From positions 1-38,037 of the IMG/VR virus record IMGVR_UViG_3300002053_000030: a DNA stretch of 38,037 nucleotides. One strand, 5' to 3'. The DNA comes from a virus. The translations under genes and the position numbers were made by a program. How positions within the stretch are numbered: the stretch's first letter is position 1; the number at the start of each line of letters is the position of its first letter. This document shows positions 1 through 38,037 of the stretch, one piece after another. Under the pieces are notes generated by a model, which was not told the DNA's origin, ran no database searches, and was given only the letters and a program-made list of their open reading frames with translations.

Positions 1-783
1 ATCAAGGATATGGGCGATAAAGTCATCATTCGCACGGTGCCCGACATCACCATTCGGGATTATTCCAAAAATCAAACCCTGGTTATCGAGAGGCCGGAAT
101 CGGCTAATGTGGAACTCGAGATCGATCAGGCGAAGTATTTCAATTTCATCTGTGACGACATCGATAAGCACCAGACCGACGTGGCCCTTATGGACAGTTG
201 GTCGGACGATGCCGGGGAGCAGATGAAAATCGCCATCGATACCGCCCTTCTCGCCGACGTGTACGCCGACGTGGATTCGTCCAATGCCGGAAACAGCGCC
301 GGTGCTATTTCGGGCGATATTGCCCTGGGCACAACCAGCGCTGCGGTAACCGTAACAGCGGCTAATGTTCTGGAAGTAATCGTAAACGCCATGCTCTGTC
401 TTACTGAGAACAATATTCCCGAGACAGGAAGGTGGGTTGTTTTTCCCGCCTGGGCGTGCGCGAAAATCAAATTGTCCGACCTCAAGGATGCCTCGCTCGC
501 CGGGGATGGCACTTCGATTCTCCGAAACGGCAGGCTCGGCATGATCGATACGGCGACTATTTACAGCTCCAACCTGGTCGCATCGGTTACCGATGGTTCG
601 GACACGGCCTTTCACGCATTGGCCGGCCACCCGAAGGGCATCTCGTTCGCCGCTCAGATGACCAAAATGGAATCCCTGCGGTCTGAGAGCACATTCGGAA
701 CCCTGGTAAGGGGCCTCAATGTCTATGGATATTCGGTCCTGAAACCGACCGCCCTGGTCGATGTTTACATCGTAAAGGGGTAA
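1..783 (+). CDS. Probable major capsid protein, 5'-truncated by window edge
   Basis: The reading frame is open from base 1, so the protein enters from the left; the ATG at base 10 is most likely an internal methionine. About 260 C-terminal residues are visible. The segment YFNFICDDIDKHQTDVAL, followed by an acidic helix (EQMKIAIDTALLADVYAD), an Ala/Thr/Val-rich beta region and a hydrophobic C-terminus, resembles HK97-fold coat proteins of podo- and siphoviruses. It would form the icosahedral shell. A GC-rich hairpin and a small head-protein gene follow, which is normal for a coat gene. The family is inferred from pattern, not from a database search. A minor structural protein with the same fold is the main alternative. 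Confidence 0.75.
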   Translation: MKDMGDKVIIRTVPDITIRDYSKNQTLVIERPESANVELEIDQAKYFNFICDDIDKHQTDVALMDSWSDDAGEQMKIAIDTALLADVYADVDSSNAGNSAGAISGDIALGTTSAAVTVTAANVLEVIVNAMLCLTENNIPETGRWVVFPAWACAKIKLSDLKDASLAGDGTSILRNGRLGMIDTATIYSSNLVASVTDGSDTAFHALAGHPKGISFAAQMTKMESLRSESTFGTLVRGLNVYGYSVLKPTALVDVYIVKG

Positions 784-793
784 ACGCTTAAAC

Positions 794-823
794 GCGGGCA
801 AGCGTCAGTAAGCGTTTGCCCGC
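794..823 (+). other. GC-rich intergenic hairpin after capsid gene
   Basis: GCGGGCAA at 794-801 pairs perfectly with TTGCCCGC at 816-823 (8 bp), enclosing a 14-nt loop that can pair further (GCG/CGC). No U-tract follows, so it is not a canonical intrinsic terminator. It may be an RNA-stabilising or processing element at the 3' end of a highly expressed capsid message. Confidence 0.5.
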
Positions 824-881
824 AATTAACCAACTGTTCCACGCGAAACATTAGAAACTCTCAGATACGGAGGAAGAATCA

Positions 882-1388
882 ATGGCAACTTTTCTATTCA
901 AAGATAGAGGGGTCGGTATGCCTTATCAGGCTCCGGGCGATGCCCCTTTTATGCTCAACGTGGATATTCCCGATCTGGTCGCTAATGGTGGCCTCACTAA
1001 TGCTGCCGGAGCAGATGTTACGCTCCCGAGCACTGGCTTTGCCGCCAGTGACATCCTGGAACTTTTTAACGTGCCCGCTGGATTTTTGCTCATGAACGTG
1101 GGCGTTCGAGTGACTACCGCAGAAGGCGCAGCTTGTACGGCCGATATCGGTAATGCCTCGGCAACGGAGACACATTTACTTGGCGCTGCGGCTGACGGAT
1201 TCATGGGAACCTGTAATCTTAATTCTGCGACTACCCAGATCACTCTCGTCACTGATACTGATCTGGGTTGGGATACCGTTAATGGTCTTGTCTTCGTCAC
1301 GGCCGGTACGATCGACATGACGTTCGGAAGTGCCGATACGGAAACCGCGATCTTCGATACCTGGGCGGCAGGTTGGAAGGTCTTTTAA
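882..1388 (+). CDS. Small structural protein, probable head decoration/minor capsid protein
   Basis: This is a 168-aa protein with a good ribosome binding site (GGAGGAAG, about 5 nt before ATG). It is rich in Ala, Thr, Gly and Val with few charges, and has no signal peptide, membrane helix or catalytic motif. This composition fits an all-beta virion protein. The N-terminus (DRGVGMPYQAPGDAPFMLNV) is followed by regular beta-strand-like segments. It lies directly behind the capsid gene and is flanked on both sides by intergenic hairpins, which suggests separately tuned, high expression as for head decoration proteins. I do not recognise a specific family. A head-fibre or other minor head protein is equally possible. 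Confidence 0.6.
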   Translation: MATFLFKDRGVGMPYQAPGDAPFMLNVDIPDLVANGGLTNAAGADVTLPSTGFAASDILELFNVPAGFLLMNVGVRVTTAEGAACTADIGNASATETHLLGAAADGFMGTCNLNSATTQITLVTDTDLGWDTVNGLVFVTAGTIDMTFGSADTETAIFDTWAAGWKVF

Positions 1389-1445
1389 TTAACCTTTAGA
1401 CAGTTTGGGCTTGCCTTGATTCGCCGCCAAGCACGGCTCGCCCAA

Positions 1446-1473
1446 GGGACCGGTCTTCCATCGGGCCGGTCCC
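1446..1473 (+). other. Intergenic hairpin before the 186-aa gene
   Basis: GGGACCGG at 1446-1453 and CCGGTCCC at 1466-1473 form a perfect 8-bp stem with a 12-nt loop. TTTGGG near 1404 and CCCAAA near 1471 offer an alternative long-range outer pairing. No U-tract follows. The ribosome binding site of the next gene starts about 11 nt downstream, so the stem may limit read-through or shape expression. Confidence 0.45.
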
Positions 1474-1498
1474 AAACCCTAATTAAGGAGAGCTGAAA

Positions 1499-2059
1499 AT
1501 GGCGACCAAGTATCTCAGGCAGTTGAAAACAGGAAGGATTTATTTGTGGACCCGCACTTTATCAAAGCGTGCTGACATGGTTGATTTTGATCCTGAAACG
1601 GCAGAATTGAGAATCAAGGCAATGAGGGAAAACTTCGCATTAAGAAACATTAAACTTACAGATGCTCAAATCATGGAAGAAAGAGAAAAAGCGGAACACG
1701 CGGCTGACGTTTCCAAGGTATTGACCGACCTGGAAAACGCGCAAGAAGCCGAATTTCAAGAGAAAGAAAAACCCAGGCCCGTTCTCATGAAAGGGGATGA
1801 AGACATAAAGGATAAGATCATCGCGGATAAGGACACTTCAGACGATGAAATCGAGGAAGAACGCTTACGGCTTGCCATGGAAAAAGATGCCGATGTGATC
1901 AAAATCATGGGCATGAACAAGAAATCCCAGGTCGAAGCGTATATGATCGAAGAATACGGAAAGCGAATAGATACAGACGGGAAAAGCCTGCAATTATTGA
2001 AAAATATTGCGATAGATGCCAGGGCAGAAAGATTGCAGGAAGAATCCCGAAAAACCTGA
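1499..2059 (+). CDS. Hypothetical charged helical protein in the head-neck region
   Basis: A 186-aa protein starting 6 nt after an AAGGAGA ribosome binding site. The first 30 residues (KYLRQLKTGRIYLWTRTLSK) look like a short beta-hairpin motif found at the N-termini of small phage proteins. The remainder is strongly charged, Glu/Lys-rich and predicted helical or coiled-coil (residues about 45-180). It has no signal peptide, membrane segment or catalytic motif. Its position between capsid and adaptor genes is consistent with an assembly factor, scaffold-like or neck-associated protein, but nothing in the sequence settles which. The gene is real: start, spacing and codon pattern match its neighbours. 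Confidence 0.55.
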   Translation: MATKYLRQLKTGRIYLWTRTLSKRADMVDFDPETAELRIKAMRENFALRNIKLTDAQIMEEREKAEHAADVSKVLTDLENAQEAEFQEKEKPRPVLMKGDEDIKDKIIADKDTSDDEIEEERLRLAMEKDADVIKIMGMNKKSQVEAYMIEEYGKRIDTDGKSLQLLKNIAIDARAERLQEESRKT

Positions 2060-2074
2060 TAAGGACAGCATATC

Positions 2075-2734
2075 ATGGCAAATATGTCGATGCTCACTTT
2101 CGTTGGGCAACTGGAAGATGTCTTGCAGGATGAAGACAACGACAACTGGACCGTGACCAAATTGATCGGATGGTACAACCGAGCCGCCAGGTTTACGGTA
2201 GTCAAGGCGCCCTATGCCAATGCGAAAATAGAATCGGTCCTTTTGGCTGTCGGGGCGAAGCAACAACTTCCCGCCGAAGGCATTGCCCTTCTGAACGTCA
2301 TTCGCAATATGGGAACGGACGGCGTAACGGTTGGCGCAGCCTGTATGCCGACCTTACTCAAACTTTTACTCGCTCATTTACGAAATTGGTCGAGCACCAC
2401 AGCATCCGCAACGGTCCTGAATTGGGCGCCCGAAACGGAACGAATCTGGTATTGCTACCCGAAAAATACCGGAACAGGTTATGTCGAAATAGAATATTCG
2501 GCACAGCCCGCAACGGTCGTTTACGATGTGGGGGGCGATTGGGAGACGGCCAGGGTCGGGGTTGCCGAGAAATATGTCGATGCCGTGTTCAACCTTACGG
2601 CATCCATGGCGTTTTCGCCCGATACGGATTACCCCGGTAACGCCGACAGGCAACTTTTTTATTATAACCTGTTCCTGGACGCCGTTGGTCAACCGAGGCA
2701 GGGCACAATCGCGCAGGCAGGAGGGGCAAGGTAA
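2075..2734 (+). CDS. Phage adaptor/neck-like protein (first of pair)
   Basis: A 219-aa protein beginning 15 nt after the previous stop and ending in a TAATG overlap with the next start. The N-terminal helices (MSMLTFVGQLEDVLQDEDND, then WTVTKLIGWYNRAARFTV) are followed by a beta-rich middle and a C-terminal helical part with DTDYPGNADRQLFYYNLFLD. This layout resembles head-to-tail adaptor proteins of podoviruses that dock under the portal and complete the neck (DUF6682-type phage proteins). It probably contacts the portal and the following protein. Family assignment rests on pattern and gene order, since no portal is visible in this window. Confidence 0.5.
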   Translation: MANMSMLTFVGQLEDVLQDEDNDNWTVTKLIGWYNRAARFTVVKAPYANAKIESVLLAVGAKQQLPAEGIALLNVIRNMGTDGVTVGAACMPTLLKLLLAHLRNWSSTTASATVLNWAPETERIWYCYPKNTGTGYVEIEYSAQPATVVYDVGGDWETARVGVAEKYVDAVFNLTASMAFSPDTDYPGNADRQLFYYNLFLDAVGQPRQGTIAQAGGAR

Positions 2735-3420
2735 TGGCAACGGCATTAACGAGTTGGCATAAATACATCTTTCCTTGGATTGAAGGCCTTCCGGAACCGG
2801 CTTTCCTAAACGCCGTCCGGGACGCCCTTATAGAATTTTGCGAACAAACCTTAATGCTTACCGAAACCTTAACTGCCATTACGGTGATTGCCAATACGTC
2901 ATCATATTCCCTCACCGGTGTTGGCACGACTGAATCCCGAATCATGAATGTGGAAAATGCAAAGTATAAACCAAACGGAGCGGATAACACGCAATACAAA
3001 AGCCTCTATCCATTGAGCAGGTTGCAGGAAGACAGGCATCAACAGGGTAACTGGCTCTTTCAGACGGCAGAAGAGCCGACACATTTTTATGTCTATCAGC
3101 AGACGCCCGCTACGCTCAACCTTTGGCCTATTCCAACAGAAGGGAGTACATCAGGCCTATTAGTCAGGGTCAACTTACGCCCACTCGATACTGCAACATC
3201 CGTAGAAGACTTCCTCTATAATTTTCATCGTAGAACGATTTCCAATGGCGCCCTGGCCCGCCTGTTCGCTCAAAAGGCCATGCCGTGGTACGATCCGCAG
3301 CTTGCCGTCTATTACCGTGATATGTTCGATGAGCGAGTCAATAACGAAAAATTGAATAAAATCACAGGGGCAACGAACTTGGGTTTGCGTGTAAGAATGC
3401 GTAAGGGGATTGCGTTATGA
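2734..3420 (+). CDS. Phage adaptor/neck-like protein (second of pair)
   Basis: A 228-aa protein whose ATG overlaps the previous stop by 1 nt (TAATG), with GGAGGGG upstream. The N-terminus (WIEGLPEPAFLNAVRDALIE) forms helices typical of phage head-tail connection proteins. A beta-rich centre contains a PxxFYVYQ..PATLNLWPIP segment, and a C-terminal helical part carries NFHRRTISNGALARLFAQKA and WYDPQLAVYYRDMFDE. Such an array of beta-sandwich plus helices is common in neck/adaptor proteins beside the tail nozzle. It is translationally coupled to both neighbours, fitting stoichiometric assembly. Exact stoichiometry and partner are inference. Confidence 0.55.
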   Translation: MATALTSWHKYIFPWIEGLPEPAFLNAVRDALIEFCEQTLMLTETLTAITVIANTSSYSLTGVGTTESRIMNVENAKYKPNGADNTQYKSLYPLSRLQEDRHQQGNWLFQTAEEPTHFYVYQQTPATLNLWPIPTEGSTSGLLVRVNLRPLDTATSVEDFLYNFHRRTISNGALARLFAQKAMPWYDPQLAVYYRDMFDERVNNEKLNKITGATNLGLRVRMRKGIAL

Positions 3421-3848
3421 CAATTTACCTATTTGAAAACAATGCGGAAACCACACTTGCTGAAGCCGTCGGGACGGGAGACACGTCATTCGACGTGGCC
3501 GACGGCAGTGGTTTCCCTTCCCCGGGAACCGGCGAGGCCTTTTACATTTACGTCGAGGAAGGCAGTACCGCCGAATGGATGTTGGTAGCCGGCAGATCAA
3601 GCAACACATTTTCGAGCATAACCAGGTCCGGAAGCCCTCAGTCGTTTTCGATAGGGGCTTCTGTGATGCTTGCCCTCAATAATACAATTTTAAGCTCATT
3701 CTTTCAAAAAGGTACGAATCGTGAAGTCTCCACCAGCCCTGATGGTTCCCTGGCGGCAAGTTACTTCGGTGAAGAGGTTTACGATACGGTAGCTCAAATC
3801 TGGTACAAGCACTGTACCGGAACGACCTGGAAGGCCTTGAACTCATGA
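3417..3848 (+). CDS. Tail appendage-like protein, short paralogue
   Basis: A 143-aa protein with ATGA overlaps at both ends. It has a beta-rich N-terminal domain (about residues 1-90: FDVADGSGFPSPGTGEAFYI, then a VAGRSSNTFSSITRSGS strand pair) and a C-terminal module around FFQKGTNREVSTSPDGSL and GEEVYD..AQIWYKHCTGTTWKAL. The same order recurs in the next gene, so the two are tandem paralogues. The ITRSGSPQSFSIGASV pattern is often seen in phage tail fibre or baseplate-like domains. It is probably a virion attachment protein. No enzyme motif is visible. Confidence 0.55.
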   Translation: MTIYLFENNAETTLAEAVGTGDTSFDVADGSGFPSPGTGEAFYIYVEEGSTAEWMLVAGRSSNTFSSITRSGSPQSFSIGASVMLALNNTILSSFFQKGTNREVSTSPDGSLAASYFGEEVYDTVAQIWYKHCTGTTWKALNS

Positions 3849-4990
3849 CGGCTAATACGGTTCATAGATTTTGCCAGCCAAAGGCGGTCGCCTTTCTTTC
3901 CGCAGCGATCAGCGCAACCGCAACGACCTGTTATGTCGAACCTGGTGGTGCCCAGAGGTTCATTAATGCGGTCAACAATCAAACCGGTGCCGTATACGCA
4001 ACCCTAACCGACCCGACTAAAGCGATCGAAATCGTTAAAATAACGGCCATAAGCGGCAATACATTTACGATAGCGCGCAGCCAGGAAGGAACCAGCAATG
4101 TTGCGTGGCCTGCCGGATCGGTCCTGGTTCAACGCTTAACAGCCGGAAACCTGGACACTTTCTTTCAGAAAGGGAGCAATCGCTCGATTGCCTACAATCC
4201 GAACGGTATTTTGTCGGCTAATTATCCAGGGGAAGAAATCTACCAATCCAATATTTACGATTGCGAAATGAGGTGGTGGAAAAATGTAGGCGGGACGACC
4301 TGGGCGCTTATTGCCGGAGAACTGTGTGATTGGGGGGATGATGTGGAATTTTTCGAACCGGACGCGGCAGACGGTTACCTTTTCACGTTTGAGGCTTATG
4401 CTTCCGGTTGGGCCGCCACTGTGGCAAGGGCCGCAGCGGATGTCGCGTATGATTCTGATATCATAGGAAACCCTACGATTTGGGCCGGGGTAAACGGAAC
4501 GGATTGGTATTACTTGAATCGTTCGTACCTTTATTTCGACTTATCGGCAATCGGAGGGCCAGGCTCAACCATAATTGATGCCATGCTGACCGTATTCGGA
4601 AGAAATTGCAGCGAAAGTTCGAACGCGCAACAAGTCAACGTCTATGAAGGAACTCAAACCGATCCCCTCGCAGTCGGGGATTTTGATGAATTTGAAGCCG
4701 ACTTGTTCTGTACCCTGGATTATGGTTTGGGCGATTTTAGTTATATTGGGCAAGGCGCCCTGGCCGGAACTCAATATGTTACTTCTGACAGTTTTTCTGC
4801 AGCCGGGTTGGCTTACTTGCAGTCAGTAGCGGATGCTTCCGGTGTGGCCATGTTCTGTTTGCGGGATTACTATTATGATGTTTTGGGCAATGCACCGACA
4901 ATAGGATATGATGCCTATTTTACTCATTATTTTGCTGATGAATCAACCGTGGCCTGGCGTCCGCGCCTTATGATCGAATATACAACATAA
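3845..4990 (+). CDS. Tail appendage protein with C-terminal carbohydrate-binding-like (DNRLRE-type) domain
   Basis: A 381-aa protein coupled to the previous gene by ATGA. Residues about 20-155 repeat the previous gene's layout, including FFQKGSNRSIAYNPNGILSA, GEEIYQ and a final GGTTWALI. Residues about 185-381 add a beta-sandwich that resembles DNRLRE/CBM96-type modules (RSYLYFDLSAIGG, IIDAMLTVFG and the closing RPRLMIEYTT). Those modules bind polysaccharides or surface proteins, so this is a candidate adhesin or receptor-binding appendage. The growth of one paralogue by an added binding domain is the notable feature. Assignment is by pattern only. Confidence 0.55.
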   Translation: MTANTVHRFCQPKAVAFLSAAISATATTCYVEPGGAQRFINAVNNQTGAVYATLTDPTKAIEIVKITAISGNTFTIARSQEGTSNVAWPAGSVLVQRLTAGNLDTFFQKGSNRSIAYNPNGILSANYPGEEIYQSNIYDCEMRWWKNVGGTTWALIAGELCDWGDDVEFFEPDAADGYLFTFEAYASGWAATVARAAADVAYDSDIIGNPTIWAGVNGTDWYYLNRSYLYFDLSAIGGPGSTIIDAMLTVFGRNCSESSNAQQVNVYEGTQTDPLAVGDFDEFEADLFCTLDYGLGDFSYIGQGALAGTQYVTSDSFSAAGLAYLQSVADASGVAMFCLRDYYYDVLGNAPTIGYDAYFTHYFADESTVAWRPRLMIEYTT

Positions 4991-5001
4991 TGGGACCGTA
5001 A

Positions 5002-7041
5002 ATGCGCTTAACGATCAAAGACTTTAAAGGGATCTTTCCCAAGATAGGTCCGGAACTCTTGCCTTTCAATCAATCCCAGACGGCTGAAAACTGTAACCTG
5101 GAAAGTGGCCATATCATTCCCTGGTTCGAAGTAGCCGTAGAATATCATTCCCTGATCACGATAGACGACACAATCACGATTTATCTTTATGAAGGTTCTT
5201 ATTGGTTCCTCTTTTCTGCCGAGGTAAACCTGGTCAAAGGGCCGGTCGCAGCCGATACGGCAAACAAGGTTTACTATACCGGAGACGGCATCCCCAAAAA
5301 GACGAATGAATCCGAAGCAACGACCGGCGGCCTCAATTTCGGGCCTTACCCGAGAAACTTTTATCCGCTCGCCCTGCCTAGCCCGAAAGACGCCATGACT
5401 GCAGCGAAAGGCGCCGGCGGTGCCGGCGATACTACTGATGTGGCCTACGTCTGGACGGTTTTATCATCCTGGAACGAAGAATCCCTTCCATCGCCAGCAT
5501 CAAATATCGTTGACCCTATGGAAGGCCAAACGGTCAACCTGACCAATATTACCATGATTTGGGAAGCGTCTACGGCTTACTCGGTGGGGGATTTCGTTTA
5601 TCCGACCGCTGATGAGGGTGGCGATTATATCTATAAATGTGTAGTTGCAGGCACTTCGGCTGTCAGCGAGCCGACATGGAGAGAGTTGATTGACGCGGAT
5701 CAGACTGATGGCGGCGTGACATGGCGGTGTTACGAGAACAATATTACCCATAAGAATATCTACCGGGCCGCCACTGGCGGTGCGACTGTAACCTATCAAT
5801 ATCTGGCGCAGATAGCATCCACGGCGACTACCTACAATGACACTTTCGATCTTGCCGACACGGGCGCAGATATCGTGACCGAAGAGTACGACCCGCCACC
5901 TGACGGGTTGTCGGGACTTGCATACATGGGCAACGGCATTCTGCTCGGATTCGTCGGGAAGGATCTTTATGTCTGCGAGCCTTACAAACCGTGGGCATGG
6001 CCGACCGGATATGTCGAAACCCTGGCCGACACGATCGTATCGATTGCCGGAGTAGGCGCGTACCTGTCTTCAGACAGCCCGGAAATCGCCGTTGTGACAA
6101 CTACCGAAAGGCCTTACCTGGTTATAGGAAATACGCCAGGATCCCTTTCTGTCGTGCCCCTTCCGGCAGATTATGCCTGCGTAAGCTCAAAAGGAACCGT
6201 GCGCTGGAAGGACGGCCTTGTTTATCCGTCCAAAGTCGGCCTGGCGATCGTTAATTCGTCAGGTGCCGTGGCTAATCTCACCAAGAATCACCTGTCGGCT
6301 TATCAGTGGCTTGACGGTTACGCTCCGTCCTCTATGGTGAGCGAAATCCATGGAAGCCGATATTTCGGGTTCTGGTACGAAAGCGGATCGGTCAACGGTT
6401 GCATCATTATGGATCTCGAAACGGGAGATTTCACGACGCTCGATCTCTATTCCCAGGCGGTCTACAATTACCCTCCTACTGACATACTGTATTATGCCAT
6501 TACGAATGAATGGGACACAGACGCTTATTCCCTCGAGGAATGGGATACGCCGGAAGCATATAGCACAAGCGGCAAGGCTGATCAGTACGACCTTACGGGC
6601 GGCACTGGATCCATGGCGAATGTGGACGATCCCGATGTTCCACGCAATATAGTGCTCACGATCACCGACGCAAACGCCTCTTTGACGGTCCTTCAAGTCA
6701 CGGTGACCGGTACCCTGGCAGACGGAACGGCGTCCCAGACGGAAGTTTTTACCGCAACGGCAGCCGGATCGCATGACGGGGAAAAATGTTTCAGTTCCAT
6801 TGATTCGATAACCGTAGATTCGATTACGGGCGCCGATGCCGGTGACACGGTGGATATCGGATGGGGAAATTACCTTGGATTCAGTATCGGGTCGGCTTGG
6901 GTTGACGATCCTACGGCTACAATCAACGGCGTGTACGTCGATCCGTCAACCGGGTCGTACAATGCCGATGATACGGGCTTAGAGTTTCCTTTCGTACCGG
7001 ACGGAGAACTGTCTTACAAACTGTTGTTAGAGAAGAGTTAA
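5002..7041 (+). CDS. Large beta-rich tail protein, probable podoviral tail nozzle
   Basis: A 679-aa protein. Its N-terminus (DFKGIFPKIGPELLPFNQSQ, then AENCNLESGHIIPW) matches the start of a widespread podoviral family whose proteins open with a 'df.G..P...ALLP..A..A.N..l..G' pattern. The middle has Fn3-like strands (about 130-300), then NIYRAATGG, a DPPPDGLSGLAYMGNGILLG segment, YKPWAWPTGY and a beta-propeller-like part (YLVIGNTPGSL, GLVYPSKVGLAIVNSSG). This matches tail tubular/nozzle proteins that form the DNA exit channel. The C-terminal 150 residues look like an added beta domain. The next gene lies 1 nt away and probably encodes a partner. Confidence 0.65.
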   Translation: MRLTIKDFKGIFPKIGPELLPFNQSQTAENCNLESGHIIPWFEVAVEYHSLITIDDTITIYLYEGSYWFLFSAEVNLVKGPVAADTANKVYYTGDGIPKKTNESEATTGGLNFGPYPRNFYPLALPSPKDAMTAAKGAGGAGDTTDVAYVWTVLSSWNEESLPSPASNIVDPMEGQTVNLTNITMIWEASTAYSVGDFVYPTADEGGDYIYKCVVAGTSAVSEPTWRELIDADQTDGGVTWRCYENNITHKNIYRAATGGATVTYQYLAQIASTATTYNDTFDLADTGADIVTEEYDPPPDGLSGLAYMGNGILLGFVGKDLYVCEPYKPWAWPTGYVETLADTIVSIAGVGAYLSSDSPEIAVVTTTERPYLVIGNTPGSLSVVPLPADYACVSSKGTVRWKDGLVYPSKVGLAIVNSSGAVANLTKNHLSAYQWLDGYAPSSMVSEIHGSRYFGFWYESGSVNGCIIMDLETGDFTTLDLYSQAVYNYPPTDILYYAITNEWDTDAYSLEEWDTPEAYSTSGKADQYDLTGGTGSMANVDDPDVPRNIVLTITDANASLTVLQVTVTGTLADGTASQTEVFTATAAGSHDGEKCFSSIDSITVDSITGADAGDTVDIGWGNYLGFSIGSAWVDDPTATINGVYVDPSTGSYNADDTGLEFPFVPDGELSYKLLLEKS

Positions 7042-7042
7042 A

Positions 7043-7576
7043 ATGTCAACTGCTTACGAGACATATATCTATGAATGGGAGGGAGACGATACGCAGCCTT
7101 TCGGGTCGAATTTTACCTGGAAAAGCGGAAAAATCTTGCTCCCGAGGCGCATGACATTTTCTTGCGCTCGGCTCATTGCGGACGTTGGCGATCGATCGGG
7201 TTATTATGACAATTTACAGGATTATTACGACACGATCAGGCAGAACGGCCTGCTAATCGATGCCTTTTCCATGGGGGGCGCAGTTGGCGAAGATCCAATC
7301 GGGGAGAGCATTCCGATCAATGGGGATGAACTTTTGGACGTCACGGCGCCGGCGGCTTATTCGGGCGCTTTCAATATGACTGTAAAGATTTATGCCGATG
7401 GCACCTTGAAATTTACAAAAGACGTTTATGCGAACGGAATACCGTTCAGGATCGACCAGGGCTATCGCGGCCGGTCCTGGGAAGTGGAAATCATAGGTAA
7501 TGTACGAGTTCGCCGTTTCGATATGGCAACATCCATGAGAGAGCTCATGGAAGAAGATAAGGCACGGGAGGGTTAA
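7043..7576 (+). CDS. Tail protein partner of the nozzle-like protein
   Basis: A 177-aa protein starting 1 nt after the preceding stop. It contains PFGSNFTWKSGKILLPRRMT near the N-terminus and a C-terminal GYRGRSWEVEIIGNVRVRRF followed by DMATSMREL. The C-terminal part resembles the last segment of many podoviral tail proteins in which this domain is fused to the nozzle; here it is a separate gene. No membrane segment or catalytic motif is visible. It likely assembles with the nozzle-like protein. An alternative is that both derive from a split ancestral gene. Confidence 0.55.
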   Translation: MSTAYETYIYEWEGDDTQPFGSNFTWKSGKILLPRRMTFSCARLIADVGDRSGYYDNLQDYYDTIRQNGLLIDAFSMGGAVGEDPIGESIPINGDELLDVTAPAAYSGAFNMTVKIYADGTLKFTKDVYANGIPFRIDQGYRGRSWEVEIIGNVRVRRFDMATSMRELMEEDKAREG

Positions 7577-7579
7577 ACA

Positions 7580-8557
7580 ATGGCTTTAATGCCGCGTTCA
7601 GCAATGGGATATATGCAGTTGAAGCAAAAAATGGCAAGATCCGGTCAAAGCGTGTGGGAAAGGGGTCGAAACCGTAGCCCGGCATTAACGGCCGAAGACC
7701 TTGCCTTGAGTTTCGGGCAAACGCAGCTCAAAACGGCCCAATTTCAGCTTCAGCAACAACAACAAGCCTGGGAGATCGAAAAGCAAAGGGCGTCCAGGTC
7801 TACCGAGTTGGGCAATAATTTCCTGAAAGCCTGGACAAGCAGCATGAGTGACGTAAAGAACATCTTCAACCGTGCCTTGAATGCGCTTGATCAGCCGACG
7901 ACAACGTATGGCCAACCTTCCGGAACCACTGATATGCTCAATAATTTGTTGTCTCAAATCCAGACGCAGTACGCCGAATGGCAGAAGTCATACGGCGGGC
8001 TCGACACGGAAATCGCTTCCGCATTGTCAGGGACTATTCAGGAAAGGCAGCAAATGGCAGACCTCATTAAGCAGTTGACTACCCCGGATTACGAAGGTGT
8101 CGCGGCAGAGGCGGGTATTCAGGCCAGGCAGGAGGCCGCTAAAACGAGAGAAGACATTGCCAGGGAAGCCCTATCCTACGGAATCGATCCGTCTTCTGGA
8201 AAATTCGGGGCACTCACTAGGAGGACGGCTCTCGAAGAATCTAAAAATGTCATTGGGGCCATGAATCAAGCGCGTCAGCTCGAAAAAGAGAGAGTCCAAG
8301 GAACGGCTCTCGGTGCCATGGAGGCTTTTGATCCGACCGTATTCGCCAATATCATGAAAGCCATATCCGATCGTTCATCGGGATTTCTCGGGGCGCAGAC
8401 GGATATAGCGAAAACAATAGCGGATATCGGAATAGCGGAACAGGTCAGCAAAACAGGCAGGGCTCAAGCGATCGGCAACATAGCAGGCAGTTATGCACAG
8501 TCGATCCTAAATCCACTCGGTGACTTTGCCGGGTATTACTTGGCAGGAGGACAATAA
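7580..8557 (+). CDS. Coiled-coil internal virion (ejection) protein candidate
   Basis: A 325-aa Ala/Gln-rich, mostly helical protein. Residues about 35-75 form a Gln-rich coiled coil (QFQLQQQQQAWEIEKQ), and long amphipathic helices occupy 140-270 (GIQARQEAAKTREDIAREAL, then GALTRRTALEESKNVIGAMN). The last 25 residues are Gly/Ala/Leu-rich. This resembles small podoviral internal core proteins that are ejected before DNA to extend the tail channel. It sits after the tail genes and before two more proteins of the same kind, with only 1 nt to the next start. There is no enzyme motif. Confidence 0.55.
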   Translation: MALMPRSAMGYMQLKQKMARSGQSVWERGRNRSPALTAEDLALSFGQTQLKTAQFQLQQQQQAWEIEKQRASRSTELGNNFLKAWTSSMSDVKNIFNRALNALDQPTTTYGQPSGTTDMLNNLLSQIQTQYAEWQKSYGGLDTEIASALSGTIQERQQMADLIKQLTTPDYEGVAAEAGIQARQEAAKTREDIAREALSYGIDPSSGKFGALTRRTALEESKNVIGAMNQARQLEKERVQGTALGAMEAFDPTVFANIMKAISDRSSGFLGAQTDIAKTIADIGIAEQVSKTGRAQAIGNIAGSYAQSILNPLGDFAGYYLAGGQ

Positions 8558-8558
8558 G

Positions 8559-9797
8559 ATGGCGATATCGCAAGCACTCGCGGCAGGACGGGCAAACGCA
8601 ATCCGGTATGATCCGGGCGCGCTCGGCAACCCTTACCAGGTCGTTCCTATGCTTCGTGAAATGGCGGCCAGGGGGCGGGTCGCCCCTCAGTTGCCAGGAT
8701 TATTCGGTGCAAGCCGGGTAATTCGTGGAGGCCGGTCTTCAGCGGGTAGGGCCGTAGGAAGACCGTCTGCGGCAGACATTGCAGAAGGAGCGGCTGAATT
8801 ATCCTTGAAACAGCGTGAAATGGATATCAGAGAACGCGAAATGGCCGTTAAAGAAAGAGAGGCGATTGAATCCGAACGCGAAGGCATTAACACGCGCTAT
8901 CAGGAACGTATGAATCAGGCGCAGGCCCGGTACATGAAAGACGTGGCCTTTCCACAGGAAATGGCAATCAAAGGCCGCGCTCAAGATGTAGCAGAGCGGG
9001 CCCAGACGGAAGCGGAAGCGGCCGGCGCTTACACCAGGGAGAAAGGCCGCAAAGAAACAACCATGAAGGAAAACGAGCAGGAACTTCGCAAGGATTATTC
9101 TATCGCTCAGTGGGGTCTTGCCAACAAGAACAAAGACGCCATCCTGCAGTTTTTCGATAAGCACGGCGACGAGAATAGCTACATCGATGATATCCAGTTT
9201 TCCCCACCTATAAGTTACGATGAAATGGGGAATCCTATCCCTAATCCAGACGACCCGGACGGTATGCTGGTCTACTATACCGGCCAGAAAGACCCTCAAT
9301 ATTTTGCGAATCGCGGTGAGTTCATGCAAGGGCTCATGGGTTGGGTAGCGCCCGACGTTCTCAAGGAAATGGTCAAATACAACGCGAAAACAGCCAAAGG
9401 CGGCATTACAGAGAAAGACTTGCTGAAACTTAGGCAAGACGCCTTGAAGCAATATAAATCCGATCCTGATGTCTATAATGTTGCAGGCGAGAAAAGAGAA
9501 GGAGCGCCCGATTTCGAAACTTATGCCAAGGATTATATCGCCAATGTGACCGGAACGCAGCCAGCGCCCGAGCAAGAAGAAGCCAAGGCCGGAGCCGAAG
9601 AAGGAGCGGAAAAGACCAAAACATCCAGGCGAAACTACAAAACCATGCGCGACCCGAACACCGGATACACCGTTCGAAAGTATGCCGATGGCAGTTACGA
9701 ATTATTCGATAACCAGGGCCGTCTCATGAAAAGACGTTACCCTGATGGAAGGGAAGAAACTTACGTCGCTCGAGGTGCAATTCAGGGAAACAGGTAA
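8559..9797 (+). CDS. Coiled-coil internal virion (ejection) protein candidate, 412 aa
   Basis: The start chosen is ATG 8559, preceded by AGGAGGACAATAAG; a longer in-frame form from 8520 would overlap the previous gene by 38 nt and lacks its own ribosome site. Residues about 70-180 are a long charged coiled coil (MDIREREMAVKEREAIESER). A central globular part contains the FSPPISYDEMGNPIPNPDDP loop. An Ala/Glu linker (about 335-355) leads to a C-terminal basic domain with a repeated aromatic pattern (TGYTVRKYADGSYELFDNQG, then KRRYPDGREETY). Context places it with ejection proteins. The function is inferred, not demonstrated. Confidence 0.55.
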   Translation: MAISQALAAGRANAIRYDPGALGNPYQVVPMLREMAARGRVAPQLPGLFGASRVIRGGRSSAGRAVGRPSAADIAEGAAELSLKQREMDIREREMAVKEREAIESEREGINTRYQERMNQAQARYMKDVAFPQEMAIKGRAQDVAERAQTEAEAAGAYTREKGRKETTMKENEQELRKDYSIAQWGLANKNKDAILQFFDKHGDENSYIDDIQFSPPISYDEMGNPIPNPDDPDGMLVYYTGQKDPQYFANRGEFMQGLMGWVAPDVLKEMVKYNAKTAKGGITEKDLLKLRQDALKQYKSDPDVYNVAGEKREGAPDFETYAKDYIANVTGTQPAPEQEEAKAGAEEGAEKTKTSRRNYKTMRDPNTGYTVRKYADGSYELFDNQGRLMKRRYPDGREETYVARGAIQGNR

Positions 9798-9799
9798 TT

Positions 9800-12358
9800 A
9801 TGCCGAACTATTACGAAGATATCCCCTGGGAAGGTAATTGGGAGTCCTACGAGGAAGAGGAAGAAGAAGAGTTCTACCCTTCTGACGAAATTCCATGGGA
9901 AGGGCAATGGGAACCGACCGGTCCTATGCGGATTAGCGATATTCCGAAATCTATTGCTACAGGGGTAGGGACCGCGCTTAAAACCTTGCGCCCGATTATG
10001 GCCTTACAGGATATGCCTTATCTTGCCGGGAAAGGCCTGCAGGCAATCGGGGCCATTACGGGCCGAGAGGAAGACCTCGGGGCGCTCGGGGAATTCCTTA
10101 CTGAGGCATCCAGAACAGAACAAACCCGCAAGATAGCCGAGGAAACCGAGAAATATTGGGAAGAATCCCTTTCTCCAAGAGCCAAGGAACTAAAGAAAAA
10201 ACCGTTTCTCGGGCCTGAAGGCGTAACGGCAGCCGAAGCGGTACCCAAAATAGCCATGATGGCTGCCGAATCGATCCCCATGACATTTTTGGGCATGGGC
10301 GGCGGTATGGTTATTGCCCGTAGTTTGATTTCGGCCGGAATGAGCCCCGGAGTAGCCGGTATGATCGGCGGTGCAATCGGCGAAGGTGTCACGGCGGGAA
10401 TTTCCAATGCGGACCAGATTTACGAAGACTTGATCGCCCGCAACCCGGAAGACCTGGCCGAAATGCCGATTTACCAGGAAATATACGATGCCTTGCCCGA
10501 TAACCTCGATGAAGCTGGAAAGAAAAAGCTGGCCCGCAAAATCATGGCATTGGCCGGTAGCGCCTTTGTCGGGCTCACCACGACCGTATCGACCGGAATA
10601 TTGGGAGCACCGTCCGGATACGTCATGGGTAAAATCATTGGTGGCGAATCCAAGAATTTCCTGCGTAATATCATCCAGGAAGCCTTATCTGAAGGCCTGA
10701 TCGAAGAGGCGCCCCAGAGCGCTGTCGAGACGATCATGAGTAACGTGGCCACAAAGTACCTGGCCGATCCGGAACAAGGCATTACTGAAGGGGCATTAGA
10801 GGCCGCTATTGGAGGTGGGTTTACCGGTGCCCTCATGGGTGGCGGCATGGCCATACCAGGCACTATTGCAGGTCGCGCCCCGGATCAGATTACCCGCCAG
10901 ATCCTTGATGATTACCATGAAGGCAGGCTCACGTTTGGCGAGCTGAAAGAAATCCATGACGCCATCCCGCCGGATCATCCTACAGCCCTCGCAATCAATA
11001 AGATCATTACGGGATTAACCGCCAGTACGGAAACGCAGGATCTTTTGCCCGGCACGACCAAGGAAAGGCCTGAAGTCGATTTGGTGGATTTGACCGCCCT
11101 TGCCGAAGCGCCGCCTCCGGTTCCTGCAGCTCCGGAAGTTCCCGCGCCGCCCACATACCCCACGGGGTATCCATCCGTTCGAATAGGAGAAGAAGAGCCG
11201 CTCCTTGATATGTGGGAGCGTTTATCCGCGCAGCAGGCCGAAGCACGTAGAGTGCCCACCCCGGCAGAAGAATCGGCCAGAGTATTCGAGCAATACTATG
11301 AAGGGGAAGACTTACTCGATACCTGGCAAAGGTTGTCCGAGCAAACTGCGGCAGAACGGGCCGCAACGGAAGAAGAATTAGCCTACAGGGCCGCCGAAAC
11401 ACCGGCTGCCGCTGAAGGCCTAAGAGAACAATTAGCAGCAGAAGAAAGGGGGGAAGAATATGCCGGCAGGATACGAGAAGATGAGGGACAAATTCTTCCA
11501 GGAGAAGGTATCGGCTTGGGAGAAGCGGCACCCGAGGGACAATATGTCGAAGAAGAAGAGGGCGGACTTGTACGACCGGGCGCAGGGGAAGGCCGCCCGG
11601 ATTTGGAACTCGAAGAACCCGGGCAACCCGGTAGGCCGGGGGAGGCCATAACCATTGAAGACATCGAAGGCGCGGCCGAAGCGGGTCCGAGCGAAATCAC
11701 TGCCGAACTGGAAGGCCAAGAGATTGAGACGGAGCCGACCGAGGCCCAGGCAGAAGCGGGGAATTACAAAAAAGGACACGTAACCTGGCAAGGCCTGGAT
11801 ATCACGATCGAGAACCCGAAAGGATCCACCAGGACAGGAAAAGACGAAGACGGTAAGGCCTGGGATCGGGAACTCAAAAGCCATTATGGCTATATCCGGC
11901 GCACGGAAGCGAAAGACGGCGATCAGGTCGATGTATTCGTCGGGGAGCAAACGGATAGCGATAAAGTTTTCATTGTGAACCAGGCTAAAGCCGACGGCAG
12001 TTTCGATGAGCACAAAGTCATGGTCGGCTTCATGACCGAACCGATGGCGCGGGCTGGCTATCTGGCCAATTATGAACCTGGGTGGGACCGGATTTTATCC
12101 ATTCAGGAGATGACCATCGATCAGTTCAAAGGCTGGTTAGAGGCGGCTGATTTTACCAAGCCGGCCGGACCTCCAGCGGCAGTTGCGCCAAAAGCCGCGC
12201 CTACTCCGGAAGGCCTGGAAGGCGTTACCATAAGCAGGAAAATAATGACCGATACGGGTGAGGAAATGACGGTAAAAATGGATGCAAAAGAGGCTTATGA
12301 CGAAATTACCGCCGATATTGACAAATGGAATACTCTCTTAGAATGCCTGGGGATGTAG
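9800..12358 (+). CDS. Polyvalent ejected protein with C-terminal inorganic-pyrophosphatase-like domain
   Basis: An 852-aa protein. Residues 1-40 hold two copies of an IPWEGxWE motif in an acidic context. Residues about 140-300 and 325-360 contain Gly/Ala-rich hydrophobic segments (GMGGGMVIARSLISAGMSPG; GGGFTGALMGGGMAIPGTIA) that could insert in membranes. Residues about 400-650 are an acidic, Pro-rich linker with two LLDxWxRLSxQ repeats. Residues 654-790 match the inorganic-pyrophosphatase domain described in phage polyvalent proteins (Iyer and colleagues): GNYKKGHVTWQGLDITIENP, HYGYI and KDGDQVDVFVG with Asp706, Asp708 and Asp711. It is probably packaged in the virion and injected. The linker region overlaps an out-of-frame small gene at 11460-11651. 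Confidence 0.75.
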   Translation: MPNYYEDIPWEGNWESYEEEEEEEFYPSDEIPWEGQWEPTGPMRISDIPKSIATGVGTALKTLRPIMALQDMPYLAGKGLQAIGAITGREEDLGALGEFLTEASRTEQTRKIAEETEKYWEESLSPRAKELKKKPFLGPEGVTAAEAVPKIAMMAAESIPMTFLGMGGGMVIARSLISAGMSPGVAGMIGGAIGEGVTAGISNADQIYEDLIARNPEDLAEMPIYQEIYDALPDNLDEAGKKKLARKIMALAGSAFVGLTTTVSTGILGAPSGYVMGKIIGGESKNFLRNIIQEALSEGLIEEAPQSAVETIMSNVATKYLADPEQGITEGALEAAIGGGFTGALMGGGMAIPGTIAGRAPDQITRQILDDYHEGRLTFGELKEIHDAIPPDHPTALAINKIITGLTASTETQDLLPGTTKERPEVDLVDLTALAEAPPPVPAAPEVPAPPTYPTGYPSVRIGEEEPLLDMWERLSAQQAEARRVPTPAEESARVFEQYYEGEDLLDTWQRLSEQTAAERAATEEELAYRAAETPAAAEGLREQLAAEERGEEYAGRIREDEGQILPGEGIGLGEAAPEGQYVEEEEGGLVRPGAGEGRPDLELEEPGQPGRPGEAITIEDIEGAAEAGPSEITAELEGQEIETEPTEAQAEAGNYKKGHVTWQGLDITIENPKGSTRTGKDEDGKAWDRELKSHYGYIRRTEAKDGDQVDVFVGEQTDSDKVFIVNQAKADGSFDEHKVMVGFMTEPMARAGYLANYEPGWDRILSIQEMTIDQFKGWLEAADFTKPAGPPAAVAPKAAPTPEGLEGVTISRKIMTDTGEEMTVKMDAKEAYDEITADIDKWNTLLECLGM
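11446..11454 (+). promoter_or_regulatory. Ribosome binding site for nested gene
   Basis: The purine run AAGGGGGGA, inside the 852-aa gene, lies 5 nt before the ATG at 11460. It decides the start of the nested +1-frame gene and is as strong as the sites of ordinary genes here. Confidence 0.5.
11460..11651 (+). CDS. Nested out-of-frame small basic protein inside the 852-aa gene
   Basis: A 63-aa ORF in the +1 frame relative to the host gene, covering the codons of host residues about 554-617. It has its own ribosome binding site. Unlike other shadow frames it reads as a normal soluble protein: MPAGYEKMRDKFFQEKVSAW, a basic helix with KKKRADLYDRAQGKAARIWN, and a Gly-rich end (NPGNPVGRGRP). The pattern 'GYEKMRDKF ... 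KAAxIWNSxxPxNPV' strongly recalls small free-standing phage proteins of unknown function. In the same stretch the host frame is only Gly/Glu/Pro-rich linker. This suggests the small gene is older and the long frame overprints it. Expression is not proven. Confidence 0.6.
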   Translation: MPAGYEKMRDKFFQEKVSAWEKRHPRDNMSKKKRADLYDRAQGKAARIWNSKNPGNPVGRGRP

Positions 12359-12359
12359 C

Positions 12360-12752
12360 ATGAAAAAGATGTCCATTAACGAAATAGAAAGGCGCTACAA
12401 GGAAAAAGGCCTGGAAGTCCTGGATAAATCAGGAAATCCTGTAAAATTCGGACAGATAAAGATGAAAATGGCCTGCAAAAAGAGCAGCATGGAACCATTA
12501 CCCCCTGATCACGCAGAAAAAATCCTGTCCATCATGGACGTTATAGAAAAAAACGCACAACTTGAAAGTAAGGCCCTTCTTGTTCTTGCGGAAGCAATAT
12601 TTCAGAAATTACAGGAGATGAATGTTCAACCGGCAAAAATCATCGCTATGCCTGAAAATCCAAAACCCAGGCAATGGCGGTTCGAAATAGAAAGAAACCC
12701 CATAAACGGTCGCATTCAAGAGATCCTTGCGAAGGAAATAACAGGAGAATAA
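12360..12752 (+). CDS. Hypothetical protein, 130 aa
   Basis: The ATG lies 1 nt after the stop of the 852-aa gene, with a weak ribosome site (GGGGATG), so translation is probably coupled. The N-terminus (MSINEIERRYKEKGLEVLDK, then GNPVKFGQIKMKMACKKSS) is charged and helical. A central helix follows (HAEKILSIMDVIEKNAQLES), then a basic C-terminus around PKPRQWRFEIERNPINGRIQ. There is no signal peptide, membrane segment or enzyme motif. It may be a chaperone or assembly partner of the preceding polyvalent protein, but that is inference from position only. I do not recognise the family. Confidence 0.5.
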   Translation: MKKMSINEIERRYKEKGLEVLDKSGNPVKFGQIKMKMACKKSSMEPLPPDHAEKILSIMDVIEKNAQLESKALLVLAEAIFQKLQEMNVQPAKIIAMPENPKPRQWRFEIERNPINGRIQEILAKEITGE

Positions 12753-12758
12753 GGTCTT

Positions 12759-13961
12759 ATGTATAGGAACGTGGCAGGCCAGATAGTGGCTGTATATGCT
12801 TGGAATACAGCCGCCGGAGCACCTCAAACGGGAGATTCTGCCAATATCACTGCCCAGATTTCCTTGGACGCCGGTGCTTGCGCGGCCACCGCTGATACTA
12901 ATCCATCGCAACTTGATGCCGTAGATGCTCCCGGAGTTTACCTGTTCGGCTTAAGCCAGGCAGAAACCGATGCCGCTTTTATCGTAATTCAGGCAGTCAG
13001 TTCAACGGCAAACGTCCATATTGATCCTTTGTTTATTTATACAGATTTGGTAACGCCCGCCACACTTGCAACGCTCGCGGCATCGATCGTGAATGAATGG
13101 GAAACGCAGTCTCAGGCCGATCCGACCGGTTTTCATGTAAACGTCATGGAGGTCAACGGAACGCCCCAGACGGCCAACGATAATGGCGCAGACATCAATG
13201 CGATCCTAACAGATACGAACGAATTGCAGACAGATTTGACGAATGGCGGGCGTCTCGATTTGCTGATTGACGATATTCTTGCTGACACGAATGAGCTGCA
13301 GGCAGACGATACTCCGGCCGCCCTGGCGGCTATCGATGGTAAAATCGACACGATTGACGGAATTGTAGATACTATCTTGGTGGACACAAACGAACTTCAA
13401 ACAGACGATATTCCTGGATCCCTGGCAACGATCGAAGGGAAAATCGATACGATAGACGGCATCGTTGACAATATTCTGGTGGACACGAATGAACTCCAAA
13501 CGGACGATATTCCGGGATCATTAACGGCGATCGACGGAAAGATCGATACGATTGATGGAATTGTAGATTCGATACTTGTGGATACGGACGAGTTACAGGC
13601 AGACGATATTCCAGGTTCCTTGGCAACCATAGAGGGAAAGATCGATACGATTGACGGGATCGTTGACGATATCCTGCTTGATACGGATGAATTGCAAACG
13701 GACGATGTTCCTGGCCTAATCGCTGCACTGAACAACATATCCGTATCAGACATAACCGGGGTGGAAGTTGACAATGACGGAACGGCAATTTCCCTTGCCG
13801 GGGCATTGAAGCTCTGCCTTTCTGTGCTTACGGGAAAATCATCAGGAGGTGGAACGGCCACGATTGTTTTCAGGGATATCGCAGATTCAAAAAACAGAAT
13901 TTCAGCGACCGTCGATATCAATGGAAACAGAACCGCCATTGGTACAAGAGACGCCAGCTAA
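12759..13961 (+). CDS. Repeat-containing tail fibre-like protein
   Basis: A 400-aa protein. Residues 1-100 form a beta domain (GQIVAVYAWNTAAGAPQTGD ... GVYLFGLSQAETDAAFIVIQ) seen at the N-termini of many phage fibre proteins. Residues about 140-325 consist of repeats with the core KIDTIDGIVDxILVDTNELQ: four 33-residue copies plus two shorter degenerate copies in front. These give a regular, probably trimeric coiled or beta-helical shaft. The C-terminal 80 residues contain GVEVDNDGTAISLAGALKLC and FRDIADSKNRISATVDINGN, a compact tip domain. It is a candidate receptor-binding or shaft protein. Repeat number could vary between strains. Confidence 0.6.
   Translation: MYRNVAGQIVAVYAWNTAAGAPQTGDSANITAQISLDAGACAATADTNPSQLDAVDAPGVYLFGLSQAETDAAFIVIQAVSSTANVHIDPLFIYTDLVTPATLATLAASIVNEWETQSQADPTGFHVNVMEVNGTPQTANDNGADINAILTDTNELQTDLTNGGRLDLLIDDILADTNELQADDTPAALAAIDGKIDTIDGIVDTILVDTNELQTDDIPGSLATIEGKIDTIDGIVDNILVDTNELQTDDIPGSLTAIDGKIDTIDGIVDSILVDTDELQADDIPGSLATIEGKIDTIDGIVDDILLDTDELQTDDVPGLIAALNNISVSDITGVEVDNDGTAISLAGALKLCLSVLTGKSSGGGTATIVFRDIADSKNRISATVDINGNRTAIGTRDAS
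13332..13727 (+). repeat. Four in-frame 99-bp tandem repeats in fibre gene
   Basis: Units start at 13332, 13431, 13530 and 13629, exactly 99 bp (33 codons) apart. They encode I-D/E-G-K-I-D-T-I-D-G-I-V-D-x-I-L-x-D-T-x-E-L-Q. DNA is diverged at synonymous positions, while protein is nearly constant, so this is a coding repeat under selection and not a recent duplication or a CRISPR. Confidence 0.85.
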
Positions 13962-13973
13962 AGGGGATTAGAA

Positions 13974-14180
13974 ATGGCCCTCTTGACGGCAGGCTACTGG
14001 CCGACTGCATATTGGGCAGAAAGTTATTATGCAGACAACTTTTGGCCTGATTATGGGACAGCAGCAGCAGAGGAAGAAGAGTTTGGTGGCGCTCAATTCA
14101 TTAAAAAACCATTTTCATACATCATGGAAGAAGAGGAACTTCTCATCTTCATGCGGGCATTCTTGGAGGTCATAAGTTGA
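13974..14180 (+). CDS. Small aromatic-rich hypothetical protein
   Basis: A 68-aa protein with ribosome site AAGGGG before ATG and a stop overlapping the TTG start of the giant gene. The N-terminal half is unusually rich in Trp and Tyr (TAGYWPTAYWAESYYADNFW), followed by an acidic middle (AAAEEEEFGG) and a short C-terminal helix ending FMRAFLEVIS. Proteins with a repeated 'GYW...YW...YW' opening are common as small virion proteins in phages of this type. Coupling to the giant gene suggests co-expression. No function can be assigned. Confidence 0.5.
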   Translation: MALLTAGYWPTAYWAESYYADNFWPDYGTAAAEEEEFGGAQFIKKPFSYIMEEEELLIFMRAFLEVIS

Positions 14181-17100
14181 GCAGCTTAAGTCATTGCCTG
14201 GAATTACATACGAACCTTTTTTCTGATGAAGAAAAGAATCAAGTCAGGAATGCCGCCGCCGAATATCGCAAGGAAGGATTTGACGCTCAGATTGCCAATG
14301 TGTCAGCCGTGGAAGACATTATCCGGGATCTCGAACAAGAACGAGCGGATATCGTAAAACAGGCAACCGGCAAAAAACCTCCCATAAAACCCGAAGTCCC
14401 GCCAAAGCCGGAAGTGTCCGCGATCGAAGCGGAAATCGCCGAGACGCCTATCGAGGAAATTGAACGGATGATTGAGGAAGCCGCACCGGAAGAAATAGCT
14501 CCGGTTGAAGAGGCTGCGGCGCCGGCCGTTGCGGAAGAAGGGGCCGCACCGGTACCACCGACAGCGCCCAAGCCTCCGACAGAAAAACCCGCCGTGCCGA
14601 AAGCGTCCGATATTGCCAAGAAAGCTGCCAAGGCGGGCGTGCAAGGCGTCGATGAGGCCATTACGGGACTTTACGAACTCTTTGGAGGAAAAGGTGTTGT
14701 TCGGACGTTCCCTGGCGCCATAGACGAAAAAACCTACGCTGCGGCCAAGCCTCACTTTGAGGCGGCCCTGGCAAAGTGGAAAGAAGCCGGAAAGAACCTG
14801 AAAGACCTGGTTCAATTCCTGGTCAACAATTTCGGGAATGGCATCAAGCCTTATATCTCACGCTGGATGCGTGAATTGAAGGGCATAACGGAAATAGAAG
14901 AAGCCGAAGGAGCCAAGGCGCCCACACTCGAAGAAGCCGTCGGGGAAGAGGAAAAAGGCAAGAAAGAGAAAAAGAAAGTCAAGAAACTCAAAGATGTCGG
15001 GGAGCGCCGCTGGAAACGGGCGGGAATGTCTACCGAAGACAGGATCGAAAAGATCACGCTCGAACTGGACAAGGAAATCACCGAAACAGATACCAAAAAA
15101 GTCCTGGCCGCCCTCCAACGCATGACGGTCAAGGCTACCCTGATCCCTACCAATGAATTATCCAAGGATGCTACACCTGGCCTGATCCGATGGTTTAACG
15201 CCATGCGCCGTGACATTGTCGGATTCACCGAGTGGGCCGGCAAGAAATTCGGGGGCCGAAAAGGGTGGGGAAAAAGCTACGAGGACGCCATCCAGGAAGC
15301 TCTCAGCGGCCCTACCGGAAAAGAAGAAGTCCGGAAGATGGCGGCGAAATACATTGCGACCCTGGAACAGCTCGCCGAAGCGATTACCAGCGGCACGACG
15401 ATTTCTCAGGCGCGGGACGCTCTAATCAGGCTGATGGTTGACGAATCGAATTACGAAATCCGCAAACTCGATAATATCGTCAACTTTTACGATCTGTCCA
15501 GCGGCACCTTGGATGGCATCCTTACCGAATGGGGTCAATCGTATACAGATATTGTGAAATACAGCCTCTTCACCATGCAGAAAAATATCCTCACCAAGTG
15601 GACGGACAGGCTGATTGAGAAAGAAAACGATGAGGAAAAGAATCTCAAGATAGTCCGGGAACGACGAAAAATCTTCGATATCGAGACGGATGGTGCCGAG
15701 AGAAAAGGTAAAAACGTAACAGGACAAGACCTGATCGATACGTTCGGCCTTGGTACCGTGGCGTTCGGGAACTGGACGGAAGGCCCGCACAGACAGAAGA
15801 GCGTGAACCTTACGTTCGATTCGCTCTATGACCTGGTGAAAATCCTCGGCGCTCCTGCCAAGGCGGCATCGTACAACATGGAAAGGCGCCTCGGGATCAT
15901 GTACGGTGCCCGAGGGCGCGGAGGGAGAGCGGCAGCGACTTTTCATCCGGAAGACAACACGATCAATCTCACCAAGACACACGGGGATGGCAGCCTGGCC
16001 CATGAATGGGGTCACGGGTTTGATTTTTATTCTAAAGTCAGCATGAAGAACAACGAGAATGAGGAATACCGTTCTTACAACCCGTTCGACGACCTCAAGC
16101 ACGCCTTTAAATTCAAGTACGACCTCAGCAGTATGATGCAGACCGTCGAAGACCTCTTGCGCGGTATTCATTATACCTCGAGGAAAGGTCGGAACCGGCT
16201 CAAGGAAGCCGAGAACTGGATCAAGGATAAATGGGAAAGCGAGTTCGTCTCGAAAACCAGGTTCTGGACGGACGCAATCGGCCTGGATGGCGGGAAACAA
16301 GGCAAATATTGGTCACAGCCGGTCGAGATGTTCGCCCGCGCTTTTGAGGCCTACGTTGCGGATAACCTGGAAAAGGAAAACTACTACCTGGTCGATCCGG
16401 CTTTTGTGGCATCCGGCGCAGTGGAAGAACTTTTCAGGCGGGAGCACGGCGCCTACCCGACTGAAGAAGAACGGGACCGATTCAATGAGTTGTTCAAAGC
16501 CTTCTTCGACGGTATGACCTGGGACGAGAACGGCGTGCCGACCATGAAACCGGATTATGTTCCGGTTACCTTGCAGGAATATCTCTCAGCGAAAGAGAAT
16601 GTCCAAAAAGTCCTGGATACCCTGGAAGATATTTACAAGGCGCTCTATGCCGGAAAACAATCGGAAGACGGCCTTTACTGGTATGCCTATCGGGATACCA
16701 CCCGGGCGCCAGAGATGCAGCCCCAGGGCGTCATGGCGTTCGATGACGAATACAGACAGGAAGGCTTTACCGGCCAAGGCGCTATCGGATATGGAGAAAG
16801 CGTACACCCGGACGATGTGATCAAATACGGTCTGGAACCGATCGTTCATGAAAAGACCGATAAAACTCAGTATTTAGAGGTGGGGGAAGATGGAACAGTT
16901 ATCAGCGATTGGACGACAGGCGGCGCGGCATTGGGAGAGTCATCGGCCCGAGATGGTGAAACATTTAAAGAAGGTGGGGGAGTATCGACTGGCACTGATC
17001 GAGGCGCAGGAGTCGGTGAGGAGGGGGCTGGCGGACCTGGTGTCGAGGAAGGGGGTGAACTTCCAGGCGGCGAAGGAGTTACTGATGACGGAGCGGATTT

Positions 17101-20100
17101 ACCTACCACCGGAGACGGAACTGAAGATACTTCCGAAGTCTCAGATGCCGTTCAGTCAGCCGGACGAATCGACCACACGATCCTCACCACAGACAACCTC
17201 GACCAACGCAGCATTGCCCAGCGATTTACCGATAACATAAGCGCCATTCGGCTCCTTAAACGAATCGAGGAAGAAGACCGGCTCGCCACGCCCCAGGAAC
17301 AAAAGGTGCTGGCCAAGTTTTCCGGTTGGGGGGCACTCAGCCCGGCCCTGGAACATTATCCGCCTGAGGCCTGGCAAAGCCGGGCAAACATGGTCGCGGA
17401 GGTCCTCACGAACGAAGAACTGGAAGCGGCACGGCGAAGTACCATAGACGCCTACTATACGCCGGTCGCGGTCTATGACGCTATTTACCGGACCCTGGCC
17501 AAATTCGGCTTTACGCCTGGCAGAATCCTTTCTCCATCGGTAGGTATCGGGTTGGAGTTCGGGACTATGCCGGATGAGCTCCGCAAGATTTCCAGTTTAA
17601 CCGGAATCGAGATGGACAATATCAGTGCCCGGATTGCCAAGCAGCTTTACCAGAATCAGAGCATCATCAATGACCGGTTCGAGAATGTGTCCATGCCGGA
17701 AAACTTCTACGATCTGGTAATATCGAACGTGCCCTTCGGCGATTCGCAGCCGCACGACCGGACGCATAATCCGTTTCGGTTCAGGATTCACGATTACTTC
17801 ATCAATAAATCCTTGAATCTTACCCGGCCCGGCGGCCTAATGGCGATCATTACGTCCACCGGAACCATGGATAAGGCCAACGCGAAAGCTCGCCAAATTT
17901 TCTCCGAAGAGGCCGAGCTGGTCGGGGCCATCCGTCTCCCGAACGGTACCTTTGTCGGAGCCGAGGCGGCCTGCGACATCTGCTTTTTCAGAAAACGGGG
18001 CGACAATCTCACGCCCATACCGGACAATCCGTTCGTCGAGACAGTCCGCGAAAAGCTACCTTATCTCAATAAAGACGGCACAATACGGGAAACGACCTGG
18101 AAGGCAGAGAGGGATATCAACCAATACTTCAAGGATCATCCCGAAATGGTTCTTGGCACTATGGGCGTTCAAATGGGTCGATACGGCGAGCAAGTCGTGA
18201 CGATCGGTGACAACACGAATGTCGGGGAAAAGATCGATGAAGCGACCAAGAAACTCCCGGACGGCGTTTACACGGAAATCCAGGTCAACCATGAACTGAA
18301 CTTGCTCGAAAATATGCCGAAAGCTGGCGATATTAAGGACGGCGCCTATTATGTTGGCCAGGACGGAAAACTTTACATCAATGACGGCGGCACCCCGATC
18401 GAGTATGAGGAACGCACGCCGACACAGAAAGACCGGGCAAAGCGGATCAGGGCTCTTATTCCGATTCGGGATACGATTCGAGAATTGCTAAGAGGACACA
18501 TTGCCGAAGTATCCAAAGATGAACTCGAAAAATTCCGCAAAATCCTGAACACACAATACGATAATTTCGTCAAAAAATTCGGATGGATCAATTCGCGCAA
18601 GAACGTCATGGCGATCTTTGACGACCCGGACGCCGGTGTATTGCTCGCGCTTGAAAAATGGGATGAAATCGAAGAAACGAGCAAGGGCAAGGAAGCGATC
18701 TTCTCTGAAAACTATATCGCTAAAGTCAAGCCGCCAGAATCGGTCGAAGATATCACGGAAGCCCTGGTTTATTCGCTGAATTATAAAGGCCGCGTGGATC
18801 TCGGATTTATCAGCCAACTTACCGGGGCATCGAGAGACGACGTAGTTGCCAGGCTGAAAGGAAAAATCTACAACGATCCCGAGCGCGGTTATGTGACGGC
18901 CGATGAATATTTGAGCGGGAACGTCAAGCGAAAGCTGAAGACGGCTATTCAAGCCGCCCGGACGGACGAAAAATTCCAGGAAAATGTCGATGCCCTCCAA
19001 ATGATTCAACCGGAAGATATTCCAATCCACGATATTAAAATCAGGATAGGCGCGGCCTGGATGCCGATCAAGCATATCCGAAATTTCATGCTCGACATGA
19101 TGGAAGGGACCGTTCGGAATTTCAAGATCGATCATGTCCCGGATATCGGCAAATTCAATATTGTTTGGACCGGGCCTTCCAATGCGGCCGCGAACAGGAA
19201 TCGACAGGCGGGGGAATCGTCCTATCATGCTACCGATACATGGGGCACCCGCGACGTAAATTTCTTCAAGCTCATGGATTATATCCTGAACGGCGGGTTT
19301 CCAAAAGTTTGGAGGCGGGACGCGTACGGAAATAAATGGTTCGATCAGGCGGCGACTGATACGGCCATTTACAAAATGAGTCAAATCCATGATCGTTTTC
19401 AATCCTGGGTAGCCGAAACGGAAGGCGTTCAGGATGACATGAAAGAAATTTACAATGCCCGGTACAATGCACACGTTGATCGCGTCTTTGACGGTTCTCA
19501 TTTGACTATGCCCGGCAAGGTTCCGGACGCGATCATTAAATTACGCCCTCACCAAAAGAATGCCATCTGGCGGTTTTTGCAGACAGGAGTTGCCTACTTC
19601 GGCCATGAAGTCGGTACGGGCAAGACTTTCACTTTACTCGGTTGCGCCATGGAAGCAAGACGGCTCGGCCTCGCAAAAAAGCCGGTTATTTCCATCAAGA
19701 AAGCTACCATCAACGATTTCAAAACGGCCTTTCAGCAACTTTATCCCGCCGCGAAAGTCCTATTCCTTCATGTGCCGGGCAATAAGGCGAAACGGATAAA
19801 GACGCTCTCGAAGATTGCGACGGGCGATTACGATGCTATTGTGGTCACTCACGAATCATTCGAGAAAATCCCGCTCAGTCCCGAGGGATACGCTCAGACA
19901 ATCAGGGCCGATGTCCGCAAACTCGAGGCGGCCTTGCTCGAAGCGCAACGCCAGGGCGCCGGCCGAGTCACTATCCGGGATTTGGAAAATGCCAAGCAAA
20001 AATTGGAAGACCGGCTTAGTGAAATCCTAGAAAAAGAACGCGATAATATTCCCACGTTCGAAGAACTCGGAATCGATTTGATCCTGATCGATGAAGCCCA

Positions 20101-23100
20101 CGATTATAAGAACCTGTATTTCACTACGAATTACGAAAACGTAAAAGGGATTAAGTCGGGCGAGGTCGTAAAACGCAGCATGGATCTCTATGCCAAGACG
20201 AATTATATGCACAAACGGTTCGGCAGGGGAATCGTATTTGCGTCCGGGACGCCTTTAACCAATAGTGTCGGAGAACTGTTCACCCTTTCCCGGTACCTGC
20301 AACCTAATGAACTGAAGTTCCGAGGAATTGAAACTTTCGAGCCCTGGGCAAACACGTTCGGGATTATCAGCAGCGAAGCGGAGCCGAATCCTACAGGCAG
20401 AGGGTTCAAGATGGTCACCCGGTTCGACCGGTTCATCAATATTCCGGAACTCATGCAGATGGTTCGCGGCGTATTCGATATTATCCGGGTAGGCGATAAA
20501 GACAAGACCGGCATGATCAAAATTCCACGACCTGATATTGCAGGCGACAAACCCCAAAACATAATCGTGCCTCAAAACCCGCAAGTCGCAGAGTATCAGG
20601 ACGAGCTCATGGCCCGCGCGCTCGCTATCAAAGCGGATCCAATGCACGCCGAATGGCACGGAAAACGGGATATTATGCTGCGGATCATTACGGACGGCCG
20701 CAAAATGGCGATCGATCCGCGCCTTGTGGAGCAGCAGAGACAGGATGAAGAGGATACGAAAGTCAATGCGGCATTAGAGAAAATCCTTGATATCTACAAG
20801 AAGTCTTACCCGGCTTACGATTGGGATAAGAACGAAGACTATACTGAAACAAAAGGTGTGCAGTTAATCTTCCTCGACCTTGGAGTGCCGGGCGGGGCTA
20901 TCCCGCACAGTCCGTATACAGACTTGATCGATAAGCTGGTTAAGAATGGCGTACCCAGGAACGAAATAGCCACGATCCATCAAATTCCCTATGGCCCCAA
21001 AGGCGAGACAATGAGGAAAAAACTCTTTGCCAAGGTGCGAGCGGGCGAAATTCGAATATTCATGGGATCCACGCCTAAGATGGGAATTGGAGTAAACATC
21101 CAAACTCGCGTAGTGGCCATGCACCATCTCGATGTGGATTGGAACTATGCCAATTACGAACAGCGTAATGGACGCGGCATACGGTACGGAAACAATATCA
21201 AGGAAGTCCAGATTTATAATTACGGCACTGAAGCGACTGTCGATGCTTTCATGTGGAATACCGTGGCGACCAAGAGCATGGTGCTTGGCCAAATCATGTC
21301 ACTCAATCCGTCCATACGCGAACTGGAAGATATCAGCCGCGATACCATGAACGCCCAGGAATACGTTTCCGAATTGTCCGGCGATCCGCTTATCAAGGAA
21401 CAACTCGAGCTCACCAAAGAAGTTCGCGTCCTCCGGAATGCCAAAGCCGATTTCGATCGAAATAAAATGCGGTCCCGGTCCCGCCTGGCGAATCTGCCTA
21501 AGATCATTGAAGGGAAAAAAGACGAAGTAGAGGCCTGGCAGAAGAAATTCGACCGGTTTAGTCAGATCAAAGCAATTCAGATAGGAGAAGAGTTCTACGA
21601 CCTCGAAAAAGAGGGCGGCAAGGCCAATGATGCAACCGATAAATTTATAAAGGATAAAACTGTCATCCGCGCCCTGAAAGGCGATATCGAATCCCGCAAA
21701 ACGATCGGCCGGTTCGGTTACATCGAAACGGAAGAAGTGCCTTACATCGAGGAAAAGGAAGTCAAGAAAAAGGACAAAGACGGCAAACCGATACTCGATA
21801 AGGAAGGCAAGCCGGTCACTGAAATTCAGAAGATCGAGAAGACCAAAAAGGTCAAAAAATTCGTTCCGTTAGCCCCCCACCTGCGGTTGATGTATAGCGT
21901 GTTTCAGGCATCCCCAATGTTTGAATTTTCCGCTACGGCCATGGGTGGGGATACGGCTACATTCAAGCCGGAAAACGGCGTGAAGCACGTCGTTACCAGA
22001 GTCGTGACCGGCATTCAAAACCTGATCGACGAAACGAACGCGGAAATCGATAAGTTCGAAAAGGAAATCCCGATCATTGAAGCCAAAGTAGACGCCAAGT
22101 TCGACAAGCAGGAAGAGCTCGTAACCAAGGAAGCCCGGCTTCATACAGTCACCCAGGAATTACTGGAACGACAACAGCTAGAGGAACAGGCGGTCAGGCA
22201 GGGGCGCCATGGCGGGCCTACGTTGCCGGGCGGCGATACGGTCCTTTCCGCACAAGGAATAGAGGAAGTCGAAGAAGGTACTGTTCGGAATATTGCGACC
22301 GTGGCCCGGAACGTCAGTAATGCCCTCAGGAACGCTTTGCCACCTGAGGTTTTGAATAGAATTACGATTGAACTCTCGCCCTGGCTGGAACTGGAAGATT
22401 ATTTCAAATCGGGAGCGGCTAAAAAGTCGTTGGAGGAAGCCGGCATCAAAGAAGGCCAGAAATACAGGATATACGGAGCGACCAGCTTCACGGATAAGAT
22501 GGAAGCGATCGTAAGAATCGCTTTTAATCACGATCGATCCCCTGAATACACGGCCTATCATGAAGCACTCCATGTTGCCATGCGGTGGCTTTTGCCCCAG
22601 GCCGAGTATGACCGCTTGTTGAAGTATTTCAAGGGGAACGAAGAGAACGCCGCCGAGGCCTTTGCCGGGTTCGCCATGAAACGCAAAGGCGCCGAGCTGA
22701 AAGGTTTTCCCGGCTATGTGCGCGGGCTTTTCCTGAAAATCAAAAGCCTGCTTGTCAAGATTCGAAGCGCCCTGCAAAAGAAGGGGTTCACCGATCCGGA
22801 AGCTATTTTCGAAAATATCATGATCGGTCGGTATAAACCACTTACCGAGAGTGAAACGCGCGCCAGGACGGAAGAGGCCATCCTATCCACGAAACCGCCG
22901 CCGGATCCGGTCAAGGAGAGGGCTCAGGCTTACATCGATGCCATCAACCAGATGGCGAAACAGAAGAACGCCAGTGAGGCAACGAAAGCCAAAGCTGCCC
23001 GGATCAAGCGGGAACAGGATTATTTCGATCAAGGCGGGTTCGTACAGGATGTAGGTGATATATTCAAGTCAGTCAAGTCGGTCATGAATAAGCGTGTCGA

Positions 23101-25906
23101 TGATTTCCGGCAAAAACCCGACACGGCCTGGTTCCAGAGAATGTTTCAGACACCGGAGTTTTACTTTGAAGAAATAGACGCGGCAAAACGTGTATACGAT
23201 GCCGCCCTGGAACGGCCCGACGACCTGAAAACGCAATATAACGACATTACCGATCATGATAATCATATTGTGAAAATCAAGAAACTCAAGAAAGAAAGGA
23301 AAGAGGAATACAAGAAGCTGAAACGATTCATCACTTGGGCCGACCGGAACAAATTCGTGGCGACAAATGAAGACCTCAAGAAGGCCAAGTTCAGCGATCA
23401 AGCCATTGATGCCTGGCGTGCGTACCGGAAGATCATGGATAACGCCTGGATTAAACTCCATACTGACATGGTTAATCTGCTTGCCAAGTATGAATCGAAA
23501 GGCATGAAGCCGCCTGATATTGTCGTGTGGGAAGGCGATAAACGGGTAAAAATAAATCTTCGCATGGCCCTTGCCCGCATGGGCGATATGCGCGGGTACT
23601 ATGCGCCCAGGATCCGAAAGAGCGGACGGTTTACCCTGGTTGCCCGTAAAGACGGAACGAACCCATGGTTAATCATGGGGGATTCGAAGAAACTGCTTCA
23701 AGCGCGCGGTGTTGGTTTCGAAAAGCGAGGCTATAAGGTCAAGATAGGCAAGACCAGACAACTCAGTGAAGACGTATTCGAGTACGGTGCCCGTACACTC
23801 GACCTGCAGAACATAATCAATGCGGCCCTCGGAGATATCACAAAGGAAAACATTGGGCTTTCATTTGATCAATTCAATTTAAACGGTTACCGGGAAACGC
23901 GGCCGGGAGGGGCGAACTATTTTGTGGTGCGCGGGCCGACCACCAAAAAAATGAACGAAGTATTCAAGGCCTTTGGCGGCCGACATTACAGCTTTCCGAA
24001 AGGAACCGCTAATGCTTGGCACTTTTCCGATCCGTCAGCCGATTTTGAGGTTAAGCTCTTGAAGAGCCTCGCGGCACAGGCCGGCATTCCAGGAGCTACA
24101 GAAGCCGATATGCTTTTCGCCTATGCCTTGGCAACGCAAGTGGCGAACTTGGTCAAAGAGCGCGGATTCAGACAGCATATGGTGAAACGTGCGGCAACGG
24201 TCACTGAAGAGGATGTCTGGTTAGGGTATGAAGAAGATCCGCTTTTGGCCGCTTCGCAGTATGCCTCCAATGTGTCGGCCGGAATTGCAAAACGGAACAT
24301 GGCTTCCAAGATGGTCCGCGCCATATCCGGCACCGACCTGGGCCCGGAAGAATATGATAGTTTCGAGGACTACCTCGAGGGCGTTAAAGAACGCCGGATA
24401 GATGCCATTGAACAGCCGAACATTTACCGCGACGTGAAAAGCTACATGATCGAAATGCTTCGCAACGAGGAGTTTTCCGATAGAGTGATCGGGTACGTGA
24501 AAGGCTTGGCCGTCCTGAAATATCTCGGGTTCAGGGGATCCTCGGCCCTGGTCAACCTGACCGCGCTGGCCACGTCGGTACCGTCGTCCATGAACACGTA
24601 TGCCAATATCGACCTTAAAGATGTACCGAAATATCTGGTCATGGGTATAAATGCGTCCCTGAAATATCGGAAGCACCTGAAGGGCGAGAGAACCGACCTC
24701 GATGATGACACGATCAAGATGTTCGATACGCTCTACACGAAGGGCTGGGATGAAGCTCAATATAACATGGAGGCCATATCGGTCCTGAGAAGCCGCCTGG
24801 GTGGCGGGTACGATAGTATCATCAATGGCGCCATGCTGATGTTCGGGCAGACGGAACGACTAAACCGAATCGCTACGATAGCCGGGACATACCTCGGGGC
24901 GCGGGATACCGGCATGGGTTATGATGAAGCCGTCGAAGTGGCCAAGAAAACAAGTGACCGCAGCCATGGCGTGTACGGAAAGAAAACCCTGCCTTATTTG
25001 GCACAAGGCAAGAATCCATTCGCGCAGATAGCCAAGATGTTCTACGTGTTCAGCAAATTCAGCCATACCTACCTGCAGAATATGTATACAATCGGATTCA
25101 AGGAACACAATAAGAAAGGCCTGCTTTACATGATGCTTGCACCGGCAATCCTGGGGGGCGCAGGGGCTATGCCTATCATAGGAAAACCTTTAATCGCCGT
25201 CTTAGGTCAAATTTTATCCGAGCTCAGGGGAGATGAGGATGAATGGGAAGAAGGCTTTTATTCATGGGTCTTCGACTTATTCGGCGATAATGCTGAAAAA
25301 TTCGCCCGATACGGCCTGCCAGGATTCGCCGGCATTTCTTTAAGGGGTTCGCTGCAGATCGACTTTATCGGCAATTTCCCGATGAAAATACCAGAATTGC
25401 TCGGAGCGCCCGGAAACGTCCTGGTCGATATGTACGAAGGCGGCAAGATGATCTACGAAGGACAAACTTATCGTGGAATCGAAAAGATTGCCCCGCGAGC
25501 TATCAGCTCGGCCATGCAGGGATATCGAGAAGCGAAATACGGCGTGACTTCCCAGCGGCAAACGCCCATTACATATGAGGACAAGCAAATCTGGCCCGAC
25601 ATGATCGATACGATCATGAGGATAGCCAATTTCAATCCGTCCGGAATTTCCCGCCTCAAGGAGAAAAAATGGGCCAGGACGAAGCAAATAAGGCACTACA
25701 GGGATAAACGCAGCGATTTGTATACCAGGGTTAAGGCCTTCTATCAAAAGCCGCAAGGCAGGCGATCTGAACGTGAATGGGCCGATATTTTAGCCGATAT
25801 CAATGACTACAATGAAACGATAAAAACAAAAAAACTCCTTGGCATTCAGGGTATCAGCGAAATTACCCACAAAACATTAAAACAGTCGATCAGGGCAAAA
25901 CAGTAA
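14177..25906 (+). CDS. Giant polyvalent protein: two zincins, DarB-like methyltransferase and SNF2-type helicase
   Basis: 3,909 aa from a TTG start (GGAGGT 7 nt upstream; TTGA overlap with the previous stop), 31% of the window. Order by residue: helical N-terminus; acidic/Pro linker (66-150); helical domains (152-515); LPD1-like zincin (516-780) with HEWGH 609-613 and EMFARAFEAY 717-726; Gly/Asp linker (905-995); N6-adenine-methyltransferase-like domain with SPSVGIG 1119-1125 and SNVPFG 1183-1188; helicase with HEVGTGKT 1810-1817, DEAH 1972-1975, SGTP 2023-2026 and QRNGRGIR 2329-2336; charged coil; second zincin with HEALH 2795-2799 and E2827; GYYAPRI domain near 3138; LPD38-like hydrophobic helices (3450-3690). 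It is probably ejected with the DNA to counter host defences or restructure the entering genome. Confidence 0.85.
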   Translation: MSSLSHCLELHTNLFSDEEKNQVRNAAAEYRKEGFDAQIANVSAVEDIIRDLEQERADIVKQATGKKPPIKPEVPPKPEVSAIEAEIAETPIEEIERMIEEAAPEEIAPVEEAAAPAVAEEGAAPVPPTAPKPPTEKPAVPKASDIAKKAAKAGVQGVDEAITGLYELFGGKGVVRTFPGAIDEKTYAAAKPHFEAALAKWKEAGKNLKDLVQFLVNNFGNGIKPYISRWMRELKGITEIEEAEGAKAPTLEEAVGEEEKGKKEKKKVKKLKDVGERRWKRAGMSTEDRIEKITLELDKEITETDTKKVLAALQRMTVKATLIPTNELSKDATPGLIRWFNAMRRDIVGFTEWAGKKFGGRKGWGKSYEDAIQEALSGPTGKEEVRKMAAKYIATLEQLAEAITSGTTISQARDALIRLMVDESNYEIRKLDNIVNFYDLSSGTLDGILTEWGQSYTDIVKYSLFTMQKNILTKWTDRLIEKENDEEKNLKIVRERRKIFDIETDGAERKGKNVTGQDLIDTFGLGTVAFGNWTEGPHRQKSVNLTFDSLYDLVKILGAPAKAASYNMERRLGIMYGARGRGGRAAATFHPEDNTINLTKTHGDGSLAHEWGHGFDFYSKVSMKNNENEEYRSYNPFDDLKHAFKFKYDLSSMMQTVEDLLRGIHYTSRKGRNRLKEAENWIKDKWESEFVSKTRFWTDAIGLDGGKQGKYWSQPVEMFARAFEAYVADNLEKENYYLVDPAFVASGAVEELFRREHGAYPTEEERDRFNELFKAFFDGMTWDENGVPTMKPDYVPVTLQEYLSAKENVQKVLDTLEDIYKALYAGKQSEDGLYWYAYRDTTRAPEMQPQGVMAFDDEYRQEGFTGQGAIGYGESVHPDDVIKYGLEPIVHEKTDKTQYLEVGEDGTVISDWTTGGAALGESSARDGETFKEGGGVSTGTDRGAGVGEEGAGGPGVEEGGELPGGEGVTDDGADLPTTGDGTEDTSEVSDAVQSAGRIDHTILTTDNLDQRSIAQRFTDNISAIRLLKRIEEEDRLATPQEQKVLAKFSGWGALSPALEHYPPEAWQSRANMVAEVLTNEELEAARRSTIDAYYTPVAVYDAIYRTLAKFGFTPGRILSPSVGIGLEFGTMPDELRKISSLTGIEMDNISARIAKQLYQNQSIINDRFENVSMPENFYDLVISNVPFGDSQPHDRTHNPFRFRIHDYFINKSLNLTRPGGLMAIITSTGTMDKANAKARQIFSEEAELVGAIRLPNGTFVGAEAACDICFFRKRGDNLTPIPDNPFVETVREKLPYLNKDGTIRETTWKAERDINQYFKDHPEMVLGTMGVQMGRYGEQVVTIGDNTNVGEKIDEATKKLPDGVYTEIQVNHELNLLENMPKAGDIKDGAYYVGQDGKLYINDGGTPIEYEERTPTQKDRAKRIRALIPIRDTIRELLRGHIAEVSKDELEKFRKILNTQYDNFVKKFGWINSRKNVMAIFDDPDAGVLLALEKWDEIEETSKGKEAIFSENYIAKVKPPESVEDITEALVYSLNYKGRVDLGFISQLTGASRDDVVARLKGKIYNDPERGYVTADEYLSGNVKRKLKTAIQAARTDEKFQENVDALQMIQPEDIPIHDIKIRIGAAWMPIKHIRNFMLDMMEGTVRNFKIDHVPDIGKFNIVWTGPSNAAANRNRQAGESSYHATDTWGTRDVNFFKLMDYILNGGFPKVWRRDAYGNKWFDQAATDTAIYKMSQIHDRFQSWVAETEGVQDDMKEIYNARYNAHVDRVFDGSHLTMPGKVPDAIIKLRPHQKNAIWRFLQTGVAYFGHEVGTGKTFTLLGCAMEARRLGLAKKPVISIKKATINDFKTAFQQLYPAAKVLFLHVPGNKAKRIKTLSKIATGDYDAIVVTHESFEKIPLSPEGYAQTIRADVRKLEAALLEAQRQGAGRVTIRDLENAKQKLEDRLSEILEKERDNIPTFEELGIDLILIDEAHDYKNLYFTTNYENVKGIKSGEVVKRSMDLYAKTNYMHKRFGRGIVFASGTPLTNSVGELFTLSRYLQPNELKFRGIETFEPWANTFGIISSEAEPNPTGRGFKMVTRFDRFINIPELMQMVRGVFDIIRVGDKDKTGMIKIPRPDIAGDKPQNIIVPQNPQVAEYQDELMARALAIKADPMHAEWHGKRDIMLRIITDGRKMAIDPRLVEQQRQDEEDTKVNAALEKILDIYKKSYPAYDWDKNEDYTETKGVQLIFLDLGVPGGAIPHSPYTDLIDKLVKNGVPRNEIATIHQIPYGPKGETMRKKLFAKVRAGEIRIFMGSTPKMGIGVNIQTRVVAMHHLDVDWNYANYEQRNGRGIRYGNNIKEVQIYNYGTEATVDAFMWNTVATKSMVLGQIMSLNPSIRELEDISRDTMNAQEYVSELSGDPLIKEQLELTKEVRVLRNAKADFDRNKMRSRSRLANLPKIIEGKKDEVEAWQKKFDRFSQIKAIQIGEEFYDLEKEGGKANDATDKFIKDKTVIRALKGDIESRKTIGRFGYIETEEVPYIEEKEVKKKDKDGKPILDKEGKPVTEIQKIEKTKKVKKFVPLAPHLRLMYSVFQASPMFEFSATAMGGDTATFKPENGVKHVVTRVVTGIQNLIDETNAEIDKFEKEIPIIEAKVDAKFDKQEELVTKEARLHTVTQELLERQQLEEQAVRQGRHGGPTLPGGDTVLSAQGIEEVEEGTVRNIATVARNVSNALRNALPPEVLNRITIELSPWLELEDYFKSGAAKKSLEEAGIKEGQKYRIYGATSFTDKMEAIVRIAFNHDRSPEYTAYHEALHVAMRWLLPQAEYDRLLKYFKGNEENAAEAFAGFAMKRKGAELKGFPGYVRGLFLKIKSLLVKIRSALQKKGFTDPEAIFENIMIGRYKPLTESETRARTEEAILSTKPPPDPVKERAQAYIDAINQMAKQKNASEATKAKAARIKREQDYFDQGGFVQDVGDIFKSVKSVMNKRVDDFRQKPDTAWFQRMFQTPEFYFEEIDAAKRVYDAALERPDDLKTQYNDITDHDNHIVKIKKLKKERKEEYKKLKRFITWADRNKFVATNEDLKKAKFSDQAIDAWRAYRKIMDNAWIKLHTDMVNLLAKYESKGMKPPDIVVWEGDKRVKINLRMALARMGDMRGYYAPRIRKSGRFTLVARKDGTNPWLIMGDSKKLLQARGVGFEKRGYKVKIGKTRQLSEDVFEYGARTLDLQNIINAALGDITKENIGLSFDQFNLNGYRETRPGGANYFVVRGPTTKKMNEVFKAFGGRHYSFPKGTANAWHFSDPSADFEVKLLKSLAAQAGIPGATEADMLFAYALATQVANLVKERGFRQHMVKRAATVTEEDVWLGYEEDPLLAASQYASNVSAGIAKRNMASKMVRAISGTDLGPEEYDSFEDYLEGVKERRIDAIEQPNIYRDVKSYMIEMLRNEEFSDRVIGYVKGLAVLKYLGFRGSSALVNLTALATSVPSSMNTYANIDLKDVPKYLVMGINASLKYRKHLKGERTDLDDDTIKMFDTLYTKGWDEAQYNMEAISVLRSRLGGGYDSIINGAMLMFGQTERLNRIATIAGTYLGARDTGMGYDEAVEVAKKTSDRSHGVYGKKTLPYLAQGKNPFAQIAKMFYVFSKFSHTYLQNMYTIGFKEHNKKGLLYMMLAPAILGGAGAMPIIGKPLIAVLGQILSELRGDEDEWEEGFYSWVFDLFGDNAEKFARYGLPGFAGISLRGSLQIDFIGNFPMKIPELLGAPGNVLVDMYEGGKMIYEGQTYRGIEKIAPRAISSAMQGYREAKYGVTSQRQTPITYEDKQIWPDMIDTIMRIANFNPSGISRLKEKKWARTKQIRHYRDKRSDLYTRVKAFYQKPQGRRSEREWADILADINDYNETIKTKKLLGIQGISEITHKTLKQSIRAKQ
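16876..16888 (+). promoter_or_regulatory. Ribosome binding site for nested gene in the giant gene
   Basis: AGAGG at 16876-16880 and GGGGGA at 16882-16887 precede the ATG at 16890 by 9 and 2 nt respectively. The spacing of AGAGG is good for initiation of the +1-frame ORF within the giant gene. Confidence 0.4.
16890..17240 (+). CDS. Nested out-of-frame small protein inside the giant polyvalent gene
   Basis: A 116-aa ORF in the +1 frame relative to the 3,909-aa gene, covering its residues about 905-1021. The first 80 residues read as a normal alpha-helical protein: LSAIGRQAARHWESHRPEMV, KHLKKVGEYRLALIEAQESV, then a helix ending ELLMTERIYLPPETE. The 'A..HW...RPxMxxxLxxxGxLxxAL.xAQ ... LPPE' pattern recalls small free-standing phage proteins of unknown function. 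The last 35 residues are Ser/Thr/Pro-rich, where the host frame re-enters conserved methyltransferase sequence, so the tail is probably not conserved. In the overlap the host frame is a low-complexity Gly/Asp/Glu linker. Its translation is not proven. Confidence 0.6.
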   Translation: MEQLSAIGRQAARHWESHRPEMVKHLKKVGEYRLALIEAQESVRRGLADLVSRKGVNFQAAKELLMTERIYLPPETELKILPKSQMPFSQPDESTTRSSPQTTSTNAALPSDLPIT

Positions 25907-25918
25907 GGAGGAAGTAAC

Positions 25919-26407
25919 ATGAAAAAATTTTGGATTCTCGGCCTATTGTTGGTCGTGCTGATTGCTTCGCCCGCGTCGGCAAAAAAGTGGACGTGCTTCT
26001 TTGTCGATCAGGAGGAAGACATTGATCCGGGACCGGATACGGTTCTCGGGTTTATTCTTGATCCAGGCGGGCCGAATGAGACAGCCATCCCGACATCAAA
26101 CGTCGTGATTGTCAAAACGGTCGGCGCGAACTCAATGTTCATTTATACTACACAGAACCTTTCGATAGCCAATAAGGCTTATCAAATGGCAGAGTTTCGT
26201 GGGTTCGGCTATGTCGATATGGTTATGCGGATTGCTCAAGGGCTCGGGTCCGGTACGTTAAACGAGATTGAATATATCACCGGGGCTCATTGGTATACGG
26301 GCGGCGAGTGGCATTTCGGGAATATTAAAGATTGGGATAGTGCCGGGAACCCCGAACCTGTCTGGTTCGGCCGGTATAGGGGCATCTTAGGCGTGGAGAT
26401 TCAGTAA
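25919..26407 (+). CDS. Secreted hypothetical protein with Sec signal peptide
   Basis: A 162-aa protein with a strong ribosome site (AAGGAGGAAG). The N-terminus is a textbook signal peptide: KK, a hydrophobic core FWILGLLLVVLIA and the cleavage site SPASA/KK. The mature part of about 140 residues opens with WTCFFVDQEEDIDPGPDTVL and is beta-rich, with several aromatic segments (AHWYTGGEWHFGNIKDWD). It should be exported to the periplasm or beyond in the infected cell. TAATG coupling to the 1,010-aa secreted protein suggests joint function. No family is recognised. A virion protein that is processed during export is unlikely but not excluded. Confidence 0.6.
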   Translation: MKKFWILGLLLVVLIASPASAKKWTCFFVDQEEDIDPGPDTVLGFILDPGGPNETAIPTSNVVIVKTVGANSMFIYTTQNLSIANKAYQMAEFRGFGYVDMVMRIAQGLGSGTLNEIEYITGAHWYTGGEWHFGNIKDWDSAGNPEPVWFGRYRGILGVEIQ

Positions 26408-29400
26408 TGAAAACATTAATTTTTAGGATAGTTTGTTTCCTCTGGGCGATTTTCTTCATGCCTTTCCTGGCTTTCTCGGCCAAGGTTGTGGATGTCAATT
26501 TCTCGCAATATACGAATGTTGATAATAAGGGCAACCTCACCTCTCCGGCCGCGTCCATGGTCAGCGACCGCTACGGGGTAGTCAATGGAGTATTGACGAA
26601 GTTTGGTGGGAATGGGCAAAACCTGGCTGACGATACGGAGGATTTGACGACAGCAACCTGGACACATACCGCTACAACCGACAGCTCTACCTTAGTAACC
26701 TTTACTGCTCAAAATGATTATATCCATCAACCAATAGCAACCACAGAAGGAAATTATTACTTATTTTCATTTAAATGCAGGAATATAACTGGAAATGCGA
26801 GTATCCAAATATATCATTTAGCATCTGAATCCGGTGACACAACGCTAATAACAAATTCATCTGTTTACTATTGGGATGGATCAGCGTGGCAAAGCGACAC
26901 CTCCGCAGGGTTAACTTCTACATTAACAAGGTATTATGTAATTATATCTGGTCGTGTGGGTGGTGGAAATATCAATTTTGGAGTTAGGGATAATAACGCC
27001 TCCGGCCATGGCCAAATAGAATTCACCGAGATCCAAGTCGAAGACCTTGGCACTCTCACCACTTCCCCTGGGCCGGAGTTGTTCGACCAGGAGACGTTGG
27101 GGAGTGAGTCGGTTAGTAATGCTGACTTCGAGAGTGGATTTACTGGTGGGTTGGCAGATGGTTGGTCAAACGTATATACCCAAACAGTGTCAGAAGAAAC
27201 TAGTAATGTTCATGGAGGTTCATCGGCTCAAAAAATAACAGTATCAGATGATGGTGCCAATAGTGGGATACAGCAATCTGTAAGTAGAACAGCTGGAGTT
27301 ATTTATAAATTATCAGGATGGGTATATTGTAGCAATGCCAATAGTGTGCGGATGTTTTGGCAAGCCGAGGTGTTAGAACAAAAACCCGCCGATTCTGCAT
27401 GGACATATTTTGAGGCTTATGTGATAGGATCTTCGACCGGATCTTCTAATTTTAATATTTCTCAAACTTCTGGGAATTGCACAACTGCTGATTATCTTAT
27501 AATAGATGACGTCTCCATCAAAGCCGTCACCGCCCCCAACAAAGGCATCCCTGATGTAGACCCCTGGCCTGCGCTGGCGGGGAGTGTAACATATAGCAAC
27601 GATTGTTCATCAGATACGTTCACTGAATCGGTCGGGGTTGGATGGACTTACGATGCTGTAAATGATGAGTATGACTGTGATGGTAGTCAAGTCGCCCAAA
27701 GCAATTTGGGATACGATGTTAATAGCGATGACACTTTTTATTGGTATTCATTCGAGATAAAAAACTATGTCGCTGGAAATGTGCGCATAAATATAGGTGG
27801 CGCGGGTGGGACTAGTATCGGGGATTGGAAATCTGGCGATGGCACTCACACAGGGTTTATATACTCAAATGGTACAGCACTATGGATGCAGGCAGACGCA
27901 GATTTTAATGGTTCCGTTGACACGGTAATTTTACGCCCCGTGCAGATTTCCTGGGTGCCATACGGGACGAACACAATAGCAATAGACGAGACTGAGGATG
28001 CACTATTAGTTACGTATGTAGATACAGATACAGGCGCTACACTGGCCTTTGCAAACGCTGCCGACTTATTCTCTGATTTGATCGTTGGCAACAGCTACAC
28101 TGTTCAATTCGATGCGAAGGTAGGGTCTGGCGATACGGTAGATGTAGAGATAGCACAGTCAGACAATACAGAATTAGCGTCCACGGATAATATCGCTGAA
28201 TCCTGGACGACTTACACTTTAGGGTTTACTTGCACAAATGTTGCTACCGATAAAATACAATTTGATGACATGGGAGCCGGTGATGTTATCTACATCCGCA
28301 ACCTCTCTATAAAAGAAAACACCCTCCGCTCTGCCGAGCCCCGGACCTATGTGGCAGACAACGGGACGATCCCTGCTGATTGGCCTATCACGGACTATGG
28401 ATTGCAGTTCGACGGGCAAGGGACGAATCTATGTCCTTACTCTGAGGATTTCTCGCAATGGACAGCAAGCAACATTACGGCTACACAGAATATTGACGGA
28501 GTGGATGGGGTTTCAGATTCAGCTTATACATTGACCGCCACTGATGCCAATGGAACTCTCTTAATAGATTTGGCTCCGCTTGCTTCCACAGATTACTATT
28601 TCTCTATCTGGATGAAGCGGGTGACGGGCACGGGGAACATCGACCTGACAGATAATAATGGATCGAACTGGACTACGCAAACCCTTACCTCTGAATGGCA
28701 GAGATTTAGCATTACAAGGAGCCAGGCTGATCCTCATGTCGGGATTAGGATAGTTACGAATGGGGATGCGATAGCTGTTTTCGGCGCCCAGGTAGAAGCC
28801 ACGCCCTACATGACCTCCTATATTCCCACCGATGGCAGCCCGGTGACTCGCACCACGATGGCGCAGGATGCAAGTGATAATGGCTTACAATGGACAATAG
28901 GGACAGTTCTTAATTCTGTCCTCACTGGCGCTGGGGCTGAGGGAACGCTTATAATGGACGGATTCGTTCCGATGTTTAATGAAGCGAATCACAATGGATC
29001 AGGGAACGACGGAATTTTATCATGCTCCGATGCCGCGCAAAGTTTTCTCTACTTAGACGACGGGATATTCGCTTCATACGACGGCACAGGGTCGAGCACT
29101 GTAGACCCTAACATAGCATTGGCCACAGATCACCTCTTAGCGATATCATGGGATGTCGGTAATGATTTAGATATAGGAGCATTGCCATCAGGTGGGTCAT
29201 GGTCATGGGATGCAACACCCGCCACGGTGGATGCGGCGGCGTTTGTTGTAGGTGGAGACGCTGAATTTAAAATAGGTTATGGCAATGACTTTCCATTCTA
29301 CATAGATCGCATCCGAATTTATGACAAGAAATATACCCAAGACCAGATGGAATCGGGAACTTATGAAGGTCTAACTCCAAAATGGGGTGGTTCACCATGG

Positions 29401-29439
29401 GGGCGCTCGGGTTGGGGTGATAGTGGCTGGAATTTATAG
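26407..29439 (+). CDS. Large secreted mosaic protein with five carbohydrate-binding-like modules and a LamG-like domain
   Basis: A 1,010-aa protein with signal peptide (hydrophobic FRIVCFLWAIFFMPFLAF, cleavage after AFSA). Jelly-roll modules follow at about 72-215, 224-375, 393-512, 520-635 and 673-800, each ending in a beta-strand like EIQVED, DDVSIKAV or RNLSIKEN. The fifth has the phage-typical YYFSIWMKRVTGTGNIDLTD, GAQVEA and SYIPTDG pattern. Residues 846-975 form a LamG/concanavalin-like domain ending DRIRIYDKKYTQDQM, and the C-terminus is Gly/Trp-rich (WGGSPWGRSGWGDSGWNL). Modules 1-4 are AT-rich, while the joints are GC-rich, indicating acquired modules. It is a candidate surface adhesin, depolymerase-like binder or receptor mask, and no catalytic residues were seen. 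Confidence 0.65.
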   Translation: MKTLIFRIVCFLWAIFFMPFLAFSAKVVDVNFSQYTNVDNKGNLTSPAASMVSDRYGVVNGVLTKFGGNGQNLADDTEDLTTATWTHTATTDSSTLVTFTAQNDYIHQPIATTEGNYYLFSFKCRNITGNASIQIYHLASESGDTTLITNSSVYYWDGSAWQSDTSAGLTSTLTRYYVIISGRVGGGNINFGVRDNNASGHGQIEFTEIQVEDLGTLTTSPGPELFDQETLGSESVSNADFESGFTGGLADGWSNVYTQTVSEETSNVHGGSSAQKITVSDDGANSGIQQSVSRTAGVIYKLSGWVYCSNANSVRMFWQAEVLEQKPADSAWTYFEAYVIGSSTGSSNFNISQTSGNCTTADYLIIDDVSIKAVTAPNKGIPDVDPWPALAGSVTYSNDCSSDTFTESVGVGWTYDAVNDEYDCDGSQVAQSNLGYDVNSDDTFYWYSFEIKNYVAGNVRINIGGAGGTSIGDWKSGDGTHTGFIYSNGTALWMQADADFNGSVDTVILRPVQISWVPYGTNTIAIDETEDALLVTYVDTDTGATLAFANAADLFSDLIVGNSYTVQFDAKVGSGDTVDVEIAQSDNTELASTDNIAESWTTYTLGFTCTNVATDKIQFDDMGAGDVIYIRNLSIKENTLRSAEPRTYVADNGTIPADWPITDYGLQFDGQGTNLCPYSEDFSQWTASNITATQNIDGVDGVSDSAYTLTATDANGTLLIDLAPLASTDYYFSIWMKRVTGTGNIDLTDNNGSNWTTQTLTSEWQRFSITRSQADPHVGIRIVTNGDAIAVFGAQVEATPYMTSYIPTDGSPVTRTTMAQDASDNGLQWTIGTVLNSVLTGAGAEGTLIMDGFVPMFNEANHNGSGNDGILSCSDAAQSFLYLDDGIFASYDGTGSSTVDPNIALATDHLLAISWDVGNDLDIGALPSGGSWSWDATPATVDAAAFVVGGDAEFKIGYGNDFPFYIDRIRIYDKKYTQDQMESGTYEGLTPKWGGSPWGRSGWGDSGWNL

Positions 29440-29476
29440 CCCGGCGATTTTACAAATTCAAAGGAGGTTGATGAAA

Positions 29477-29914
29477 ATGAGCAAATTAATCAAGAAACTT
29501 GGTGCCCTGGCGCTTTCCGTTATGCTGGTTCTGTGCCTGCTTTCCCCGGTAGCTATGGCCACCAGCGGAGGGAAGATTCATACGATTCTTGCCTTGAACG
29601 CAGAATCGATTGGCGCCTCGGCAAATGCGTCGAGTAAATCAATCGACCTGGGGGCTTATCAGCCATACGGCTTTTTTTCCGTCCAAGTCACGATAGCCGG
29701 GGCTGGCACGGCCAAGGTAGAGTATCTGCTTTCGCATGATAATGCTACTTTCAGCGATTGCGGAACGGATATCGCTATTGGCCTTACTGCCGGGACGCAG
29801 ATTTACCCTTTCCCGGACGGGGAACCGGTCGTGGCGCCCTGGATGAAAATTAAAGTGACCGAAACTGGCGGAGCGAGCGGTGTGACCGCGACGGTCTATC
29901 TCTGTATTCAGTAA
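29477..29914 (+). CDS. Small secreted beta-rich protein
   Basis: The start is set at ATG 29477, 9 nt after AAGGAGG; ATG 29471 is too close to that site and the 29387 start would overlap the previous gene. The product has 145 aa, with signal peptide LIKKLGALALSVMLVLCLLS and cleavage after VAMA. The mature part is a compact beta domain (SIDLGAYQPYGFFSVQVTIA, then AKVEYLLSHDNATFSDCG, APWMKIKVTETGGASGVTAT) that resembles small phage tail or capsid-decoration domains, here carrying an export signal. It sits just behind the large secreted protein and may bind it. No function is known. Confidence 0.6.
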   Translation: MSKLIKKLGALALSVMLVLCLLSPVAMATSGGKIHTILALNAESIGASANASSKSIDLGAYQPYGFFSVQVTIAGAGTAKVEYLLSHDNATFSDCGTDIAIGLTAGTQIYPFPDGEPVVAPWMKIKVTETGGASGVTATVYLCIQ

Positions 29915-29922
29915 GGAGGTGA
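29913..29922 (+). promoter_or_regulatory. Perfect 10-nt Shine-Dalgarno site
   Basis: AAGGAGGTGA, complementary over 10 nt to the usual 16S rRNA 3' end, overlaps the stop of the preceding gene and stands 5 nt before TTG 29928. There is no other start at suitable distance, so it argues that the 13-codon ORF is translated. Confidence 0.55.
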
Positions 29923-29927
29923 TTGCC

Positions 29928-29969
29928 TTGGCTAAGAAGAAAGGATGCAAGAAGGGCGGGAAAAAATGA
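29928..29969 (+). CDS. Lys-rich 13-residue mini-ORF
   Basis: TTG start, product (M)AKKKGCKKGGKK, stop in an ATGA overlap with the next gene. The perfect Shine-Dalgarno site 5 nt upstream is the strongest of the region. It could be a leader peptide that loads ribosomes onto the following membrane-protein gene, or a free basic peptide. A role in coupling seems more likely than an independent function. Confidence 0.4.
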   Translation: MAKKKGCKKGGKK

Positions 29970-30310
29970 GTGGCAAGCTAATTAAAACCGCCGGAGGTGT
30001 TGTCGGCATTATCATTGTAGGAACCGCCGCCTGGGTTGGCCTGGATAATCATTGGACGACCAGGAGTTATCACGATGTTTGCTTGGCCGCCCAGGAAAAA
30101 GTAAATGAAGAAATCGTTAATACATTGCAGATGCAGCAACAGGCCATAAAGAACCAAGGTGACTATAACAAGTTGCTATTGTACCAGCAAATGGAGCTGG
30201 AAATAATGAGGGCTATTGCAGATCACCCGGACGATCAGAGACTGAAAGACCGCCTTGAGGAAGTGCGGCGGGCACGGGAAAAATTTGAGCGAGAAATGAC
30301 AGGCGACTAA
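29966..30310 (+). CDS. Small membrane protein with N-terminal helix and coiled coil, lysis-region
   Basis: The start at 29966 overlaps the mini-ORF stop (ATGA); an upstream in-frame ATG at 29945 lacks a ribosome site. The product has 114 aa. One membrane helix, TAGGVVGIIIVGTAAWVGL, occupies residues about 8-27. A charged coiled coil from about 40 to the end follows (LLLYQQMELEIMRAIADHPD, then RLEEVRRAREKFEREMTGD). This topology (N-in, C-periplasmic) is that of inner-membrane spanins, but also of simple accessory membrane proteins. It lies directly before another coiled-coil membrane protein and the endolysin, which supports a lysis role. Confidence 0.5.
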   Translation: MSGKLIKTAGGVVGIIIVGTAAWVGLDNHWTTRSYHDVCLAAQEKVNEEIVNTLQMQQQAIKNQGDYNKLLLYQQMELEIMRAIADHPDDQRLKDRLEEVRRAREKFEREMTGD

Positions 30311-30708
30311 TGACCGGGGAACCATTTGACTGTGTTCACAAAAAGTGCACGGAGCATAAGGCCGTGGCGGCCAGGCTGGAATCGGCTTGCAATAAAATGG
30401 ATCTGCAATTTCGCCAAATGGAAAAAAGCATCGACGTGGCCAAGCTGGAAATGGACAGGAGGCTTGAGGCCATGAACGAATTCCGTGAGCAATTAACCCG
30501 ACAGGCCACACAGTTTGCGGAGCGAAAAACGGTTGACTTGAGCCTCGACCGGATAGGGGACAGGATAAAAGTTATCGAGAATTCCGTTTCCGAACTGAAA
30601 AACAATTTATCTCAGCGTGCCGGAGCCCTGAAATGGATCAACCACATTATAACCGTATTGATCGGCCTGGCAGTCGTGCTTGCCGTTTGGGTATTAACCA
30701 ATCAATAG
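30310..30708 (+). CDS. Tail-anchored coiled-coil membrane protein, lysis-region
   Basis: A 132-aa protein coupled by TAATG. The long N-terminal coiled coil (residues about 15-105, e.g. KAVAARLESACNKMDLQFRQ and DRIGDRIKVIENSVSELKNN) is followed by a single C-terminal membrane helix, HIITVLIGLAVVLAVWVL, and NQ at the end. Small phage proteins of this form (XhlA-like haemolysin/holin-associated) usually sit by endolysins and help membrane disruption. N-terminal Cys residues (FDCVHKKCTEH) might bind metal. The function remains an inference from topology and position. Confidence 0.5.
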   Translation: MTGEPFDCVHKKCTEHKAVAARLESACNKMDLQFRQMEKSIDVAKLEMDRRLEAMNEFREQLTRQATQFAERKTVDLSLDRIGDRIKVIENSVSELKNNLSQRAGALKWINHIITVLIGLAVVLAVWVLTNQ

Positions 30709-30717
30709 GGGTGGGCC

Positions 30718-31128
30718 ATGCCGAAATTCAGCCCATTATCAATCGAGCGGCTCGAAAGATGTCATAAGTCAATTCAACTGGTTTTTTACCAGGTCGTTCT
30801 TGTCCGTGACTGCACGATTATTCAGGGATACAGGGACCGCGAGACGCACGAAATGTATTTTAGGGACGGCAAAACGAAAGTTCCTTACGAATTAACCAAA
30901 CACGGCAAGGATCCGTCCGAGGCCGTTGATGCGGCACCGTGGTTCGCGGAGCCTCCGCATATTAGATGGAACGATTGGAAGAGCTGGTACGCTTTTGCCG
31001 GAATCGTAATCGGTGTTGCCTGGACGATGAGCATCCCTATTCGGTGGGGTGGCGATTGGAATAGAAATTGGAATTTTGAAGATCAATCTTTTCATGATTT
31101 GAATCACTTTGAAATCATGACAACTTAG
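30718..31128 (+). CDS. Endolysin, M15-family peptidase (L-Ala-D-Glu/D-Ala-D-Ala type)
   Basis: A 136-aa protein, a typical length for the M15 VanY/Peptidase_M15_4 endolysins. The pattern LSIERLERCHKSIQLVFYQV, then TIIQGYRDRETHEMYFRDGK matches the family's N-terminus. Zinc ligands are seen as His62 and Asp71 (KHGKDPSEAVDAAP) and His130 (DLNHFEI), with Glu132 nearby. The SIPIRWGGDW motif is also typical. It should cut the peptide cross-links of the cell wall. There is no signal peptide, so it depends on a holin; the candidate is at 32114. It lies 9 nt after the coiled-coil membrane protein. Confidence 0.85.
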   Translation: MPKFSPLSIERLERCHKSIQLVFYQVVLVRDCTIIQGYRDRETHEMYFRDGKTKVPYELTKHGKDPSEAVDAAPWFAEPPHIRWNDWKSWYAFAGIVIGVAWTMSIPIRWGGDWNRNWNFEDQSFHDLNHFEIMTT

Positions 31129-31137
31129 GAGGCAACA

Positions 31138-31521
31138 ATGAAAAAGCATATCTTCTTTGGGATCCTCGTTTGTATTTTCGCGGCAGCCGGTTATGCTTAC
31201 AGCCTGCAGGCGACCTGGGACGATTACAGTGATACGAACGCCCAAAAAATCGTTGTATACTGGCAAAAAGCCGATTCGACCGGCGAAATATACAATAAGG
31301 CATCAACCGGCCTTAATCTCCCCATTCCGTTGACTATTGAATGGTTTCAACCGGCCGTCGATTATAAATTCTGGGCTGTTGCTTACAGTGCAGGAGGCAT
31401 ACCCTCGGAACCCTCAAATGTTTTTATTTGGCAAAGACCACCGGCCGGCATCATACCAGGCGATCGTATTCCGAGCACGATTTATCTTGGGCCCGCCACT
31501 GTGACCATAAGGATCGAATAA
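31138..31521 (+). CDS. Secreted fibronectin-type-III-like protein
   Basis: A 127-aa protein with ribosome site AGGAGG before ATG. Signal peptide: KKHIFFGILVCIFAAAGYAY, with cleavage likely after GYA. The mature domain is about 90 residues: LQATWDDYSDTNAQKIVVYW, VDYKFWAVAYSAGGIPSEPS and NVFIW, the order of strands of an Fn3 fold, followed by a Pro/Ile-rich tail. Fn3 domains bind carbohydrates or proteins. It sits between endolysin and the lipoprotein-like gene, an unusual position. It is the fourth exported protein of the block. Confidence 0.6.
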   Translation: MKKHIFFGILVCIFAAAGYAYSLQATWDDYSDTNAQKIVVYWQKADSTGEIYNKASTGLNLPIPLTIEWFQPAVDYKFWAVAYSAGGIPSEPSNVFIWQRPPAGIIPGDRIPSTIYLGPATVTIRIE

Positions 31522-31539
31522 TTAAAAGGAGGAAAGGAG

Positions 31540-31941
31540 ATGAAAAACATCCAAAGGCGAACACGGATATCCTGGATTCTCGTATTGGCAGTGATTCTTA
31601 CGCCTGCCATGTTCCACGCCTGCGTCGGATCATTTTCTCAGGGCGCTTACAATGCTTTGAACATAAGTAAGGCAACCTACGACTCTACTCTGACGGCTGC
31701 AGGTGATCTATACAGGGAAAAAGAAATCACCGATTCAGATAGAGATAAGCTAATCGAGTATGGCAATGCTTATATGCTCGTCCACAATGAAGCCGTGTCT
31801 GCTCTTCTCGATTATCAAATGGCATCAAATGATCAGCAACCCGAGGCGAAAGAGAAATACATGGCTGTCGCCGATAGGCTTGCCGAAAAACTTGCCGACC
31901 TTTTAGCATATTTTAGGAAGGCGAAAGGAGGTAGCCAATGA
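31540..31941 (+). CDS. Exported helical lipoprotein-like protein, possible outer-membrane spanin
   Basis: A 133-aa protein (ribosome site AGGAGGAAAGGAG). The N-terminal signal (RRTRISWILVLAVILTPAMF) ends at HAC with Cys28. The box FHAC deviates from the lipobox consensus at -3, so lipidation is uncertain. The mature part is almost all helical (NALNISKATYDSTLTAAGDL and KYMAVADRLAEKLADLLAYF). A lipoprotein in a lysis block can be the outer-membrane spanin that fuses the two membranes with an inner-membrane partner. If so, the 29966 or 30310 protein would be its partner. It overlaps the next start by ATGA. Confidence 0.5.
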   Translation: MKNIQRRTRISWILVLAVILTPAMFHACVGSFSQGAYNALNISKATYDSTLTAAGDLYREKEITDSDRDKLIEYGNAYMLVHNEAVSALLDYQMASNDQQPEAKEKYMAVADRLAEKLADLLAYFRKAKGGSQ

Positions 31942-32096
31942 CCCCTGAATTAACCATTCTAATGGTAGAGAAAATTCTTCGTTATGGCCCTGACATCATT
32001 TCGAAGATGATTCTATCTTTGGGCCGTCCACCTTCGCTGGATGAAATAAGGGAGCTAGGGATTACCAAAAAGCCTGAAGATTATTTTAAACCCTAA
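31938..32096 (+). CDS. 52-aa hypothetical protein of the lysis block
   Basis: ATGA overlap with the previous stop and AAAGGAGG upstream. The 52-aa product begins MTPELTILMVEKILRYGPDI, has an amphipathic helix (ISKMILSLG) and ends RELGITKKPEDYFKP. The 'PSLDEIRELGITKKPEDYF' ending resembles short proteins seen close to phage holins. It is short, but the translational context and the conserved-looking pattern support it. The function is unknown. Confidence 0.55.
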   Translation: MTPELTILMVEKILRYGPDIISKMILSLGRPPSLDEIRELGITKKPEDYFKP

Positions 32097-32113
32097 AAGG
32101 AGGCAAGAGGCAA

Positions 32114-32356
32114 ATGGCAAATGGAGAAATAAAACTTGAAACAAAACCGGGATACAAGACTACTGAGTTTTGGATCGCCATTCTTTCCCAAGTTATTGGC
32201 ATTTTATCCCTGGTCGGCATATTCACGCCGGAACAATCAGAAGCGGTGCAAAAAGCATTGATTGAACTTGGCGGGCTGATCGTCATGGCTGCCGGTTCCT
32301 TCGGTTATGCCATCGGTCGCGGCATCGCTAAGAGCAACGTGGATCCAAATGCTTAA
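32114..32356 (+). CDS. Holin candidate, two membrane helices
   Basis: An 80-aa protein with AGGAGG site. Two hydrophobic helices, FWIAILSQVIGILSLVGI and IELGGLIVMAAGSFGYAIGR, are joined by a short charged loop (FTPEQSEAVQK). The N-terminus KPGYKTTEFW is a frequent opening in small phage holins. Length and topology fit class II holins, which form the pores that release endolysin. It is the last gene of the + transcript and is followed by a terminator at 32430. Confidence 0.65.
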   Translation: MANGEIKLETKPGYKTTEFWIAILSQVIGILSLVGIFTPEQSEAVQKALIELGGLIVMAAGSFGYAIGRGIAKSNVDPNA

Positions 32357-32814
32357 ACATCTTTCCTGTTCCACGGTCTGAATTTCTGCAGGACTTTCGG
32401 GAACGGAAATACACCTTTGAAACAAAGGCACCGGTCGTCGATCGTTAAAAAGGCGGCCGGTTTTTTTGTTGGAAATTTGATTTTGATTAGAATGTCCCAT
32501 GCAAGCCGCTCGTAAACATATATTCCAGGATCAAAATGATTGGCAATAGTATCGGAATTTTTATTCTTATACTTTTCAGCAACATACTTTTCGAGTTCAC
32601 GCAATAGCCATTTTTTCATGGCACGTTTTCCACCCCACTGCCGGGACCGGCTGGAATATATTTGCACGTCGAAATATTCCAATGCTTCGTCTAAGAAGCG
32701 CATGGCGCCCGGGACCGGCGGGTCCGGGATGACGCGGGCGCCTTTCCATCCAGATCCGTAGCTGTGCAAAACTCCATCAAAATCTATTAATAGAATCCTT
32801 TTCTTTTCGGTCAT
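32353..32814 (-). CDS. HAD-superfamily hydrolase
   Basis: A 153-aa protein. The N-terminal motif IDFDGVLHS gives the HAD catalytic Asp11 and Asp13. YSSRS supplies the motif II Ser, Lys-rich helix GGKRAMKKWLLRELEKY follows, and LTIDDRC provides the motif IV Asp pair. Small phage HAD proteins are predicted nucleotide- or sugar-phosphatases; the substrate is unknown. A conserved 'WNG/PWN'-like end is seen (FRPWNRKDV). It is the last gene of the - strand block and overlaps the + strand holin stop by 4 nt; a terminator for the + strand lies within its coding sequence. Confidence 0.75.
   Translation of the reverse strand: MTEKKRILLIDFDGVLHSYGSGWKGARVIPDPPVPGAMRFLDEALEYFDVQIYSSRSRQWGGKRAMKKWLLRELEKYVAEKYKNKNSDTIANHFDPGIYVYERLAWDILIKIKFPTKKPAAFLTIDDRCLCFKGVFPFPKVLQKFRPWNRKDV
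32430..32467 (+). terminator. Rho-independent terminator of the late transcript
   Basis: ACCGGTCGTC (32430-32439) pairs with GGCGGCCGGT (32452-32461) in a 10-bp stem with two G-U pairs and a 12-nt loop. Six T follow at 32462-32467. It lies about 75 nt after the holin stop and inside the convergent HAD gene. Confidence 0.65.
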
Positions 32815-32874
32815 AGCGACACCTTGTCCTCATAAAAGTGAGAATTATCCATGTGTATTTTCCCCATGGCGCTT

Positions 32875-33054
32875 TCATGATGCCATGTCGTACAGCTTTC
32901 CGAGAGCCATCACACAGCATTCGTTGACTTCCTCGGCTTCACTTTTCAAGTAATATACAGACCACCACGCGCATTTCTCTCGCAGGCATGGCAAGCCCTT
33001 CTGCGGTTTAGGGTCACTTGCTCTCCTGGTTAATGGGCAAATTAAAGTTTCCAT
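32875..33054 (-). CDS. Small Cys-rich protein, 59 aa
   Basis: A strong ribosome site (AAAGGAGG, 7 nt before ATG). The product METLICPLTRRASDP ends ALGKLYDMAS. Cysteines at 6, 23, 28, 46 and 47 with the LPCLREKCAWW segment suggest a metal-binding knuckle. Similar short 'C..C.WW' proteins are frequent in phage early regions. The function is unknown; DNA- or RNA-binding is possible. It is separated from the HAD start by about 60 nt. Confidence 0.55.
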   Translation of the reverse strand: METLICPLTRRASDPKPQKGLPCLREKCAWWSVYYLKSEAEEVNECCVMALGKLYDMAS

Positions 33055-33056
33055 CG

Positions 33057-33272
33057 TCAGCCTCCTTTCGTTAGTGTGCCCCCAAAAATTTCTTTGGCAT
33101 CCAAAATGGATTGAAGGGTTTTCGCGTCCGGCTTTTTCTCAACAAGTATTGCAATTTCGTCGGTCGTGAAAGGCAGATCATCGAGGTAGACAATCTTAGG
33201 ATTATCCCCTTCCCATTTGGCCAGAATGTCGCGTTTCAGCTTTTTCGAATAAAATACGATCGAATTAGTCAT
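33057..33272 (-). CDS. Hypothetical protein, 71 aa
   Basis: Starts with an 8-nt overlap of the upstream gene and stops 2 nt before the next start. The product has MTNSIVFYSKKLKRDILAKW, a hydrophobic strand KIVYLDDLPFTTDEIAIL, and a helix DAKTLQSILDAKEIFGG. No motif is recognised. Close coupling to both neighbours supports a true gene of the early operon. Confidence 0.5.
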   Translation of the reverse strand: MTNSIVFYSKKLKRDILAKWEGDNPKIVYLDDLPFTTDEIAILVEKKPDAKTLQSILDAKEIFGGTLTKGG

Positions 33273-33507
33273 GCCTCACAAACTCCCTATCCAAGGTAAT
33301 CCCGTAGTATCCGGGAATTTCAGGTAGGCCGTAGATCAAGGCCAGCTTGTGGCAGAGTTTTTGAGCATCGAGGGTCGCTTCGTCTTTTCGAATCCCTTCC
33401 CCGACACTGAAAACGATCATCCGTTGTCCAGGCAACCAGCCTTTCGTGGCCGCCTGGCGCAATGTCTCGAAATCCTCTTCGTTCGCAAATACTCCGGTTC
33501 GTTTCAT
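33265..33507 (-). CDS. Hypothetical protein, 80 aa
   Basis: ATG preceded by a GGAAG site. The product opens MKRTGVFANEEDFETLRQAA and has a hydrophobic strand QRMIVFSVGEGI, a helix with LDAQKLCHKLALIYG and an aromatic end (PEIPGYYGITLDREFVRHD). A small alpha/beta fold is likely. The family is not recognised. It overlaps the following gene and starts 9 nt after the SSB-like gene, so it is part of the same operon. Confidence 0.55.
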   Translation of the reverse strand: MKRTGVFANEEDFETLRQAATKGWLPGQRMIVFSVGEGIRKDEATLDAQKLCHKLALIYGLPEIPGYYGITLDREFVRHD

Positions 33508-33516
33508 GGCTTCCTT

Positions 33517-34275
33517 TCAAAACGGCATCTCGTCTTCGACTTTCTTTTTTTCTTCCTGTAAAGTCTCGATTATGGCAAATAACATATCCTCTGATATATT
33601 TTCTTCATTGGGAGCGTTTCCGATGGCCTGCAGAATGTCGTAGTATTTGGCCGAAGCGCCGTTCTTGACAAACCAGGCTTTCAATTCGAATAATTCTTTC
33701 ATTTTACCATTTCCGCTTTTATCGCCCGGTTTCTCTTTTTCTTCCGGGTTGGCTTTGCTGCCGCCCCAATTATGATTTGGATTGAGCAAAGTTTGATAAG
33801 CGTGAAGCCCAGCCAGAACGGCGCCGCGCATTAAATCTTTGAGCGATGTTTCGGCGAACTTCGGATCATGCGTAATTTTCGCTACCAGCAAGTCCTTTGC
33901 ATAAGCGATCAGCACGCATTTATCCTTAAATTCAGTACCGGAATAAGGAGAGGGCGCAACGTGCCCATTTTTTGATGGTGTTGTTTCCTTTTTGCCCGAC
34001 GTTTGTTTTTGCGCCGGCTGTTCCTGGCCCTCGGCGAGGGTGAACTTATCGACTTTCCGATTCAGGTATTCACCTTCTTGCTTTTCTTCGTACTCGGCAA
34101 ACGCGATAAGCATACCGACGACTGGAACAGGCTTTTTACCGCTCTGGAAGTAATCGAACCGATCATCTCCGGTCTTATCGGTATAAAACGAATAGGCCTT
34201 CCAAGGGCCGTACTTGCCCTCTCCGCTTTTCCCTTCGTAGACTTTCGTAATCCTTGCTCCGACAAGCTGTCCCAT
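33517..34275 (-). CDS. Single-stranded DNA-binding-like protein with acidic SSB tail
   Basis: A 252-aa protein. The N-terminal about 85 residues are an OB-fold-like beta domain (MGQLVGARITKVYEGKSGEG, then YSFYTDKTGDDRFDYFQSG). A basic linker and a helical part follow (KDLLVAKITHDPKFAETSLK). The C-terminus EEKKKVEDEMPF is the acidic tip by which SSB proteins recruit replication and repair partners. It probably covers single strands during phage replication or recombination. It lies 2 nt after the nuclease gene. The OB fold is inferred from pattern and context. Confidence 0.6.
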   Translation of the reverse strand: MGQLVGARITKVYEGKSGEGKYGPWKAYSFYTDKTGDDRFDYFQSGKKPVPVVGMLIAFAEYEEKQEGEYLNRKVDKFTLAEGQEQPAQKQTSGKKETTPSKNGHVAPSPYSGTEFKDKCVLIAYAKDLLVAKITHDPKFAETSLKDLMRGAVLAGLHAYQTLLNPNHNWGGSKANPEEKEKPGDKSGNGKMKELFELKAWFVKNGASAKYYDILQAIGNAPNEENISEDMLFAIIETLQEEKKKVEDEMPF

Positions 34276-34277
34276 GA

Positions 34278-35207
34278 TTAATCCTCCTTGAAGGCCTGGT
34301 CAGATTCGTAAGCATCGCATTCTTTTTTTATATTGCAGTAACTTTCACATTTCCATTCCTGCATATCGGTATCACATTTTGGGGGCATGATTCTGTTTTC
34401 AAAGGCCTCATAAAGAATCCTTATTTTTGGTGTCATAACCGACAAGGCTTTCTCATCAGTCCATACCGGGACCGGATTGACCATGTAATCCGTCTCCCAT
34501 TTGATTTTTCCGGATGGAAAGACTTTCACCTGCCTTGGTGTGCCGACCATGTTTGACCTTGCTCCCTTTTTTTCAGGTGGGTTTTTGAGGTACTCTGAAA
34601 AGGTGGTGATCTTTCCGGTTTGAACAACGTCCATGAGGGTCATGTAGACAATCACGATTTTATGCGCTGGCAGGCCGTTTTTGCGACAAATGTAAGCATA
34701 ATCATTGGTTTGCTCAATGTGCTCCTTCTTTGCGCCGTCCTGAATGATATAACGCAAACCATTATCACCGATACTTTTCCAATCCTTGAGGATCCCCTGC
34801 TTGAGAAATCGAAGGGTATAAACGTCCATTTGTCCCGAAATAGGTACCCGAATTCCGTCTCCGATATCTACATCGACGTAGAGGCGCTTTTCGCATTCCC
34901 GCCTGTATTCCTCGGTGTAAACATTCGGCCGTTCCACAATCTTGTGAATGAGCGTTCCTCGGAGACTCCACCATTGGCTTTTAGGGGTCGCTGCATAATC
35001 TGTGATTCTCTCGAGATAAACATTGCGGAGACAATTCGTTAGGGCTGATACGGTAATGTTTTTTCCGGTATGTTCTTCAGCTTGGTCTTCATTCTTTTCG
35101 AACATGGCTTCCCGGATTTCCAGGTCAAAACATGGGTGAGTGCAGGCGAGGCATTCCTCGAAGGTCTTTTCTTCCCTTGTGGGGCAAATACATTTAGTCC
35201 ATGGCAT
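34278..35207 (-). CDS. Cas4/RecB-like PD-(D/E)XK nuclease with Cys cluster
   Basis: A 309-aa protein. Motifs of the family: His88 in GTLIHKI, Asp128 in GQMDVY, Asp142-x-Lys144 in LKDWKS, and Gln166-x3-Tyr170. Cysteines at 59, 287, 291 and 297 match the 4Fe-4S arrangement of Cas4 and AddB-type nucleases (one Cys before, three after the catalytic core). There is an additional N-terminal cluster at 6, 8, 19, 22 and 26. It probably resects DNA ends in phage recombination. Neighbours SSB and the RecF/SMC-like ATPase support this. No Cas genes or CRISPR are present. Confidence 0.75.
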   Translation of the reverse strand: MPWTKCICPTREEKTFEECLACTHPCFDLEIREAMFEKNEDQAEEHTGKNITVSALTNCLRNVYLERITDYAATPKSQWWSLRGTLIHKIVERPNVYTEEYRRECEKRLYVDVDIGDGIRVPISGQMDVYTLRFLKQGILKDWKSIGDNGLRYIIQDGAKKEHIEQTNDYAYICRKNGLPAHKIVIVYMTLMDVVQTGKITTFSEYLKNPPEKKGARSNMVGTPRQVKVFPSGKIKWETDYMVNPVPVWTDEKALSVMTPKIRILYEAFENRIMPPKCDTDMQEWKCESYCNIKKECDAYESDQAFKED

Positions 35208-35211
35208 ACCG

Positions 35212-35556
35212 CTATTCTCCTTTCCTGTCTTCTTTTATTTTAGACATGGTTTTTTGTATTATTTCTTCACCGTACATTTCGTTTGCCAAATCGCAATATT
35301 TTTTAGTCCAATTCGCAACAGTAATCGCACTATCAGCGTCACCTAATGCTTTACAGGTAAAGTAAAATGTTATGATATGGGTAAAGAAAAGCCTGAAGGT
35401 TTCATCAACGTAAATTACTCGATTGACAGTCAACAGAACCGCTTGTTCGACTTGGCTTAATTCTGCCGGCTCGATTTTCTCCCACATTTCCTCCATTGTT
35501 TTTACCAAAAGGTCAAAATATTCATCATCGCTAACTGGCAAATCCCCTTTTTTCAT
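35212..35556 (-). CDS. Helical hypothetical protein, tandem paralogue A
   Basis: A 114-aa, all-helical protein. It shares with its upstream neighbour a core of the form 'ELSQVEQAVLLTVNRVIYVD, ETFRLFFTHIITFYFTCK', so the two are paralogues. The C-terminus is charged. There is no catalytic motif or signal peptide. It lies between the nuclease and the ATPase and may be an adaptor or small regulator, but that is only inference. Confidence 0.55.
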   Translation of the reverse strand: MKKGDLPVSDDEYFDLLVKTMEEMWEKIEPAELSQVEQAVLLTVNRVIYVDETFRLFFTHIITFYFTCKALGDADSAITVANWTKKYCDLANEMYGEEIIQKTMSKIKEDRKGE

Positions 35557-35560
35557 AGGT

Positions 35561-35908
35561 TTATTCTCCTGTTAATTTGTTAATTAAATTTTCTAAATCC
35601 CTGGCATCAATATGAACAGCCCGTACTTGTGGGGAATTTCCAGAAACGCTTGACGATAAATAGCCTTCCATTATGTCAAGGAAATTCATCAATGACTCGA
35701 GATCTTGCCGTTTTTTACAGGCAAAGTAGAACATGATTGCCTGGCTGATAAAGCCTGCGAAAACTTCATCTAACCGCATATATCGATTGAAGACATAAAC
35801 GATCCTTTGTTCATTTTCGGTCAAGTCCCTAAGTTCAGCCTTCTCGTAGACTTTTTCGAGTTTATCCATTAACGCATTAAGCGATATATCTTTTTCATCC
35901 GACATCAC
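35561..35908 (-). CDS. Helical hypothetical protein, tandem paralogue B
   Basis: A 115-aa helical protein, overlapping the ATPase gene by 14 nt. ATG 35905 is also possible as start. The core 'RDLTENEQRIVYVFNRYMRL, DEVFAGFISQAIMFYFACKK' aligns with paralogue A. A middle Ser-rich loop (SSSVSGNSPQVR) and a C-terminal helix (DARDLENLINKLTGE) follow. Function is unknown. A heterodimer of the two paralogues is a natural hypothesis. Confidence 0.55.
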   Translation of the reverse strand: MMSDEKDISLNALMDKLEKVYEKAELRDLTENEQRIVYVFNRYMRLDEVFAGFISQAIMFYFACKKRQDLESLMNFLDIMEGYLSSSVSGNSPQVRAVHIDARDLENLINKLTGE

Positions 35909-37292
35909 TTTCCCCCATATCTTTGATCATGCCGTCCTCGATCACCAAGGAAACGCCTTCTTCCCCGCCCATTTCCATGATGACCTGCCAACCGGCTTCC
36001 TTTGCCGTATCCTCGATGACCTTCATGTGTTCGGCATCCAGGTAAATACTGTCCCGGACAAGAAAGACCTTCAGTTTCGGGTTCAAAGCAATGCCCATGG
36101 CCATGCTTACGCGCAGCATTTCTTCGGTGGATATTTGATCTTTGCTGAACGGAAGTCCTTGCCACAACACGCCCTGCTCGTCGAAGCTCATGCCTTCAAC
36201 CGGAAACTTGGCCTCGGAAAGTAGCCGTTCTTTTTCCTCATCGATTCCGTCGATTTTGGCATTTAATTCAAATTGTCGAACCCGTATTTCTTCGAAGTTT
36301 GACTTGACTTGATTGTAAGCGATATTAGATCTGATTTTCCGATTGATATCTTCGGAACTTTCGATACGATCCTTAATGGACGCAGTTCCCTGCATTGGAT
36401 TAGCTTTTATTTCCTCGTTGATCTTAGAAAGCTCTTCCTCGAATTTCCCTTTTGAGGCCTTATAATCCATGACAATTTGTTCATGCTTTTGAATATCTTC
36501 TTGCAGCCGTTCAATTTTTTCCTTGAATATCGAAATATCGGTCAGTGCATTATCAATAGCATGATCCGTTCTCTCTATTTTTCTATGTAAGTCCTCTGCG
36601 TTGACTTTCATGCTAAGTATTCTGGCATTTTCTTTTTCTTTCTCTTCAAGCTCTGCCATCAAATCCTTGATAGAAACTGGTTCGTTAGGAACATCGGTAA
36701 AAAACTCCATTCCTTTGATTTTTTCTTCCCATGTTTTTATGTCCCGGTTGACATGGGTGCGTTCTTCGTAAAGGCGTTCTCGTTCCTTGTCCAGCTCGGT
36801 AAAGTCAAGGCCGACCAGGCCCCGCGTAACTTCCAGTTGTTTCTTGCTGTCCATCCTGGCAAAGGCAAGCGGGTCTAAGAATCGATGAGGGCCAAGCAAA
36901 TCATCGGCGATTGCCTGGGGGCTCGGGTAGGCTTTCACGTCGTCACTCGATACGGTCAAAGTCGGAACTCCACCACTCGAAGGAATAATTTTCTTGAATC
37001 GCAAATTCGGAAATTCCTGTTCGAGGGATTTCAGTTCAGCTTCGATTATTGCTTTTTTAGCGCCTTTCCTGACAGGTATGGCCGATAATTCCCGGTTCCC
37101 GGAAAACAGCCACGCAATCGAATCGATCAGGGAAGATTTGCCTTGCTCATTCTTACCCCCGATCGTATATAAAGATTTCGTTTCATCAAAGGCTATCGTT
37201 ACGACTTTGAGTTTTTTCACGTTCTGTGCGAGCAGACCGATCATGCTATAACCTTCGGCTAATGGCGTTTCGTTTATTCCTTTCTTAGGCAT
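35895..37292 (-). CDS. RecF/SMC-like (SbcC-type) ATPase without zinc hook
   Basis: The start chosen is ATG 37292, with GGAGG 4 nt upstream; the in-frame ATG at 37316 lacks such a site. The product has 465 aa. Walker A is GKNEQGKS (residues 46-53). A coiled coil runs from about 165 to 345 with no CxxC hook at its tip. The C-lobe holds a signature-like FSKDQISTEEMLRVSMAMG and a Walker B region LKVFLVRDSIYLD. Short RecF/SbcC-type ATPases in phages partner with nucleases or recombinases in DNA repair. It overlaps the upstream small gene. ATPase activity is likely; the partner is not known, though the Cas4-like nuclease nearby is the obvious candidate. Confidence 0.7.
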   Translation of the reverse strand: MPKKGINETPLAEGYSMIGLLAQNVKKLKVVTIAFDETKSLYTIGGKNEQGKSSLIDSIAWLFSGNRELSAIPVRKGAKKAIIEAELKSLEQEFPNLRFKKIIPSSGGVPTLTVSSDDVKAYPSPQAIADDLLGPHRFLDPLAFARMDSKKQLEVTRGLVGLDFTELDKERERLYEERTHVNRDIKTWEEKIKGMEFFTDVPNEPVSIKDLMAELEEKEKENARILSMKVNAEDLHRKIERTDHAIDNALTDISIFKEKIERLQEDIQKHEQIVMDYKASKGKFEEELSKINEEIKANPMQGTASIKDRIESSEDINRKIRSNIAYNQVKSNFEEIRVRQFELNAKIDGIDEEKERLLSEAKFPVEGMSFDEQGVLWQGLPFSKDQISTEEMLRVSMAMGIALNPKLKVFLVRDSIYLDAEHMKVIEDTAKEAGWQVIMEMGGEEGVSLVIEDGMIKDMGESDVG

Positions 37293-37468
37293 GTTTCCTC
37301 CAATTCTTGTCTGCATTTTTCAGAAGTCCATGTTGGGATGATCTGCAGATGAAATCCCATGGCTTGCGCTACCGCTATCAGTTTCTCGACGTGCTCATCG
37401 CAGATGAAGGATTCGTCCCTTCCCGGCCATGTAAAGCGATATCTCGCAACATTCTGGCACTTAGGCAT
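37274..37468 (-). CDS. Small zinc-finger-like protein, 64 aa
   Basis: Start at ATG 37468, with GGAGGGAG just upstream; the longer frame from 37492 lies mostly inside the previous gene. The product has MPKCQNVARYRFTWPGRDES, then FICDEHVEKL. The C...C..H order suggests a zinc knuckle. The helical C-terminus contains WTSEKCRQELEETCLRKE. It overlaps the ATPase gene by 19 nt. The pattern is common in small phage proteins without known function. Confidence 0.5.
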   Translation of the reverse strand: MPKCQNVARYRFTWPGRDESFICDEHVEKLIAVAQAMGFHLQIIPTWTSEKCRQELEETCLRKE

Positions 37469-37733
37469 CGCTCCCTCCATCTCCGAATACATTCAGTTGG
37501 CTTTCATCTACCGTGCCGGACGCAGAATCCTTGACGCGCTCGGATACAAAATTGATCGTCGTGTTGATTTCATTCCCTTTTGCTCCCGGCTTTATCTTGA
37601 CCGTAAAATTTATGGTAATGCTGTCTGCCTCGGTCTTAAGGTAGGCTTCCTCGATTGCTTCCTGGTGTTCCTGTAGCAAAATAGCAATCAGATTTCCCGC
37701 TTCCTGTACCGTTTTCATTCCTATCCTTGCCAT
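37461..37733 (-). CDS. Hypothetical protein, 90 aa
   Basis: Good ribosome site AAAGGAG before ATG. The N-terminal helix MKTVQEAGNLIAILLQEHQE and ADSITINFTVKIKPGAKGNE, then INTTINFVSERVKDSA, suggest an alpha helix followed by a beta-hairpin. The Asp/Gly-rich end overlaps the next start by 8 nt. The 'ITINFTVKIKPG' form is frequent in phage early regions as an unknown conserved protein. It may be a recombination accessory by context. Confidence 0.55.
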   Translation of the reverse strand: MARIGMKTVQEAGNLIAILLQEHQEAIEEAYLKTEADSITINFTVKIKPGAKGNEINTTINFVSERVKDSASGTVDESQLNVFGDGGSDA

Positions 37734-37760
37734 GGCTTATTCTCCTTTCATGCAGTAGGG

Positions 37761-37833
37761 TGGTTGCGGGACTCGGAGTTGCACCGAGAGGGGCAGGAGT
37801 ATGAACCCTACCTGGGAACTGTCCCTTCCCGCT
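37761..37833 (-). tRNA. tRNA-Met(CAU)-like element with degenerate D-arm
   Basis: Reading the - strand: acceptor AGCGGGA (37833-37827) pairs with TCCCGCA (37771-37765) except the first pair A-A. The anticodon stem TAGGG/TCCTG (two G-U) holds the loop TTCATAC with CAT at 37803-37801. T-stem CTCGG/CCGAG is perfect, with loop TGCAACT, and the CCA end is encoded. The D-arm is abnormal: GGGA/TCCC with only a 4-nt loop and no G18G19; T-loop position 55 is G. Length is 73 nt. It is probably a tRNA-like structure of unknown use or a decayed tRNA. Confidence 0.55.
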
Positions 37834-37836
37834 CAA

Positions 37837-38007
37837 TTATTGTTTATTCTTCGGTTCCCATTTCTTTCCGCATAGGATCCCGACGATTGCCCCTTTGCAA
37901 AGCAACTGCTCCGAATCGCAAATTCGATAAAGGCCGCATTCCATGCAGGAGGCATAGTCGCTTTCATCGAACAATTTCTGAATGATGGTCGTTACTTTAT
38001 CTGCCAT
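37837..38007 (-). CDS. Small Cys-rich protein, 56 aa
   Basis: ATG preceded by AGGGGA. The product begins MADKVTTIIQKLFDESDYAS and has cysteines at 21, 24, 30, 37 and 46 (CMEC, IC, LLC, LC), a likely metal-binding protein, and ends KKWEPKNKQ. The stop lies 3 nt before the tRNA-like element. It is a short but well-formed frame of the early operon. Its function is unknown. The rest of the operon lies beyond the right edge. Confidence 0.55.
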   Translation of the reverse strand: MADKVTTIIQKLFDESDYASCMECGLYRICDSEQLLCKGAIVGILCGKKWEPKNKQ

Positions 38008-38037
38008 GGTTTCCCCTTCTAGGCTGGCAATGGCCTA

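Follow-up and report, generated by a model that had tools for sequence, protein, structure and literature searches.

An ordinary tRNA has a contact between G18 and pseudouridine 55 and a pair between G19 and C56; one of the residues in the former contact has been called universally conserved in tRNAs (PMC4810234). The elbow of the tymovirus tRNA-like element is reportedly almost the same as that of tRNA (PMC4810234). G55, A18 and phages all go unmentioned in a review of T-loops (PMC7912444). Recognition of the bacterial initiator by methionyl-tRNA formyltransferase relies on a 1x72 mismatch, helped by A73, G2-C71, C3-G70 and G4-C69; R11:Y24 is a further bacterial initiator feature (PMC9976931). 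It has been noted that where tRNA-fMet is a VapC target, phages as a rule avoid having a gene for it (PMC10264068).

We analysed a virus record of 38,037 bases, referred to below as the window. Near its right end there is an RNA gene that, with a probability of about two in three, we characterize as a phage initiator-type tRNA(Met, CAU), located in an early operon and having an alternative elbow; it would putatively be charged, formylated and used in initiation by the host machinery.

The element and its operon

The initial annotation had placed a tRNA-Met(CAU)-like RNA at 37761-37833. These coordinates proved exact. A covariance model of 40 phage relatives, with the window excluded, gave one full-length match in the window (51 bits, E 1e-11). 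The minus-strand letters, 37833..37761, are AGCGGGA-AG-GGACAGTTCCC-AGG-TAGGG-TTCATAC-TCCTG-CCCCT-CTCGG-TGCAACT-CCGAG-TCCCGCA-A-CCA, where the dashes indicate a rough division and the D-stem pairs GGGA with TCCC. The acceptor, D, anticodon and T arms of the 73-nt RNA are all complete, and its folding (-32.7 kcal/mol, z -3.3) beats 199 of 200 shuffles. The CAT triplet in a 7-nt loop, the encoded CCA, the 4-nt D-loop, G55 and the A1-A72 mismatch, all described earlier, are present (Table 1). The element yields no match in Rfam at gathering thresholds; in a permissive scan the sole family was the tymovirus tRNA-like RF00233, with 25 bits (gathering threshold 40) and E 0.0049.

Table 1. Positions in the window of the tRNA-like element, its parts and the adjacent reading frames
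Feature	Positions	Strand	Remarks
56-aa Cys-containing ORF, same early operon, directly upstream	37837..38007	-	no Pfam family
Putative initiator-type tRNA(CAU) gene, 73 nt with encoded CCA	37761..37833	-	only match of covariance model R1
Acceptor 5' strand, A1 G2 C3 G4 G5 G6 A7	37827..37833	-	A1xA72 mismatch, other six paired
D-arm, GGGA-CAGU-UCCC	37814..37825	-	A18 = 37820, G19 = 37819; without U8, without A14
Anticodon arm, UAGGG-UUCAUAC-UCCUG	37794..37810	-	CAU = 37803..37801; G29:C41, G30:C40, G31:U39
T-arm, CUCGG-UGCAACU-CCGAG	37772..37788	-	G55 = 37782, C56 = 37781
Acceptor 3' strand UCCCGCA (66-72), A73, encoded CCA	37761..37771	-	
90-aa ORF directly downstream, AAAGGAG before start	37461..37733	-	no Pfam family

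The gene occupies a gap in the operon, 3 nt past the stop codon of the 56-aa ORF and 27 nt short of the ATG of the 90-aa ORF; with a stop codon on one side and a ribosome site on the other, the placement fits a tRNA gene. The minus-strand run goes on via small ORFs to an SNF2-type helicase, and a primase-helicase gene is divergent, on the opposite strand. The closest relative record, contig L012, overlaps the right end of the window by 639 bases and adds 12 kb of phage; as the overlap is 99.8% identical, it provides no independent variation. ARAGORN called no tRNA in either the window or L012, and the only match of the family covariance model in each was this element, which makes it the sole tRNA-like gene found in ~50 kb. 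When the region was compared by blastn with 50,697 phage records, nothing matched. Relatives sought via the neighbouring 473-aa protein were not found either, so the position of the gene is not comparable across relatives of this phage.

A gap of ~300 nt upstream of the 56-aa ORF (610-967 of L012, minus strand, with its edge at ~38010-38037 of the window) carries three stable hairpins in tandem, each closed by a long stem (z -4.55); two of them begin GCUGGCAGUGGC, and no Rfam family was assigned to them. Elsewhere in the same early run, a 309-aa protein (34278-35207, minus strand) resembles PHROG 1706, 'CRISPR/Cas system associated', and an exonuclease family. An open reading frame of 3,909 aa (14177-25906, plus strand) takes up nearly one-third of the record.

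Relatives and the acceptor stem

Relatives were found by pattern scans of viral contigs that specified the T-loop, the CAU loop and the ACCA end. At least 73 distinct G55 CAU RNAs with clean structures were collected, forming at least 54 clusters at 80% identity; among the matches listed, the closest to the window element was 71% similar. Dozens of unrelated phages are thereby predicted to have the same kind of gene, which standard tRNA finders often miss: ARAGORN detects 47 of 73 class members among the matches listed. The distance from anticodon to T-loop in the class is 13-17, and a pattern with a 17-27 gap was discarded as it missed the class, its 13 viral and 5 bacterial-contig matches being mainly chance or other RNAs. 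In 1,191 sampled bacterial genomes from three phyla the G55 CAU class was not found (two pattern matches there were not tRNA-like on inspection), while a control pattern for the ordinary elbow matched 24 of 31 bacterial genomes.

Forty relatives, with the window left out, were used to build covariance model R1. Covariation and conservation, which the initial annotation had proposed as checks, are both strong: 93.4% of paired cells in the alignment are standard, changes on both sides are seen in 18 of 21 pairs, and the covariation score for these diverged relatives is 0.783 as compared with 0.179 for shuffles and 0.10-0.12 for slid structures. Because the search pattern included A37, ACCA and the letters of the T-loop, their conservation is partly imposed and is not counted as evidence. 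The acceptor and the stems were not in the pattern.

Among the 40 relatives, 1:72 is unpaired in 37 and 2:71 to 7:66 are paired in all, with G:C at 2:71 in 39, C:G at 3:70 in 39 and G:C at 4:69 in 35; the window element has A1xA72, G2:C71, C3:G70, G4:C69 and A73. The earlier remark that the A1-A72 mismatch recalls initiator tRNAs thus extends to the whole class. As a control we used 128 phage CAU tRNAs whose T-loop has the ordinary U55. The 1:72 mismatch was observed in 57/73 members of the G55 class (matches listed) versus 40/128 controls (Fisher 1e-10), and GCG:CGC in 60/73 (matches listed) versus 33/128. A 1x72 mismatch combined with G2:C71, C3:G70 and G4:C69 is the bacterial formylation signature, and this points to an initiator-type tRNA.

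Several observations count on the other side. Position 1:72 is pairable in 16 of 73 G55 members (matches listed), against the initiator reading. The window lacks the initiator GGG:CCC at 29-31:39-41 (see Table 1 for its pairs). This feature occurs in 5/73 of the G55 class (matches listed) and is also rare in phage initiator types with an ordinary elbow (2/40); three G:C pairs in any orientation are found at these positions in 14/73 of the class (matches listed). At 11:24, U11:A24 is present in 26 of 40 relatives; the short D-arm of the window leaves its numbering ambiguous, and R11:Y24 is not evident. In the class, Y11:R24 together with the incomplete GGG:CCC would argue against a textbook initiator. 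Genes for peptide deformylase and formyltransferase showed no association with the class (1/48 and 2/48 class records).

Y11:R24 and the incomplete GGG:CCC are elongator-like, and with its CAU anticodon the element could be taken for a functional phage tRNA of another type, either tRNA-Ile2(CAU) of the lysidine kind or an elongator tRNA-Met, whose acceptor end is frayed by chance. We consider this unlikely. Elongator-type phage CAU tRNAs among the U55 controls have a paired 1:72 (88/128), absent from the window, and only 7 of these 88 have GCG:CGC. Furthermore, a paired U55 CAU tRNA exists along with a separate G55 one at ten loci (L048, L051, L085, L089, L102, L106, L120, L148, L161 and L163).

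Two initiator-like CAU tRNAs with an ordinary elbow were seen in named phages. One, in Mesorhizobium phage vB_MseS-P1 (L406; PP232116, 6211-6284), lies under an annotated CDS named transcriptional repressor; the other, unannotated, sits in the gap that follows the terminase gene of Xanthomonas phage Elanor (L405; ON189045, ~4047-4116).

The A18/G55 elbow and the small D-loop

The D-loop was outside the search pattern for the U55 and G55 sets, except in the first scan. All 128 phage CAU tRNAs with U55 have GG in the D-loop region, while all 73 G55 CAU RNAs (matches listed) have AG there, 62 of them without GG (p 7e-41). Other isotypes at the same loci follow the same rule: 300/301 with U55 have GG (428/429 for the U55 phage tRNAs of both sets together), and 34/39 with G55 have AG without GG, the remaining five having GG somewhere in the scored stretch. 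We interpret the loss of G18 and the substitution of G55 for pseudouridine 55 as one coordinated change. Near-minimal pairs illustrate it: CTGGCAG with TTCGACT in phage Philippe versus GCAGCAG with TGCAACT in L072, and AACGGTA with TTCGACT in phage Jay2Jay versus AACAGTA with TGCAACT in L067. In the window G19 and C56 are present along with A18 and G55, and the canonical G18/pseudouridine 55 and U8:A14 are missing. The D-loop had been said to lack G18G19; G18 is indeed absent, but G19 is there, with A18-G19 replacing G18-G19 and matched to G55.

A sample of G55 T-arms with the anticodon left free contained CAU (10), Tyr (7) and several other isotypes. As the swap occurs in several isotypes, it is a general phage option and not an initiator signal by itself. 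The idea that G55 excludes EF-Tu, suggested by analogy with a staphylococcal non-proteinogenic tRNA-Gly (PMC4052509), was dropped since phage elongator isotypes also have G55. At L003, L004, L005 and similar loci we observed RNAs that end with GGAC-xxGGGTGCAACTCCCxx-CACCTCCACCA; they look like phage tmRNA 3' ends and share the G55 T-loop.

D-loops as short as 3-5 nt, most of which contain A-G, were found in 22/70 G55 members (matches listed) versus 7/125 of the U55 set; by these counts the 4-nt D-loop of the window is a recurrent trait of a subclass. U8 is present in 4 of 22 small-D-loop members versus 40 of 48 other G55 members (matches listed; p 2.6e-7), and its loss together with the A14-bearing loop appears as a second coordinated change. 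Four such relatives (L165, L097, L084 and L066) resemble the window in scoring against RF00233 and not against RF00005; L165 is inside an ordinary phage tRNA array, and L097 lies 4 nt from a canonical tRNA. Standard annotation misses small-D-loop members; hence phage initiator genes are under-counted.

These comparisons bear on the word 'degenerate' used for the element by the initial annotation, which we do not retain: the elbow departures are coordinated in relatives, as also in phage tRNAs of other isotypes, and the tiny D-loop recurs. A captured tRNA gene decaying into a pseudogene would be missing bases such as U8, A14 and G18 and would be passed over by a tRNA finder, as is the case here. 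Still, each departure is seen again in relatives, where it is a coordinated change, the acceptor and T-stems of the window are fully paired except for 1:72, and the stem covariation in 40 relatives largely refutes decay; we find a pseudogene hardly credible.

Proposed role and known systems

If the element is an initiator-type tRNA, RNase P and 3' processing would free it from the polycistronic early transcript, and host MetRS would charge it via CAU and A73. The 1x72 mismatch and the 2-4:69-71 pairs would allow formylation by host methionyl-tRNA formyltransferase and exclusion from elongation; IF2 could then bring the tRNA to the P site, supplementing or replacing the host initiator in infection. 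An A18-G55 contact with the kept G19:C56 may hold the L-shape without host-made pseudouridine 55 and Gm18. With an elbow that does not need these modifications the tRNA could act immediately, and it may also be less visible to elbow-reading enzymes.

Codon compensation is the usual account of phage tRNAs. At 35 of 73 G55 loci (among the matches listed) no other tRNA was present in the stretch examined, and in whole records scanned with the model the class tRNA was the sole match in 6 of 15 (28-67 kb), besides shorter records. An initiator tRNA as the only tRNA of a phage does not fit codon compensation and points to translation initiation or to initiator-targeting defences: it may be an extra supply of initiator, or may take the place of one that host nucleases have cleaved.

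The latter possibility has a variant in which the RNA is a decoy or a nuclease-resistant stand-in for the host initiator, with resistance or soaking-up being selected; the anticodon arm of that initiator is cut by some VapC toxins. Phage tRNAs have been proposed to evade host anticodon nucleases (PMC10264068), and the window has C38-U39 versus A38-C39 in sampled bacterial initiators, C39 being kept in 21/73 of the class (matches listed). Ordinary phage CAU tRNAs, however, fail to keep C39 as well (23/88 of paired U55), and a pure decoy has no need of the 1x72 mismatch with the G2:C71/C3:G70/G4:C69 set. We give this variant a slim chance; a replacement that resists cutting is in keeping with the initiator tRNA. 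Nothing here supports the decoy, mimic or mRNA-processing roles suggested earlier over an ordinary role in translation.

A broader idea can be put forward tentatively, as possible but doubtful. The A18/G55 elbow, which stands out in initiator-type tRNAs (often the sole tRNA in the sequence examined) and is present in many phage isotypes and apparently tmRNA ends, might escape TruB (pseudouridine 55), TrmH (Gm18) and elbow-reading host or defence factors, and give the phage its own initiator supply. The matched elbow replacement across phage isotypes makes the roles of pseudouridine 55 and Gm18 testable in natural tRNAs.

With bacterial initiator tRNA-fMet the window element has in common CAU, the 1x72 mismatch, G2:C71, C3:G70, G4:C69, A73 and the encoded CCA. 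It differs in having A18/G55 for G18/pseudouridine 55, a 4-nt D-loop and G31:U39, in lacking U8 and A14, and in that R11:Y24 is not evident. The tRNA-Met genes of Stenotrophomonas phage Philippe and Streptomyces phage Jay2Jay have an initiator-like acceptor, as does the G55 class, but they keep GG and TTC, are surrounded by many tRNAs and are annotated merely as tRNA-Met. Among cultured phages, one of seven inspected records was a clear G55/A18 case, the records returned having mostly an ordinary elbow. This is the tRNA-Met of Brevundimonas phage vB_BpoS-Kikimora (ON529857, 154048-154124), which, like the window element, has A18 with G55 (C1xT72 acceptor, CCAGTAG D-loop, TGCGAAT T-loop); unlike the window, it has a D-loop of normal size, in a very large genome (312,615 bases).

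The tymovirus valine tRNA-like structure (RF00233) has, as the window does, a CAGU D-loop and a UGCAACU T-loop, and so the same A18/G55 elbow letters. One could suppose that the element is an mRNA structure of this 3' type, a processing or stability site and not a tRNA: RF00233 is its best Rfam match, as it is for the four relatives named above, and it lies between two genes of one operon. We rejected the assignment as the score is below the gathering threshold and the pseudoknot is absent. The 7-position acceptor is ordinary, AGCGGGA pairing directly with UCCCGCA, the anticodon is CAU and not Val CAC, relatives stand in tRNA arrays, and the common feature is limited to the A18/G55 elbow and the small D-loop; an mRNA structure is very improbable. 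The parallel with tymoviruses is structural only, and it is likely that the same structural solution was reached twice, by convergence, with no common descent implied.
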